From Tubiluchus corallicola (lineage: Eukaryota; Priapulida; Priapulimorpha; Priapulimorphida; Tubiluchidae): a stretch of 64,000 nt of DNA. The number at the start of each line of letters is the position of its first letter. The first letter of the stretch is position 1. The position numbers were made by a program, and so were the translations under genes. The notes beneath the pieces are model-generated. The model had not been told where the DNA came from and made no database searches. It saw nothing but the letters and a program-made list of their open reading frames with translations. This document shows, piece after piece, positions 1 through 64,000 of this stretch. Location of the stretch: positions 22,938 through 86,937 of the forward strand of contig JAQGDQ010000862.1 of NCBI GenBank assembly GCA_030141605.1. Reading direction: 5' to 3'.

Positions 1-739
1 GGCGACTATAATGGCGGATTTTAACTGTTTAAATTTGAATTTTAAATTTTGAAAATTTAATTTTGAAAAAAAAATAAGCAGCATTTTGCATGCAAGAAAA
101 ACGATTTATTTAACATGGCATTTAACTTAAAGCTATAGCAATGGAAACTTAATTAAAATTAAATATTTAATTAAGTATTTATCAGCTGTCAGGAATCCGA
201 CACAGAACATCACTCCAGAAGAGCTCAACCACAGACTTCAAGTCCATATAGAATCACGTGAAAATTCGCAGCGAAAACTAGCAGATATTCTCCTAACAGG
301 CCAAAAATGATGAAATGTGCTCAAAATCACGCCCTTTTATGCAGCAAACTCGTGGGAAAGAGTCACTAAGGAGTAGCAAAGAGTCGGCAATGTCCAATCA
401 GGAGGTGGCTGAGCCATGGCTCATCAATTGGTATCTCCCAAACTGACTCTCTGGTACTAGGCTAGCTCCACAAACTGACTCTCTGGTACCAGGCTAGCTC
501 AACATGACTTCAATGTTTACATTGTTTTTGCTCTATTATTTCACTTATTCTCTATTATAACACACTGCTGAAGGAAGCTCGAGTGCTAACTGAGCCGTTT
601 TGTTAACTAACAGTCTTTTGTACAAAGACACTAATGCTGCTCAACGAGCTGCTTTGTTAATTGTTCCTGCCTGCCTCCTGAATAGATTACATGCAAACAA
701 ATTAACTACATCCTGACTTTCAGGTAAACCCATACTCAT
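1..739. other. Unassigned AT-rich DNA
   Basis: I see no supportable gene here. The only structure is a short direct duplication: a 30-bp unit (caaactgactctctggtac, then aggctagctc) at 439-468 and again at 471-500, differing at one base. Confidence 0.5.
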
Positions 740-908
740 GCTCATACTGTTCGCATTTATGGAGCGCTGGCGGCGCGTCAAAAAGTCGGAAATATATTTG
801 CTTACCGGTCTCATTACGAGCCGCTGACGCCCTTCAAATTTTTGAAATTTTCTAAAATAATTGGGGGGGACCGCCCCCCCCCCGGGCCCCTATGGCACGA
901 CGCCACTG
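740..908 (-). mobile_element. hAT-like transposon end fragment
   Basis: The segment ends at 908 in a GC-rich block that reads on the minus strand as CAGTGGCGTCGTGCCATAGG followed by a run of G then C. That start (CAGTGGCG) resembles hAT terminal inverted repeats. Just inside are GC-richer bases unlike the surrounding AT-rich DNA. No partner end and no target duplication were found, so this is called a solitary end. It could be another class II element. Confidence 0.4.
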
Positions 909-1062
909 GTTTTTGTAAGTTTCTATTTCACACTTCATGCAAAATTATATGTGGAATGTACCGTCTTACAGTAGGCAAAATATGTTTTTAAAGATTTTTT
1001 TACGAATAAAATGAAAAAAGTTTTCAATAACTGCAGTATATGCACTTTAAAAAAGGATAGTT

Positions 1063-1605
1063 GGTGTAAACTTTGTTAGCAGCAGCTTCTCTGGATATCA
1101 TGTCGTTTCTGTGATTCTGAATTTCAAAACAATTGTGACACTTGATAATCAAACAAATGCTGCCAAACCATAACTCAACAAACAAACTGACTAAGTTATG
1201 TTATCAATTTTCAGACTTTATTCGAAAGTGGCACCTTAAAATTCTCTTATGTGAACCACTAATAAAACATTAACAATATCGGGAAATCTAGTTAGAGCAT
1301 TTTATATTTGCTTATGTGCAAAAGTGAAACTTCACAATGTATGTGTCATTCGACCATAGATATTTATATTGCAATGTAATACCTAGATAGGCTGCATCAA
1401 TTTACTCAATTTAGTGATGCAACACTCCCCCACTTTACGATGGGATTAGTTGTGCTTTATTCTTATAGAGTGAAACTGTTTGCTTACAAAAAGCAACAAG
1501 ATTAGGTTTAAAACATCTTCCTTATATTTTCCTGAACTTTTACCGTTTTTCATATAAATTTGTTAATATTGTCAGTTCAATACATGTGCGTCTTTCAATT
1601 GTAAT
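1063..1605 (+). repeat. Repeat module C, copy 1
   Basis: This block begins with aactttgttagcagcagctt and is repeated in the same orientation at 4367-4922. Base-by-base reading shows long identical runs separated by point differences and small indels. It has no open frame of note. The two copies bracket a 2.76-kb interval holding B-mid-A-B modules. Confidence 0.8.
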
Positions 1606-1799
1606 CTTAATATATTGTAAATTTTAAAATTATTTGTTTAAAAATGATTTGTTTTGCAATCTTGCTAATGGCAATATGAATAGCGAATTACATTGGTGTG
1701 TGCGCTAGTGTTTTTCAGAACATTGTTCATTGTTGTAAGATTCTGAAGTGAAATTTAATTTGAATTTGAGAGTAAAATGCACTCGAAAATGTTTTAATT

Positions 1800-2310
1800 A
1801 TTTCTCCACATTCATTATTGGTTAGTACACATACACTAGAAGGTAAAACTATTTCATCCAAATGTGTGGGTCACTGTAGAGCTTGGCAGAGATATGGTGC
1901 ACTCGCATACGTGCTGGAGTAGTGAGTGTAGCGATGCATGCAAGAAAGCAATGATGCACATGAGAGCTCAATGGGTTAGAGTGATTGACAGCACGTGAGT
2001 GCAGCATGCATGTCTACTAATGACGGACGCTCCAATTAGGTGGATAGCATATGGTAGAGTATATCAGCCCTCTAGTGCACAAAATCACAACTAACGCAAC
2101 AGCTACAATATGTCACAATAAAAGGTCCATTACAAATCAACAAGTTAGCCAAGTTAATCAGAACTGGTACACAGTAAATTTTTATACAATTAATGACCCA
2201 ACAAATTATTACATTAAAGATTTTGGAACAACACAAAATTTGCCAAAAATTTTAACACTATTTTAAAAAAAATGTAGAAAGCAAACTGGAACACAGTCGT
2301 TACAGCGATG
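1800..2310 (-). repeat. Repeat module B, copy 1 (with extension)
   Basis: The copy contains the diagnostic core of module B in minus orientation: a Pu/Py-mixed stretch ending in gagtgattgacagc, then a variable spacer, then cacaactaacgcaacagc. The same core is found at about 3.5, 7.8, 10.6, 19.2, 27.8, 36.7 and 57.0 kb. The 3' extension (2103-2310) is shared with copy 2 at 3.5-4.0 kb. A 71-codon open frame lies inside but is not conserved between copies. Confidence 0.8.
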
Positions 2311-2691
2311 ATCTACTGGTTCAGACTCAGACTTAGATTTAGTATTATGTATTTTAAATCAAAATTAAAATGCAGTCTTTCAAGAAATGTTCTAATAGTA
2401 AAGGTTTGTCCTCATATAAAATGTCCTCAAATAAATGCAATAATCAGAAGTGCTTATTGTTCCTCACTTCTTTGCAGGAAAGCTTGTGTAAATTTAGAGG
2501 AATGTCGTACATTACTATTAACCTTGTCTGTGTTTGCTGTTCTTTATTTTACCTTTCCTAGGAGCGCAATTGAAGCTTTGAAATTCACCTGTGTAAATAC
2601 TCTGCTATGTTTTCTTAAATCTTTCCCAGGTGTGTAATGCAGTCTTCGAAAATTTTCTGTTTTATTTTCTTAACTCTTTCAATGGCATCAT
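2310..2691 (-). repeat. Repeat mid-module, copy 1
   Basis: This stretch matches the reverse complement of 9350-9780 over almost its whole length, including the phrases taggagcgcaattgaagctt and ctttgcaggaaagcttgtgt in modified form. Open frames of 63 and 109 codons occur here, but the inverted copy at 9.4-9.8 kb does not keep them open. I treat it as non-coding repeat DNA linking modules B and A. Confidence 0.7.
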
Positions 2692-3200
2692 TCCCAGGTG
2701 TTCAGGCGTGGTTAATTTACACAAGATGTTAAAATGTGGGAAAATATTATTCTTTACTTCAGAGCCACTTTAACCCAGCTCAAAATCAATAAGAGAATTT
2801 GAATAAAACAGAATGTAAAGATTTTTTTGTTAACGTCTCTGAACACTTAAAGCTTTTTCCATTTTGTCCAAACAACAATTACTATAAAGCAGTCTCACCC
2901 TTTATTACCACAAGAAAAGCCAATGTTTGCTATACAAACACTTTGAAAAGCTTTTAGCCCAATGTTTGCTATACAAACGCTTTGAAAAGCTTTTAGCCCA
3001 ATGTTTGCTACACAAACAGTTTGAAAAGCTTTCAAATCTAAAAAGACATTCCTTTCAATCTTAACAAAACATCTTACTGCCTGTTTCCCAGGGGGATATA
3101 TTATTGCAAGCATAAACTTCCAACAAAAATAATAGAACACATCTGCGCTTTGACAACAAAGGTTTATTTCAAACGAAACTGCTTTTGATCTTCTGTAACT
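2692..3200 (-). repeat. Repeat module A, copy 1, with 39-bp tandem array
   Basis: Module A is recognised by ttaatttacacaagatgtta, caaacaacaattactataaa and ccaacaaaaataatagaaca in this order. Copies are at about 8.6, 19.7, 59.0 and 59.7 kb. This copy carries roughly three tandem 39-bp units (about 2921-3037) of the type caatgtttgctatacaaac + gctttgaaaagcttttagcc. Other copies have one unit. Because 39 is divisible by three, the expansion makes an artificial repetitive open frame on the minus strand. Confidence 0.8.
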
Positions 3201-3509
3201 TATTGAAAATAATGGAAAATGAAAGGTTTACTTGAAAAGTAGCAAGGGAGAAAGTTATGCACTTTGTAAAAAGGTACCAACAAATTCTCACGCCTCTTCA
3301 TTCTTACAACAAATTCTGGTGATTTTTCGTACTGAGAAAATAAATATGTGCGAAATAAAGGAAAATACAAGCCAACATCAGTTATATTTGCCAGTGTATC
3401 AAGAAAATACAAATTAATTTAAAAATCAGGTTTTTTGCCTGATTAAAATCATTAATTTTCTTCCCAGCAATTTAATAAAACATTTTGTCAAATAGCCTTT
3501 GCTATTATT

Positions 3510-3995
3510 TCTCCACTGTTATTTTTGTTTAGCGTACATACACTGGAAGGTGTAAATATTTTACCTAAACATGTAGGTCTGTGTAGAGTATGATAGAGAC
3601 ATGGTGCACTCTCATACTCTCAAGGAAGGATTGATGCACATGAGCGGTCATGAGTAAGAGTGATTGACAGTGCTTGAGTGCAGCATGCGTGTCTGGTAAT
3701 GGCGGACATTCGAACTGGATGAATAGCTTTGATTAATGGTCAGTGGGCCATCTAGTGTGCAAAAGCACAACTAACGCAACAGCAGCAATATGTTACACAA
3801 CAGCATAAAAAATTCATAGCAAGACAACAAGTTATCCAAATGAATCAGAACTAGTTTACAGTAAATTTTTAGATGATTAATGGCAAATTATTACTTCAAA
3901 GAATTTTGTGCACAGCAAAAAATTACCAAAAATGTTAACACTACATTAGGAAAATTGTATAATACAAACTGGTACAAAGTCGGTACAGCATGACT
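3510..3995 (-). repeat. Repeat module B, copy 2
   Basis: This is a direct copy of 1800-2310 in the same orientation, so the two B copies bracket the mid and A modules like long direct repeats. It diverges by scattered substitutions and by a longer spacer near the end. No coding potential was seen. Confidence 0.8.
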
Positions 3996-4366
3996 CTAAC
4001 CTGTGGGTTAAACTGAGCAAGTGACATAACACATAAGTGTCAAAAAATATTAGTGTACATTTTTGTGTAATACGTTGTCTTGTACAAATTTTATTTGTGT
4101 GCTCACGCAAGTGTAAGCTAGACTAAGCTATGTAATAGGCTAATCTGGCAAGATTGAATAGCCAATTTTCTCCTGAAAAAAATATTACCTAATTTTAATC
4201 TTTAGGTACAGTAGCGGAAAAGTCATAGGTATTATGTCACCTATTTTGAATGGTGCATTCGGGAACGAGATAAAGTTCACGGCTTCCTTTCTAATGAAAT
4301 CCATGTCTGAAGTTTCATTTCCTTAGAGCATTTTATTCGGTTTTGTTCCTCAAGCTTTGGAAAAAA
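3996..4366. other. Unassigned DNA between B2 and C2
   Basis: No gene, splice-supported exon or recognised repeat was found in this 370-bp stretch. Confidence 0.4.
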
Positions 4367-4922
4367 ACAACTTTGTTAGCAGCAGCTTCTCTGAATATCA
4401 TGTCGTTTCTGTGACTCTGAATTTCAAAACAATTGTGGCACGTGAAAAGCAAACAAATGCTGCCAAACAATAACTAAACAAACAAAAGGACAAAATTATG
4501 TTGGAAAACATGCCAAATCAATTTTCAGACTTTATCCAAAAATGGCATCTTCAAATTCCTCTTACATGAACCACTAATAAAACATTAACAATATCGGGAA
4601 ATCTAGTTACAGCGTTTTATTTTTGCTTATGTGCAAACATGAAATCTTACAAAGTATGTGTCATTTGACCATAGATATTTATTTTGCAATGTAATACTTA
4701 CATAGGCTGCGTCCATTTAATCAATTTAGTGATGCAAGTGTACAATACTCCGTCACGATGGCATTAGTTGTGCTTTATTCTTTTAGAGTGAACATGTTTG
4801 CTTACGAAAAGCAACAAGATTAGGTTTAAAATATTTTCTTTTTATTTTCCTGAACTTTTACCGTTTTTCATATGAATATGTTAATTTTGTCAATTGAATA
4901 CATGTGTGTCTTTCCATTGTAA
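4367..4922 (+). repeat. Repeat module C, copy 2
   Basis: Direct copy of 1063-1605. The shared block starts at the same phrase and ends at ttgtaatc in both, after which the flanks diverge completely. No short target duplication is obvious outside the pair. Confidence 0.8.
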
Positions 4923-5144
4923 TCGTCTTTCTTACCTCACAAATTATTACTGTTGGTTCTTGAACATTAAAAATTTTAATATTGTAATAGATTACATAAT
5001 ATTACTGTACTTGTCTGACATTATCTAATGTTGCTATTAAGAAATTCCTTTAAATATGGCTAGATTTACTGTGCATGCCTGTTTTAATTATTATAAAAAA
5101 ATTATTGGAGCTGTGCTGCTGCTTGTGTAAATGTAGTAAATTTA

Positions 5145-5410
5145 CCTGAAGGCCTCACTCAAGGAGCCCAGAATGGATATCCGCTCAATGGAAACCCTTG
5201 GACAAGATCGCTCAGCATGGCGGAGTGCCATCACCACAGGGGCTAAGACAGCAGAGGCGAAAAGAATTGAGGAAGCAGAGGAGAAACGCAGGAGACGCAA
5301 GGCACTGCCCAACAACAGGTCCAAACACCCAGCCTCACCTGTGCCAAATGCCAAAGAAGTTTCCAGGCCAGAATAAGCCTAGTCAGTTACTTTCGAGCTC
5401 ATCAAAGAAA
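5145..5410 (+). pseudogene. LINE reverse transcriptase C-terminal tail (fragment)
   Basis: Reading the plus strand gives a KASLKEPRMDIRSMETLGQ stretch, then DRSAWRSAITTGAKTAEAKR, then an Arg/Glu-rich segment. After a frame change comes a zinc-finger-like stretch (LTCAKCQRSFQARI, then SYFRAHQ). This order (DRxxWR, basic coiled segment, terminal C2H2-like finger) is what I know from the extreme C-terminus of many animal LINE polyproteins that end in a zinc finger. The first expected finger His reads Tyr, and at least one frameshift separates the basic segment from the finger. Nothing of the catalytic RT is left upstream, so this is a 5'-truncated dead copy. The LINE clade cannot be told from the tail. 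Confidence 0.65.
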
Positions 5411-5854
5411 CCCCTCAAACTGACCTTTTATTAATGTCACTATTGTTATCTTCGATTCTAAGGACGAACATCATCAGTAAAATTGCACGTGCAGCAAACT
5501 ATTATTATACTTGTATAGTGGTAAAATTAATAGAACAGTATTTTACAAAATGCGAATTGCAAAAAAATACTTTTCAGCTGTTAAGTAATGTCAGTTTGAG
5601 ATGTAGTGCGCATGTGCTGAGGCGTGGGAGTTTAACATTTTTGTGATTTAGTTTCAAATAAATTTTTCATTAAACTTAATGAACCAGCAATCTAGTTCTA
5701 TGTGTGAAAATTTTGTGTTAAAATGTGCAACTGAAAATAAAAATCCCGCCAATATCTATGTAGTGGCGAATGAGTTTAGATTTGCATGAAAGAAGTAGTT
5801 TAAAGTAAAGACAGTTAGCGGTAAAAGCATTTAATCAATACTGATATTGTAATT
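5411..5854. other. Unassigned AT-rich DNA
   Basis: No gene is supported. An open frame of about 70 codons (5434-5646) has no recognisable motif and no repeat copy elsewhere in the window. Confidence 0.4.
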
Positions 5855-6740
5855 GAGTTTTAATGACAACAGGCTTGGTGCCTGGGGATTAATATTAGAA
5901 GGACAATCTCTGTCTTCAAGAAAGAAATCACTTAGAGTATGACCTTTTCATATGGATCCTCGTTTGGCTATGTGATTGAACATTTAAAATTGCCTGTGTC
6001 TTGTTCATACAGTTATTATTATTATGCAGCCTCGTCAGTATTAAGATGGTAAAAGAAATTGGTTTTTCACTCTTTGTTTCCAATACAAAGATTTTTAAAA
6101 GCTTTGAAGTAAAAAAAAAACTCAAGCTCAGTTATTGTGCTTATGAATCATTTTAATCTTATCAAAACGTGGCTTTACCCAAGCAGTTATTACAAACCTT
6201 ATTTCAACGATTGCATATTAATTATATTTTAAATGAATAATACTATATCTACCTAGAACCATTTTTCTCAACTCTTTTGCGTACTCTTTAATTACTGCTG
6301 TTCATTAATTATTATTTTTTCATTTAATTCTGCAGTTACAACTTTCTTCTTCTTGTTTGATCTTTGTACTTTATTTCAGATTTTTCACACAAGTCGAACA
6401 TGCACTGCCGCTTTTCCTAATATTGGTTTGGGCGCATCCCCTGTAAGGTTTTGTTTTATTTAATCTTAATTCGGACTGACAAGTGGTTTAAATTTAACCC
6501 GTGGAATAGCGCTGGCACTGTGCTGACTGATCAGTTTGCATTCTGCATTTTTTATTGCACAAAAGTCTTTAAAGCAATAATTTATTGAATCATTAATCGT
6601 ATAAAAATCTACTTTGTATCAATTCTGACTCACATGGGTAACCTGTTGTCTTGTAATAGAATTTCTACAGTGACTGTAACACATCGTAGGTCTGAGGACT
6701 AATTTGATTAGTTGTTCTCTAAATTTTTGTATGAAAACAG
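5855..6740 (+). repeat. Repeat module G, copy 1
   Basis: The block runs parallel to 27115-27810: both begin near an acaacagg/taacagg phrase followed by attggcgcttgga-like sequence, a gtcttcaa run and an aaatca run. They continue through a tcttatcaaaacgtgg phrase and a cagtttgcattctgc-like phrase. The module usually leads into module B (27.1-28.1 and 36.2-36.9 kb). A minus-strand 65-codon frame inside is not preserved in the other copies. Confidence 0.65.
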
Positions 6741-7764
6741 AGGGATGCAGAGGGGTTCGAATATTATTATCATGTTTATTTAGTCAGAACGCCAAATATA
6801 TCAAACAATCAAGTGATTAATTATACAACAAATGTAGATAGTATTATTGCAAAAATCAATACGACAAGGTATTAAATCGTTGCAATCATAGTATCGTTAA
6901 ACAGAATAATAGATGCTATTATCATTAAGAAACTTAAGAAAATCACTTCCACTGGAAAACTCTATATTCACTGGGTTAAACGAATCATTTACTTACAACA
7001 TTATAATCATTATAATCATGTCATGGGTATTAGAAAGAAATGTTAGTGGGGCATATCTAAACTTGTGTACACAGGGGCGGCGCCACTAGCTCGGAGACGT
7101 CTCACAGCATAATATGCACGTTTCTACAAGCACCGTGCGGGAAAACATTCCAGATAAGACATTCTACCATACCAAACATACAGAGGATCAGTAAGTTTTA
7201 GTTTCACAAGATAGTGTTCGATTATATGTAACCTGCTTCACGAACCTCAAGACCACCCACAGACTGGTTCCGCCACATTACGCTAGATGATAACGCTCTA
7301 GTACGCACTGTCAGACAGTTCTTTCACTCTGTGTTTCTCAATTATCACTTTTAACGCCATATTGTGTTACTAGTCTATAAGTCGGCTCATACCTTTGTGC
7401 TTTTGTGCTGACGCTAGCTCACCTCCGAACTTTCAGATCAGCAGCTATTAACAATCGTTAGCCTCCCAAACCTATCCGCAACAGTTGAATGTGGATTCGC
7501 AATGATAAAACCTCCATTTGATCCAACTGATCACCACTGTGTTCTACTACTTTAACTTTACTAGTTCTGCCATGTCTAATGTTAACGTCTTCAAAGAACA
7601 ATCTGTCATTATCTTAGTAAACAGGAAAGTCAGAAACCAACAGAAATATCAGCCGTATATCTAAAACAAAATATTCATACCTCGACTGGCAGCAATATCT
7701 ATTTAACTATGGCGTGAGAAAGTGACTCTTACAGTAACAAATTGCAGTTGTTGCATTAATTTAC
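6741..7764. other. Unassigned stretch
   Basis: About 1 kb with no gene or transposon domain that I can support. A short GC-rich phrase (ggggcggcgccac) at about 7076 resembles part of module F (16.17 and 25.93 kb), but the homology does not extend. Confidence 0.4.
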
Positions 7765-8010
7765 GATTTTGTACACCAGGTGGCTGACTGATGTTACATG
7801 ATTGGAACGTCCGCCATTACTAGACACGCATGCTGTCAATCACTCTTACCCATGAGCTCTCATGTGTATCGTTGCTACCATGCACGCATCGCTACACTCA
7901 CTGCTCCAGCACGTGTGAGAGTGCACCTCGTCTCTGCCATACTTTGCCATACACAGACCCACATGAACATGTTTGGGTAAAATATTTTCACCATCCAGTG
8001 TACGTACATT
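7765..8010 (+). repeat. Repeat module B, copy 3
   Basis: Plus-orientation B copy, from tttgtacaccaggtggctga to the ccatccagtgtacg phrase. It retains the gctgtcaatcactcttaccc core. Overlapping 60-codon frames are by-products. Confidence 0.8.
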
Positions 8011-8589
8011 ACTAATGATAAAGTCTGCCTAATGAAAACTTAAATGAATTCCAATCTTTGTCAAAGTATCATGTACTTAAATAACGCTAAGATTCAATGT
8101 ATTTGCAACATTTATTGAAAACAACAAGTCAAATTCAAATCAACGAAAGCAATGCAGACGAAAATTATTTACACAAAGGTATCTTGCATAGACTTATTTG
8201 CCTCTGATGTCGAGTGACCATAACCACATGAATCAAATTGAAACATACAATCTTACTAGTTTTGCTACTATTGACTTTCTACCAGATAATTTTTTCTGAT
8301 TTTCCGTTATACATAGGATGCTTGCGTGTAATAACTACAGCTATTACGAAAAAAAACAACAAAATCAGCACAGCACCATTCAAAACAGGTCACGTAAGAG
8401 CTATTAGCTATACCTTTTCTGCATGTGTGTTTCTGTATGCTACACAGCTATATTTGATATATTGTTTGATAATAACAAAAACCGCCATTATTAGACGAAC
8501 AATAATTGTTCAGTTAATCACAAATAGTGCTGCATGGTTGTTATGAACCTTATTTTTTTCAGACTTCACCAATTTGTCTGCTTGAAATA
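8011..8589. other. Unassigned DNA between B3 and A2
   Basis: No supported gene. A 102-codon frame (8238-8546) begins with a hydrophobic stretch but has no recognisable family, no convincing start context and no splice support, so I leave it out. Confidence 0.4.
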
Positions 8590-8960
8590 ATTTAGCTCCC
8601 TGGGAGACACGCAACAAGTTGTTTTGTTAAGACTGAAAGGAATGTCTTTTAAGATTTGAAAGCTTTTCAAAGTGTTTGTATAGCAATCATTGGGGTAGAA
8701 GCTTTTCATGTGATAGTAAAGGGTGAGACTGCTTAATAATAATTGTTGTTTGGATAAAATGGAGAAAGCTTTAAGTGCTCATGAACGTTAACAAAAAGCT
8801 CTTTACATTCTGTTTTATTCAAGTTTCCTTATTGATTAAGAGCAGGGTTATAGTGGCTTTGAAGTGAAGAATAATATTTTCTCACATTTTAACGTCTTGT
8901 GTAAATTAACCACACCTGAATACCTGGGAATGACGCCAGGGAAAGAGTTAAGTAAAAAAA
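8590..8960 (+). repeat. Repeat module A, copy 2
   Basis: Inverted relative to copy 1. It contains one 39-bp unit and ends at ggaatgacgccagggaaaga, the same edge phrase seen in the 19.7-kb and 59-kb copies. Confidence 0.8.
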
Positions 8961-9780
8961 ATTGAATGAACCGAATGTCCTATAACTGAGAAAGATTTTG
9001 GGACATTTTTGTTTTTCCAGTGAAAAATTAACATTTTGCCAAATGCAGCTGATACTGTTACATACGAAACTGTGTTAACCAGACATTATTTAAAATGCTG
9101 GGGGGAAAAATGTTTGTATATTATTTCAACGTCATTTCAAATCCTCAATTACATTCTTCAGCAAATTAGCCACCCAAGAACTGCTACCCCCTGTGAAAAG
9201 AAAAGAGCTTTAAAGTCTGACGCCCATAAATTTTCGTCTTGGAACTTGTTTTGTTTGAATTGGGTATGTGAAAAATTTATGAAATTTACTCTAAATCAGC
9301 CTAGGAGCCTAGGAAAGATGACACTGAAATAGCTCAGAAAATAAAGCAGAACAATGACACACTTAACCTTCAAAGCCTGCATTCCATACCTGGGAAAGAT
9401 TTAAAAAACATAGCAGAGTATTTACACACGTGAATATCAAAGCTTGAATTGCGCTCCTAGGAAAGGTAAAATAAAGAACAGCAAACACAGACGAGGTTAA
9501 TAGTAATGTACCACATTCCTCTAAATTTACACAAACTTTATTGCAAAGAAGTGAGTAACAATAACCACTTCTGATTATTGCATTTATTTGAGGACATGTT
9601 ATATGAGGACAAACCTTTACTGTTAGAACATTACTTTAAAGACCGCGCTCTAATTTGGATTTAAAATACATAATACTTAATCTAGGTCTGAGTCTGAACC
9701 ATGAGATCATCGCTGTAACGACTGTGTTCCAGTTTGCTTTCTACATTTTTTTTAAAATAGAAAAGGAAATTTTCAGAAGC
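8961..9780 (+). repeat. Repeat mid-module, copy 2
   Basis: The right part (9350-9780) is the inverse of 2290-2690. The left part (8990-9340) is related, inverted, to the tail of the E modules at 57.7-57.9 and 58.7-59.0 kb. A 98-codon frame at 9036 is not maintained in those relatives. Confidence 0.7.
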
Positions 9781-9794
9781 AAACCCAACAGTTT

Positions 9795-9970
9795 AAACAT
9801 GTCGACTCAGGTGTGTGCTGGCAAACTGGCATAGTCATCATCACACCTGGAGTTTGTCATTATTTGCCATTAAACAGTACCTAGCCAGGAACAGAGCCTA
9901 GAAACTAGTGGTGAAGACACTAGAAAACTGGTTACACCTTGCCTCTTGAGCCACATTACGCAGGCGAAAG
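9795..9970 (+). repeat. Repeat module R, copy 1
   Basis: Related to 18180-18370, 26945-27100 and (inverted) 56440-56575 through the shared series: a cagtttaaacat phrase, ggcatagtcatcatcac, a gagtttgtcattatttgcc phrase and a tcttgagccac phrase. Confidence 0.7.
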
Positions 9971-10049
9971 TAAAAAACTGAATTTACGTCTAAATAAAAA
10001 ATCAGGTGCTTTTATTGTTATTTTTCTGCCAAAAGAATCAGACGTATTA

Positions 10050-10310
10050 CTTTAGAATTGTTCGACTTTGGCAGAGATTTGCATCCCATATGTTTTACTT
10101 TTATTATGGAAATCATTAGCGTTTATGTAACATTATGTGCCATTTTTTCCTGCGCCATTTTTATCTTCCAAAGCTGCTGGTATTGTGATTGTCATTGCGG
10201 TTGTTATTGCTGTTTCTGTTGTTGTTGTTATTTAAAACAAATACAAGGTCAGGCTAAGTGTGATTATGTTGTAGAGATAATCCATGTACTCAAATTTGTG
10301 ACATAACTTT
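10050..10310 (+). repeat. Repeat module D, copy 1 (GTT-rich)
   Basis: Parallel to 22870-23165. Both copies start with gaattgttc, pass through taacattatgtgccattttt, carry an interrupted GTT/GCT trinucleotide tract, and end at aatccatgtactcaaatttg. An 82-codon Cys-rich frame in this copy comes from the trinucleotide tract and is interrupted in copy 2. Confidence 0.75.
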
Positions 10311-10439
10311 CTTACATATGTTCACGTATTTCTTTGCTACATGGTGGCTTTTGATAGTAACAAATAAACAATGAGAGTGCAGGAAAAACTGCTCTCTAAG
10401 CAGCGATTACATGATTACATGATTACGCGATTACAGGAG

Positions 10440-10860
10440 CAGTTATATGATTACTAATCTTACTTCAAGACTGCACACAAATTTTGATTTTAAATGCGTA
10501 ATACTAAATCTACCTACTATCATTTACGTAATTGTTAGTGACGACTATTTGTTAATTATAATTTTTTACCATGCTACCATATTGTATGTGTTGTTTTAGT
10601 TGTGGTTTTGTACAATAGATGGCTCGCTGATATTACCCAAAGCTATTCAGCCAATTGGAGCATCTGACATTGTTAGACATGCATGCTGTCAATCAATCTT
10701 ACCCATAAGCTCTCATGTGGATCATTGCTTCCATGAACCATCACTGCACTCACTGCTCTCACATGCGTGAGAGTGCACCATGTCTCTGCCACGCTCTACA
10801 CAAGCTGCCTTTTTACATGTTCACAATCCTTGTGCACTAGCCAAACATGAATGTCGAGAA
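10440..10860 (+). repeat. Repeat G end plus module B, copy 4
   Basis: The left part matches the end of module G (taaatgcgtaatactaaatc). From about 10607 it is a full B copy ending at the cactagccaaa phrase. Confidence 0.75.
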
Positions 10861-12285
10861 ATTAACAATAATAATAACGATGAAAATCACTATGAAAATG
10901 ACAATGATACCAATAAATAACATTTTAAAGTGAAAATGTTGGAATTTAGCCTGCATTTTTTAACAATGTAATAGGGCTTTAGACTGCTGTATGCCACCGC
11001 ATTTTGTCGTGGTCAAGGCAATCCAAAGTCATGATAATATTATACTACAAACCATAATAATATACCTATTGAATAAAGTGCAGGTTTAGGTGGCAAGTGA
11101 CTTTTGACAGAGTATAGCATGACAATAAAAGATACAGTTGACCCAAAAGAGCGTAAACAGATTTTTTCAAGTTGTGCACTAGTTGAGCAGCTACAGCTGG
11201 TGTTGTCACAGAAGAATTGAATAATAGAAATCTTAAGTTCAATGACCAAATTTTTGGAAAAAGATCAAAATTTGACTTCTCATGAAAGCAATTTACAAAT
11301 TATAGCCACCATAGCAGGGCATAAGGCATACATATGTGTCCGCTCACTTATCCATCTACCTTTTAATCTATCTATCTATCTATAAACACAATTTATTTTA
11401 AGTGCAGTAGCATATGTGTGCTTGCAAATAAAAACCGTCCGTAAGTCGGCATAGCTAAAACTGCGTTACGATGCTTCAAAGTAGAAAGGTGTTATGTTTT
11501 TAGTAAAAGCAAATGCTATATTTCATGAACTTATATATTCGAGCATCATATTATCAGGAAAATGTCCAAAAGATACTAAAAAGTTAATTTTGTAACCCTG
11601 TGCCCAATTCTCTGAATAGAAACTTGTACTGCAGTTGTAAAAAAACTCCTATTTTTTTAACTTTCATTGTACCTCGTGCATGCAAACATTTTGCTTCGAA
11701 TTCTTTTTATTGACAAAATTATCCTCATGGAATGGAATTTCAGAATGTAAAAGCTGTAAAAGCTTCGTTGCCGACTTGTGGGCAATTTTTCTACGCAAGT
11801 ACACATGGTAATTTTACTAATTTGGTTATTTCCAACACAAAATGTGCAGCAGACACATTTCTGTTTACAAAACGTGTGTACAATTCAAAAATATAAAGTA
11901 AGTAAAGTAATAAGTAAGATACAAAGATATAAGTAAATACAAAATAACAAGTAAAATCTATTAACAAGATGTTTAGCAGACTCTATTGCAAAAATTTCAA
12001 GAAAATTCAGCTGGATTGATCACCTGGGTCATTGTAAAAAATTTTACATGAGGATTATGATTTGCGTAATTGCAATTTTTCCATGCTGTGCACCAGGTTA
12101 GATGACTATGGTAGGTCGTCTTGTGGAAAAGAAAAAAGCTAATAATAGAAAATAGCCCCAAGAACAAAGCATTATTGCCGATAAAATTGCATATAAGCTT
12201 ATGAACTGCAGGTCATATCAGTTCTGTGCTCAGATCGAAAAAGAAAGTAATTAAAAAATGACACTTCCACCAATTTGTGACATGT
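10861..12285. other. Unassigned AT-rich DNA
   Basis: No gene is supported. A short imperfect (TCTA) tract sits near 11353-11390. The part near 10,905-11,120 is related to 36,950-37,150 (aagtgaaaatgttggaat and the following gacagagt-tagcatgacaat phrases), so it is probably another dispersed repeat. Confidence 0.45.
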
Positions 12286-12289
12286 AGGG

Positions 12290-13618
12290 TGATCTTTATC
12301 AGAATCTTCTTAACTCTGTTGATAACAGCAATCTTGCCAATGAATTACATGAAGTACTATCTGGAAACATTAATGAAATTAACAAATTTATGGGAGTTGA
12401 GGTACAGCAAGCCATTAAAAAGCTAGCATTGAATAGGTCAGCTGGGCCAGACAGTCTCAAGTCAGACATGCCTCTCACGTGTTACCAGTTTTATTCGCAT
12501 TGTTTTATAACTCTTGTATCACTCATTATTTCTTACCAGACTAACTAATGTTATCAGTAATTGTGCCATTTAATAAAGACAAAAATAGAGATATAGCAGA
12601 AAGGAATAACTTTTGACTCATCACTATATCCTTGGCCTCTAGTAAACTTTTAGAAATCGTTGTATTGACTCGTTATGCTGATGACTCGTTATGCTGATTG
12701 TCTCCCTGCCAACCAAAACAAGTTTGGCCCTGAATTTGGGTACTGATTTATGTATTAACATGTTAAAAGAAGTAGTAGACTATTATATAGACCGACAGAG
12801 TACTGCACATATGTTTTTAGACGGCACCAATGCCTTCGATAGAATTAATTATTTTAATCTGGTTTTAAAACTCATTGAAACTGAGATGCCAAATGTTGTT
12901 GTTTGTTTATTTGTTTTTTATTACACCCATCAAGACATGCTGGTGAGATGAGGCAATTATAACTCTGAGATTTTTAAAATTGGCAATGGTTTATGGCAGG
13001 GAGGAAAGATGTCCCCTCTTCTGTTTAACTTCAACTTTATAGAACTTAGTGGAAATCTAGCCTCTAGTAATCTTGGATGTCAAATTGCAGATATTTATTA
13101 CAATCATTTGACATACACTGACGATATTTGCCTATTAAGTACCATGACAAGTGCTCTGATAAAATTATGTAATATGAATGTTGGTTATGCAACAAAATTT
13201 GATATTTTAATTAATGTTGACAAAACTAAGCTTGTGACTATAATGTCTTCTATTAAGAGCAACTTTGAGTTCGGAACAGTTAAGTTTGCTGGATCTGTTA
13301 TTGAGACTTGTGATAATATCTTGGTCACATCATTTCTAGGGACAACAGAGACGATCTAGATGTCATACGACAAGCAGACATTTATTACTCTCGAGCAAAT
13401 AAGCTATGCCGTGAAGTTTACTATTGCACCAATGCTGTAAAAACACGTCTGTTTAATACTTATTGTAATAGCGTCTACTGTGCAACCACCTGGCGGCATT
13501 TTCATAATTATAATCTGAACAAAATTAAGGTTGCTCATAATAAAGCAATGCAAAATTTTTTCAATTATCAGTTTGACCACAGTGCCATGGACGTTTCTGT
13601 GACGCGTGAATTTCTGTG
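12290..13618 (+). pseudogene. Degenerate LINE reverse transcriptase
   Basis: A non-LTR reverse transcriptase spread over several frames. Near 12.33-12.46 kb comes the RT N-terminal part (EVQQAIKKL, RSAGPDS). At 12691-12951 comes the region with the first catalytic Asp context (FLDGTNAFDRI). After an in-frame TGA at 12949-12951 the same frame resumes and gives WQGGKMSPLLFN and the active-site box YTDDICLL (near 13.11 kb; YADD is usual). From about 13345 the frame shifts and continues through the thumb (DVIRQADIYYSRANKL, then ATTWRHFHNYNL) to a stop near 13618. No endonuclease domain was found upstream, so the copy is 5' truncated as well as interrupted. The family resembles LINEs with a long tail after the RT; I cannot name the clade. 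Confidence 0.8.
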
Positions 13619-13755
13619 ATATTCATTGATATAATGATTGAAGCCAATGCTGTTTACTTTGTTTGCTTTTATGTTTATTCACTTGTATTTTCGTTGTATC
13701 TATTTTTAATGTTGTACTTATATGATATGAACGAAAGTTAGAAATAAGGAAGTAA

Positions 13756-13758
<3 letters not shown>

Positions 13759-13791
<33 letters not shown>
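13759..13791. repeat. (TC)n microsatellite
   Basis: About 16 uninterrupted TC dinucleotides just downstream of the LINE remnant, possibly derived from its 3' tail (inference). Confidence 0.95.
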
Positions 13792-13795
<4 letters not shown>

Positions 13796-14004
13796 CTCTT
13801 TCTTGCTTCTATATATTCGTCTATTTTATATTTTGTTTATCCATCTATGACTTATCCATGAGCAACACGACAGCATTCATGAAAATAGAAAATCTAAATA
13901 AACTTAACAATGTAGGCTTGAGATGTTTTCTTGAACGGAAGCATGATGCATCTAGTACAAATTGATCTACTAACTAGTGTTTATATTATGTACATAATTC
14001 TTAA

Positions 14005-14225
14005 ATAGTACAACATGCACATGGGGGCAGTAGATCAGTTTCACATGTTGATGACTTTCTATGAAGTTATTCTATTTATCTATACAAGCATACATGATGT
14101 ATACAGATTAATGATGATGACGCTGATGACACACCGACAGCACAGTTGCATAGCAAAACAATTTTGTCCAGAGTTGAAACTGTATGCTGTATCAGTGCCA
14201 ATAGAGCCAATCCTCCAATGAACGA
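14005..14225 (+). pseudogene. piggyBac transposase fragment
   Basis: The frame starting at 14015 reads MHMGAVDQFHMLMTFYEV. This is closely similar to the segment MHMGAVDLCDMLMSFYRI encoded in the longer piggyBac remnant at 25.0 kb, and it corresponds to the conserved block around the last catalytic Asp (xVDxxDM). The upstream phrase agtacaacatgca is also shared in nucleotide sequence. In this copy the VDLCDM core has become VDQFHM, which removes the family's usual Asp, and the sequence after 14.1 kb is not recognisable. It is a short dead scrap. Confidence 0.7.
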
Positions 14226-14279
14226 TATAATGCAAACATATTTTATACATTAAACTGCGTTTGCAAACTGTTCCTTTTG

Positions 14280-14730
14280 AACTTAAAGGACTGATATAAA
14301 TGATAATAAAGGATTCCTATTGCTGAAGCAAAATTATAGGCGGAGTGAAGTAAAATGACGTCACGACAATGGCTTTCAATCAACTAATCTCAGCTCTTAC
14401 TGGTTGAGGATAGTATAAAAGAGGGGTCGCATCATCATGTAGCCCATTCCATTTATCTCGAGAGATCTATATATCTCCTTACAAGAATCCCACCAGATGC
14501 CACTAGAATGTCTTTACTACACTTTATTTATCAAAAATCAGAAGTTGTGCACCTGAAAAAGCCCGCAAAAGGGTTGCTCTGGCATTCCCTTCCAATTTTA
14601 TGAATGCGAATATCACCCACCGTTGAACAGCCTAAATGGGGTGAAAAGGTTTTCCCGCCAGCTGAGCCCGATGGGAAAAATAAACCATTAATGAGGCCAT
14701 ACAGGATCGAGACCTTTACACATTATAATA
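14280..14730 (+). repeat. Repeat module F (5' part), copy 1
   Basis: Shares with 17465-17780 the series tgttccttttga, aagcaaaattatacgcagagtg-like sequence, a TGACGTCA palindrome (14356-14363 here) and a cacccaccg phrase. A TATA-like tataaaag lies at about 14412-14419 and is absent from the 17.5-kb copy. The 93-codon frame at 14604 is not conserved in that copy. Confidence 0.6.
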
Positions 14731-15910
14731 AATCCAGAAGCAACATTAAATTAATGGTAGACAAATCAATCACAAAATTTGCACATGACAAAAAACCCAC
14801 AATGCCAAATCACACCGCACCACACTACCCTCATCAAGTCTACCACACAACACACTACGCCACTCCATATAATATTGGTTTTTGATTTTGTCTTTAGAGT
14901 GCAAGCGAGAGGGCGCTATTGGAGAAAAAAATAAAGAGAAAATAGTTATCATTTAGTTTGTAATCACTTTTTATAGTCTTGTGATTCGTACAGGCATAAT
15001 TTTGGAATTCAGCAAATAATTTTTAGTTCAAGCAGAAAATTCCGCAAGCGAGCGTGACACAATGCTATAATATTTTTTTACAAGTTTCTCTCTACAAAAG
15101 TGAATTGATGAAAAGTCTAATGAGAAACATTGGTGTGGCAAAGCAGGTATTAAATATTAAAGCCTCTTTGTACAATTGACAAAAAATGCAATAGAACTTT
15201 GACAATAATTGAGATGACTTTTAACCACTTAAACTCATCAGTAATAACGGTTAAGTACAATCACACGCAGCAACAATTTTATTGGGATTTTGCAATAAAA
15301 CCAATATTAAAAATTGACAATATTAAGTGACAATAAATGTCATTTAAAATAATTGTAATTGCACAATAAAGAAAAATATAAACAAGCGAACAGCAGAAAA
15401 AATCTTGCATTGATTTTACTGATACGAGATGCAGCCCAATTTATTCACAGGAAAAATAACCAGCGCACTCATTCACAAAATAGACTAAAATTGGCTACTC
15501 ACGATGAAAAGCAGAAACTGCGGTTTTCACATTTTCGAGAAAACATCATGAATTTGGCACTTAAAATCGATAGCAGAAATTAAATTTCACGCCAAAATCT
15601 CACAGTAATGCACAAAGTTCTGAAAAATGCTAGAGCACACATCAACGGATTCCGTTATTCTTATTTGCCATTAGCAAGATTGCAAGACAAATGATATGCT
15701 TCGTAAGTGAGATGCAAATGACATGAACAATGTCACGCTTAGATACTGACTTCTCGAATTAAAACATTTAGCGCCAGTTATTTCACTTCGTTTTATGCAG
15801 ATGGATTTAATTGATTAATAGATCTTCAAGTTTCATGTTTCTTATTAATATTCATGTTTGTTTATGTAACGCATCTGTTTCTCAGTTTCATTTCTTTCTC
15901 TTTTGGGAAG
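14731..15910. other. Unassigned stretch with a short CAC-rich part
   Basis: No gene is supported. Positions 14790-14870 are CAC/CCA-rich like 16965-17300. A short phrase at 15660-15700 is the inverse of 1655-1680 (ttgccattagcaagattgca). Confidence 0.4.
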
Positions 15911-15914
15911 CATG

Positions 15915-16260
15915 GTCCATCTTGAAAAACCTGCTGTGGTACGTTTCTCTTCGATTTTGCTAAAATTTACTAATTATTTTAGCCGATAAACCCAGATAAA
16001 AGAGCAGAGTAATATCAAAAAAATGTAAATTTTTTATTTTGTGAAATTCAAAAACCAAAATTTGGTACAACGCCTGTAAAAAATTGGCTGCAGTGGATAT
16101 TTGAAAAGGGAAGCTTTAGCAGGATTTCCCCAAAATTAAAAGCTTCTGAGCAGACAAAGTCTTATGGGGGCGGCGCCAGGAGAGCAGTAAGTAGGTGGTT
16201 TTTTCACCTGACACTTTGACAAGCTAATAATGACTAATTGTTGCAAAATGAATACAATAA
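15915..16260 (+). repeat. Repeat module F (3' part), copy 1
   Basis: Related to 17880-18180 and 25700-26020. Shared phrases are ttttagccgat, aaaagagcaga, ggctgcagtgg, gcggcgcca and agagcagtaagtaggtggtt. The 25.7-kb copy carries about 100 extra bases ending in TGACGTCA within the same frame of homology. Confidence 0.7.
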
Positions 16261-16964
16261 ATGAAAGTTTTTCTGTAGTTTTTCACAAAATTTGGGTCCA
16301 AGTGAAAAAATGAACCAGCTGTTTGTTAAATCACAAAATCATGTACTTCACACTTGTTTCTGCTTTAATTAAGTTTAGTTAATAAAATTACACTAAAACT
16401 TTAGGTAACCAGTCAGTTCTCTTAGAAGAACGTTGTAACGTCCTGGATGTACAGGCTAGTTTCCCAGTGCATTCAGTTCTCGATTGGTTCTCATCAAGTC
16501 GAGCAAAACAGAAATTAACAATGTACTCATTAAGACCATAAGCCTGGCACTAAAAAGTACTAGTCACTTTCAAGATGTGGCAGTGGCGCCACTAACTACA
16601 GATGTGAAAAATTTGAGGTCTAAAATGGTTCAGATGTGTTTGACTGAATGGTATCATTCATTTTGAGCAAATTAAAAAAAACGAGAAACTTTTTTATACA
16701 ATATTTATAAGGAATAAGTTCAGCTTTAACGAGTCTGAAATTAGTCATTCGCAAAATCAAATTCGAAAAGATTATTATCCCATCTTTAAACAATTAACAT
16801 GCTCAAAGTAATTAAATCAGATAATCGTAGCATTCACAAAATGGACATTCTCAAGAGAAACACTGAAAAATGCGTAAAGTTTTAAGCAGTGTGGGCAGGC
16901 TACAATGCAATAATCACAATTACAGTTACTAGCCAAACCCTGCAAAAATTAACATAAATCCACA
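16261..16964. other. Unassigned AT-rich DNA
   Basis: No gene or repeat match that I can support. A 60-codon frame at 16484 has no motif. Confidence 0.35.
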
Positions 16965-17300
16965 AAGACACAACATTACACTGTATCACACCACACATAA
17001 CATATATACCCAACACACTATCCACATCACAGCACCTGCACCATACCACACTGTCTGCAGCACCATGCTGAACCCATCACACTGCATGCGTCATGCCATT
17101 CAACATTCAACACACATTACGATGTCTTACCCACCACACAACCCAGCATGCTATAACACACCCACAACACCACCTGCCACACAGCATGCCACCCACCCAC
17201 AATTCACAACTTAACACCGAACACGCCACACCTTCCACAGCGTGCTCAGTACATACTACGTCATAAGGCACCACGCCAAACCAACCACACCACATGGTGG
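16965..17300. repeat. CAC/CCACA-rich low-complexity tract
   Basis: Strongly strand-biased C+A sequence built from irregular cacac, cacca and acaccac words. Comparable tracts occur at 14.79 kb, inverted at 41.22-41.34 kb, and inverted at 56.59-56.86 kb next to module R. It gives long spurious frames on the opposite strand (for example 17107-17487). Confidence 0.8.
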
Positions 17301-17464
17301 CCATGATGACGACAATGGTGATTTTGGTTGTAACAATTACCATGGTGACACCTACAATACCAATGCTGGCAGCACAGCAGTACCGCGAAGGTTGATACTG
17401 TTTGACATGGCAAATGCTATTAGATCCAATTAGATCAATATAATGAAAGGGTGTTCCACGTTTT

Positions 17465-18180
17465 TGCAAATTGTTCCTTTTGATCATAATGGAGTACCAT
17501 TGTAATGCTTCATTATAAGAGCCAGGAGCAGCTTCTATTGAAGTAAAATTATACGCAGAGTGCCATGGGAATGACGTCAGAACGCCGGCTTTTTCAGTCG
17601 AAGCCCGTTTCCTGTTCTTTCCAAAGAGCTATTGATCTTATTTCCAATGCTGGGTCCAAGAAAAACGGTCACATGGCACTCGCAGGAAAATGCCTATAAC
17701 ACCCACCGCTGGAAGGGCTATCAATCCGTTACCAGCACCGTTTCAAGACCGTTTCCGTTCTCTAGAAATAAGAGATATGAATTTCGCAAAAAATGGAGCT
17801 AAAAGGCTATTCTCGAGGTTTTTGCTCCTGTTCCTCCAGCTGTGCACGCGTAATTATAAGACTTATCAAACACCACCAAAAAGTTTAAAGAGTCAGAGAA
17901 CGTATATATCTTGTCAAACATGCTGCAGTACGATTCTCTTTGTTTTTGCCAAAAGTTTGCGATTATTTTAGCCGATCCAGTTAAAAGAGCAGAATATCAT
18001 CAGGAAAACGTAGATTTTGGAAATCGTGTGGAAACGAAAAACGAAAATTTTGAGAAAAAGCAGCATGAAACGTTTATGTACAAAAGTAGCTGCAGTAGAG
18101 AACTGAAAGGAAATCTGTGGCAAAAATTAATAGCTGAAGTGTCACATGACTTTTTAAAGCAAATTGTAAGATGTTAACCC
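17465..18180 (+). repeat. Repeat module F, copy 2 (5' and 3' parts contiguous)
   Basis: The left part parallels 14280-14730 and includes TGACGTCA at 17572-17579. The right part parallels 15915-16260. It runs straight into module R at 18180. The frames of 93 and 88 codons at 17690 and 17911 are not conserved in the parallel copies. Confidence 0.65.
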
Positions 18181-18370
18181 ATTAGTTTAAACATATCAGC
18201 TTAGGTGTGCAGGCAAAATGGCATAGCCATCATCACAGCTGGAGGTTTGCATTTTTTGCCATCAAACAGCATAACTGAATACAATACTGACGCCACCTAT
18301 CTTCTTGAACCACGTGACGTGGCCTATGTAAAAAACTGGTTTTACATCTATTTAAAAAGCCAGGTGCTGT
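18181..18370 (+). repeat. Repeat module R, copy 2
   Basis: Matches the inverse of 56440-56575 closely (cagcttaggtgtgcaggcaa, gccatcatcacagctggagg, and a tgacgccacctatcttcttga phrase) and is related to 9795-9970. Confidence 0.8.
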
Positions 18371-19194
18371 CAGCTACCAGGTAAAACTAGCAAATAAGTT
18401 TGATCAATAGTTATAATTTATAATAGTTGACGTGATTTAAAACGTGATATGAAAACGTTTCTGACGTGATTTAAAACTTAAGATTTTGCATACAATATAT
18501 TCAAGATTTACAGAATTGGACACAGAAAAAAACGCCATATTTTTCTTTGAAAGTTCTAATTTTTTGCTCTATTGATTTGACTTTGCTTTGAATGCACAGC
18601 GACTGCAATTCATAAAGAAATTGCTATTTGTAAATTTCAACCTGTGATCCAGTTAAAGGCCACTCAACCTCGGCGCAACTCTGTCGTGTTTCTTTCTCTC
18701 GCACAGCTCGTAGAGAAAACAAGAAAAATTGGCAATAAATAAATAAATTAATAATTTTTTTCGATCCTCATTTTTCAGTCAGAGATCAGCCAGTGTCAGC
18801 ATGACTTGTGCTACTTGATTTGTCTCATCAATACTTTTCATTTGATAAATTAGTACCTAGTTTCACCTGGTTGACTCCTTCAAGACAGTGTGCATTTTCT
18901 GCACCTTGCGTGGGTTCAGGAGAAACTGCTCTCACTAAGCAGCGATCACGATATATTGTAGCTGTTACAATAGTTGCAATTTTGTACAGTAGATGGCTGT
19001 CTGGTATTGCCCGATACTATTCGGCTAATTGGAGCAGTTATATTATTACAAATCTTACAAGATTGCATATTAATTTTGATTTTAAATGCGTAATACTAAA
19101 TCTACCTACTGTCATTTACGTAATTGTTAGTGACTACTGTTTGTTAATTATTGGTTTTTCTATGGTAACACATTGTAGGTGTTGTATTAGTTTC
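18371..19194. other. Mixed stretch with a truncated B copy
   Basis: No gene is supported. A truncated start of module B lies at 18980-19035 and is followed by a G-end block (19040-19110) leading into the full B copy. This suggests one repeat inserted into or duplicated next to another. Confidence 0.45.
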
Positions 19195-19460
19195 GATTTT
19201 GTACAATAGATGGCTCACTGATATTACCCAAAGCTATTCAGCCAATTGGAGCATCTGCCATTGCTGGTCATGCATGCTGTCAATCACTCTTACCCATGAG
19301 CTATCATGTGCGACGTTGCTTTCATGCACGCATCGCTACACTCACTCCTCTAGCATGTATGCGAGTGCACCATGTCTTTACCACACTCTACGCAGACCCA
19401 CATGTTTTGGTAAATTATATTCTCCATCCATGTACACTAGCCAAAAATGAATGCGGAGAA
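19195..19460 (+). repeat. Repeat module B, copy 5
   Basis: Plus-orientation B copy with the gcatgctgtcaatcactctt core. It is joined directly to the A-extension block. Confidence 0.8.
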
Positions 19461-20290
19461 ATGTCCGTTTTCATGCTAATGTTCGCTGTTTTGGTACAAA
19501 AGTATTACTGAAAACCCCAATGGTGCGAATAAATTTTGCAGACATTTTCATAGAAACCTGAGCTGGTAGAACTGCCTTATTCTCTGTTTCCATTTTTCTA
19601 TGTACTGTAAAAAATAACATAATATATGAAATTGTCACAGCAGCCACCCATCCATTTAGCTGCGAGTATCTGTAGTGCATAACTTCCTCCTTTGCTACTT
19701 ATCAAGTAAACCTCTCAACTTCTCCATTATTGTCAATTAGCGACAGAAAATCAAAAGCAGTTTTGTTTGAGAGCTGGAAATAAAGTTTTGTTATCAAAGC
19801 GCAGGTGTGTTCTATTATTTCTGTTGGAAGTAATGCTTGTCATAATATATCGCCCTGGGAAACGTGTTTTGTTAAGATTGAAAGGAGCTTTTCAAACTGT
19901 TTGTATAGCAAATATTGGGCTAAAAGCTTTTCTTGTGATAATAAAGGGTGAAACCGCCTAACATTAATTGCTGTTTGGATAAGATGGAGAAAGTCTTAAG
20001 TGCTCAGCCACCTGAACAAAAGACTCTTTGTAAGACGAAGAAAGTTTTAAATGCTCAGCCACCTGAACAAAGGGTTCTTTATATGACGGAGAAAGTTTTA
20101 AGTGCTCAGCCACCTAAACAAAAGGCTCTTTACAAGTGGAATTCTAAGATTCAAGTTCTGTTGTTGACTTTGAGCTGAGATAATTGCTGAGAGTGGTTCT
20201 GAAGCAAAGAAAATATTTTCCCACATTTTAACATCTTTTGTAAATTACACTCCCCCGAATACCTGGGAATGACGCCAGGGAAAGAGTTAA
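19461..20290 (+). repeat. Repeat module A, copy 3, with extension and 51-bp tandem array
   Basis: The left part (19465-19740) is the inverse of 60170-60440. The rest is a standard A copy. Between about 19983 and 20135 it has three 51-bp units of the type gaaagttttaagtgctcagc + cacctgaacaaaaggctctt. The 60-kb copy has one. Being in-frame, the array produces an apparent KVLSAQPPEQK protein repeat. Confidence 0.8.
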
Positions 20291-20370
20291 TGGCTAGCGG
20301 CTTGAAAAACTCCGATTCGTCCTTGAACACATACGCATTATCGATCGTTGTGTTAAATTAAGTGAACTAC

Positions 20371-20401
<31 letters not shown>

Positions 20402-20417
20402 CGTGTGTGCGAGTGTA
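20371..20417. repeat. (GT)n microsatellite
   Basis: An AT run passing into an almost uninterrupted GT run of about 16 units. Confidence 0.9.
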
Positions 20418-20562
20418 TGAATATTGAATTCATGATGAAATCATGATCCAACATTACCCTTTAGCTATTACATTGTTACATTGTTTATAATACATACAAT
20501 TTACATGTTTTATTTTTATTTTCCGTAAGTTCTTCTAATTTCAGAAAAGTTTTCCTCCGTAG

Positions 20563-20799
20563 TCATGCAGCCAAGTCATTCGGTATCAAGGATAGTATCT
20601 GTTTAATTGCGTCAATTTGACAAACCCTCTCATAGGTAGAAACACCGAGAGCTTTGTGATAATCTCGTAGGCTATTATCCAGCCTGCGACCGAGTTGAGT
20701 GTAGCTTTCATTTTTCTGTTTGCCAATACTTCGGAATCTTTCCAAGTACATATCAGGACTGAGAATGTAAGCACCATTTCGCAAACTGTCTGTTGGCAT
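20563..20799 (-). pseudogene. Retrotransposon gag capsid (SCAN-like) fragment
   Basis: The minus-strand frame starts at an ATG at 20799 and runs 78 codons: ILSPDMYLERFRSIGKQKNE, then SYTQLGRRLDNSLRDYHKAL, then VSTYERVCQIDAIKQILSLI. The pattern YxxRFRxxxKxxxESYxxLxxRL followed by a Leu/Ile-rich helix is the capsid C-terminal/SCAN-like region of Ty3/gypsy gag and related host SCAN proteins. The frame ends just where the helix bundle would continue. No zinc knuckle, protease or RT follows on the minus strand. An orphan gag piece is the simplest reading; a domesticated SCAN exon is possible but has no splice support. Confidence 0.55.
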
Positions 20800-21620
20800 T
20801 GTTTATTTACATTGTTTTAATTGTATGTCTCTATCACTTTAGCTATTTTAGGACCGTTTTTAATGTAAATGTTTACTGTTTTGGTGCTAACGTATTACTA
20901 AGATCCAGGTCTGATGGGAGAGGGGCGTCGGGGGTCAGTGACCCATGGACCAGCAGTTTTGGGGAGAGTCGAGAAGATTAAGGACCAGGGTTTTATTTAA
21001 GCCAGGTCTGTTAAAAGTTTTTTTTATTCATAAAATCTACGTGGATTAACCATTTCTTCATATCTTTTCCTAGTAGTTGAAATAACGGAAAATTGCCGAA
21101 ATAATTACAAAAGTTGTTGATGATATGAGCCTTCATATTCTACGTCCACTGGTGAGTGACAGCTTCATGTAGTTTTGCCACTTGAAGTGGGGTCCTTAAT
21201 GCTTGCTGTCCTGGGGCATTTTTTGCAGACATTTTCATAGTGACATTTGCAGTTTCTCTGTAACAAAGGCGAGCCCTTTTACTGGCACCACAGAAATCGA
21301 TGAAATCATTCAGTTGATTTTTTATCTGTTGTTTTTCTTGTCCTACAACTGTTTCAACTATATACATCATACGAAACAATCCTGAGAATTTTGATTTTTT
21401 GTGAAACCCCGTGAATTTGGACAATAAAAAATATTAAATCTCTGACAAAGGAGAATTACAAAATGTCAGTAAGTTGCAGATGTGCTAATACCGTGTAGCA
21501 CAATTTAGTTAAAATGACCTTCAAATGGGAATGTTTAAAGTAGCTCTAATTTTCAATATTTTGCATGGGAAACGTAGTCCTACTCCAAATCATTGGTGAT
21601 TATTATATGCCTTTCTTAAC
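20800..21620. other. Unassigned stretch
   Basis: No gene is supported. A 94-codon minus-strand frame (21140-21424) has a basic N-terminus and no recognised motif. A small G-rich island lies at 20,905-20,975. Confidence 0.35.
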
Positions 21621-21627
21621 AGCAGCA

Positions 21628-21922
21628 AAGTGTTTGCTTTCCATCTTTTGTTAACTTTTTCCCTGGAGTTCCAGGTAGGCAGCTTAACCAAACAAAAAGC
21701 TTCTACATTCCATTGACATTCGTGTCTGTATTTGCTCTAAAGCTTTTGTTAACTCTTCCCCAGGGTGTTCCAGCTTAAGCAAACAAAAAACTTTCTGCAT
21801 TCTATAGAAATTCCTGTCTGTATTTGCCCTCCATCTTTTGTTAACTCTTTCACGGGGAGTTCCAGTTTGGCAGCTTAATTAAACAAAAAAGCTTCTACCG
21901 TCTATTCATAATATTGTCTGTC
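21628..21922. repeat. Tandem repeat, about 97-bp unit x3
   Basis: Three successive units share ttttgttaactctttc, an agttcca phrase, cagctta-aaacaaaaagctt and a final tgtctgt. Unit length varies between about 92 and 101 bp because of small indels. Confidence 0.8.
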
Positions 21923-22429
21923 TTTTAACCCATTCTTTCCAGTATTTAAACAGGGCGCAACTAGTTTACTTAAGATTTCTGAAGTATGTGAAAAGATTTT
22001 CTGAGTTTAACACAAAGAAGTAAAACTGTTCGACTTTCTTTAAAAACACATATAGACGTATAGAGTATAAAGGGTATTTGAAAGATGTAATGAATTTGTT
22101 GGGTGCAACTACTAGAAAAATATAGATCTTTTCCACTTCTTAATTACGAATTACGTTTACAAATCGTATTTGAGAAATTCAATTCACCCAAAGTTTAAAC
22201 TTCTTTAAAAATGGCAAACGAGAGAATGACATGAGAAAATTGGCATTGGAACACTGCTAAGGTAAAAAATGGCAAATGAAAGAATGGCAATGGCAAAATG
22301 GTATACTTAGTAAACTATGTGTTTGAATAAAGGTTATTGTGGGGATAGTAATTTTAGTTTTTTTACTCTGCCTTGGAAATTTTGCTTCAACACAGTCTGT
22401 TTGTATAGTTTGTTTTTCGCCAATTACGG

Positions 22430-22690
22430 CAGTAAGCCTGACATGCAAAAACTATCTAATATATTTCTAAGAATCTACCTGAATAAACGTGGATGGAGAA
22501 GGCCAAAATTCAAGTTTTTTAGCTTGTTATTTTTTCGCAAAGCTTGGCGTTTATGAAAACATCCCTGAAGTACTTCGTCAAGGTCTCTGAGGTAAAGTTT
22601 AGCACACATATTTCGAGATTCCATTTTGAGATTTTCTCTCCTGTAAAACTGTGTAACGCTGATTATGATCTTTTCTTAGTCTATTACCGT
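22430..22690 (-). repeat. Repeat module E, copy 3 (partial, inverted)
   Basis: Inverse of the first part of the E modules at 57.24 and 58.19 kb. Shared phrases, read on the plus strand here, are cctgacatgcaaaaactatc, ttcgcaaagcttggcg and gtgtaacgctgattatgatc. Confidence 0.75.
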
Positions 22691-22869
22691 CGCCAAAATG
22701 AATAAATAAAAGGTAGATAAAGTATTAAGTATTATTTGTGCATTACTGTTTTTAAATCTATTTAACAAACAAATATTTTGCTAACCTGTATCATACTAAT
22801 ACAGCTACATTTTTGTATATTTGTTTGTTCATTTTGTGTTAAATTTTTTTAGCCAAAATAAGCAGATGA

Positions 22870-23165
22870 ATAAGTTTAGAATTGTTCAGCTCTGGCAGAG
22901 ATTTGTTTCCTATGAGTGCATTCTAGTTTTATTATAGAAATCAATTGCATCCATGTAACATTATGTGCCATTTTTCCCATGCCATTTTTATCTGCACCGT
23001 TTTTCTTGTGCAGAGCTGCTGCTATTATGGTTGTTATTGTCATGGTCATTACTGCTGTTGTTGTTTCTGCTGTTGTTATTATTGTAAAATAAATACAACG
23101 CCAGGCTAAGTGTGACGATGTTGTAGATATAATCCATGTACTCAAATTTGTGACACAAGTTTCTT
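22870..23165 (+). repeat. Repeat module D, copy 2
   Basis: Second copy of the GTT-rich module described at 10050-10310. It has several substitutions and a longer insertion around the aagctgctg phrase. Confidence 0.75.
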
Positions 23166-24030
23166 ACATACGTTCAGGCATTTTTTGCCTTTAAAATTAT
23201 TAAAAATGACAGTCATTTGATCTATTAATAGTTATTTTGATTTAAGCCAATAACAATAGACTAAAAATGGTGATAAAATGGCAAGCTATAAAATCTACGT
23301 AGCATAAAAAACTGCGCAAAAGGTACAGTACTTTAGAGACGGCTTTGTACAGATCAGCATAGCATGCATACTAAATGTCCTAAATACTTTAAAAAATTAT
23401 CAGCAGTTAAAGAATGAAGCACATTTTTTGCTTTTGTTGTGTTTTTAAAAAAGTCGGACTTTGTTTTTTTGCACATGACAAAGAATGTTGTGTATCCCAC
23501 AGGATACATTGGGAACAAACGGTTGTAATTCACTTTCATAATAATAGACCCAGGAATGCAATGATGTGCAATAACCTCTTTGCAAGTCCAGTAATTAGCT
23601 TTTTAATTAGTAAAGTATGTTTATACTACTATGTTAATGTGTAAACAATTCCACTCGAGTCCCTTTCCAATTTATTCATTATACTACTTCACTACATATT
23701 AGTATCTAACAAGGTGGTTCAAGACACTATAAAGGTGCTACACTAAGGACAGTAAATCCTAAGTGGCAATTGCAGTGATATAAAGAAGGCATGATACCGT
23801 ATTATACCCTATGGTGAGTACAAACTTTCTTTTTATTTTTTATATTTCTGTTTCACTTTACATTTTCACTGTTCATAGGTTTCATCAATTCATGAATTTC
23901 TATGCACCAAGATTATTACAATAAACATATGTCGCTTTACATTCCACTGTTCATTGCAATAATATTGGATTATTGTCTTAGGTAACAAAATGGATTCCAT
24001 TTCAACATCAAAATTTTATGAAAAGCCAGT
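23166..24030. other. Unassigned DNA upstream of the piggyBac remnant
   Basis: No gene is supported. The expected transposon left end (TTAA followed by a terminal inverted repeat) could not be located with confidence. Confidence 0.35.
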
Positions 24031-24036
24031 GGATGT

Positions 24037-25510
24037 ATGGACTCGGATGTTGTTGTAAGACATGGCAGAAGAGAATTAATTTTGTTACTGGATGCTGACG
24101 TGTCTGAACCTGAGAATGAATCTAATGATGATGATGGAGAAAGTGATTACTCAGAGTCTTCATGCTCAGAAGTTAGTGACTCAGAAATCGACAGTAATCA
24201 GCCAACAACATCAACAGCTCTGCAGAACAAAGGCTCTGGTTTTAAATGGAAGACACCCAAAAAGAATGCACAGCCTACTGCCATAGAATTCTCGGGGAGG
24301 TGGAGGACTACAGAGACAGCATCCAACCAGCTTCTTGGTATTTTAATCAATTTTGACCAGTTGAATTGATAGACTTTATAGTGGAGCAGACAAATTTGTA
24401 TGCAGCGGAAGATGGAGGCAACTTTGTGACCTCAACTGAAGAAATCGAAATTCATTTAGGAATTCTCATCAGAATGGGTTTGACGGGTGTGCCTCAATAT
24501 AGAGTATTGGTCAAAAAAAATTTCGAGTGTCTGCCATTGCAGATCATATTAGCAGAAATCGATTTTTTGAGATAAATCGATATCTACACTTTGCTGATAA
24601 TGCTCACATAGTAAAAGACCGTGATGATCCAGCTTATGACAGATTGTTCATGGTTAGACCACTGCTGAACATAGTTAGAAATATGTGTCTTGAAGCAAAA
24701 CCCCTTCAACGGCAAAGCATAGATGAGCAAGTGATTCAAGGGGAGAAGTTACCTTCGCCAGTATCTTCCAAAAAATCCTAAAAAATGGGGGTGTAAAGTT
24801 TTTGAGACATGAAAAAGAAGGGCCGCGGTAAATATGACAGTAAAGTGGTCATAATTTCTGCAATAAACGCTGTTCCCTCGTAACACAAGAAATCTGTTAC
24901 ATTGACTGCGACAGATGTTGGTGTAAATCCCGTCCAGAAGGTGAAACGACATGACAGAAAGCAAAAAATGATGTATATTATTGCCCTGCAATTGTAAAAG
25001 AGTACAACATGCATATGGGGGCAGTAGATCTGTGTGACATGTTGATGAGTTTCTACAGAATTGATCATAAGAGTACAAAGTGGTACAGAGGAGTATTCTT
25101 TTGGTGCCTTAGTGTTGCAGTTGTAAATGGTTGGCTACAATACCGTCATCACTGTACACATCTTATACTTCCAAAATAATCACAAATGGATTTCATGGAA
25201 TTTGCTTCAGAATTGAGTACTTCTTTACTAACAGAAGACAAAAAGATCGAAACGAGCCGTAAACGACGCCTCCCACCACCTGCTGAAGAGTCAGATGAAG
25301 ATAATGTGCAACCTAAGCACTACAATATTTACAGCGTTTACAATCCTAGAAAGCCAGAAAGACACTTTCCAAAAATAGAGAATAAAGGCAGAGATGCAAG
25401 TGCTGCTGCAAGCTCAGCCAAACAAAATGTATAAAATGCAACGTGTTCTTATGCTTGCAACAAGATCATAATTGCTTCTTGAGATTCCACATGCAAATTC
25501 CATGTGGAGA
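24037..25510 (+). pseudogene. Decayed piggyBac (PGBD-type) transposase
   Basis: Parts of a piggyBac transposase lie in order across at least four frame breaks. An acidic Ser-rich N-terminus is at 24037-24369 (the family often starts so). A dimerisation/DDE front is at 24366-24575 (FIVEQTNLYA, IEIHLGILIRMGL). Then 24527-24781 carries the catalytic entry (RNRFFEINRYLHFADN, then QSIDEQVI with the first Asp). After a heavily damaged middle, 24995-25175 holds MHMGAVDLCDML, KWYRGVFFWCLS and AVVNGWLQYRHH, the block around the last catalytic Asp. The tail at 25186-25434 is basic. After one more frame change a Cys-rich end reads KCNVFLCLQQDHNCFLRFH, which matches the terminal piggyBac Cys-rich domain. 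Terminal repeats were not identified. The element is inactive in this copy. Confidence 0.85.
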
Positions 25511-25699
25511 TTCCACATAAGTCAGAATTTTGTAATAAAATTCCACGACTTTATTAAATGTATTGAATAAACTTCAGATTTCCAAATATACAGCATTTGC
25601 TTATTGTCATGTTTAGCAACCATTGAATCCCAATGTATCCAGGGATACAGGTGATATTTAGCATACGGGCACATGCAAAAAAGAATTATTATGTGTAAA
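25511..25699. other. Unassigned piggyBac 3' flank
   Basis: Short stretch containing a polyadenylation-like aataaa at about 25,565 and nothing else recognised. Confidence 0.3.
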
Positions 25700-26020
25700 C
25701 AAGATGGATTGGTGAAAAATTGGCTGTAGTGGAGAACTGAAAGGGGAAACTTCAGCAGGATTTTTCCAAAATTAAAAGCTTAAATGTCACATGACATTTC
25801 CAACCAAATTGGAAATTGTCACTGTGACGAACCAAAGATAGAGGGAGCTGATTAAATCGGCTCACGTACCTAGATTCGTAATTCAACTAAGTGACGTCAT
25901 GAGCAGACAAAGTCATTCATTATGAGAGCGGCGCCAGAAGAGCAGTAAGTAGGTGGTTTTTTCACCTAGAACAGTGTCATGGATACCAATTAGGCTAACT
26001 GATGCAAAATGAATACAATA
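25700..26020 (+). repeat. Repeat module F (3' part), copy 3
   Basis: Parallel to 16080-16255, with an extra block of about 100 bp (25,785-25,898) ending in TGACGTCA at 25892-25899. Both copies resume at gagcagacaaagtc. Confidence 0.75.
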
Positions 26021-26940
26021 ATTGCCTTTATTTTTCAAGTCTTGTTCATTCAATTAAATAAATAAAAAATAACCAGAAATAAAAGACATTCTAAAGAAAT
26101 CTGTAATTGGATCTATATTAAAAAGCTAGTCCATATATGCAGCCTTTAATGAAAAAAAATCAATTTATAACTAAAAGCTCCTATGGTAATCTAATAGTGA
26201 AACCTTTACCGACAAAGGTTTTGTAAAAAATTACCTCAACTGTATTTGCTCACATTTGCTCACATACATTTGCTCATTACCTTGGTTTTGTTAAAAACTA
26301 TTGTTCGTGCTTTTTTACAAAGCCCGTGTGCCAGGTATTACCTGATAAAGTGTAATTAATTACCTGCAAGGTCTTTTATATAGTGAAAATTATTGAGATA
26401 ACATAGCAGTGTTTTTCTTTCTGGCAGCACCATATGTTTACCTTACCTGAGAAGTGGTCCAAGCAACAAAATTAATTGCAGCTGGCAGCTCTGTAAAGTG
26501 ATTTTTGAAACCATTTGCTAAAGAAATTTCGTATTAAAGTTTGTGGACATTCTGGGTGGCAGGAACATGAGCTGTACACGTGGTTAAAGTTAAAATTGAT
26601 GAAAATGAAAGTTTACAAGATCGAGCAAATGAAGATGAAGAGAATGCTTCAGAATTACACAGTGAACATCATTAGTCTATTATGTCAGAATTTTGATAAG
26701 CTATTAAAAAACAGTATAGCATAAAAACAATAGTACGGTGGTGAAACGTCTATTTGCAATCTTCACACATCATTCATATAGTTACAACAACTTGACCTGT
26801 ATCTTGGTTTTGACCTACCAGGGGCACCACGATTGGCAGTTGGTCATTCTACTCAGTTAGTAGAATGTCATATTTGGTTAATATATTATTACCCAGTAAC
26901 ACATATTTGGTTAATTCATAAACCCGCTAGGTCTTTAGTG
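26021..26940. other. Unassigned stretch
   Basis: No gene is supported. A 69-codon Lys-rich frame at 26515 has no family signature. A short perfect inverted repeat (cattctact ... agtagaatg) sits at about 26,847-26,870. Confidence 0.35.
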
Positions 26941-26944
26941 TAAT

Positions 26945-28130
26945 ATAAATTTAGCGCAGTAAAACTGGCAGAGTTGCCATCATCACAGCTGGAGTTTCTC
27001 ATTATTTGCACGAAAAGAGCAGAAAGAGGTAACATCTTAGTTCTTGAGCCACCTGACATAGGCCAATAGAAAAGAACAAATTTTACACATAAAATAAAAA
27101 GCCTATTTACTGAGATTTGATAATAACAGGATTGGCGCTTGGAGTTTGATATTAGAGAGACAATTTTTGTCTTCAGCAAACAAATCAATTTAGAGAATTA
27201 CCCTTTCATATTGTGCCATGTTTGCCCGTGTGATTGAACACTTAAAGTTGCCTTGTTCAAACAGTAATTATTGTACGTAATCTCGTACAAACGATATTGG
27301 GTAGCCTCGTAAAGTACAGAAACATTTCTTCTCTGTGTTTTAAATAGAAATATTTTAACATTTCTTTGAAATGCTTTTAAAATGCTTTGAAAAAAATCTA
27401 ATTCAATTATTCTGATCATAAATCCTTTTAATCTTATCAAAACGTGGCATTTCCCAATCAGTTATATCTTTACAAATCTTACTTCAAAGAGTGTTTTAAT
27501 TTTCATTTTAAATGCGTAATACTAAATCAAAGCTGTAATACCGTTTTTGTTAACATTGGTTTGAGCTTACACACAGAAAGAGTTTGTTTCATTTACTCTT
27601 TATTCAGTCTGACCTAGGGCTAGAACCATGCTGTGTTGATTGTGTACCAGATTGCGTTCTACAATTTTCTTATTGTATGTAAGTGATTGTGGACAAAACT
27701 CCTTAAAATAAAAATTTGTTGTGTCATTAATTGTATAAAAATTTATTTTGTACCATTTGTAAGACAATTGGCTAACGTGTTGTCTTGTAATGGTAACATG
27801 TTGACTTTTTACGGCAACATATTGTAGCTGCTGCGTTAGTTATGATTTTGCACACTAGATGTTGACTGATATTAATCAAAGCTATTCACCCAGTTGGAAC
27901 GTCCGCCATTGCTAGACATGCTTCCTTTACTCCAGCGCTGTCAATCCCTCTTACCTATAAGCTCTCATGTGTAATATTGTTTCCATACATGCATCACTAC
28001 ACTCACTGCTCTAGAATGTATATCTCTGCTACGCTCTACACAGACTCACATGTTTAGATAAAATATTTTAACCTTCCAGTGTATGTACACTAACCAAAAA
28101 TGAAAGTGGAGAAATAATAGCAAAGGCTGC
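26945..28130 (+). repeat. Composite repeat R-G-B (copies R3, G2, B6)
   Basis: Module R at 26,945-27,100, module G at 27,115-27,810 and a complete module B at 27,840-28,130 lie end to end in plus orientation. This copy shows most clearly that G normally precedes B. Confidence 0.7.
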
Positions 28131-28189
28131 ATAACTGTTTTAGTAAATTGCTGGGATGAAAATAAATGCCAACAAAACCCATTTTTATT

Positions 28190-28610
28190 TTTATATATGT
28201 TTTATATAAATCTTTTTATTCTTATCAAAACGTGTCCTTACCCCAGCAGATGTATTATTACAACCTTACTTCAGTGATTATTGCGTATTAATTTTTATTT
28301 ATAACGTAACACTTAATCTAACCACAATCGTTTTTCACTCAATGTGTTCTTCTTAATCTTTACTGTTTGTGTTAAAATTATTGTTTTTTTTTGCTAAAAA
28401 TTTTTGCTGTTACTATTTTTCTTCCTGCTATTCGATTTTTGTATTTTGTAAAATAAATTTATTTCGCTTACTCTTAATTCAGTTTGACTCATGGGTAGAA
28501 CCATGCTGTCTATCAGTTTGCATTCAACAATTTTCTTATTATATGGTTAAAATTTTTATAGGATTTTGCGTTGTACAACCATTTACAGTGTACCATTTCT
28601 GATTCACTTA
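28190..28610 (+). repeat. Repeat module G, partial copy 3
   Basis: Related to 6150-6620: tcttatcaaaacgtg, ttaatcttta, and a gtagaaccatgctgt phrase occur in the same order. The 77-codon frame is incidental. Confidence 0.55.
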
Positions 28611-29918
28611 CTTTTGAAAGCAAAAACTCTCGCAGTTTTTGATGCAGTCGGAAACTAATAAGAAATTGTTCCACTTATCTGGAGGAGGACTCGAAAGCTC
28701 AATGCTCCTTCCTCCTCCACACAGTAACTCGTTTAGTTTATATATATTTTTTTCAATGTAATAACATTTGTATATATGTTTAAGTGTTTCTGTGGAATAA
28801 ATTCATAATTAAAAAATTCATAATTCAAATGTGACGTCTATCCAATTTATTATCTGTCACCATGTATTAAGTGCAGTAAGTATCGTTTAGCATAAAGTTT
28901 AATCTTTGTGTTTGTTGTTTTATTCTTACAACTAGAAACGAAACTTAGATCTTACAAACACACCAAAATGAATCATTTCTTTCTAATTACACTAACCGAA
29001 CTTCGAGACATAACCTTTAGATAACGTATAAAATAAATAAAAAATATTTTCAGTCTAATAGCTTTAAAAACCGCAAAACAACAACTTATTATATCAGTGA
29101 AGGATCTCAAAAGGTCAACAGGAGTGTGGGTGGGAGTGGGATTTGTTCGTTCTTATTTTTTGTTTAGGTCATATCAACAGGATGTCAAGGTGCAGTTTAT
29201 TACTTTGTAGATTCTAATAATTATTGACTTCAAGGCCAAGTTATGTAGTTTTGTTAATTGGGATTATCATGATTATTACAAAAGGAAAAGAATGCAGGAC
29301 GAGGAACAATTACTGCTGCATTGTGTTTAGGAAACTCCACAATAATTTTGTAACCCGCAATCATTGGTATAATAGTCAGTTTCATTGTACATTCGGATCA
29401 ACAAAAAACAAAGCATTTTGCTTATGAATGTTTTAGAATTATTTATAACTGTTGTGTATGTACTGTAAATAATCAATAAATTTACTACTCTTTATAAAAA
29501 AACAAAAAAGAAAGAAACTACCCGAGTCAAGGTCTGTCACCCATAGCTTAAAAACTTGAGTAAAAGGTTGAATGCCTTTTATAGTATCAAAATATATTAT
29601 TTCTTTCTTTTAAAAGTTTTCACCCTAACGGGTCTCAGGTTAGCAGCGGAAGTTTATTTGAACAGTTAAGTGAAAGTTCCTGAAAGGAATAATAATCTAT
29701 TGTTGAGACTTAAAAGAGCATTCAACGTATTATTCAAGCTAAAGCTGACAAGTCTCGGGAGCGCTCTCTCATAATTTAGGACTTAAAAACTTGGTTTGCA
29801 TAAATTGTATTTCAAAATTAGTGCATGTGGATAGTACATAAGGGTCAAGGACATTCATTATACTATTTAATTATAGGATAACACTCGTGTCCTGATTGAC
29901 AGTAAACATACTCATAAT

Positions 29919-29979
<61 letters not shown>

Positions 29980-30266
29980 ACACACACACACACACACTAA
30001 AATTATTATTTACACACGATGTCACGCATGGTAGATAAAGGGAAATATCAAAATCTCTCCAGGGTGCAAGTCTGCAAGGGGAAGTGAAAATTTTAGATTA
30101 GTACAACATGCCATTACTGCATGTATTACTGTCACGCGATAAAAACCCTCCTCACCCACCTGTGAGCTGAAGTACTAGTTCAAAATCAAGAGTTTCCAAT
30201 CATGCGCAGTTTGTCAGGAAGGTGCAAAAAGTTAGAACAAACCTTTAAATTCCTGGTTGTTCTTAC
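28611..30266. other. Unassigned; expected site of further Fringe exons, none found
   Basis: The minus-strand Fringe exons point into this stretch, so I searched it for the Trp-aromatic-Cys-His-Val-Asp-Asp-Asp block and later Fringe motifs on the minus strand and found none. An acceptor-like site (cttccccttgcag on the minus strand, near 30,078) is open for about 30 codons but does not encode a Fringe segment. The rest is AT-rich DNA. Confidence 0.45.
29925..29997. repeat. (CA)n microsatellite
   Basis: About 35 CA units with one interruption (cgaa) near the right end, located in the probable Fringe intron. Confidence 0.95.
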
Positions 30267-30369
30267 CTATTTGGTTGACGAAAAAAACCAAGAAGTTCTG
30301 CCTCCAACTTGCAGCATAGATGCCAGTGCAGATGACTAGGTGGACAGTTTGTGTTGATAACATGTTCTC
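30267..30369 (-). CDS. fng: Fringe glycosyltransferase, internal exon (third found)
   Basis: A 103-nt minus-strand exon with acceptor TTATTTTAG and donor GTAAGAAC. It encodes EHVINTNCPPSHLHWHLCCK then LEAELLGFFRQPN. The pattern H-x-I-N-T-N-C ... H-x4-L-C-C-K-x3-E is the Fringe block that lies just before the DDD metal-binding motif of this GT31 enzyme. Fringe adds beta-1,3-GlcNAc to O-fucose on Notch EGF repeats in the Golgi. The exon starts in phase 1, completing a Gly codon begun by the preceding exon, and ends in phase 2. The residues between the Asn-Cys and Cys-Cys sites (PPSHLHWH) are less conserved than usual. The following exon, which should bring the DDD motif, was not found in the window. 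Confidence 0.85.
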
Positions 30370-30519
30370 CTAAAATAACATGAACTGTGTCAAATAAAAC
30401 AGGTGCTAATATTTCTGCGTTGTCTAATATAGTCATTAGAGGATTAAACGGAGGATTAAACGAACAAACAAACAAGTAAACAAAAGAATAAACAAGAAGG
30501 CAACACGTAATAATTAAAC

Positions 30520-30578
30520 AAACAAATGAATGAATGAATGAACGAATGAATGAATGAATGAATGAACGACTAGAACAA
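30520..30578. repeat. (AATG)n imperfect microsatellite
   Basis: Runs of gaatgaatgaat interrupted by gaacgaa, within the Fringe intron between the second and third exons found. Confidence 0.85.
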
Positions 30579-30985
30579 GCGAACGAATGAATGAGTAGAT
30601 AAATGTGACACAAGGATAAAAACAAATACATGTAAGTGACGAATAACACTAGTAAAATGTTATTCAAACTAGATTTTATCCATGTTTTCTAAATTTTGAC
30701 AAGAAAAATGATAAAAAAATAAGCGATTCTTGGACAAAAATTTTGCAAAAACTAATAAACAAAAACGTCTATAAAGAATAACAACCTGTTATTTTAAGCT
30801 CATACCTGGTCAGAGATGCGCCTAAAAGAATTGGACTAAGATAGTATGTGCAATGGAAGACAGTAAATCTAAGTATTGAGGGAAATGGTGACTGTAGATT
30901 GAACTTTAGATTTTTGATTAGCATTACAAGAAACTCTGTATCTACGGCAGCCTAAAAAGTTTTTGTACTGATGCTGTATTATACT

Positions 30986-31068
<83 letters not shown>
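30986..31068. repeat. (CT)n microsatellite
   Basis: About 40 CT units with one ccct interruption, 180 bp from a Fringe exon. It creates an artificial Arg-Glu frame on the minus strand. Confidence 0.95.
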
Positions 31069-31072
<4 letters not shown>

Positions 31073-31246
31073 CTCTTTCTTTCGTAATTCGTAAGTGACT
31101 GTCGCTACTAATGCTATTTTAATGCAGCCTCCTTCCAGTAACCTCCTAAAAAATCGCCCCACTCATATGGCATGTTGTCTTTTTCTTCTGTTACCTGTGC
31201 TGAGGAAGCTGAACAATTGCAATTGTGCTAGAATATGAAAACTTAC

Positions 31247-31295
31247 CTGCTAATTCTTGAACTTCCTCATCATCTGCATCCGAGAAGAAAAATGT
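31247..31295 (-). CDS. fng: Fringe glycosyltransferase, internal 49-nt exon
   Basis: A micro-exon between acceptor GGAATTTACAG and donor GTAAGTTT on the minus strand. It reads TFFFSDADDEEVQELA plus the first base of a Gly codon. In Fringe this corresponds to the T-F-[IF]-F-[TS]-D-x-x-D-E stretch, the second strand of the Rossmann-like nucleotide-sugar fold. It begins in phase 0, matching the end of the exon at 32322, and ends in phase 1, matching the exon at 30369. The joined reading RSQ-TFFFSD...ELAG-EHVINTNC is continuous, which is strong evidence of real exons despite the small size. This exon is too short to be noticed by an open-frame search. Confidence 0.85.
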
Positions 31296-31618
31296 CTGTA
31301 AATTCCAATAACAATGAGTCGACAATAAATTAATAATGAAGAAGAATTGCAATTATTGAAACATAATATCTTTCTTAAACATTTTAGTTTGTACATTTTA
31401 AGCCCCTTTAATAAGCTTACCTACGTATGAACAGCAAAAAGTAGTCTTGTGTAAGTAGACTAAATCTGAGTAGTCATGGATTTAGTGATCACAGTGAAAC
31501 TACGCCAAAACTGGTCGGTAAATGCACGGATGACTGCTTGTAGAAAACTGCTTCTGGGTGGTTTTATGTGTCATACGGTATTGCTTCGTCAAGGGACTGA
31601 ACGTTGCCAAATCACCTC

Positions 31619-32096
31619 TCTTGATCAATGTCTTATCTCTTCTGCTGATCAGTATCTTGTCTCCGCTACTGCTCAACATTTATCTCTTATGCTGGCCATT
31701 ACCTTATCTCCTCTGATGTTCAGTGTCCATTTTCCTCTGCTGGTCAATGTTTTAGCTCCTCTGCTGGTCAATATTTATCTCCTCTACTAGTCAATAACTT
31801 ATCTTCTGTGCATTGTCAATGCCTTACCTCCTCTGCTGGTCAGTGTCTTACCTCCTCTACTAGTCAATATCTTATCGCCTATGCTGGTCAATGCCTTACA
31901 TTCTCTGCTGGTCAATGCCTTATCTCCTCTGATGGTCAGTGCCTATTTTCCTCTGATGTTCAATATCCAATCTCCTCTGCTGATCAATGTCTTTTCTCAT
32001 TTGATGGTCAATGTCTTACCTTCTCTGCTGGTCAATGTCTTTTCTCCTCTACTAGTCAATATCTTATCGCCTCTGTTGATCAATATCTTATTTCAG
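31619..32096. repeat. 24-bp minisatellite, about 20 units, in a Fringe intron
   Basis: Degenerate array with consensus close to tctcctctgctggtcaatgt + ctta. Units differ by substitutions (tactagtcaat, gatggtcagt, gatgttcaat) but the period is held at 24 bp. Because 24 is a multiple of three, several plus-strand frames stay open and show an 8-residue repeat of the LTSSAGQC type. It lies between two Fringe exons on the opposite strand, so it is intronic and I do not call it a gene. Confidence 0.9.
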
Positions 32097-32321
32097 AAAA
32101 TTGTCCAGAACAATGAGGATGACACTACTGCCATAAATATTTACAAAAAGATGGCTTTCTATTAAGTGCATTAGTGCATTTATAAGTGCTGCTTACCAGC
32201 TTGCAGGGTACCGAGCTGCATAAAAATACCATATCATACCATACCATGATATACCACATCCACACTGCAACAATTTCATTCCTCAATAGAAAAACTTGCA
32301 CAATAATTATGCTGGATTTAC

Positions 32322-32515
32322 CTGGCTTCTGGCAGTTTTGAACCAAGTATTGAGAATAACCTTTAACCTAGAGTGATGCAATGAAGCTGCTGTCTTTACA
32401 CTGATGTACACATCGTTCAATTTTACAGGAAAGGAATTGAGTCTCGTCTGGGTTACGTCTGCAAGCGATTGAAATGATCTTTCGTTCTCCACCATTTTTG
32501 CCAGCAGATCTTGTC
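32322..32515 (-). CDS. fng: Fringe glycosyltransferase, stem and first conserved exon
   Basis: The minus-strand frame reads QDLLAKMVENERSFQSLADV, then a short linker, then LNDVYISVKTAASLHHSRLK and VILNTWFKTARSQ. The D-[IV]-[FY]-I-[SA]-V-K-T-x5-H-x-x-R-L ... T-W motif is the start of the Fringe catalytic domain; the upstream part is the luminal stem. The donor GTAAATCC follows Gln in phase 0 and fits the next exon at 31295. The 5' limit is less certain: an acceptor (caacaatttag) would place it at 32515, but the frame stays open upstream for about 40 codons without an ATG. The signal-anchor exon of this type II Golgi protein should lie at higher coordinates and was not found. Confidence 0.85.
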
Positions 32516-33067
32516 CTAAATTGTTGCCTCGATTTAGAAAAAGAGAACATTTAAACCGCTTTAAGAGAACTTTCTTGTGCGTTTGGTCATTCGTCTGGCA
32601 GAACCATTTTGCACGAAGTATAATTGTACATTACAAAAACGCTACGATCAATAATGCGCGAACATAATAAGTTTCGCATCGTTTAAGGCTTCAAGGCCTT
32701 ATATATTGTAATAGGCGTTTTATATTTTTTAGGTAAAATATCCTAAAGTTAGCATGGCGAATTACACCATTCGCAACTCGTCCTATGCCCGTCTTTTCAA
32801 GTAATGTTTTACCATCTTAGAGACTATTCTCGTGAATTAAAGCCATTTGTGTAATTTTAGAGAAAATTCGAGTTGCGGAAGAGACATGTTTTACAGAAAA
32901 CTATTCCATGCTTATTAAACTCTTTGCAACCTATAGGTTTCAAATAATATAATAATTTTTTGCCGATAATTTGAACACAAATCGATTTAGTGACATTTTA
33001 CCCAGTTTATTAAAAATAATAATTTTAGTTTTCTTAACATTCACCGTTAATTACCACTTGGAAATTA
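32516..33067. other. Unassigned DNA upstream of the Fringe exons
   Basis: No exon with a hydrophobic signal anchor was recognised on the minus strand. Confidence 0.35.
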
Positions 33068-33480
33068 TCAATAGAATAATATTGAGAACAATGTTGCGCT
33101 GATTACGCAGCCTTGTTTAAGGCCTACAATACTTTTGAAAGGAATAGGTGACCCATCTATAATTTTTATAGAGTAATCATAATTACTTCTCATGTCAGTA
33201 ATAATTGCTAACGTTTTACCTACAATTCCATACCACTGCATTTTACAATATAGAGCCTGATGGTAGACAGAGCCGAAATCCTTTTTTATAATCAACAAAA
33301 CATTTTACAGTTGTCATTTATTACAAAAAATCTATTATCGATAATAGTGTTCAATGCTAGGATGTAGTCAATTTCATGTGCTCCTTTCTAAAGCCAATTT
33401 TTGTTTGATGAATAACATTTCTGTTTTCTAGGTATTTACTCAAACACTCGAACAATTTGCAGAAAAAAGTCGAGATAGTT
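33068..33480 (-). pseudogene. LINE reverse transcriptase fragment
   Basis: Minus-strand reading gives, from high to low coordinates, CKLFECLSKYLENRNVIHQT then KIGFRKE. After a frame change come IIKKDFGSVYHQALYCKMQW, YGIVGKTLAIITDMRSNYDY and VGLKQGCVISATLFSILFY. These are consecutive RT blocks: the fingers (the IGFRKG-like motif), the first catalytic Asp region (usually DYKKAFDSV, here KKDFGSV) and the [VL]xQGCxxSxxLFS block. The palm motif with YADD is missing, so the copy is truncated at both ends. It is probably from a jockey- or RTE-like LINE but different from the intact element at 37.7-40.9 kb. Confidence 0.75.
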
Positions 33481-33818
33481 ATTTGCAGATAATTAGCAGA
33501 TTCGCTTTTAGAACCTGTTTTGTGCAAGGATACAGTAGTCTAAAACTTTCTGAACACCATGTAGGATATTTATTTCATGAGTAAATTAGGTTAGTAACAT
33601 AGTAGTAACTTAGTAATCAACTTAATAACATAAGGAGCCATAATTGTTATCGTAACTTTAATGCACACTTTAGAAATGACTATGTGTGTTAGTTATTTAT
33701 TTATTTATTTAAAGCTTTGTCAAATCGTAGCTGGAATGAGAGGCTTCAAAATAAACGATTCGCTTGCCCTGTGAAGTAGTCGAAATTTATCAGATTCACA
33801 TCACATCACCACATTCAT
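33481..33818. other. Unassigned stretch
   Basis: Contains a short (TTTA)n at about 33,690-33,712. No gene was seen. Confidence 0.4.
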
Positions 33819-34069
33819 CAGAGCCAGTTTATCCTATAGGCTAGCATATGCTGCAGCCTAGGGCTCCTCAAGCTTTGCTAATATTTTTAAATTCTTTGCT
33901 AATATATGTGCTAATTTGTTGGTATTTCTTATATAAATTATAAGATATATAAGTTATATAAACGTTGCTGAAATTTCCACGTGTTAAAATATGCAAAGCG
34001 GGCGCGGGCGAGTCAGGCGGTGGCTCCCTCTTAGCCTACGGCCGGCAAAAGGTCATAATCCGGGCCCTG
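33819..34069. mobile_element. Small hAT-like non-autonomous element
   Basis: The left edge reads CAGAGCCAGTTTATCC and shares with the inverse of the right edge (CAGGGCCCGGATTATGACC) a CAG-GCC-G-TTAT pattern. Both are followed inside by a TAGGCTA phrase and a run of GGGCTCC/GGGAGCC. Imperfect termini starting CAGRGCC are typical of hAT elements. No clear 8-bp duplication flanks the pair, so the copy may be old or the ends may come from different copies. Confidence 0.5.
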
Positions 34070-34966
34070 AATATAACAATTTTTGGTGGGAAATTGTTGC
34101 GGTTCTTCATTGTGATTACGGAACAGGATTCTTCCGCAACATGGTAAATTAATGGCTTTGGATTATTCTGCTCAATTTTATAAGAGTCTGAAGATTTACT
34201 ATAAACTTTGTATTTGGTTTTTGCTTTATGTGATGAGCAATTAATCTGCATTTAATCCTATATTACTTGGATAAAACGTACACAATATCATATAACATAC
34301 TTACGTATAATAGATAATCCTAAAAACAAAATTACAATTAAGACTAGAGTAACCTTCCGCCGACCAGCATTCCGCTCTCCGAATTGAAATGACGTCATGT
34401 TAAGTTGTTAATCATCATTATAACCGTTTATCGCGAATACCTGCAGCACTGTGGGCAAATGTTAGCTCATTTGAAACTTCTCAGATACTGACACAACAAA
34501 TCATCACAGATCAGGAAACAAAACTCCCCAAAACACTAATGCAAGTAGAGAATGTCTTTCTAATCGATAATCAATAATATATATTTTGATCAATAATCGG
34601 TTATAGCTAAATGCTAGTCAACTCCTAGCCTTCTGTACTTTCACACGTCGATGTTTTTTCCATTTCTCTCGCCAGCGATTTCCATGTTCTAGCTTCAACT
34701 CAACCAGAAACTGACCCTATGGTCAGCGGTCAAACCTCAAGCAGCTGAGCTCATCGTCCATACAACCTATATGAATTATCACGCGCGAATGTAGTTACCC
34801 GCTACGAATATTTTAAGCTTGATGAGTTCCTGCAGTAGCAGCAACAACTATGCTTTAAAAACGTGCAATTTTACATGACTTAATGAAATCACTACGCAAA
34901 CAAACGGCAAATCACACCAGCTATGATAAGAATAAATGGTCGAATATACCTACCTTCCTGCTAGGA
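34070..34966. other. Unassigned stretch
   Basis: No gene is supported. Contains TGACGTCA at 34390-34397. The sequence immediately right of the small hAT-like element shows no obvious target duplication. Confidence 0.35.
34959..34966. repeat. hAT target-site duplication, left
   Basis: tgctagga, immediately before the left terminus CAGTGG; identical to the right copy. Confidence 0.9.
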
Positions 34967-35599
34967 CAGTGGTTCCCAAAGTAGGGGTAAATTACCCCTC
35001 GGGGTAATATGGTTTTTTTGAGGGGGTAACGGGCACCCCTCTGAAAATTTTTAAAACTTCGCTTGGAATGCATTTTACGTAGTTTTCTTCTTGAAGAGAC
35101 TGCCTCCGGCAGGCAACATTGTGTCATGGGGTCCATCATTCGCACGTTCCCATGATCTCTGGTGCTATCCTGGGGAGAAGTCAAAGTTCATGATTGTTTC
35201 TTTGGTTTCTTCTCTATCGACATTTCTGCACAGAGTTTAGAGTTTAGAGAAAGCTAGGACCCAGGATTGAGAAACTGGCGTCCGAAAAACAGGCTCATCC
35301 GTCCCACTAACTGAGATTTTGTTGTTGTCATCAATTTCTTCTTGTTTTCGTTTGTTCGAGTAATAATTACTCGAACGAACCTGCTCACTCAGTAATGAGC
35401 AGGTTCAGTAATTGTAATTCTTGTTTTGGCAACAATACAACAACACCTGGAAATTTATTTATGTCACGAGCAAACATAAATAATTTTTCTTGCTTGAGGC
35501 ATATACGTGTGTTTCCTTTTTGAGTTGGAGAAGTAGTACTAGGTGGCGGGTAATGGACACGACTGGGTTTCCCGAGTTGGGTAAGTTTGGGAACCACTG
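34967..35599. mobile_element. Non-autonomous hAT transposon, 633 bp
   Basis: Both ends carry CAGTGGTTCCCAAA in inverted orientation (14 bp perfect, then diverging). The insertion is bracketed by a perfect 8-bp direct repeat, tgctagga, at 34959-34966 and 35600-35607. Matching termini plus an 8-bp target duplication are diagnostic of the hAT superfamily. The interior has no transposase domain; 87- and 70-codon minus-strand frames touch the ends but carry no hAT dimerisation or DDE motif. It was presumably moved in trans. The perfect duplication argues for a fairly recent insertion. Confidence 0.9.
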
Positions 35600-35607
35600 T
35601 GCTAGGA
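35600..35607. repeat. hAT target-site duplication, right
   Basis: tgctagga, immediately after the right terminus CCACTG; identical to the left copy. Confidence 0.9.
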
Positions 35608-35780
35608 GGACTTAATGTGGAATATGTGAAATCATTTTTAAAAAATCACTGTCACGTACTTTTAAACGCGTGAAAAACGTATTTCATAAACAAAGCAGAT
35701 TCCCGGGGTGATGATATTCATACAAATAATGTATTTGTCGCTTATAAATAATTTTCTAGTAAAGCAGTTAAATAGGTAAC

Positions 35781-35960
35781 TAGGTAGGAAGGTAGGTAGG
35801 TACATAGATAAGTAGGTAGGTAGGCAGGCAGGTAGGTAGGTAGGCAGGTAGGTACATAGGTGAGTAGGTAGGTAGGCAGGCAGGAAGGCAGGCAGGCAGG
35901 TAGGTAGGTAGGTAGGTAGGTAGGTAGGTAGGTAGGTAGGTAGGTAGGTAGGTAGTTAGT
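35781..35960. repeat. (GGTA)n microsatellite
   Basis: About 180 bp of GGTA/GGCA units. The left half is variant-rich; the right part (about 35,900-35,955) is a near-pure run. Confidence 0.95.
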
Positions 35961-36214
35961 TTTAGGTAGGTAGGGAGAGAGATACAGACAGACTTACAGA
36001 TACATGAATAGTTCTTTTATTAAAATCAAATTATAATTTTGATGTTCTATAGATGTAGTACATAGAACATCTGAGTACATAGATGTTCTATTTTTGGCAA
36101 TTTTCGCTTGGAAAACTGCTGACGCAAAGCCATTGTTGAGATGCTCAAGCAGCTTTACTTACGCCGCTTCTTCTATGTTATGATGTTATAGATAAAGAAA
36201 CGCTTTATTTTTTC

Positions 36215-36915
36215 TCTGTATTTTAAATAGAAATATTTTAAAATGTTTAATTATTTTTCCCTAAATTTTTGCAATTATTATTTTCTTCTTGTTACTTTTT
36301 TTGATTTTTATAAAATTCAGGTGTGTTTTCACCAAATCAAAGCTGTAATACCGTTTTGTTAACATTTTTGAGCATATCCACAGAAAGAGTTTGTTTCATT
36401 TACTCTTTATTCAGTGTGACCTAAGGCTAGAACCATGCTGTGTTGATTGTGTACCAGATTGCGTTCTACAATTTTCTTATTGTATGTGAGTGTTGTGCAT
36501 TGCATTGTATGGTGCACAAAAGAATTTAGAGTAATAATTTTTTGAGTCATTAATCATATAAAAATTTATTGTGTACCACTTCTGATTAACTTGAATAACT
36601 TGTTGTCTTGCAATGATTATTCTATGTTAAAATTTTGCTGCTGTTGCGTGGTTGTGACTTTGCACACCTGGTGGCTGACTAATATTAATCAAAGCTATTC
36701 ATTCGAAGCATCCGCCATTAAACTCCAGAGCTGTCAATCACTCTTACCCATGAGCTCTCATGTGCATCGTTGCTTCCATGCACGCATCGCTACACTCACC
36801 ACTCTAGAATGTGCGAGAGTGCACCTCGTCTCTGCCATATTCCACACAGACACACATGTTTTTTGTAAAATATTTTCAGCATCTATGTACACTAACCAAA
36901 AATTAATGTGGAGAA
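36215..36915 (+). repeat. Repeat G-B composite (G4, B7)
   Basis: The G part (36,215-36,640) closely parallels 27,340-27,830, including aaagctgtaataccgtttt and gaaccatgctgtgttgattg. The B part (36,655-36,915) has the standard core. The 130-codon frame at 36591 runs through B and is not kept in the other copies. Confidence 0.75.
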
Positions 36916-36919
36916 AGGA

Positions 36920-37708
36920 TAATGATAACAACAACAAAAACATTTTGAAAATGACAATGATGCCAGAAACAAACAATAAATAACATTCTAAAGTGAAAAT
37001 GTTGGAATGCAGCCTGAATTTCTGAACCATGTAACTAGTCTAGAAAATCCAAAATCATGATATACTACAGATTGCAATAATATATCTGGTGAATAAATTG
37101 CACGTTTAGATGGGAAGTGACTTTGACAGAGTTTAGCATGACAATAGAAAATACAGTTGACCCACTATTGACATCCAAGCATTGTTTACAAAGCATAATA
37201 GAATTTAGTGTTTTCTTTCATTAAGATTAGTCAGCCACTTTGATGTGGTGGTGTGGTGTGGTTTGTCGTTGTGGTTTTTTTTGTCATGTTCAAATATTTG
37301 CCGGTGATTGATAAGTCTTATAATTAATTATTGTTTCTGGATTCATTATATATATTGCATAAAGATCTCTCATCGCATCCTCTCATTAATTTTTTATTTA
37401 TCCAGTTGGGCCCAACAGGGGAAAGATCTTTTTGCAAAATATATACCACTCATTTCTGGAGATTGGAAATGGCCCTGGCGCAGTGGTGGTAAAAGTTTGA
37501 TAAGCCGTTCGGCGGTGGATGTTATAGTCATATAATAAATGCCTATAGGCAATCATTTGTGGGCGTTTTCATGGGCACAACTCCCGATGTTTTATGTCTG
37601 AAAAATTTTTAGCATGATAATAGAAAATACAGTTTACCCAGTATTTATAAGACATAATAGAATTTAGTGCTTTCTTTCAATAAGATTAATCAGCCACTTT
37701 TAATATTT
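36920..37708. repeat. Dispersed-repeat patchwork at the LINE insertion site
   Basis: Two related blocks (37,125-37,222 and 37,605-37,700) share agcatgacaatagaaaatac and ctttctttcattaagatta phrases, so the site itself is a local duplication. Positions 37,300-37,410 recur at 41,345-41,455 (gaattcattatatatattgc, aagatctctcatcgcatcct). A tRNA-like A-box word (tggcgcagtgg) lies at about 37,466 but no B box follows. Confidence 0.6.
37696..37708. repeat. LINE target-site duplication, 3' side
   Basis: acttttaatattt, repeated exactly at 40876-40888 on the other side of the retrotransposon. Confidence 0.85.
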
Positions 37709-37742
37709 TTCTCTCTTTTCTCACCATCCTCCTGGTAGATTT

Positions 37743-38762
37743 TCATCTGTCAGCCGGCGAACACTTGATAACGTCTCTCCAGGTGTCTCTGTCTTCATAC
37801 GTCTTCTCCTCCTCCACATCCACCAGTCGGATTCCTCTCCTCGCAAGCGCCTCTCCAACTCCATCAAGCCATCTCTTCCGGGGCCTTCCCACTGGTCTTT
37901 TGCCTTGCGGCTTCCATTCAAGATATTTCTTTGCCAATCTCGTGTCGTCCATCCGCTTAATATGCCCATACCACCTCAACTTGCTCTCCTCAATCTCTCT
38001 CAAGAGTGGTTTCACTGAGAGGTCTGACCTTATCTGTTCACTTCTGAGTCTGTCTATCCTTGTTCCACCCCTTATAGTCCGAAGAAGTTTCATTTCCGCT
38101 GCCTGTAGTCTTGAGGATGTCTTCGTTGTAAGTGACCAACATTCAGCTCCATATGTTAGTATTGGTTTCAATATTGTGTTATATATAGTTGTCTTGACTT
38201 GCTTGGGTATGCACTTCTCTTTCAATAGGGGATACATCATCATAAAATTTCTTGTATATTTCTCAATCCTCGCACTCAACTCCGTTTCCTGAATATTTCC
38301 TTCATCTACAACCACCCCAAGGTATTTATAGGAATTTGCCTGGTGCAGCTTCCTGTCTTCCATATACACATCAAATTCCTCTCTTCTACGGCTTATGTGC
38401 ATGAACTCAGTCTTTCCCTTTGCCGTGTTTATGCTCATTCCATTATTATTCATTGTTGATAACCATGAACTGGCCACACCCTGCAGTTCTTGTATGGTGT
38501 CCAACATCACCGCCACGTCGTCTGCGTAGGCGAGGACTTGCTGGTTTGGTCGTGGGTTTGTATCTCTGATGCACTTGTCCATGAATATGATATATAGGAG
38601 CGGGGACAACCCGTCTCCTTGTCTTACACCTGCTTCGATGTTAAACCAGTCAGTCTCCACGTCTCCTTTTCTTACCTTACTCACACTATTGCTATAGATG
38701 CTCTTGATAACTCTTATCAGCTTTTTGGAACAGAATACGGCTGCTCCGACATAATCTTCCAA
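37743..38762 (-). pseudogene. LINE polyprotein, RT palm/thumb and C-terminal part
   Basis: This 339-codon stretch continues the RT of the upstream frame after a frameshift. It contains GVRQGDGLSPLL (residues about 45-56) and the catalytic YADD (79-82), then the template-handling GMSINTAKGKTEF and SYKYLGVVVD blocks, the thumb and a conserved tail (LRWYGHIKRMDDTRLAKKYL, GKRPVGRPRKRWLDGV). All catalytic residues seen are intact. The start given is not a true start: the reading overlaps the preceding frame by 46 nt near DRVPRK. The enzyme as encoded is split, so this copy is probably immobile unless the shift is an assembly error. Confidence 0.85.
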
Positions 38763-40558
38763 AGCAGCTTTCTTGGGACACGGTCAAAAGCTTTCTCCAT
38801 ATCAATGAAGAGAGCAAATTTGTCCCTTCCCCACTCCCAGCTTTTCTCCATTATCATCTTCATCACAAACACAAGATCTGATGTACTTCGTCCTGGTCGA
38901 AATCCGTACTGCCATTCTCCCAATCTAGCCTCGACATGTGTACGAAGCCTCCTCTCGATTATACTACTGTATAGCTTTCCACAGTGGGACAATAGGGAAA
39001 TGCCCCTAAAATTTTCACAAAGAGCTTTATCTCCCTTTTTAAATATCGGGCTAATGACTCCTCTCTGCCACTCTGGTGGTATAGTTTCTTGTCTGTACGC
39101 GTCCTGCATTATGGTTAGCAGGAGCTTCTGCGCCTCCTCCCCAGCTTCCTTCACAACTTCTACAGGGAGGTCATCATCTCCTGTTGCTTTACCTCTCTTC
39201 ATCCGTGTTATGGCCCTCGAGATCTCAGCTCCCGTGATGTCCTCGATGAGTTCATTCGGGTCGATCTCTAGGTCCACATCCACTTCCAATTCTTCACTTC
39301 CTCGTACGTTGAGCAAATCATCAAAGTATTCTCTCCATCTGTTAGCGATGTCATCTGGTTGCACAAGCAATTGTCCATTTTGATCTTTAATTGCGTAGGT
39401 TTGTTCTTTAGCACTACTTCTGTAATTCTTTGTCATTGAGTAAAGCAATTTCTTTGTTCCTGCATGGTCAGCCTTCAAATCCTCTCCGATGTTTTCCCAC
39501 ACTCTATTCTTTTCTTCTTTCTTTACTTTTTCAGCTCGATTCCTGGCTAGTTCGTATTCTCGTCTATCTTCGGGTCTTCTTCTCTTCATCCACTTTCTAA
39601 ACCATCCCATCTTCTCTTTAACTGCACTCTTTACTGCTTCCGTCCACCAAGGTGTAGTTTTCTTCCTTCCTTGATACGACTTTTTAGAGCCCAATGTATC
39701 TGCTGCGGCAGATGAAACGATTTCTTTATATGTTTCCCAGTCTCTATTTTCAGCTTCCACTATTTTGTTGTTTATAACTTCTCTCATAGTGTCGGCAGTT
39801 TCTGAGTCTCTCAATTTTTCTATATTAAATCTCTGTTTCCCCTTCTTTTTCGGTAGCTTTTCTGTTTTCCATGTCAGTGTTGCTATCACCATTCTGTGCG
39901 TGGAGTCCATAGACAGCGATGGCACAGCACGCACATTCTGGAATATTCGCTTGTCTGGGGTCAAAAAGAGATCTATCAACGACTTGCTGACGTACTGCTG
40001 CGCTTCGCTGTTCCAACCGTAGTACGTCCATTTATGACTATCTCGGTGTTTATAGAAGGTATTCATTATAGCCAACCCGTTTAGTAGACCATAGTCAATT
40101 ATCCTGCCTCCCTCCTCATTCCTGTCGCCAACACTAAATGCTCCGACCACTGTTTCAACGTGATCTCTCACACATCCAATGTGTCCGTTGAAGTCTCCAC
40201 AAACTATTAATTTTTCTTTGAATCTTGCTGTATCTGTGACATCTTGTAGGTCCTGGTAAAATTGATCTTTTTCCTGGGATGATCTTCCACTTTGCGGGGC
40301 ATAAACCTGAATTAAGGAAAAGGCCACTGTCTTTGTCTTGATGGAAATACCAATGATTCTCTCTGAGACACTATCAACCTTCTCCACATAGGGAGCCAGA
40401 TCCGGTGAAAGAACTACTCCAACACCGTGCCTCCCATCATCCTGTCCGCTGTAAATCAGTTTGTAGTTTTCATGCAGGATCTTTTCTCCACTACCCCTCA
40501 TCCTGGTCTCACTGAGACCAACAATTGCGAGATTCCTGTCTTTCATTATATCCACCAC
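38717..40558 (-). pseudogene. LINE polyprotein, endonuclease and RT N-terminal part
   Basis: A 613-codon frame. Residues 1-230 form an exonuclease-endonuclease-phosphatase domain: Glu in LSETRMRG (15-22), GDFNGHIG (121-128), the SLIDLFLT block (193-200) and the catalytic DSTHRMV (218-224). A basic Lys/Arg-rich linker follows. The RT begins near residue 430 (GAEISRAITRMKRGKATGDD), then WQRGVISPIFKKGD, FRGISLLSHCGKLYSSIIER, YGFRPGRST and the first catalytic Asp in FALFIDMEKAFDRVPRKLLW. It runs out of frame just after that. All endonuclease residues look functional. The 5' start is displaced by another frameshift; the natural N-terminus lies in the frame at 40509-40712. Confidence 0.88.
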
Positions 40559-40712
40559 CTCTTCCTCTCATCGTTGAAATGTTAATTATTGCAATTTTGA
40601 ATTTAGTTGCCTTTCTACTCCTGGAATTCATGGCACCGGAGATTCTTAGCACCCCCTGCCCATTTAAGGGCTGCCGGGGACTGGGGGCCGTTGTTTCAGT
40701 TGTGTTCGCCAT
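40509..40712 (-). pseudogene. LINE polyprotein, N-terminal leader
   Basis: Opens with an ATG at 40712 (MANTTETTAPSPRQPLNGQG) and reaches FKIAIINISTMRG, the usual first strand of the endonuclease domain (K-I-x3-N-[VI]-x-T-[ML]). A single-base frame change in the run gaggaagaggtggtgg near 40,555-40,570 then moves the domain into the frame of the 613-codon stretch, which continues with VVDIMKDRNLAIVGLSETR. This shows that the element's protein starts at 40712, not at the first Met of the longer frame. Confidence 0.75.
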
Positions 40713-40801
40713 GAGTTACTTGAGCAAAAAATACTTCAGTGACTTGCTAGGTCTATCCTGAAGGATTTGGTCCACAGCTCCTTATTTGAATATTCGGAGC
40801 A

Positions 40802-40821
40802 CCCTGGCTCGTGAGCCAGGG
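40802..40821 (-). promoter_or_regulatory. Hairpin in LINE 5' leader
   Basis: ccctggct-cgtg-agccaggg: a perfect 8-bp stem with a 4-base loop within 75 bp of the element's 5' end, next to G/C runs that can pair further. Structured 5' leaders are common in LINEs, and some are self-cleaving ribozymes. I could not fit a double-pseudoknot fold by hand. Confidence 0.5.
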
Positions 40822-40875
40822 GTCCCCCATCCGCCACCCGGGGGATGCGCCCGGTAGGGGTTTACTCCCCCCCGA

Positions 40876-40888
40876 ACTTTTAATATTT
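40876..40888. repeat. LINE target-site duplication, 5' side
   Basis: acttttaatattt, identical to 37696-37708. Confidence 0.85.
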
Positions 40889-41019
40889 AAAGAACATAAT
40901 ATTGGTCCAAATGTTCACTGTTTATTAGTGTTTTCATTATCTGTTATCCATTTTCAAGAATAGGTGTTTTAGCTGTGTTCTTGCAATCCAGCAAAATCTA
41001 GTTAACATGAGAGATGAAT

Positions 41020-41210
41020 TTTTTCAGCAGCCACCCAACCATTTAGCTGCAAGGACATGTAGTGCATAACTTTTATCACTAGCTACTCTTCATGTCACTT
41101 TTCCGCTCACTCCGTTATTTCCAATAAGTTACAGAAGATCAAAAGTAGGTCTGTCTGAATGCACTGGAAATAAAGCTTTGTTAACAAAGCAAGTGTGTGT
41201 TCCATGATGT
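41020..41210 (+). repeat. Partial A-extension repeat
   Basis: Related to 19,640-19,810: gcagccaccca-ccatttagctgc, tagtgcataac, cagaagatcaaaag and ggaaataaagctttgttaac occur in the same order. Confidence 0.7.
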
Positions 41211-41840
41211 GTGTGATGCTATTTGCCTAGTGTGTGTATATGGGGTGGAGTAGTGCATTGTGGGTGTGTTGGTGTGAGTTGAGTGCTGTGATGTTGTGGA
41301 CTTGATATGGGTGGTGTGGTGTGGTTCGTCATTGTGGTTTTTTGCGAATCATGTCCAAATTTTTGACGGTTGTTTCTGAATTCATTATATATATTGCATC
41401 AAGATCTCTCATCGCATCCTCTCATTAATGGTTTATTTATCCAATTGGTGCCCCGCCAAGGAAAGATTCAGCAAAACCGGAGTTTGTTAATTTTTCACCT
41501 TTTTCTCATAACTCTAAGTAAGTTCGGAAGGGGACTCCTCTGTTGAAAGTAAAATCGAAGCCAATAGACCTGAGCAGTCAGCCGTCTAATCATTAACAAA
41601 GTTCTGTGTTTCTTACTTCTCAGCCAAGGACACAATGTAATCACACAGGTATTTCCTTCCCCTATTATCAGTAAGTCTCACATTGGTTCCGAACTATGAT
41701 TTTGGTAAGAAAGTGCAAATGTATGAATGAATATGAAGGAATTTTTTTTCAAATATCGTTATTTAAAAATTTGTCTGTGTCTAGACTAGACTAGAGATGC
41801 AGCTTTTACTGCCTCCCCACGTCAAATTATCTTTGCTAGT
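41211..41840. other. GTGG-rich tract and unassigned DNA
   Basis: Positions 41,215-41,340 are GTG-rich (inverse of the CAC-rich tracts). 41,345-41,455 repeats 37,300-37,410. The remainder is unassigned. Confidence 0.45.
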
Positions 41841-42470
41841 GTATCAAGAAAATACAAATTTGTTTTACAATCAGGTTTTTTGGCACTAATTTTCACCCTA
41901 TGAATTTATTAAATATTTGTTAGAAATTTTCATTATGCAACCTTTGCTATTATTTCTCCCCATTTCTCCATCTACTACTGGGTCAGAGTGTACTAAGAGT
42001 AAATGAAACAGAACATTGCTGTGGATGCGCTCAAACAAATATTAAGAAGCATGGCTTTGATTTCGTGGATAAATCTGAAATAAATTCATTTGATAAGGTG
42101 CAAAAATCAAACAACAAGAAGATAATAGTAGCAGCAAAATTTAGCAAACAATAATAATTAACAAACAGCAGTAAATAACGAATACGTAAATGAGTTAAGA
42201 AAAGGTGATTCTAGGTGGATTTAGTATTACGTATTTTAAATCAAAATTAAAATGCAAGCTTTGAAAAAAGGTTTGTAATAATATAGCTGATTAGAAAATG
42301 CCACGTTTTGATAAGATTAAAAATAATTTATAATCCCAATTGTTGAATTTAAGTTTTTTCTTTTAAAGCATTTTAAAATAGTTCTATTTAAAACACATAA
42401 GTGAAATAAGCAGTTTCTGTTCCTTTACGATCATACTATAGTAAAGCTGCATAATGATAGCTGTATAAAA
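41841..42470 (-). repeat. Inverted G-type repeat
   Basis: Contains the inverse of module G phrases (gccacgttttgataagatta, tattttaaatcaaaattaaaatgca). It begins with the gtgtatcaagaaaatacaaatt phrase also seen at 3395 and 56,880, so that phrase marks another shared module edge. Confidence 0.6.
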
Positions 42471-42553
42471 AAAACACAAATTTTAGGTGTTCAAACTCAT
42501 GGCCAAAACATGGCTTCACATGAAGTGGCAGTTCTCTAATTGGCAGTTGGCAG

Positions 42554-42979
42554 TTGACGGCAGTAATATGTAAATTTACGAAGAATAGAGTTAAACGGGA
42601 AGTAATGACTGCAAGTCGATTGCTCGTGAAGAACAACAGACAGAATAAAATGCCCGCACCACAGTTTGTCGTGGGAGAAGATTTGACTGCCAGGAATCTA
42701 AACATTGTCAAAAAATGTATTTTGCTTGCTCAATCCAAAAAGATTACATCCACGTGGACAATCGATGGCAAGATCTTAGTAAAAGATAGACATGGTGCAA
42801 GACATCAGATCAAGGATGTTAGTGATCTCTGTAACTACGGCGAAACAAGGCATATAGATCGAGCTGAGAACAATGTAGTAGGAAGAGAGGATGTGCAAGG
42901 TATGCCTAGAAAAGTTACAGCACCTCCTAACTCTACAACGAGGCGTCAAACTAGATTATCTTCAAAAATGGCTATTTAA
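42554..42979 (+). CDS. Retroelement ORF1-like protein with FP-type C-terminal domain
   Basis: The first ATG is at 42605; the frame is open from 42554. The core VVGEDLTARNLNIVKKCILL, AQSKKITSTWTIDGKILVKD and HQIKDVSDL follows the pattern [E]-x-L-T-x-x-N-x2-[IL] ... [IV]-x-x-x-W-T-x-x-G-[KR]-[IV]-[LFY]-V-[KR] ... I-K-x-x-x-D-L. This is the C-terminal nucleic-acid-binding domain of the FP-like ORF1 proteins of many animal LINEs. The tail after residue 95 is basic and Thr-rich. The usual coiled coil and PHD-like finger upstream are missing, so this is a truncated copy or one exon-like fragment. A host gene derived from such an ORF1 is possible but unsupported. Confidence 0.65.
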   Translation: MTAVICKFTKNRVKREVMTASRLLVKNNRQNKMPAPQFVVGEDLTARNLNIVKKCILLAQSKKITSTWTIDGKILVKDRHGARHQIKDVSDLCNYGETRHIDRAENNVVGREDVQGMPRKVTAPPNSTTRRQTRLSSKMAI

Positions 42980-44485
42980 GTTTGATCTTCAAAGATGACT
43001 TAAGTATCCTATTCATTTAAGTGACTGGTAATAACAATAACCAGACTGGCTTGTATATATCTTTATGAGGTCAATGCTGTATAACTTTATCTTTGGAATC
43101 AGTACGTTTTTTAGAGCTTTTTCTTTCTGAAGAATTAAAAACTGAAACGAGGTTTCACTAGTATGCTTATAATTACAATAATATTGCTGGCCTACAGGCT
43201 ACATGTTGTAGTAGGCTTTTACATGCTAAAGTTGTCTCACCAACTTAATTTACTTTGCGATTACTATGAAAGAATGATATCACCAGTTTTTTTGTTTTGT
43301 ATTTTACTTTTTTCGTAAACGTCAAATTCCTAGTTCATGAGTCAAGTTAGACTGCTCTCAGAATGACAGCTGACTGGTTCATTAATTTGTTTGTGAGCCT
43401 TAATACATATAACTCAACATTATTTACCTCTTGAAATATAAATTGCAAAATGATCGCACATTATTTTTTTATAGTTTTTTGTTAACTTTTGATTGTGTTT
43501 TTCATTTTATAATATACTGTATACAGTATAATACTTCACAAAATTGCCTACAAGACTTCAAGAAAACATTTTAGTCTTAACTAAGTTTATTTAATTCGCA
43601 ATGTGATGCCTCTGGGAAGTATCAAATTTTTGTAATCATAACAATGTTAATGCTTTAGTTTTGTTTAAATATTAAGAGATATGCAGGCCTAAAAGTTACC
43701 TACTGCGAATAAATTTCGTGAAATTTTTGCTGTACCGTAATATGCATGTAGGCTTCGCCAGATCATTTACAGGTCACGTACTGCAAACGTAGTTCTTGAA
43801 ATTTTTGTTCTTGTGTACAGTAGTTAACACGTAGACTTCACCAATAATAATTATTTTTTGCCCTCTCAAAACCAGTCTAGCTAGATTAATCAAGATCCTG
43901 ATGAGAGCACTGTACAGTTACTGCACATAATGCTCCATACTATTAATTCCAGAGATAAGAAACTTGTTTTTTTAGATACTACAAATTAACATTATGTATA
44001 GTGCATAAAATATATAGCGTCCACTTGCGGCAAAGGCTGGAGTGAAGTTATAGTAAAGACTGTGTTACGTTTGAAGTTTAAATTCACCATGTTGGATTTT
44101 TATGTGCTGTACAATAGGTTTAGTCCCTTACAGTGTGTGTACTAGTAGTGTACTCTTGCAGGCTTATAATCAGTTAAACTAAGCTGTATTGTAGATACGT
44201 CTGTGTTACAAATTTTGTTTTACAATTTCCAAAATTTACAAAGTTAACATAAGTCAGAAGTTAAGACCAAATTTGTTAATTTATTTTTTCCTTTTTTGCA
44301 AGCTTATGTATATTCACTAGATTGAAAATCTAAACCTTTTATTCATTAATTTATGCTTTAATAATTTCATTTTTTTAAATGTATTCCACGGTGAGTGTTA
44401 TATTAGTGTTATAATTGCTTATATTCAAAAACAACAAATCAAAACATTAAGATTTTTTTTCTCGTTAAGCAGTAGCTACTTCAGT
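42980..44485. other. Unassigned AT-rich DNA
   Basis: 1.5 kb without a gene, recognised domain or repeat match. It could be the decayed remainder of a LINE between the FP domain and the next remnant, but no RT motif is visible. Confidence 0.4.
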
Positions 44486-45095
44486 TTGAGTTTAGTTTTT
44501 GAGATTCTTCAAAGTTTGTTTGTTGATGATGTTGCTAACACGGATGAGTCTAATTGCTGTGGTTTATGTTACAAGTTGATTACTAATTACCGAATTATTA
44601 TCCAATGTTCTTATTGCAATTCATATTACCATCGCAGATGTGTATCTATACCAACCTATATTAATAATAATGATCCATTCATGTCCCCGGTGTGTTATGA
44701 CAATGTCTTTCCTTTCTCAAAATTAGATGACTCTGATTTACGTAAATTATTATATCATACTAAATTTGAAGATTTTAGCGATTCACCAGATATTTTAAAT
44801 AGTCAATGTTTTACCTTAAATAACTGCGATTAGCATGATCCTGACACTATCTATTACCTCACAATATTTTTCGCCTGATGAGTTTCATTTATGCATTGAT
44901 AGTAACTCATCTGATTTGACTATGATGCACATGAACGTTGTCAGTTTAAATGAAGAAAAAATTCACTTATTCACGAATTACTTTCTCCTTTAAAAAACTC
45001 TATTAAAATATTAGGTATTACTCAGACACGACTGAGCAACGTTTCTGTATCAAATTATGACCTTAATTATGACCTAACCCTAACCATAACCCCAA
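44486..45095 (+). pseudogene. LINE remnant: PHD-like finger and start of endonuclease
   Basis: The 115-codon frame at 44486-44833 has a PHD-type zinc finger: CCGLCYKLI, then IQCSYCNSYYHRRCVSI, then SPVCYDNVFPFSKLDDSDL. The ending [FL]-P-F-x-x-L-D-[DN]-x-[DE]-[FL] is characteristic of the PHD-like N-terminus of CR1/jockey-related LINE proteins, and it marks a transposon rather than a chromatin reader. Past frame changes, 44,920-45,075 encodes LTMMHMNVVSLNE and IKILGITQTRL, the first strand and Glu-containing motif of the endonuclease domain (usual forms HxNxxSLxx and ITETxL; the Glu is replaced by Gln here). The remainder of the element is absent. The catalytic change and the breaks show it is dead. 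Confidence 0.75.
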
Positions 45096-45547
45096 CCCCA
45101 ACACTAATCCAATAAAGACTACTGGATATATGCATTACATAAAAATGATTGTCAATAATTTAAATAAAGTGCAACTTCGTTATGAATCTGTTAATTTGCA
45201 AGCCGTTATATTCATAAAGGACAAGGTATTTAACAGGAATAACCTGAAAACACTTGTTTTCGGCAATTACACAAAAGTGTTTCTTGAGGATCTGACGACC
45301 TGGAATCTTGTGGAAGGTGACAAAAACGCTTCTGTTTTATATACTAACGAATCGGCGAAAATTTTTGCTTGGAGTTCTTTGTGAAAAAAATTGCAGGGCA
45401 ACTAATATGGATTAATCAACAGTTCAGCAAAAGGAGACTGCAAACACCATTTCACAGGGCTCATCACGTATATTTTCACTACAATACAGCTTACGGGGCT
45501 CGATACATTTTACTGGGGTTCGATGTTAATTTGTTACATGGAACGAA
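45096..45547. other. Unassigned stretch
   Basis: An 84-codon frame (45130-45384) has no recognised motif. A short telomere-like run (taaccctaaccataacccca) at about 45,080 is too brief to call. Confidence 0.35.
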
Positions 45548-45568
45548 AAATGTAAGACAATCTATCTA

Positions 45569-45648
<80 letters not shown>

Positions 45649-45657
45649 CTTACATTT
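45548..45657. repeat. (TA)n with 14-bp inverted-repeat arms
   Basis: The arms aaatgtaagacaat (45548-45561) and attgtcttacattt (45644-45657) are perfect reverse complements and enclose about 80 bp of TCTA/TA repeats. The whole 110-bp segment is therefore a near-perfect palindrome able to form one long hairpin. Confidence 0.9.
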
Positions 45658-46065
45658 ACATTTACATCAAGAATTTTTACCTTTAACAATTGTGCAAGAC
45701 ATTTATTGAAAAGTGATTACGGCTATATCTTAACCATAAACTGTACCATGCAAGCAGACACATTATGGCATTATATTTGCGACATAAACGATAGTGACAT
45801 GAGTGTCAAATAAACACGCACCTTTGCTGATTTAGGCTGTAAAGTTGTACACATTAGGCACTACTAATTACTGTTACTTGGTTTAATTTGAAAGGATTTT
45901 ATTATTACCTTGCAGCATTAACTATATGTGACAGCACCATGCTAGGCGTAATTATAATAAATGCAGTGTCCATGGTGCCATCTTTTGGCAAATGAACATT
46001 CATTATAAATGGATTTTAAATTAATAAAAACTATTATTCAATTTCTTGAAAAAAATGTACAAACA
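45658..46065. other. Unassigned 5' flank of the gypsy remnant
   Basis: No gene was seen. No direct repeat matching the 3' flank of the LTR element was found. Confidence 0.35.
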
Positions 46066-46192
46066 TGTGGCGTCCGTGACGTCAGTCTGGAATATAAAAA
46101 CTACCAGCAGTATAAGAATATAAGAAGCAGAATTGCAACCATTCTAATATAGTTGAACTGTATTCTAGTATGATTTTGTGTAGGTCCCATAC
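46066..46192 (+). repeat. Gypsy LTR, 5' copy (shared part)
   Basis: Aligns with 48861-48968 from TGTG to the cgattttgtgtgtccca-like phrase. It carries TGACGTCA at 46077-46084 and the tctaatatagttgaactg phrase. The 5' copy has about 20 extra bases (an agtataagaatataagaag stretch) relative to the 3' copy. The true right limit may extend to about 46,598. Confidence 0.75.
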
Positions 46193-46699
46193 TTAGGCTG
46201 CATTAATAGCTTAATTTAGCTAATTGCTTATGTTAATTGAATGAGTCATTAGTTAATTACTCATTAACTGAATTTATCTACTACAAAAAAGCAAGTTGTG
46301 ACTGTACATATATGAGCATGCTCCTAGTTAGCTCTGGGAAGGGTCCCACCTCATACCTGTCCAAGATCTCCTTTACAAGAAAGTAAGTGATTGGTCACAC
46401 GCTCAACTGAACAGGCTATCTAGCCAATGAATCGTCGTGTTAAAGGACAAGGTCATCCAGTTTTACCTGATCTAGAAACTGAAACCAGATTCAACACAGT
46501 GTGTCGAACGTGCTAAGCCAGTGAAGTCGTCGAATATGGCTTCCGACGAACATTTGAATTCAACAATTGAATAACAATTGAAGTCAAGATTTAATTACTA
46601 TGGCGACAGAAAGTGATTAAAGGGCACTGACACACCAAACGGTTAGGTGTTCGAGCCGTGAGGCGAAAACACCAGTAGACTGGCTGTTACTCGTTATTT

Positions 46700-48126
46700 G
46701 ACGTACTGCTGTAAACGGAAATTCAGGAGATCTGGTGCAGAAACAACCAGGTGACGACCAGACGTTGTATCAATGGTAGTTCCACGAGATCCACGGGTCA
46801 GGACTCTACTGCACACCACTAGGATTAGAGAAGTAGTAATCACTTACGGTTTCGGTACACCTGACAAGCATTGTAGAAGTGGCCACGTAAAATTCTACCC
46901 CCTGCTGAGCTTTGGAAGAGTAACTGCTCAAGAAATAGAGAGATTGTCCGTAAGAATGGGGAAGACATGCTAGCTCTAGGAGTCATCCGAAGGTCAGAAT
47001 CAGAGTATGTTTCTCTGATGTTGGTAGTGCCAAAACCACCAACTGACGGCTCTCCGCAGTGGCGCCCCTGTGTCGATTATCGACAGCTTAATAAACGTAC
47101 GGTCTTTTGTCCTTATGCAATGCCAAGACCAGATGAGCTCATAGATGACTAGTCTTGCACAATGCTACTTGGATATCCACCTTAGATTTAACTGGCAAGT
47201 TACACTGACACCTGAATCTCAACCTGTGTCGGCTTTGTAAAAGACTTTGGCAAATTCGAATTTGAGTTTATGCCATTTGGATTGATGAACACTGCGGCAA
47301 CGGCACAATCCTTAATTGATCGCATTTTGCGGACTGTATGCCACTGTTCGTGAGGATATATCGACGACGTTCTCAATTAAATCGTCTGGTTGGAATAAGC
47401 ATTTGGCACATGTAAAAGCTACACTATCCAGAATACAGCAAGCTGGAGTTACAGTGAAACCAAGAAAATGCCACTTCACCCAGCAAATAGTACAATTCTT
47501 AGGATACATTGTGGGAAAGAACCGTTTACGACCTCAATCTCAGAAAATACAACAAATACGTGAGTTCTTGCGACCTCAGACTAAAACACAAGTGAGAAGG
47601 TTTCTAGGAATGGTGAGCTTTTACCGACGCTTCATTCCCCATTTCAGTACCATAGCAGCACCACTACATGCACTCACAGAAAAACATGCACCCATTCAGG
47701 TACAATGAAAAAAGTTCTGTTCTACATTCCCCCAACTTTGATGACACATTCATATTAACTACAGATGCTAGTTTTACTGGTCTCGGAGCTGTCCGTTCAC
47801 AAGATCGGAAGGATGGTCTCGGGGAAGTCCCGATCACTTACATAAGCAGGAACTTAACCGCACCGGAAACAAGATACTCAGTGGTGGAATTAGAATGCTT
47901 AAGTGTTATATTTAGCATCGAAAAACTGCGCTATTATTTAAAAGGCCGAGAATTCATTTTGCGCACTGACCAGCGAAGTCTTCTTGCTCTTGATAAGATG
48001 CGCAAGCGTAATCGCCGTCTGTGCCATTGGGCACTTAAATTAACCGAATATGCTTTCACAATTGAGCATATTTCTGCTGCACAAAACCCAGTCGCTGATG
48101 CACTTAGTCGTTTGCAGTCAGAGTGA
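46700..48126 (+). pseudogene. Gypsy pol: reverse transcriptase and RNase H
   Basis: RT parts in order through several frame breaks: MLALGVIRRSESEYVSLMLV and PQWRPCVDYRQLNKRTVF (46967-47152); FGKFEFEFMPFGLMNTAATA; the catalytic YIDDVL near 47,355; then HLAHVKATLSRIQQAGVTVK, QFLGYIVGKNRLRPQ and RRFLGMVSFYRRFIPHFSTI (47316-47708). A frame change leads to RNase H at 47668-48126: TTDASFTGLGAV (first Asp), TAPETRYSVVELECLSVIFS (Glu), LRTDQRSLLAL (Asp) and NPVADALSR (last Asp). These are the standard Ty3/gypsy blocks, with all RNase H acidic residues present. The polyprotein ends with a stop just after RNase H, where a linker and integrase would normally follow. Confidence 0.85.
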
Positions 48127-48860
48127 CAGTGACCACAAGGTAAACTGCTAACTTGTAAATAGCCTGGAACATTTGAAGTCATCATGTCATAACATTGTGT
48201 TTGTGTTTAATCTCGTATCTATTTGGTTGAATTATACTTGGCAAGCCCTAAAATACCGTAAATTCTACTTTGATGACATACGGTTGAATGCTCTATGTGC
48301 ATACCAACTGTATTGCACCTGTTAGTGCTCCTTCAAGGGACGATATACCATGGTATATTGGAAAGGCATGAGCCTACCAATGTTTATATGCTGAACATAT
48401 TGGCCATTAGTTCAGAATCAGATATTGAAGCTTAGTTAATCTGATAGTAACTTCAGATCATGTAAAGTCCACGTGGCGGTTGATAAGTTTAAAGGAAAAA
48501 CGTTCATTGTGGTACCACATACTCAGATATAGAGTTGATGAATGCTCTGTTGAATGTAATTCGAACTTGGAGACGTTCGGCGTTGCTTACATTTCCTACT
48601 TAACTGATGTGTCAAGGTTATAGTGATAGCTTAACTGCTTTGTGAAAGGCTTCATATAAAAAGTTGGTTTACGAATGTACTCTTAATTTTCAGTAGAATT
48701 TACAGGTCCGTATGATAGGATGTCTTAATGCAGAAATCATGTCTTCTAGGTATTGTGCTAGCCAGTTATAATTTGTTTTGATTCGTATTTGCTATACCGA
48801 TAGATCTTATATTCCATCTGTAACTTTAAAATATGTGGCATACTCTTTGATCGGGGGCTA
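48127..48860. other. Non-coding tail of the gypsy remnant
   Basis: No integrase zinc-binding (HHCC) or DDE motifs were recognised in any frame. The segment ends in the purine-rich tract before the 3' LTR. Confidence 0.5.
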
Positions 48861-48968
48861 TGTGACGTCCGTGACGTCAGTCTGGAATATAAGAACTACT
48901 GAGCAGCTTTGCAACCCCCTCTAATATAGCTGAACTGTATTCTAGTACGATTTTGTGTGTCCCAGACA
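48861..48968 (+). repeat. Gypsy LTR, 3' copy (possibly truncated)
   Basis: Homologous to 46066-46192. It carries TGACGTCA at 48872-48879. After about 48,960 the similarity to the 5' copy stops. Confidence 0.75.
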
Positions 48969-51179
48969 TAAAAAAGTGTTTGTGGTGTCGTAACGAAATC
49001 GTCCTATATCACAGGTGGTACATCACATATCACAAAACACTATTGTAATTGCTTTAAAAGTACAATAATTTTAACACAAATATCAAGTCAAGATTAATAT
49101 TTAAGTTGCAAGTAATTTTTATATTTTTACCAGGAAGCACAGCTTCTGTGAAAAATGTCAGTTAACCTTCAAATATTCAGGTTGCTATTACGGGTATGAT
49201 TTCCTTTTTGTAATTAAATAATTTTGGCCCCTCCTTCTGTTATTTAAAGATACTCAGGTTTTAAATCCCCAGGTGCACAATAACCAAATACTTGTGAAAA
49301 AATGGAAAAAACCGAAAGCCTTAGGAGGAGTTGCGACCTAAAGGAAAAAACAGAACGATGCCCAATACTCTTCTCCCTTGACCATTAGTCAGCTGTTAAC
49401 ACACTGTTGTCTGTGCCCGGCCAGGGCTACCAGCCCTGTGAGTTTGGTAACCTTAGCTTGCAAGGCTTACGAGTTATTAAACATTAAAATGACATAGAAT
49501 AGATAATAAGTAGTTGACAATGTTTCTGACGTGGTCAGACACTGAAGATATTGCAACAATAGTTATATTGAAGGGCCTTAAAAATGAAGAGATGATAGTT
49601 TTTTTGAAAGTGCCTATTTTCTTTTACTGAATTTACCTTGCTTGAATACAAGTGAAGTGGATTTCACAACGAAACTTCAGCATTTGTCTCATCGACCCCT
49701 ATTTTTCCCCTAGTGGGGTCACAGGTTAGCTATGCTCATTGTAACCTATGCCATTCGATCCGCCTTATCGAGAAATTTCATTTGAAGTGTTACAAGGTAC
49801 CATAGCTCAATACACAGTGTACTTCTGTTTGCAGTCCCCATTTTTCGGTCATTGCCCCAAGCTGAAGATTTGGATATACTTGCACGTACCATATTTTTCC
49901 AACGACCCAACCTAGTATTGTACCTAATATTGTGGCCCTACCTCTAAAACTGTGGGAGCAATGAATCATAAAGAAAAATAAAAGAAGACCTGCCCACTCC
50001 GTGACCTTTGACCCGGCAACTCCGATCTCATGTTTACGTAGATAACTTTGCCTGTGAGTTTTGCTTCCCTAGCTCTCAGCATGTAGAAGATCATCAATTG
50101 GACCCCAAAATTTGCACTTTGTCCAGTCACTCGGGCATTTAAAACAGCAGTTCATACTAAACTACTTCTCGGAGTTAGCCATCAAGACATTAGGTGACGA
50201 TGGGAGATCACGCAACTCTATCCAATCCGAAAATATGACTGGAAAGAATGCAAAGAGTTACTCTCCATTACACCATAAGCATCAATATTAAATATTTTGA
50301 TCTATTAATCCGAGCAAGACATACCGATGTTTCATACCGTCCAATTAAGGCATGTGACATTTTAAGCCAATCAATATTAAGCTTTGTTCTATGAAAAAAA
50401 TAAAGGCTTGTAGTTTATTAAGCTAAACATGACCTGCACCGTTCTGCACCCAAGTTTGGAATTTAATGATTGAAAACTGGTAAAGTATTGTGCTACGATG
50501 CAGTTTACGCCTTTTACACAGAGAATTATGCTACTTATTACATAATGTAATGAGTGAACACCCGAACAATAATCTAATAAACACTATTTTTAATTTGACT
50601 CAACAAATTTCACTGCAATTTTGTCAGCATGTAATGTGGGTAATGCCCAAGCTTGTAACTCCTATGATAAACCGTTTACGCAAACATCAGAACTTTTGGT
50701 ACTTGTACTGCTCATGTTGCAGTGATCACTATCACTGATTACTGCTTTCATAAATCTTGTGTCGCACAATTCCAACTCCAGTTTTCAACACACTATGGTC
50801 GACAACATTGGACAACCTGCACTTATTACTGCTACTCATGTACAAATAGATCTTGGTGTCTACATTCATGAACACAACTGAGCAGTGGACAAACTTGTCG
50901 TAATTAGACATTTTGTTTAAAAAAAACTTATGCAGATTTACGAAACGCCTGAAAAAAATACGTAAAGAATCTATTTTTTATCACATTTAATTTTTAATGA
51001 CTGTTTATAAAGTAGAATGTATAGGGACACTACCTACTTTTACAAGTTTCACGAATCAATAGCTACTGTTCTTGTAACATTTAGTATTTATCATGTTGAG
51101 ATGTCATTGCATATGTCACACCCAACAAACATATAGTGCATTCATGAGTAGGGACAATGTAAATATTCGTATGTTATTT
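48969..51179. other. Unassigned stretch
   Basis: 2.2 kb without a recognisable gene, transposon domain or module match. An 82-codon frame at 50490 has clustered Cys and His residues at its end but not in a zinc-finger spacing I recognise. Confidence 0.4.
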
Positions 51180-51850
51180 AGTGTTTACTATGACAAAACT
51201 AAACATGCATGATTTGCAGGCTATACATGTCGACGCTGCTTCCTACCAAACAGATATATATAAGTCACCTCATGAGAGATGCAATTTTAGCAACTATCCA
51301 TCAGCAAACAAAATGATGAAGTCTGTGGAGATGCTTGGAAAAGTAATGCGTTCTATTCGTAATCTATCCTTGTTCTTTTCGTAAATCATTCATGTGCCTA
51401 GACTGCGATACGTTTTCAATCCTCATCTAAAATTTTGTACGCCCAGTAATGGATTGTGGAAACGTAAAATGGCATCTAGCTCAATTAGAATACATCTGAA
51501 AGGTAGAAACAATCCAAAGACAGGCAACAAAGCTGGTACCAACATTGCATCGTCTAACATATTGTGAACGCATCACCCCGATAAAAACAAAATGTGGAGA
51601 TATTTTTAAAACATTACGAATCTTCAGCAATGATACCAAATTAAATCCTGAACCTAACTTTTGGGTCAACTGTATAACCTGATGGCACAAGATCTATAAT
51701 CCTAGATGCAAAAACAAGAGCTGTTTCACCTATTATAAACAAAAAGTTTTTTGGGCTATTTTTTGTATTTATTTATGTTGGAAGAAACAATTATTAGTAA
51801 AGCCAAGATTGATTAAATTTCAAATTAATTACAGGGATCAAACAACACAA
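51180..51850 (+). pseudogene. LINE reverse transcriptase thumb/C-terminal remnant
   Basis: Plus-strand reading in changing frames gives ANKMMKSVEMLGKVMRSIRN, then VRPVMDCGNVKWHLAQLEYI and VETIQRQATKLVPTLHRLTY plus CERITPIKTKCGDIF. Towards the end come HKIYNPRCKNKS and LIKFQINYRDQ. The series (K-A-N-x-M-L-x3-R ... L-V-R-P-x-L-[ED]-x-G-N-x-x-W ... I-[EQ]-x-[IV]-Q-R-x-A-T-K-L-V ... Y-x-x-R) is the typical tail of CR1/L2-like LINE reverse transcriptases after the YADD palm. Stops and frame changes interrupt it and the palm is absent. Confidence 0.75.
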
Positions 51851-52380
51851 TGATTTTGTAATAACAGCAGTTGAAACACCAAACGGTTTGATAACTCAAA
51901 ACACAAGAAAGAACAGAATATTGAACATTTTTTGGAAGCGTGTTCGTTCCCGTGTTTTAGTTGAAGGAACCTAAAAGACATGAGTACTTGAAAACCGAGT
52001 TTATGAAAAGTTCTGGAAATTTGCAAACCAGGCCTGAGCACGATCATTACATTTTTGCTTTTTACATTCAGAACATTAGGTTTTTTGAGCCAAACGCTGA
52101 TTACTGGTAAATCTGGACATTTTTTCATTTATAAATCGTGTTTGGAACTTGGCTATTATTTTTCAGTAAAATGTCATTCAACCAATCAATAAGATGTACA
52201 TGCGCAAGCCTGAACAAGTTTATACTGGACAAGATAAAACCAATAAAATTTCTTCAACTCCGTGATTTACAACAATGTCGTACCAAGCGTATCGTACGGC
52301 GTAGTACAATATAATTTACTGTTTCAGTTTTGAATGCTATTTTCAGGTGTGAATGACTTAATACAAGTATAATTGCTGGA
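51851..52380. other. Unassigned upstream flank of the GT8 gene
   Basis: No gene is supported. An acceptor-like site (tgctattttcag) ends at about 52,346, some 35 bp before the ATG of the GT8 gene. It might be the end of a 5'-UTR intron (inference). Confidence 0.35.
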
Positions 52381-53549
52381 ATGTCGATCGTCGACTGTGA
52401 TCAATATTCTCTATCAAGTATCGTTGAAATTAATCTGAAAGAGGCCAAACATTTGTTGCTATGTGCATTAATATTTATTTCATGTTATTTAATAATAAGC
52501 CATTTCGCTCAACAAAATTCAGTGCAACATTTACAATACAAGCAAACGTGGCACTGACTGCTTGTGGTAATGAGTCACGTGTTCTGGAGCAATTTTTGGT
52601 TGTGGTAAAATCCTCACTCATGATGACAACACCTTTTATTAACTTTCACATTTTTGTTGATAACGAAAATACAAGAAAAAGTGCAATCAAAACGCTAAGT
52701 GAAATGAATTTAACAAAATCATTTAGAGCAAACTTTTACCGTCCCTGGTATCCTCCAGGTGAAAATTACACCAAGTGGCTGAACCCGGGAAAGAAACGTT
52801 GCAATACAGCATGGCTGTTCCTACCAGATGTTTTATCAAACGTGGACAAGATTTTGGCTATTGATTTGGACGTTATTGTGTTGAAGCCTCTAGAAGTATT
52901 GTGGCGCCACTTTGAAAATATGTACGAATCTCAGATGATGGGTCTAGCGTTTGATTTTCCTGGACCACATAATTCTCGTCTGCGTGACCGTTATCATAAT
53001 TATGGTTATCATCAACAAACAAAGCCAGAATCATTTCTTAGGCCATTTAAGGGTTTAAATTCTGGAGTAGTTTTACTGGATTTGAACAAAATGCGAAAGT
53101 CAAATTGGAAAACAGAAATAACACGAATATTTAAAATTACTAGTGAATGCAGACCAGGTAAAAGAAGTTTTCCAGCCTGTTTGATTCCCCAAAATACTTG
53201 CAATGTCTATTTTCACGAGAATCCGGAAAGGCTGTACTTTCTTCCTTGCCACTAGAACTTCTGGTGGAGGCAGGGCGTCTCTGAAGAAGTGTGTAATACT
53301 GCTCAAATGCATGGAGTAGCAATTTTACACGGAGCTGGTGGCACGTTCTACAATACAGAAAGAAAATGTTCTGCCTTTTTTCATGTATTTAATCTTTTTA
53401 AATCTGTGTATTTAAATGAAACAAGAGATTCATTTATTGAAAAGCTGGAGAAATTTCGCAATCATACTTTATTTCACCTCAAAGATTCTACGCTGCTTAA
53501 GTGTACATTTATTGTAGACTCTATTCTGATGTCTCTATATGGCATATAA
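52381..53549 (+). pseudogene. GXYLT: Glucoside xylosyltransferase-like GT8 gene, interrupted
   Basis: An ATG at 52381 opens 58 codons with a type II signal anchor (hydrophobic residues 25-40, LLLCALIFISCYLIIS). The frame then stops at 52555-52557, while the catalytic domain continues one frame over from about 52,545. Its blocks are VALTACGNES, FHIFVDNE, FLPDVLSNVDKILAIDLDVI with the metal-binding D-L-D at 52863-52871, GLNSGVVLLDLNKMRKSNW and YFHENPERLYFLPC. In-frame TAG at 53253-53255 falls where relatives have Trp (P-C-x-W-N). Translation then resumes to VAILHGAGGTFY (the His-Gly block) and ends at 53549. The family's G-D-Q-D is I-P-Q-N here (53184-53195). GXYLT adds xylose to O-glucose on Notch EGF repeats in the ER/Golgi. 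Three separate lesions argue for a pseudogene. It is intronless throughout, so a retrocopy is possible, but no poly(A) tail was seen. Confidence 0.85.
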
Positions 53550-54262
53550 AAGACTATAGAGGGCCGTATATCACTATGAGGTATTGTCTTTCTGAAACTA
53601 AGATGTCTGTTCATAGTTCATGCATATCTGCATGGGTAACAAAATCTCAGCACGTTTTAATGATTTACTTAATGATTTTATAAAATATTTACTTGCAAGG
53701 TCCCTCCAAAAATTCCCGAAGTTTCGCTAGAGGCACAAATTGCAGATGACTGACAGGCGGGTGCCAGCTGCTTGAACTAGGATAAATGAAACAATGTTAA
53801 AAATCTAATAGTCTTTTTTGTGTAAGTCAACAAGAATGATTCGTATTCTGACTTCAGTTTTTAGCGAAAACAACATTTTGATCTCAAATGACTTTGTATG
53901 TTCTGTATGTAAAAGTATGTGTTCTGTTTAAAAAAGGGATATTGAAAGTTTTGACTAGACTCTTGTGTACAGACAGGAAAGAAGAACAAATTTATATCTA
54001 GTTTTAGCTGTACTAACTTTTTCATAACCAAAGATGCTTGGCTTAGTGTTGACATTGCGCGCCTTCCTACAGTTCCTAATGCCTTTGAGAAACAAGAAAC
54101 TTTGATTTTCTCAGTCGAATTTTACGTGAACCATTAGTATTTATTGCTGCAATAATTAAAATTAAAGTGGAAGAGGAAACCGGCTTTCATATAATTTAAT
54201 GAATTGTCTAAATAAATCAGTGAAATACACACTCCCTATTAAAGAGTGTAATAACAACTTAC
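53550..54262. other. Unassigned stretch
   Basis: No gene is supported. On the minus strand an acceptor-like site (ctttcctgtctgtacacaag) near 53,965-53,985 is followed by about 25 open codons. It could be the next exon after 54263 but encodes nothing recognisable. Confidence 0.3.
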
Positions 54263-54484
54263 ACTAATGTTGAACTGTTTCTTTGTACTGTTGTGCTTGA
54301 CGGTGAAATCTGGTCTTATGAAGAGCATAATACTGCCTTCACGTTTCTTGGTTACATAGGAATGGCATTTCGTTTTAGTAAGGTCGTAACTTGTAATATC
54401 TGGAAAAGTGACCCGCCACAAATCTAGTGAATTAATGCCTCTTGAATTAGTGTAAGCTAGGTCTTTTAAAGGAAAACCGGACGA
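54263..54484 (-). CDS. Candidate exon of unidentified gene
   Basis: A 222-nt minus-strand segment is flanked by an acceptor (taatgtttacacag) and a donor (gtaagttg) and is open in phase 0 at both ends for 74 codons: SSGFPLKDLAYTNSRGINSL, DLWRVTFPDITSYDLTKTKC, then HSYVTKKREGSIMLFIRPDF and TVKHNSTKKQFNIS. The content is beta-strand-like, with two possible N-glycosylation sites (HNST, FNIS), which suggests an extracellular or luminal domain. I do not recognise the family. No partner exon with convincing homology was found on either side. It may instead be chance, since such pairs of splice words do occur in AT-rich DNA. Confidence 0.4.
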
Positions 54485-55995
54485 CTGTGTAAACATTAGC
54501 TTAAAATAAAGAATTTTCTAGAATATTGAAAACTACAATAGCTTTTTTTAAATCAAGCTCAGTTTAAATAGCGATTACCTCGATAGCCAAATTTTGTTAA
54601 CCTTTCAAAGGTACGCGAGGCTTAGTAAATCTACTAAAAGATTTGGCAACGGTTGCTTTTTGTCACAAAAAGTAAACATGGCGGAGAAATAGAACCAGTA
54701 CGGTGACAACAATCATCATGAATTGCAGCGTTAGTTTCTGACGACATACGATGCAGAGCACATTTTCGTGACATCAGGCGTTTAGGCAGGAAGTATAAAG
54801 CATGTTCATGACGATCAGTCTTTTGATCGTGTCAAACAAAACGCCTCCCTGGTTAAATGTTTGCGGAGAATGATAGGTGTAAAATTTACTGAAATTATAA
54901 GTTATTATGTATTGTAAGATATTATTGTTGAAGTTATTACAGCAAAACTGTATAATGTCAAGTGTGGTATGTTCAGAATGTTCAGCGCCTGCCTGTTCTA
55001 ATGGTGGCCAAATAAACCTGCAGATGTGTCTATGCAAAAATTTTCAGTAAACCCAAAGCTATTACAACAATGGTTAAAAAAATTGGCAGAGAGAATTGGA
55101 CATCCTAAAGTCTTTTGTGCTCTGAGCGCTTCGTACAAGAATGCTTTGTTGAAAGAAGCGTATTCTACAGGTTGAGTGAAGAAAAACGAAGGCAGTTGAA
55201 ACCTTTTGCAATTCACATAATTTTTAACATCCCACCACAGCAACAGTGAAAAGGTTTTGTAAAAGCACAGTTTGGCAAATAATTATAAACAGTGATTAGT
55301 ACATTTAAAATTAAATTAAATTTAAATTAAAAGTCGAATGAATTTAAGATGTCGTTTTCCAGATAGGCTAATATCTGGCTAGACTAGGACAAACAGGTTT
55401 GTGGGTTACAGTGCCGTGGACTCCTCCTGCAATATTCTAGTTTAGCTAAACAAATTTTAACACTTACAGGGCATTCAATAGATTAACCACAGTTCTTATT
55501 AGAGAGCATAATTTTATATAACATCATTTATGTTACCTCTATACCTAATAATAAATAATATATATATATTATATTATAATATATATATATAATGTATCTG
55601 CATCACATTTTCGATTTGACATGGCACAAATGTTTGCTCAACTGACCTTACGCCTTACCAGTAATTATAGCTAAAAACGGAGTGAATATCGCTAGTTCAA
55701 TAAATCACTATGGTTGATAAATGCTACATGACTTTGTTGATTTGTAAATTGCAAAATACCGTTGTCATGTTAACTCGTATAATTGTCAATAAAAAGATTA
55801 TTATTTACATGCAGTTGGACGATTCTGCAAAGTTTATGTGTGCTTCACAAGGGCGATTACGGTGGTTTCATCCCTATTGGAAACAGTGGAGCAGCTAAAC
55901 CTGCGTCACAACCACATCAGAGAAGCAACAATTGCTTCCATGTTTTTAATTACAGTTTCAATTTAGCTAAGAACAGTAATTTGGAATACTGCATA
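54485..55995. other. Unassigned stretch
   Basis: No supported gene. A 45-codon plus-strand frame near 55,032 (MQKFSVNPKLLQQWLKKLAE) looks helical but is isolated. A TA-rich tract lies at about 55,550-55,592. Confidence 0.35.
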
Positions 55996-56023
55996 ATTTG
56001 GAATTTGGAAAAGCATGTCACAC

Positions 56024-56436
56024 CACAGAGCGTCCAGCAAACCACACCACAGAGAGTCCAGCATGTCACACCACAGAGCGTCCAGCAAACCACACCACAG
56101 AGAGTCCAGCATGTCACACCACAGAGAGTCCAGCAAACCACACCACAGAGCGTCCAGCAAACCACACCACAGAGAGTCCAGCATGTCACATCACAGAGAG
56201 TCCAGCAAACCACACCACAGAGAGTCCAGCAAACCACACCACAGAGAGTCCAGCATGTCACATCACAGAGAGTCCAGCAAACCACACCACAGAGAGTCCA
56301 GCAAACCACACCACAGAGAGTCCAGCATGTCACACCACAGAGCGTCCAGCAAACCACACCACAGAGAGTCCAGCATGTCACATCACAGAGAGTCCAGCAA
56401 ACCACACCACACAGAGTCCAGCATGTCATGCGGCTC
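56024..56436. repeat. 24-bp VNTR, 17 units of two alternating types
   Basis: Tandem array of cacaccacagagagtccagc + a 4-base variable end. Units are of two types by their junction: catgtc (type H) or caaacc (type Q). Seventeen full units are seen. The sequence is open in several frames on both strands because 24 is divisible by three and the unit has no stop codon. The frames of 143-232 codons covering it are therefore artefacts. The right flank enters inverted module R. Confidence 0.95.
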
Positions 56437-56439
56437 AAG

Positions 56440-56575
56440 AAGATAGGTGGCGTCAGTATGGTGTTCAGTTATGATGTTTGATGGCAAATAATGACAACCT
56501 CCAGCTGTGATGACGGCTATGCCAGTTTGCCTGCACACCTAAGCTGATATGTTTAAACTAATGGGTTAACATCTT
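56440..56575 (-). repeat. Repeat module R, copy 4 (inverted)
   Basis: Inverse of 18,180-18,310, sharing long identical phrases such as cacacctaagctgatatgtt and actaatgggttaacatcttg. Confidence 0.85.
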
Positions 56576-56589
56576 GCAATTTGCTTTAA

Positions 56590-56865
56590 AAAGTCATGTA
56601 ACACTTTAGCTACTAAATTTTTGGGAGGTGGTGTGGGTGACATAGTATGAATAATGTGGTGGGGTGTAGGTGGTTTTGGTGTAGAGTGGTGAGTTGTAGG
56701 TGGTGTGCAATGGTGTGAGTGGCAAGGTGTTGTGTTGCAGTATTGTGTGGGAGGTGTGGGGCAGTGTGTTTGGTGTGTTATGAGTGTAGCGGTGGGTTGA
56801 TGTGATGTGATGTGAATGTTGTGTTGTGAGTGAGGTGGTTGTTTAGTGTGGCATACTGCCTCCCC
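56590..56865. repeat. GTGG-rich low-complexity tract
   Basis: Strand-biased G+T sequence of ggtgtgg, gtgttg and gtgtggg words; the inverse of the CAC-rich tract linked to module F at 16.97-17.3 kb. Confidence 0.8.
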
Positions 56866-56874
56866 CACACCAAT

Positions 56875-57236
56875 TATAGTGTATCAAGAAAATTCAAATT
56901 TCAATTCCTGAAATTTCTAAAACAGTTGTTAGAATTTTTCATTAGAACCAGGGACCAGTTACATATAGCCATCACTAAATTACCAGTGTCATTATTAAAA
57001 ATATTTAAGTGAATGTAATCACGATGCCTTTGCTGTTATTTCTCCATATTCATTTTGCCTAGTGTACATACACTGGATGTTGAAAACAGTTTATCCAGAC
57101 ATGTGGGTCTGTGTAGAGCATGGCGAGACATGTGCACTTGCATACATTCTACAGCAGTGAGTGAACCAATGCATGCATGGAAGAAACTTCGCACATGAGA
57201 GCTCACATGTAAGAGTGATTGACAGCTATTGGAATA
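56875..57236 (-). repeat. Repeat module B, copy 8, with edge block
   Basis: Begins with the gtgtatcaagaaaat edge phrase (also at 3395 and 41,840), then the B body from about 57,030 with gtaagagtgattgacagc at its end. It is cut short by module E. Confidence 0.75.
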
Positions 57237-57875
57237 CCGAAATATGTGTGCTAAGCTTTAGCTCAGAGACCTTGATGAAGTACTTCAGCTGTGTTTTCAT
57301 ATAGGCCAAGCTTTGCGAAAAAATAGCTGTCTAAAAAACTCCTCTATTTTTGACCTCCTCTATTCACCTTTATTCATCTACTTTTATTGACGTCGATTTT
57401 TAGAAATGTATTAGATAATTTTTGCATGTCAGGCTCACTGCTTACTACCTAGGAATTCAAGCTTTGAAATTAAAGTGTGTAAATACTTTGCCATGTTTTC
57501 TTAGATCTTTCCCAGGTGTGGAATTCAAGCTTTGAAGTTTAAGGATGTAATTGTTCTGCTTTATTTTCTTAAATCGTTTCTAGGTGTGGAATGCAGTCTT
57601 TGAAATCTATCTGCTTTATTTTCTCAACTCTTTCGGTGGCATCTTTCTCTAGGCTCCTAGGCTGATTTATTGACGCAAGATAATTTTAAGTAAATTTCAG
57701 AAATTTTAAACATCCTAACACAATCAGCACAAAACAATATCTATGGGCCTCGGATTCAAAAGTTCTTTCTTTTCATAGGGGTAGCAGTTCTTGAGTGGCT
57801 GATTTCCTCAAGAATGTAATAACATGGAAATTTTTTTCTCTGCTAGTTTACAGGAAACTATTAAACCTTTTACAA
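57237..57875 (+). repeat. Repeat module E, copy 1
   Basis: Direct repeat of 58187-58820. Shared phrases include gtgctaa-ctttagcycagaga, gccaagctttgcg, tttgcatgtcaggctcactg and ctcctaggctgatttattga. It contains staggered 60-70 bp subrepeats built on tctttgaaat and cttaaatctttcccaggtgt. Confidence 0.8.
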
Positions 57876-58186
57876 CAACTAGAACATATAGGATGCAGAT
57901 CTCTGCCAAAGCCGAACAATTCTAAACTTATTCGTCTGATTCTTTTGGCTAAAAAATTAACAAAAAGATAACGAAGCAAACATGCATAAGTGTATCTGTA
58001 TCATATAGGCTAGAAAAAAGACTCACAAAATATTTGTTCAATAATAGATATATAATCAATAATGCACAAATGTTCTTAATAGTGTATCTACCTTTTATTT
58101 ATTCATTTTGGAGACGGTAATAGACTGAGAAATATACAACAAAGATCATAATCAGCGTTACACAGTTTTGCGAGAAAATCTGGAAA
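57876..58186. repeat. Spacer with inverted D fragment
   Basis: Positions 57,895-57,945 are the inverse of the start of module D (ctctgccaaagccgaacaat). The right part extends the E homology (gatcataatcagcgttacac) that is also present inverted at 22.66 kb. Confidence 0.55.
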
Positions 58187-58820
58187 TGGAATATCGAAGT
58201 ATGCGTGCTAAACTTTACCCCAGAGACCTTGACAAAGTACTTCAGGGGTGTTTTCATACACGCCAAGCTTTGCGAAAGGATAACTGGCTAAAAATTTTGG
58301 CCTCCTCTATTCACCTTTATTCATCCATCTTTATTCACGTACATTCTTAGAAATGTATTAGATAGTTTTTGCATGTCAGGCTCACTGCTTACTGCCTAGG
58401 AATTCAAGCTTTGAAATTCAAGTGTGTAAATACTCTGCTATTTTTTCTTAAATCTTTTCAGTGAGGAATGCAGGTTTGAAGTTTAAGCATGTAATCACTC
58501 TGCTTTATTTTCTTTAATCTTTTCCAAGTGCTTAATGCAGTCTTTGAAATATATCTGCTTTATTTTCTTAACTCTTTCAGTGGCATCTTTCTCTAGGCTC
58601 CTAAGATGATTTATTGACACAAGATATTTTTAAGTAATATTCAGAAATTTCTCACATCCCAACACAAACAAAACAACGCAATATCTATGGGCCTCGGATT
58701 CAAAAGCTCTTTGTTTTCACAGGGGTGGCAGTTCTTGGGTGGTTGATTTGCTCAAAAATGTAATAACATGGAAAAATGTTTTTGTTCACTGCAAGTTTAC
58801 AGGAAACTATTAATCCTTTT
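58187..58820 (+). repeat. Repeat module E, copy 2
   Basis: Second direct copy of module E. Its tail continues to about 59,030 with phrases found inverted at 8,990-9,120 (aaattaacattttgccaaat and its inverse). Confidence 0.8.
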
Positions 58821-59029
58821 AAATGAATGGCAGATAGAATTTGAAATGACGTTGAAATAATTTACAAAAATTTCTTCAATTCAATACAAAGCATTTTCAA
58901 TAATACCTGGTTAACACAGTTTCATATGTAACGGTATCAGCAGATTTGGCAAAATGTTAATTTTTCACTGAAAATCGAAAATGTCCCAAAACCTTCCTCA
59001 GTTATAGGGTATTCGGTTCATTCAATTTT

Positions 59030-59495
59030 TCTTACTTAACTTTTCCCCTGGCATCATTCCCAGGTGTTTGGGTGTGGTTAATTTACACAAGATGTTAAAA
59101 TGTGGGAAAATATTATTCTTTACTTCAGAGCCACTTTAACCCTTCTCAAAATCAATAAGAGAACTTGAACAAAACAGAATGTAAAGAGTCTTTTGTTAAC
59201 GTTCCTGAGCACTTAAAGCTTTCTCCATTTTATCCAAACAGCAATTATTATTACGCAGTCTCGCCCTTTATTATCACAAGAAAAGCTTTTAGCCCAATAT
59301 TTGCTATACAAACACCTTGAAAAGCTTTCAAATCTAAAAAGATATTCCTTTCAATCTTAACAAAACATCTTATTGCGTGTCTCCCAGGGGGATATATTAT
59401 TCCAAGCATTACTTCCAACAAAAATAATAGAACACACCTGTGCTTTGATAACGAAGATTTAATTCCAGCTCTCAAACGAAACTGCTTTTGATCTT
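59030..59495 (-). repeat. Repeat module A, copy 4
   Basis: Same orientation as copy 1, with one 39-bp unit. It ends at gatcttctg, where a short tandem array begins. Confidence 0.85.
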
Positions 59496-59625
59496 CTGCA
59501 CAACCACACTAAATTACTTATTTTCTGCACAACCACACTTAATTACTTATTTTATGCACAATCGCACAAATTTTTTATGCAATCGCACATATTGACTTAT
59601 TTTCTGCGAAATCGCACTTTTTTGC
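59494..59625. repeat. Tandem array, about 29-bp unit, 4-5 copies
   Basis: Degenerating units of ttattttctgcacaaccaca + ctaaattac separate A copies 4 and 5. Later units drift to tgcacaatcgcac. Confidence 0.75.
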
Positions 59626-59689
59626 TAACATTCACTAATTTAATTTTTCACTAAAAATCGAAAATGTCCCAAAATCTTTCTCAGTTATA

Positions 59690-60440
59690 GGGCGTTCGGT
59701 TGATTCAATTTTTCTTACTTAACTCCTTCCCTGGCGTCATTCTCAGGTGTTCGGGTGTGGTTAATTTACACAAGCTGTTAAAATGTGGGGAAATATTTTT
59801 CTTTGCTTCAGAACCACTCTCAGAATTATCCCAGCTCAAAATCGACAACAGAACTTGAATCTTTGAATTCCACACGTAAAGAGCCTTTTGTTCAGGTGGC
59901 TGAGCACTTAAAACTTTCTCCATCTTATCCAAACAGCAAATTATTATTAAGCAGTCTCACCCTTTATTATCACAAGAAAAGCTTTTAGCCCAATATTTGC
60001 TATGCAAACAGTTTGAAAAGCTTCTTTCAATCTTAACAAAACATGTTTCCCAGGGCGCTATATTATGACAAGCGTTACTTCCAACAAAAATAATAGAACA
60101 CACCTGCACTTTGATAACAAAGCTTTATTTCCAGCTCTCAAACGAAATTGCTTTTGATCTTCTGTCGCTAATTGACAATAATGGAAAAGTTGAGCTGTTT
60201 ACTTGATAAGTAGCAAGGGAGGAAGTAATGCACTACCGATACTTGCAGCTAAATGGATGGGTGGCTGCTGTGACTTGTTCATCTATTATGTTATTTTTTA
60301 CAGTACATAGAAACATGGAAACAGAGAATAAGGCAGTTCTACCAGCTCAGGTTTCTATGAAAATGTCTGCAAAATTTATTTCTATCATAGGGGTTTTTAG
60401 TTATACCCTTGTACCAAAACAGCCAACATTAGCATGATGA
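59690..60440 (-). repeat. Repeat module A, copy 5, with extension
   Basis: Inverse of 19,461-20,290 across the extension and the A body, but with single 51-bp and 39-bp units. The extension carries a 69-codon frame (60228-60437) also present inverted at 19471-19680. Confidence 0.85.
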
Positions 60441-62500
60441 AAAATGCTTATGAAATAGCAAAGGAGATCGACTTAAGGAAATAAAAGACTAAGAATTGTT
60501 TGTATTATAAGCAACTATATCAAACATCTGTTTTAGTTCAACTGAAATTTCTGTTGTAAGGCAGTCATCTTCTTGCTCTTTCGAAAGTCAGTGTTGTCTA
60601 AATCTTTATTTTATTCAACAGACACAGGATGTAATCTGCAGTATAATTAATAATGCGAATTAATGTCAATTACCATTTCAAATTACTCGGTTTATCATTA
60701 ATTTTGAATTATTTTAACTTCAGTTAAAAGCAGCAAAGAATAAGAGTTGTCCAACGAGAAATTTAAAGCAATGAATCACACAGTAGAAACTTCATCACTA
60801 GACAAGTACTTCGTCTCTAAGACAAGTACGAGAAGGCATAGGAATCATTGGATCAAAACTATCCTAGTTTTTGGGTCAAAACTAGAATTCATTCTTTGCT
60901 TAGGTACATTTTTGCTACATGAATTAAGAGGAAAGGACACAAAACCGTGTTGAAAGTACTGGTATTGAGCATGGCAGGTACTGCGCAGAAAGAATAGGGA
61001 AAGTACGGAAAGAAATCAGATTTAGTAATTCCCCTGTTTCAGTCGTGAAGTGAAATGTTTAATCTGTAAACTTGTGGATTACTTTGCATGGGAAAAATGT
61101 AAACTGCCAAGAAAGAAATAAGATTAAACATGATTAGTTGCTCTGTTACATTATAGAGTCACAAAAGCTACACAAACATCATGCAATGATGATGATATGG
61201 TATAAAACAACATAACATAGAATTAGTAAATCGTAATTCAAATTTTAGTATAAATGAACATCTGACATACGAATATTGAAAAACGAAAAATATAAATATT
61301 TATATTAAAAAGACTTTGTCTTTATTAAAAAATGATTTGCAAGTATTCAGAATTGCTTTATTGGTATTCAATGATAAACGTTAAATGTGCAAAGCATAAT
61401 CGTTCATAGCTCGGCAATTAGTCTTTAGCCGACTAAGAGGTTTTAATATTAGAATAACGAACAAGTGAGGTAAACCAAAGTCTGTGGCAAGTTGGCATAG
61501 ATATATGAGGGCACTAAGGTTAAAAAGTGGCTTTTCACTATTGTACTATATTATCTATGCTTGGTTTCTCAAGTCTTGTGAAAATTTTCGTAATAGCCTG
61601 ACGATTTTCACAGTTTTATTCTAAGACATCCACATTGTTGATCCTGTAAAATTTTATCTTCATTAGCTTCTAGCTTTAGTCACCTGTACAGTTTTCTCTA
61701 TATTACTAATTGAAAAATGTCCATTAATACGAAATTTCCTCAACAGATCATTAGAAAAATCTCTTTGCAAAAGTGTTGGCGGAATTGGAGGTTTTCAGAA
61801 CTTCTCAGTTATGAAAGCAAACACATGGTGCTGCCAGAAACAAAGTAAATTCCAGAATTCTAACTACATAAAAGACCATGGTGGTAATAAGCATGAGTAA
61901 AACTTTTCAATAAAAGCAAGGCACGATTGCGTGACAAATAGAAAAAATATCATTACTAGTAAGAAAATTTTCTGCATCAATATAAAAATATGAACAAACA
62001 TTCGTGGGGTAATTTTTTGCTCAACCATGGTCGGCTAAGGGTTAAATATGTTGCATTTATATGACTTTGTTACCACGTTTGTTACCCAACATATTTGAAA
62101 GCATGTTTGTTTTCAATAATGACAACAGATAGACAACATAATAAATTTCACTTTCCGAATGTTCTGAAAGAAGAGTTTGGTGTCGGGAGGTGGCAATTTT
62201 TGTTGAGCGCATCCATCAACGCTATAGCATTCTTTTCTGTTATCTTGCTTGCGACACCTTGATTATAGAATGGCTGCAAGCACGGTAACGTGTGGAGTCG
62301 GTGTTTAGGAGGCTATTGATGCTGGTTATGGTGAGGTAGTGGCATTGGACATAATCTGCCTGTGAGAAGCACAGAGGGTTATAATTTCTGATGCTAATAA
62401 AGAAAGGGTGAAGGTCATGAAACAGTCTGAATGGAAGAAAGAAATAAAGAATAAGATAGAATGTTTTATAAAGAATGAATGTGCAGAAAAATGCAGGAGC
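60441..62500. other. Unassigned AT-rich DNA
   Basis: 2 kb with no supported gene, transposon domain or match to the repeat modules. A 68-codon frame at 60747 has no motif. Confidence 0.4.
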
Positions 62501-62870
62501 AGCACTAAATTAAAATTTTTAAGGCACACCGAGTGGAAACGACAAAATTAAATAGACACTTAATAATAGAGACTTAAATAAAGAGGTTAAAGATATATTG
62601 AAAATAAAACTGAATATGATTAAAGTTAAAAGGAACTGCAAGAATGAGTTTAAGGATCAGTTATTATGCCCAGTGTGTGGGGAAGATGATGATACTACTG
62701 AACATATGCTTAGATGCGACAGTTATGGAGAATGGAATAAAATTTTTAACTCAGATATATTAATGAACAATGAAAAGGAAGGATTGCTAGAAATTAGAAA
62801 TCTAGTGAACGAATGCATGGAATACAGGATAAAGACAAATAAAGACATTAAACTTGGAAAAGACAACTAA
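62500..62870 (+). pseudogene. LINE polyprotein C-terminal zinc motif (fragment)
   Basis: The plus strand reads KLKFLRHTEWKRQ near 62,512. Then, after stops, it reads LKIKLNMIKVKRNCKNEFKD and QLLCPVCGEDDDTTEHMLRC (from 62,598), followed by a helical tail. The C-P-x-C-[GD]-x4-D-T-x-x-H-x4-C pattern is the C-terminal CCHC-type zinc motif of many LINE reverse transcriptases, preceded as usual by a basic R-[LI]-x-[ML]-[IL]-x-[VI]-K-x-N-[YC]-K segment. RT domains upstream are absent. Confidence 0.75.
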
Positions 62871-63101
62871 AAGATCAGCATTATAGAAGAATAGACTTTG
62901 CACCCTATAAAGGTGCCCGCCTCTGATAGGTGGAGAGAATCGAGTATCGCAATCGAGGCTTCTGCTACGAAACTACTGCCGGAAGCTATATAATTAGGCT
63001 TACAACTATTTTATAAAACTTGTGTAAATATAATTTGTATATAAAAATTTAGTTGTCATTTTACTTGCTTTTAATATATTGATTTGCTATTTCTTACAGT
63101 C
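62871..63101. other. LINE 3' flank and intron before the CRELD exon
   Basis: No gene was seen. It ends in a good acceptor (gctatttcttacag, 63086-63099) three bases before the ATG. Confidence 0.5.
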
Positions 63102-63251
63102 ATGAGGATGACAGAATTACTGAGAGACGTGCTGCGTTTATGCACAGTTTATTTACTAATCAGTCTACTAGATGGTGCCACATCTGATAAGCCTGCTCAT
63201 AAGCCAAATGCTTGTGAGATTTGTCGTAATTTTGTTGATACATTTAAAAAG
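63102..63251 (+). CDS. CRELD: CRELD-like protein, signal-peptide exon (gene continues beyond window)
   Basis: Fifty codons from ATG 63102 to a phase-0 donor (AAG then gtttgt). The residues are a short N-tail, a hydrophobic signal sequence (about residues 9-24, DVLRLCTVYLLISLLD), then SDKPAHKPNACEICRNFVDT and FKK. The C-x-x-C-R-x-[FL]-V-D-x-F motif directly after a signal peptide is the start of the mature CRELD1/2 chain (cysteine-rich with EGF-like domains, ER-resident disulfide-linked factors). The acceptor just upstream of the ATG implies a non-coding first exon further left. The next expected exon (Asn/Lys-rich, then Trp-Glu) was not found before 64,000. The donor is weak at position +3. 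Other C-x-x-C luminal proteins (for example canopy/saposin types) are less likely. Confidence 0.65.
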
Positions 63252-63529
63252 GTTTGTCAGCTTGTTTATGTACTGCTACTTAAATGTTAGAATCTAAAAT
63301 ATTCTGTGTAAATTTATTTCAAGTATTCACTTTTTTGTCAGTAGATAATGCAGTCTATTTTCTTGTATTTGGCATTAGCAAATTATTAGTGATGTTGCGA
63401 GTGTATATAATTAGTGAGTATATAATTATTACTAGTGATGAAGATAGTATTAGTGACATTTTCACATTGGGAACCATGAACTAAATTTTGCAATTTAAAT
63501 TTGAAGTTTCAATGCCCATTTACGTAAGA
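63252..63529. other. Probable intron of the CRELD-like gene
   Basis: AT-rich, no exon recognised. The 66-codon frame at 63284 is without a motif. Confidence 0.4.
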
Positions 63530-63835
63530 ATCACAATTGTTGTCAGCTTGTCAACTTCTCCCTGAGAGTAAAGTAGCACATGTGAACAACTTTGGCAACT
63601 TCTCTCGCAACTTGTTGCACAACTTCTCTCTGAAAGCAAAATAGCACGTGTGAGCAGCTTGGGAACTTTTCTCGCAACTTGTTGCACAACTTCTTTCTGA
63701 GAGTAATGTAGCAGGTGTGAACAGCTTGACAATTTGTCTTGCAATTTATTGCGCAAGTTAACTCTCAGCAACTCTCGCTCTGTTCGCACATGCGACCCTA
63801 CTGTTAGAGAGAAGTTGTGCCACGAGTTGTAAGAG
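63530..63835. repeat. Repeat with about 67-bp internal units
   Basis: Three to four degenerate units share caacttctctctgagagta, a gtagcacatgtgaacagctt phrase and a ctcgcaacttgttgcacaac phrase. The last is partly inverted (gagagaagttgtgccacgag). It looks like a small structured non-autonomous element in the probable CRELD intron; the ends were not defined. The 89-codon minus frame is by-product. Confidence 0.65.
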
Positions 63836-64000
63836 ATGTCTCTACATCTGAACGTGCCATTAGCGTATGAATTTATGATAGTGATTTTATATTCTATTCC
63901 ACACTGTAAATTTTATACCATAAATATTTTAAATATAACTTAACCTTTTCGCTACATAGTTGCTTATTAACAGGGCCACATTGGATTTTGCACATTTGAC

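Follow-up and report, generated by a model that had tools for sequence, protein, structure and literature searches.

The window, that is, the whole stretch of DNA analysed here, comprises 64 kb at the right-hand end of contig C373 (86,937 bases; assembly of 343.5 Mb) and carries the 5' exons of a Fringe gene copy on its minus strand. Three of these exons, which the preliminary description had read as minus-strand segments with AG/GT borders and fitting phases, one of them of 49 nt, indeed have canonical borders and join in frame, from A to B in phase 0 and from B to C in phase 1. Exon A (32322-32515, minus strand, 194 nt; TTTAG before, GTAAAT after) encodes the stem and the beginning of the Fringe domain (LNDVYISVKT...), exon B (31247-31295, minus strand, 49 nt; TACAG before, GTAAGT after) encodes TFFFSDADDEEVQELA, and exon C (30267-30369, minus strand, 103 nt; TTTAG before, GTAAGA after) encodes HVINTNC...LCCK... 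and ends in a phase-2 donor; if left unspliced, it runs into an in-frame stop after N-R. The intron between A and B contains a 24-nt minisatellite of about 20 copies (31611-32091), an array that is shorter in the paralogue on contig C454 described below. The first coding exon was sought by an ad hoc scan for an ATG followed by a hydrophobic stretch and a phase-1 donor, applied first to C454. In the window it occupies positions 34305-34398 (exon 1, minus strand, 94 nt) and encodes the start codon, a short basic cytosolic tail and the hydrophobic anchor VTLVLIVILFLGLSII before a phase-1 donor, GTAAGT; it differs from its C454 counterpart at 2 positions and the donor is identical. Judged by phase, exon 1 would join to exon A, in which case the hydrophobic stretch behind a basic tail corresponds to the type II membrane anchor of the Fringe family, and since the start codon and anchor lie at 34398-34305, the gene copy would begin inside the window.

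The 114-residue peptide joined from exons A to C matches the Pfam Fringe profile (PF02434; cut-off 21 bits) with an E-value of 1.9e-24 (86.8 bits) over profile positions 3-79 of 250, and exon A on its own reaches 9.7e-9. Among solved structures the best match is mouse manic fringe (2j0a/2j0b; 6.2e-19 to 2j0a), to which 81 residues align gap-free across both exon joints, and the next transferase, a beta-1,3-glucosyltransferase (12em), follows at 0.0052, so the peptide is closer to Fringe than to the remaining beta-1,3 transferases. Both searches bear out the earlier assignment of the segments to Fringe (GT31). The likeness to manic fringe ends there, however, as the mouse protein has the catalytic part and the window copy does not.

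According to PMC2770060, bilaterians generally possess Fringe, Caenorhabditis and Helobdella being among the exceptions, and the sponge Amphimedon has it too. The genome examined here holds three other Fringe genes, on contigs C968, C941 and C454 (genome-wide Pfam Fringe search with all 32 of 32 candidates scored and 20 Pfam matches), and a DNA search with exon A yielded two candidates, both scored, which place this exon on C373 and C454 only. The C968 gene, for which exons A to H were all found, encodes a protein about 40% identical but has the same A/B/C exon cuts, including a 49-nt exon B at the equivalent place and in the same phase, and C454 carries exons A, B and C at 93, 98 and 99% identity, respectively, with a single difference in exon C; the exon match is therefore not due to chance. 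Exons 1, A, B and C of the C454 paralogue share their phases and donors with the window copy, but whereas the latter ends after exon C, the former continues with exons D (DDD), E, F, G, G2 and H, of which G2 is a candidate picked from two script-generated ones for continuing the manic fringe alignment. The DDD exon of C454 lies at 352111-351964, about 2.0 kb after exon C, and the motif follows exon C in C968 as well, in the position anticipated by the preliminary description.

No such continuation was found in C373. Exons D to H were not found in the 53 kb from exon C to the contig end, including exons E to H, which would supply the catalytic aspartate (LPDD) and the metal-binding histidine (FHSH); of the nine DDD triplets on C373 in six frames none has a Fringe context, and tblastn of the contig with exon peptides from C454, C968 and C941 returned matches at chance level only. 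Catalytic exons had been proposed to lie more than 30 kb away or to have been lost; the DDD exon, sought to the left of 30.2 kb and beyond the window, was not found as far as the contig end, and loss is the alternative that fits. Placing the catalytic exons farther left on C373 was rejected, as the best D-exon match scores 20 bits and the weak matches have the wrong strand or position. Orphan catalytic exons on other contigs were likewise rejected, since the 20 Pfam matches include a single D exon for each of C968, C941 and C454; the detailed look for them covered the Pfam-listed contigs apart from C387, C1826, C716, C1089 and C1349, and the loci L003, L007, L008 and L020, also among the matches, presumably resemble core-1 galactosyltransferase or chondroitin synthase. 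In human LFNG, a figure legend in PMC11919168 assigns active-site roles to D201/D202, D290 and H314. Lacking the Mn2+/UDP-binding aspartates, the catalytic aspartate and the Mn2+-binding histidine, the window copy could not be a Fringe enzyme, and because the catalytic half is absent, transfer of GlcNAc to O-fucose on EGF repeats would not be expected of it. As tentatively placed on these sequences, the LFNG residues D201/D202, D290 and H314 would all fall in the missing part.

The extent of the shared sequence was defined by blastn of all 86.9 kb of C373 against 100 kb of the 511 kb of C454. A block at 29929-36040 (minus strand), holding exons 1, A, B and C together with roughly 1.6 kb of sequence that precedes the start codon, is colinear with C454:353688-359331. 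Directly to its left, a piece of about 1.3 kb at 28664-29920 (plus strand) matches C454:349961-351219, in the C454 intron that follows the DDD exon, in inverted orientation at 92% identity; beyond this inverted piece, no colinear homology to the compared 100 kb was detected outside 29929-36040. A (CA)n array (29919-29997) marks the left edge of the duplicate and a (TAGG)n array (35773-35974) lies beside its right edge. The first 165 nt or so of the inverted piece are a dispersed repeat with at least 38 other places in the genome, and the whole piece occurs only on C373 and C454 among the 40 of 402 candidates scored. On these grounds a mobile element was rejected as its source, albeit not with certainty, and the piece would, with the same reservation, be part of the C454 intron that ends in a repeat. 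Overall, the locus is a partial, intron-containing copy of a gene that is complete elsewhere, from which essential exons are missing, as is characteristic of pseudogenes and of gene fragments in segmental duplications.

We consider it probable that the Fringe of the window is a 5' partial duplicate that has lost its catalytic half and is an ordinary broken gene copy, probably a pseudogene. This reading builds on what is observed at the locus, namely the exons, their homology, the absence of the later exons from the contig and the breakpoints. It retains the Fringe identity, strand and exon order of the host gene first proposed here but not its status as a working gene, as the copy looks like a truncated duplicate. 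A block of about 6 kb that spans the upstream region, exon 1 with the anchor and exons A to C would have been copied from the C454 paralogue or share its origin. Where the DDD-exon segment would be expected, part of the following intron lies in inverted orientation, and exons E to H are gone as well. The completeness of the C454 gene suggests that copying proceeded from C454 to C373, the rearrangement may have involved breaks at the simple repeats, and the product presumably lacks function. If transcribed, it could yield a protein of about 147 residues with intron C unspliced, comprising at most a Golgi-anchored stem and the initial third of the transferase domain.

The main doubt about the duplicate is that an assembly error may lie at the two repeat edges, C373 then being a chimera of unrelated sequence and the second allele of the Fringe locus on C454. 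We regard this as unlikely, even though the block has a simple repeat at either edge, (CA)n at one and (TAGG)n at the other, and a divergence of 7% is conceivable for the alleles of a very heterozygous animal. An allele should continue into the DDD exon, but the block passes into the inverted intron piece instead, and no second long copy of the C454 exon E/F region is seen among the 40 of 654 candidates scored, where the best other match is shorter than 400 nt at 79% identity. Moreover, the C968 and C941 exons and the C454 DDD exon occur once each in the genome Pfam search, so that this search gives no sign of second alleles being retained in general.

Comparison of the two copies bears on whether the truncated duplicate could have retained a role. 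C373 and C454 differ at 17 of 438 coding positions and at 340 of 4636 aligned noncoding ones (7.3%; binomial P 0.002), with 5 differences in the last 252 coding nt (P 0.00015) and no coding indels (P 0.014), and the reading frame, start codon and all splice sites of the window copy are intact. All 11 changed codons in the anchor and stem part are nonsynonymous, with none synonymous, and in the transferase part three changes are nonsynonymous and two are synonymous; dN is 0.045 and dS 0.021 across the 438 nt, yet coding sequence is less diverged than noncoding. The pattern speaks for constraint having acted on one copy or both. Constraint on the C454 side alone, modelled as half the rate over the last 252 nt, is still compatible with the data (P 0.098), and as C454 may account for all of it, the low coding divergence does not demonstrate a functional window copy; by the same token, an intact frame with low coding divergence means that decay after duplication is not demonstrated either. 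As C454 and C968 both read GGHVINTNC, the change of G to E before HVINTNC would have arisen on the C373 side, if that form is ancestral. A functional short protein, in which the anchored stem and N-terminal half are expressed and act on full Fringe proteins, for instance as a decoy or as a partner in their complexes, would account for the intact frame, start codon and splice sites, for the roughly 1.6 kb of upstream sequence kept and for the lower divergence of the transferase part, but the exclusively nonsynonymous changes in the anchor and stem and the excess of dN over dS are as under weak or no constraint, and we find this proposal very improbable. Slightly less credible again is a young gene whose catalytically dead, Golgi-anchored half-Fringe would tune Notch glycosylation by competing or pairing with the full paralogues.

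The remainder of the contig is consistent with a broken gene copy. A GT8 glycosyltransferase copy at 52434-53547 (plus strand; Pfam 6.9e-9; best solved match LARGE1, 1.3e-7), which we take to resemble GXYLT, matches contig C982 over 3.7 kb with 136 differences in 3611 positions (gaps excluded); compared with the C982 frame, which is open, it shows a deletion of 16 nt and contains an in-frame stop. Nine further places on nine contigs, about 690 nt or more each at 70-76% identity, indicate that the GT8 family is large in this genome. C373 was rejected as a haplotig of C982 (94% over 3 kb), as only 3.7 kb matches C982 (40 kb of 181.6 kb compared, partly masked). Just upstream of the Fringe block lies a LINE-like element (37743-40567, minus strand) whose two overlapping frames encode an endonuclease and a reverse transcriptase, and LINE-type and other reverse-transcriptase fragments are found nearby. 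An element of about 4 kb to the left of the window (C373:2620-6635) has many 98%-identical copies in the genome and has therefore been recently active. Rfam and ARAGORN (run with the bacterial code) gave no match in the window. C373 thus looks like repeat-rich DNA in which two or more gene copies are broken, in keeping with a pseudogene. The window copy could instead be a genuine allele of the C454 locus, rearranged by deletion of the DDD exon and an inversion, and not a locus of its own. Such an allele is suggested by the lost DDD segment and inverted adjoining intron piece, which resemble a deletion with inversion inside the C454 gene, but it is about as improbable as the young gene, for the rest of C373 shows no further colinear homology to the 100 kb of C454 compared and its GT8 copy matches C982, not C454.

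As a truncated duplicate, the window copy joins the three other Fringe genes of this genome, which is ordinary biology and means little by itself. The gene model could be read correctly from exon phases alone, and annotators should be warned against listing the locus among the working Fringe genes. Should the half-protein be expressed, it would provide a natural experiment on the capabilities of Fringe outside its catalytic part. Among the relatives, C454 has FHSS where C968 and manic fringe have FHSH, and two extra residues precede its WCCHFDDD. The histidine at the FHSH position binds Mn2+ in LFNG, and the C454 Fringe may be a changed or dead enzyme. In the C941 gene, exons A, fused B and C, D, E and F were found in the 20 kb searched of its 34.8-kb contig, and since B and C form one exon, the intron 3' of the 49-nt exon is absent there. 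Elsewhere in the window, a short-unit tandem array at 55950-56481 reads in several frames as repeats such as HTTESPAN.
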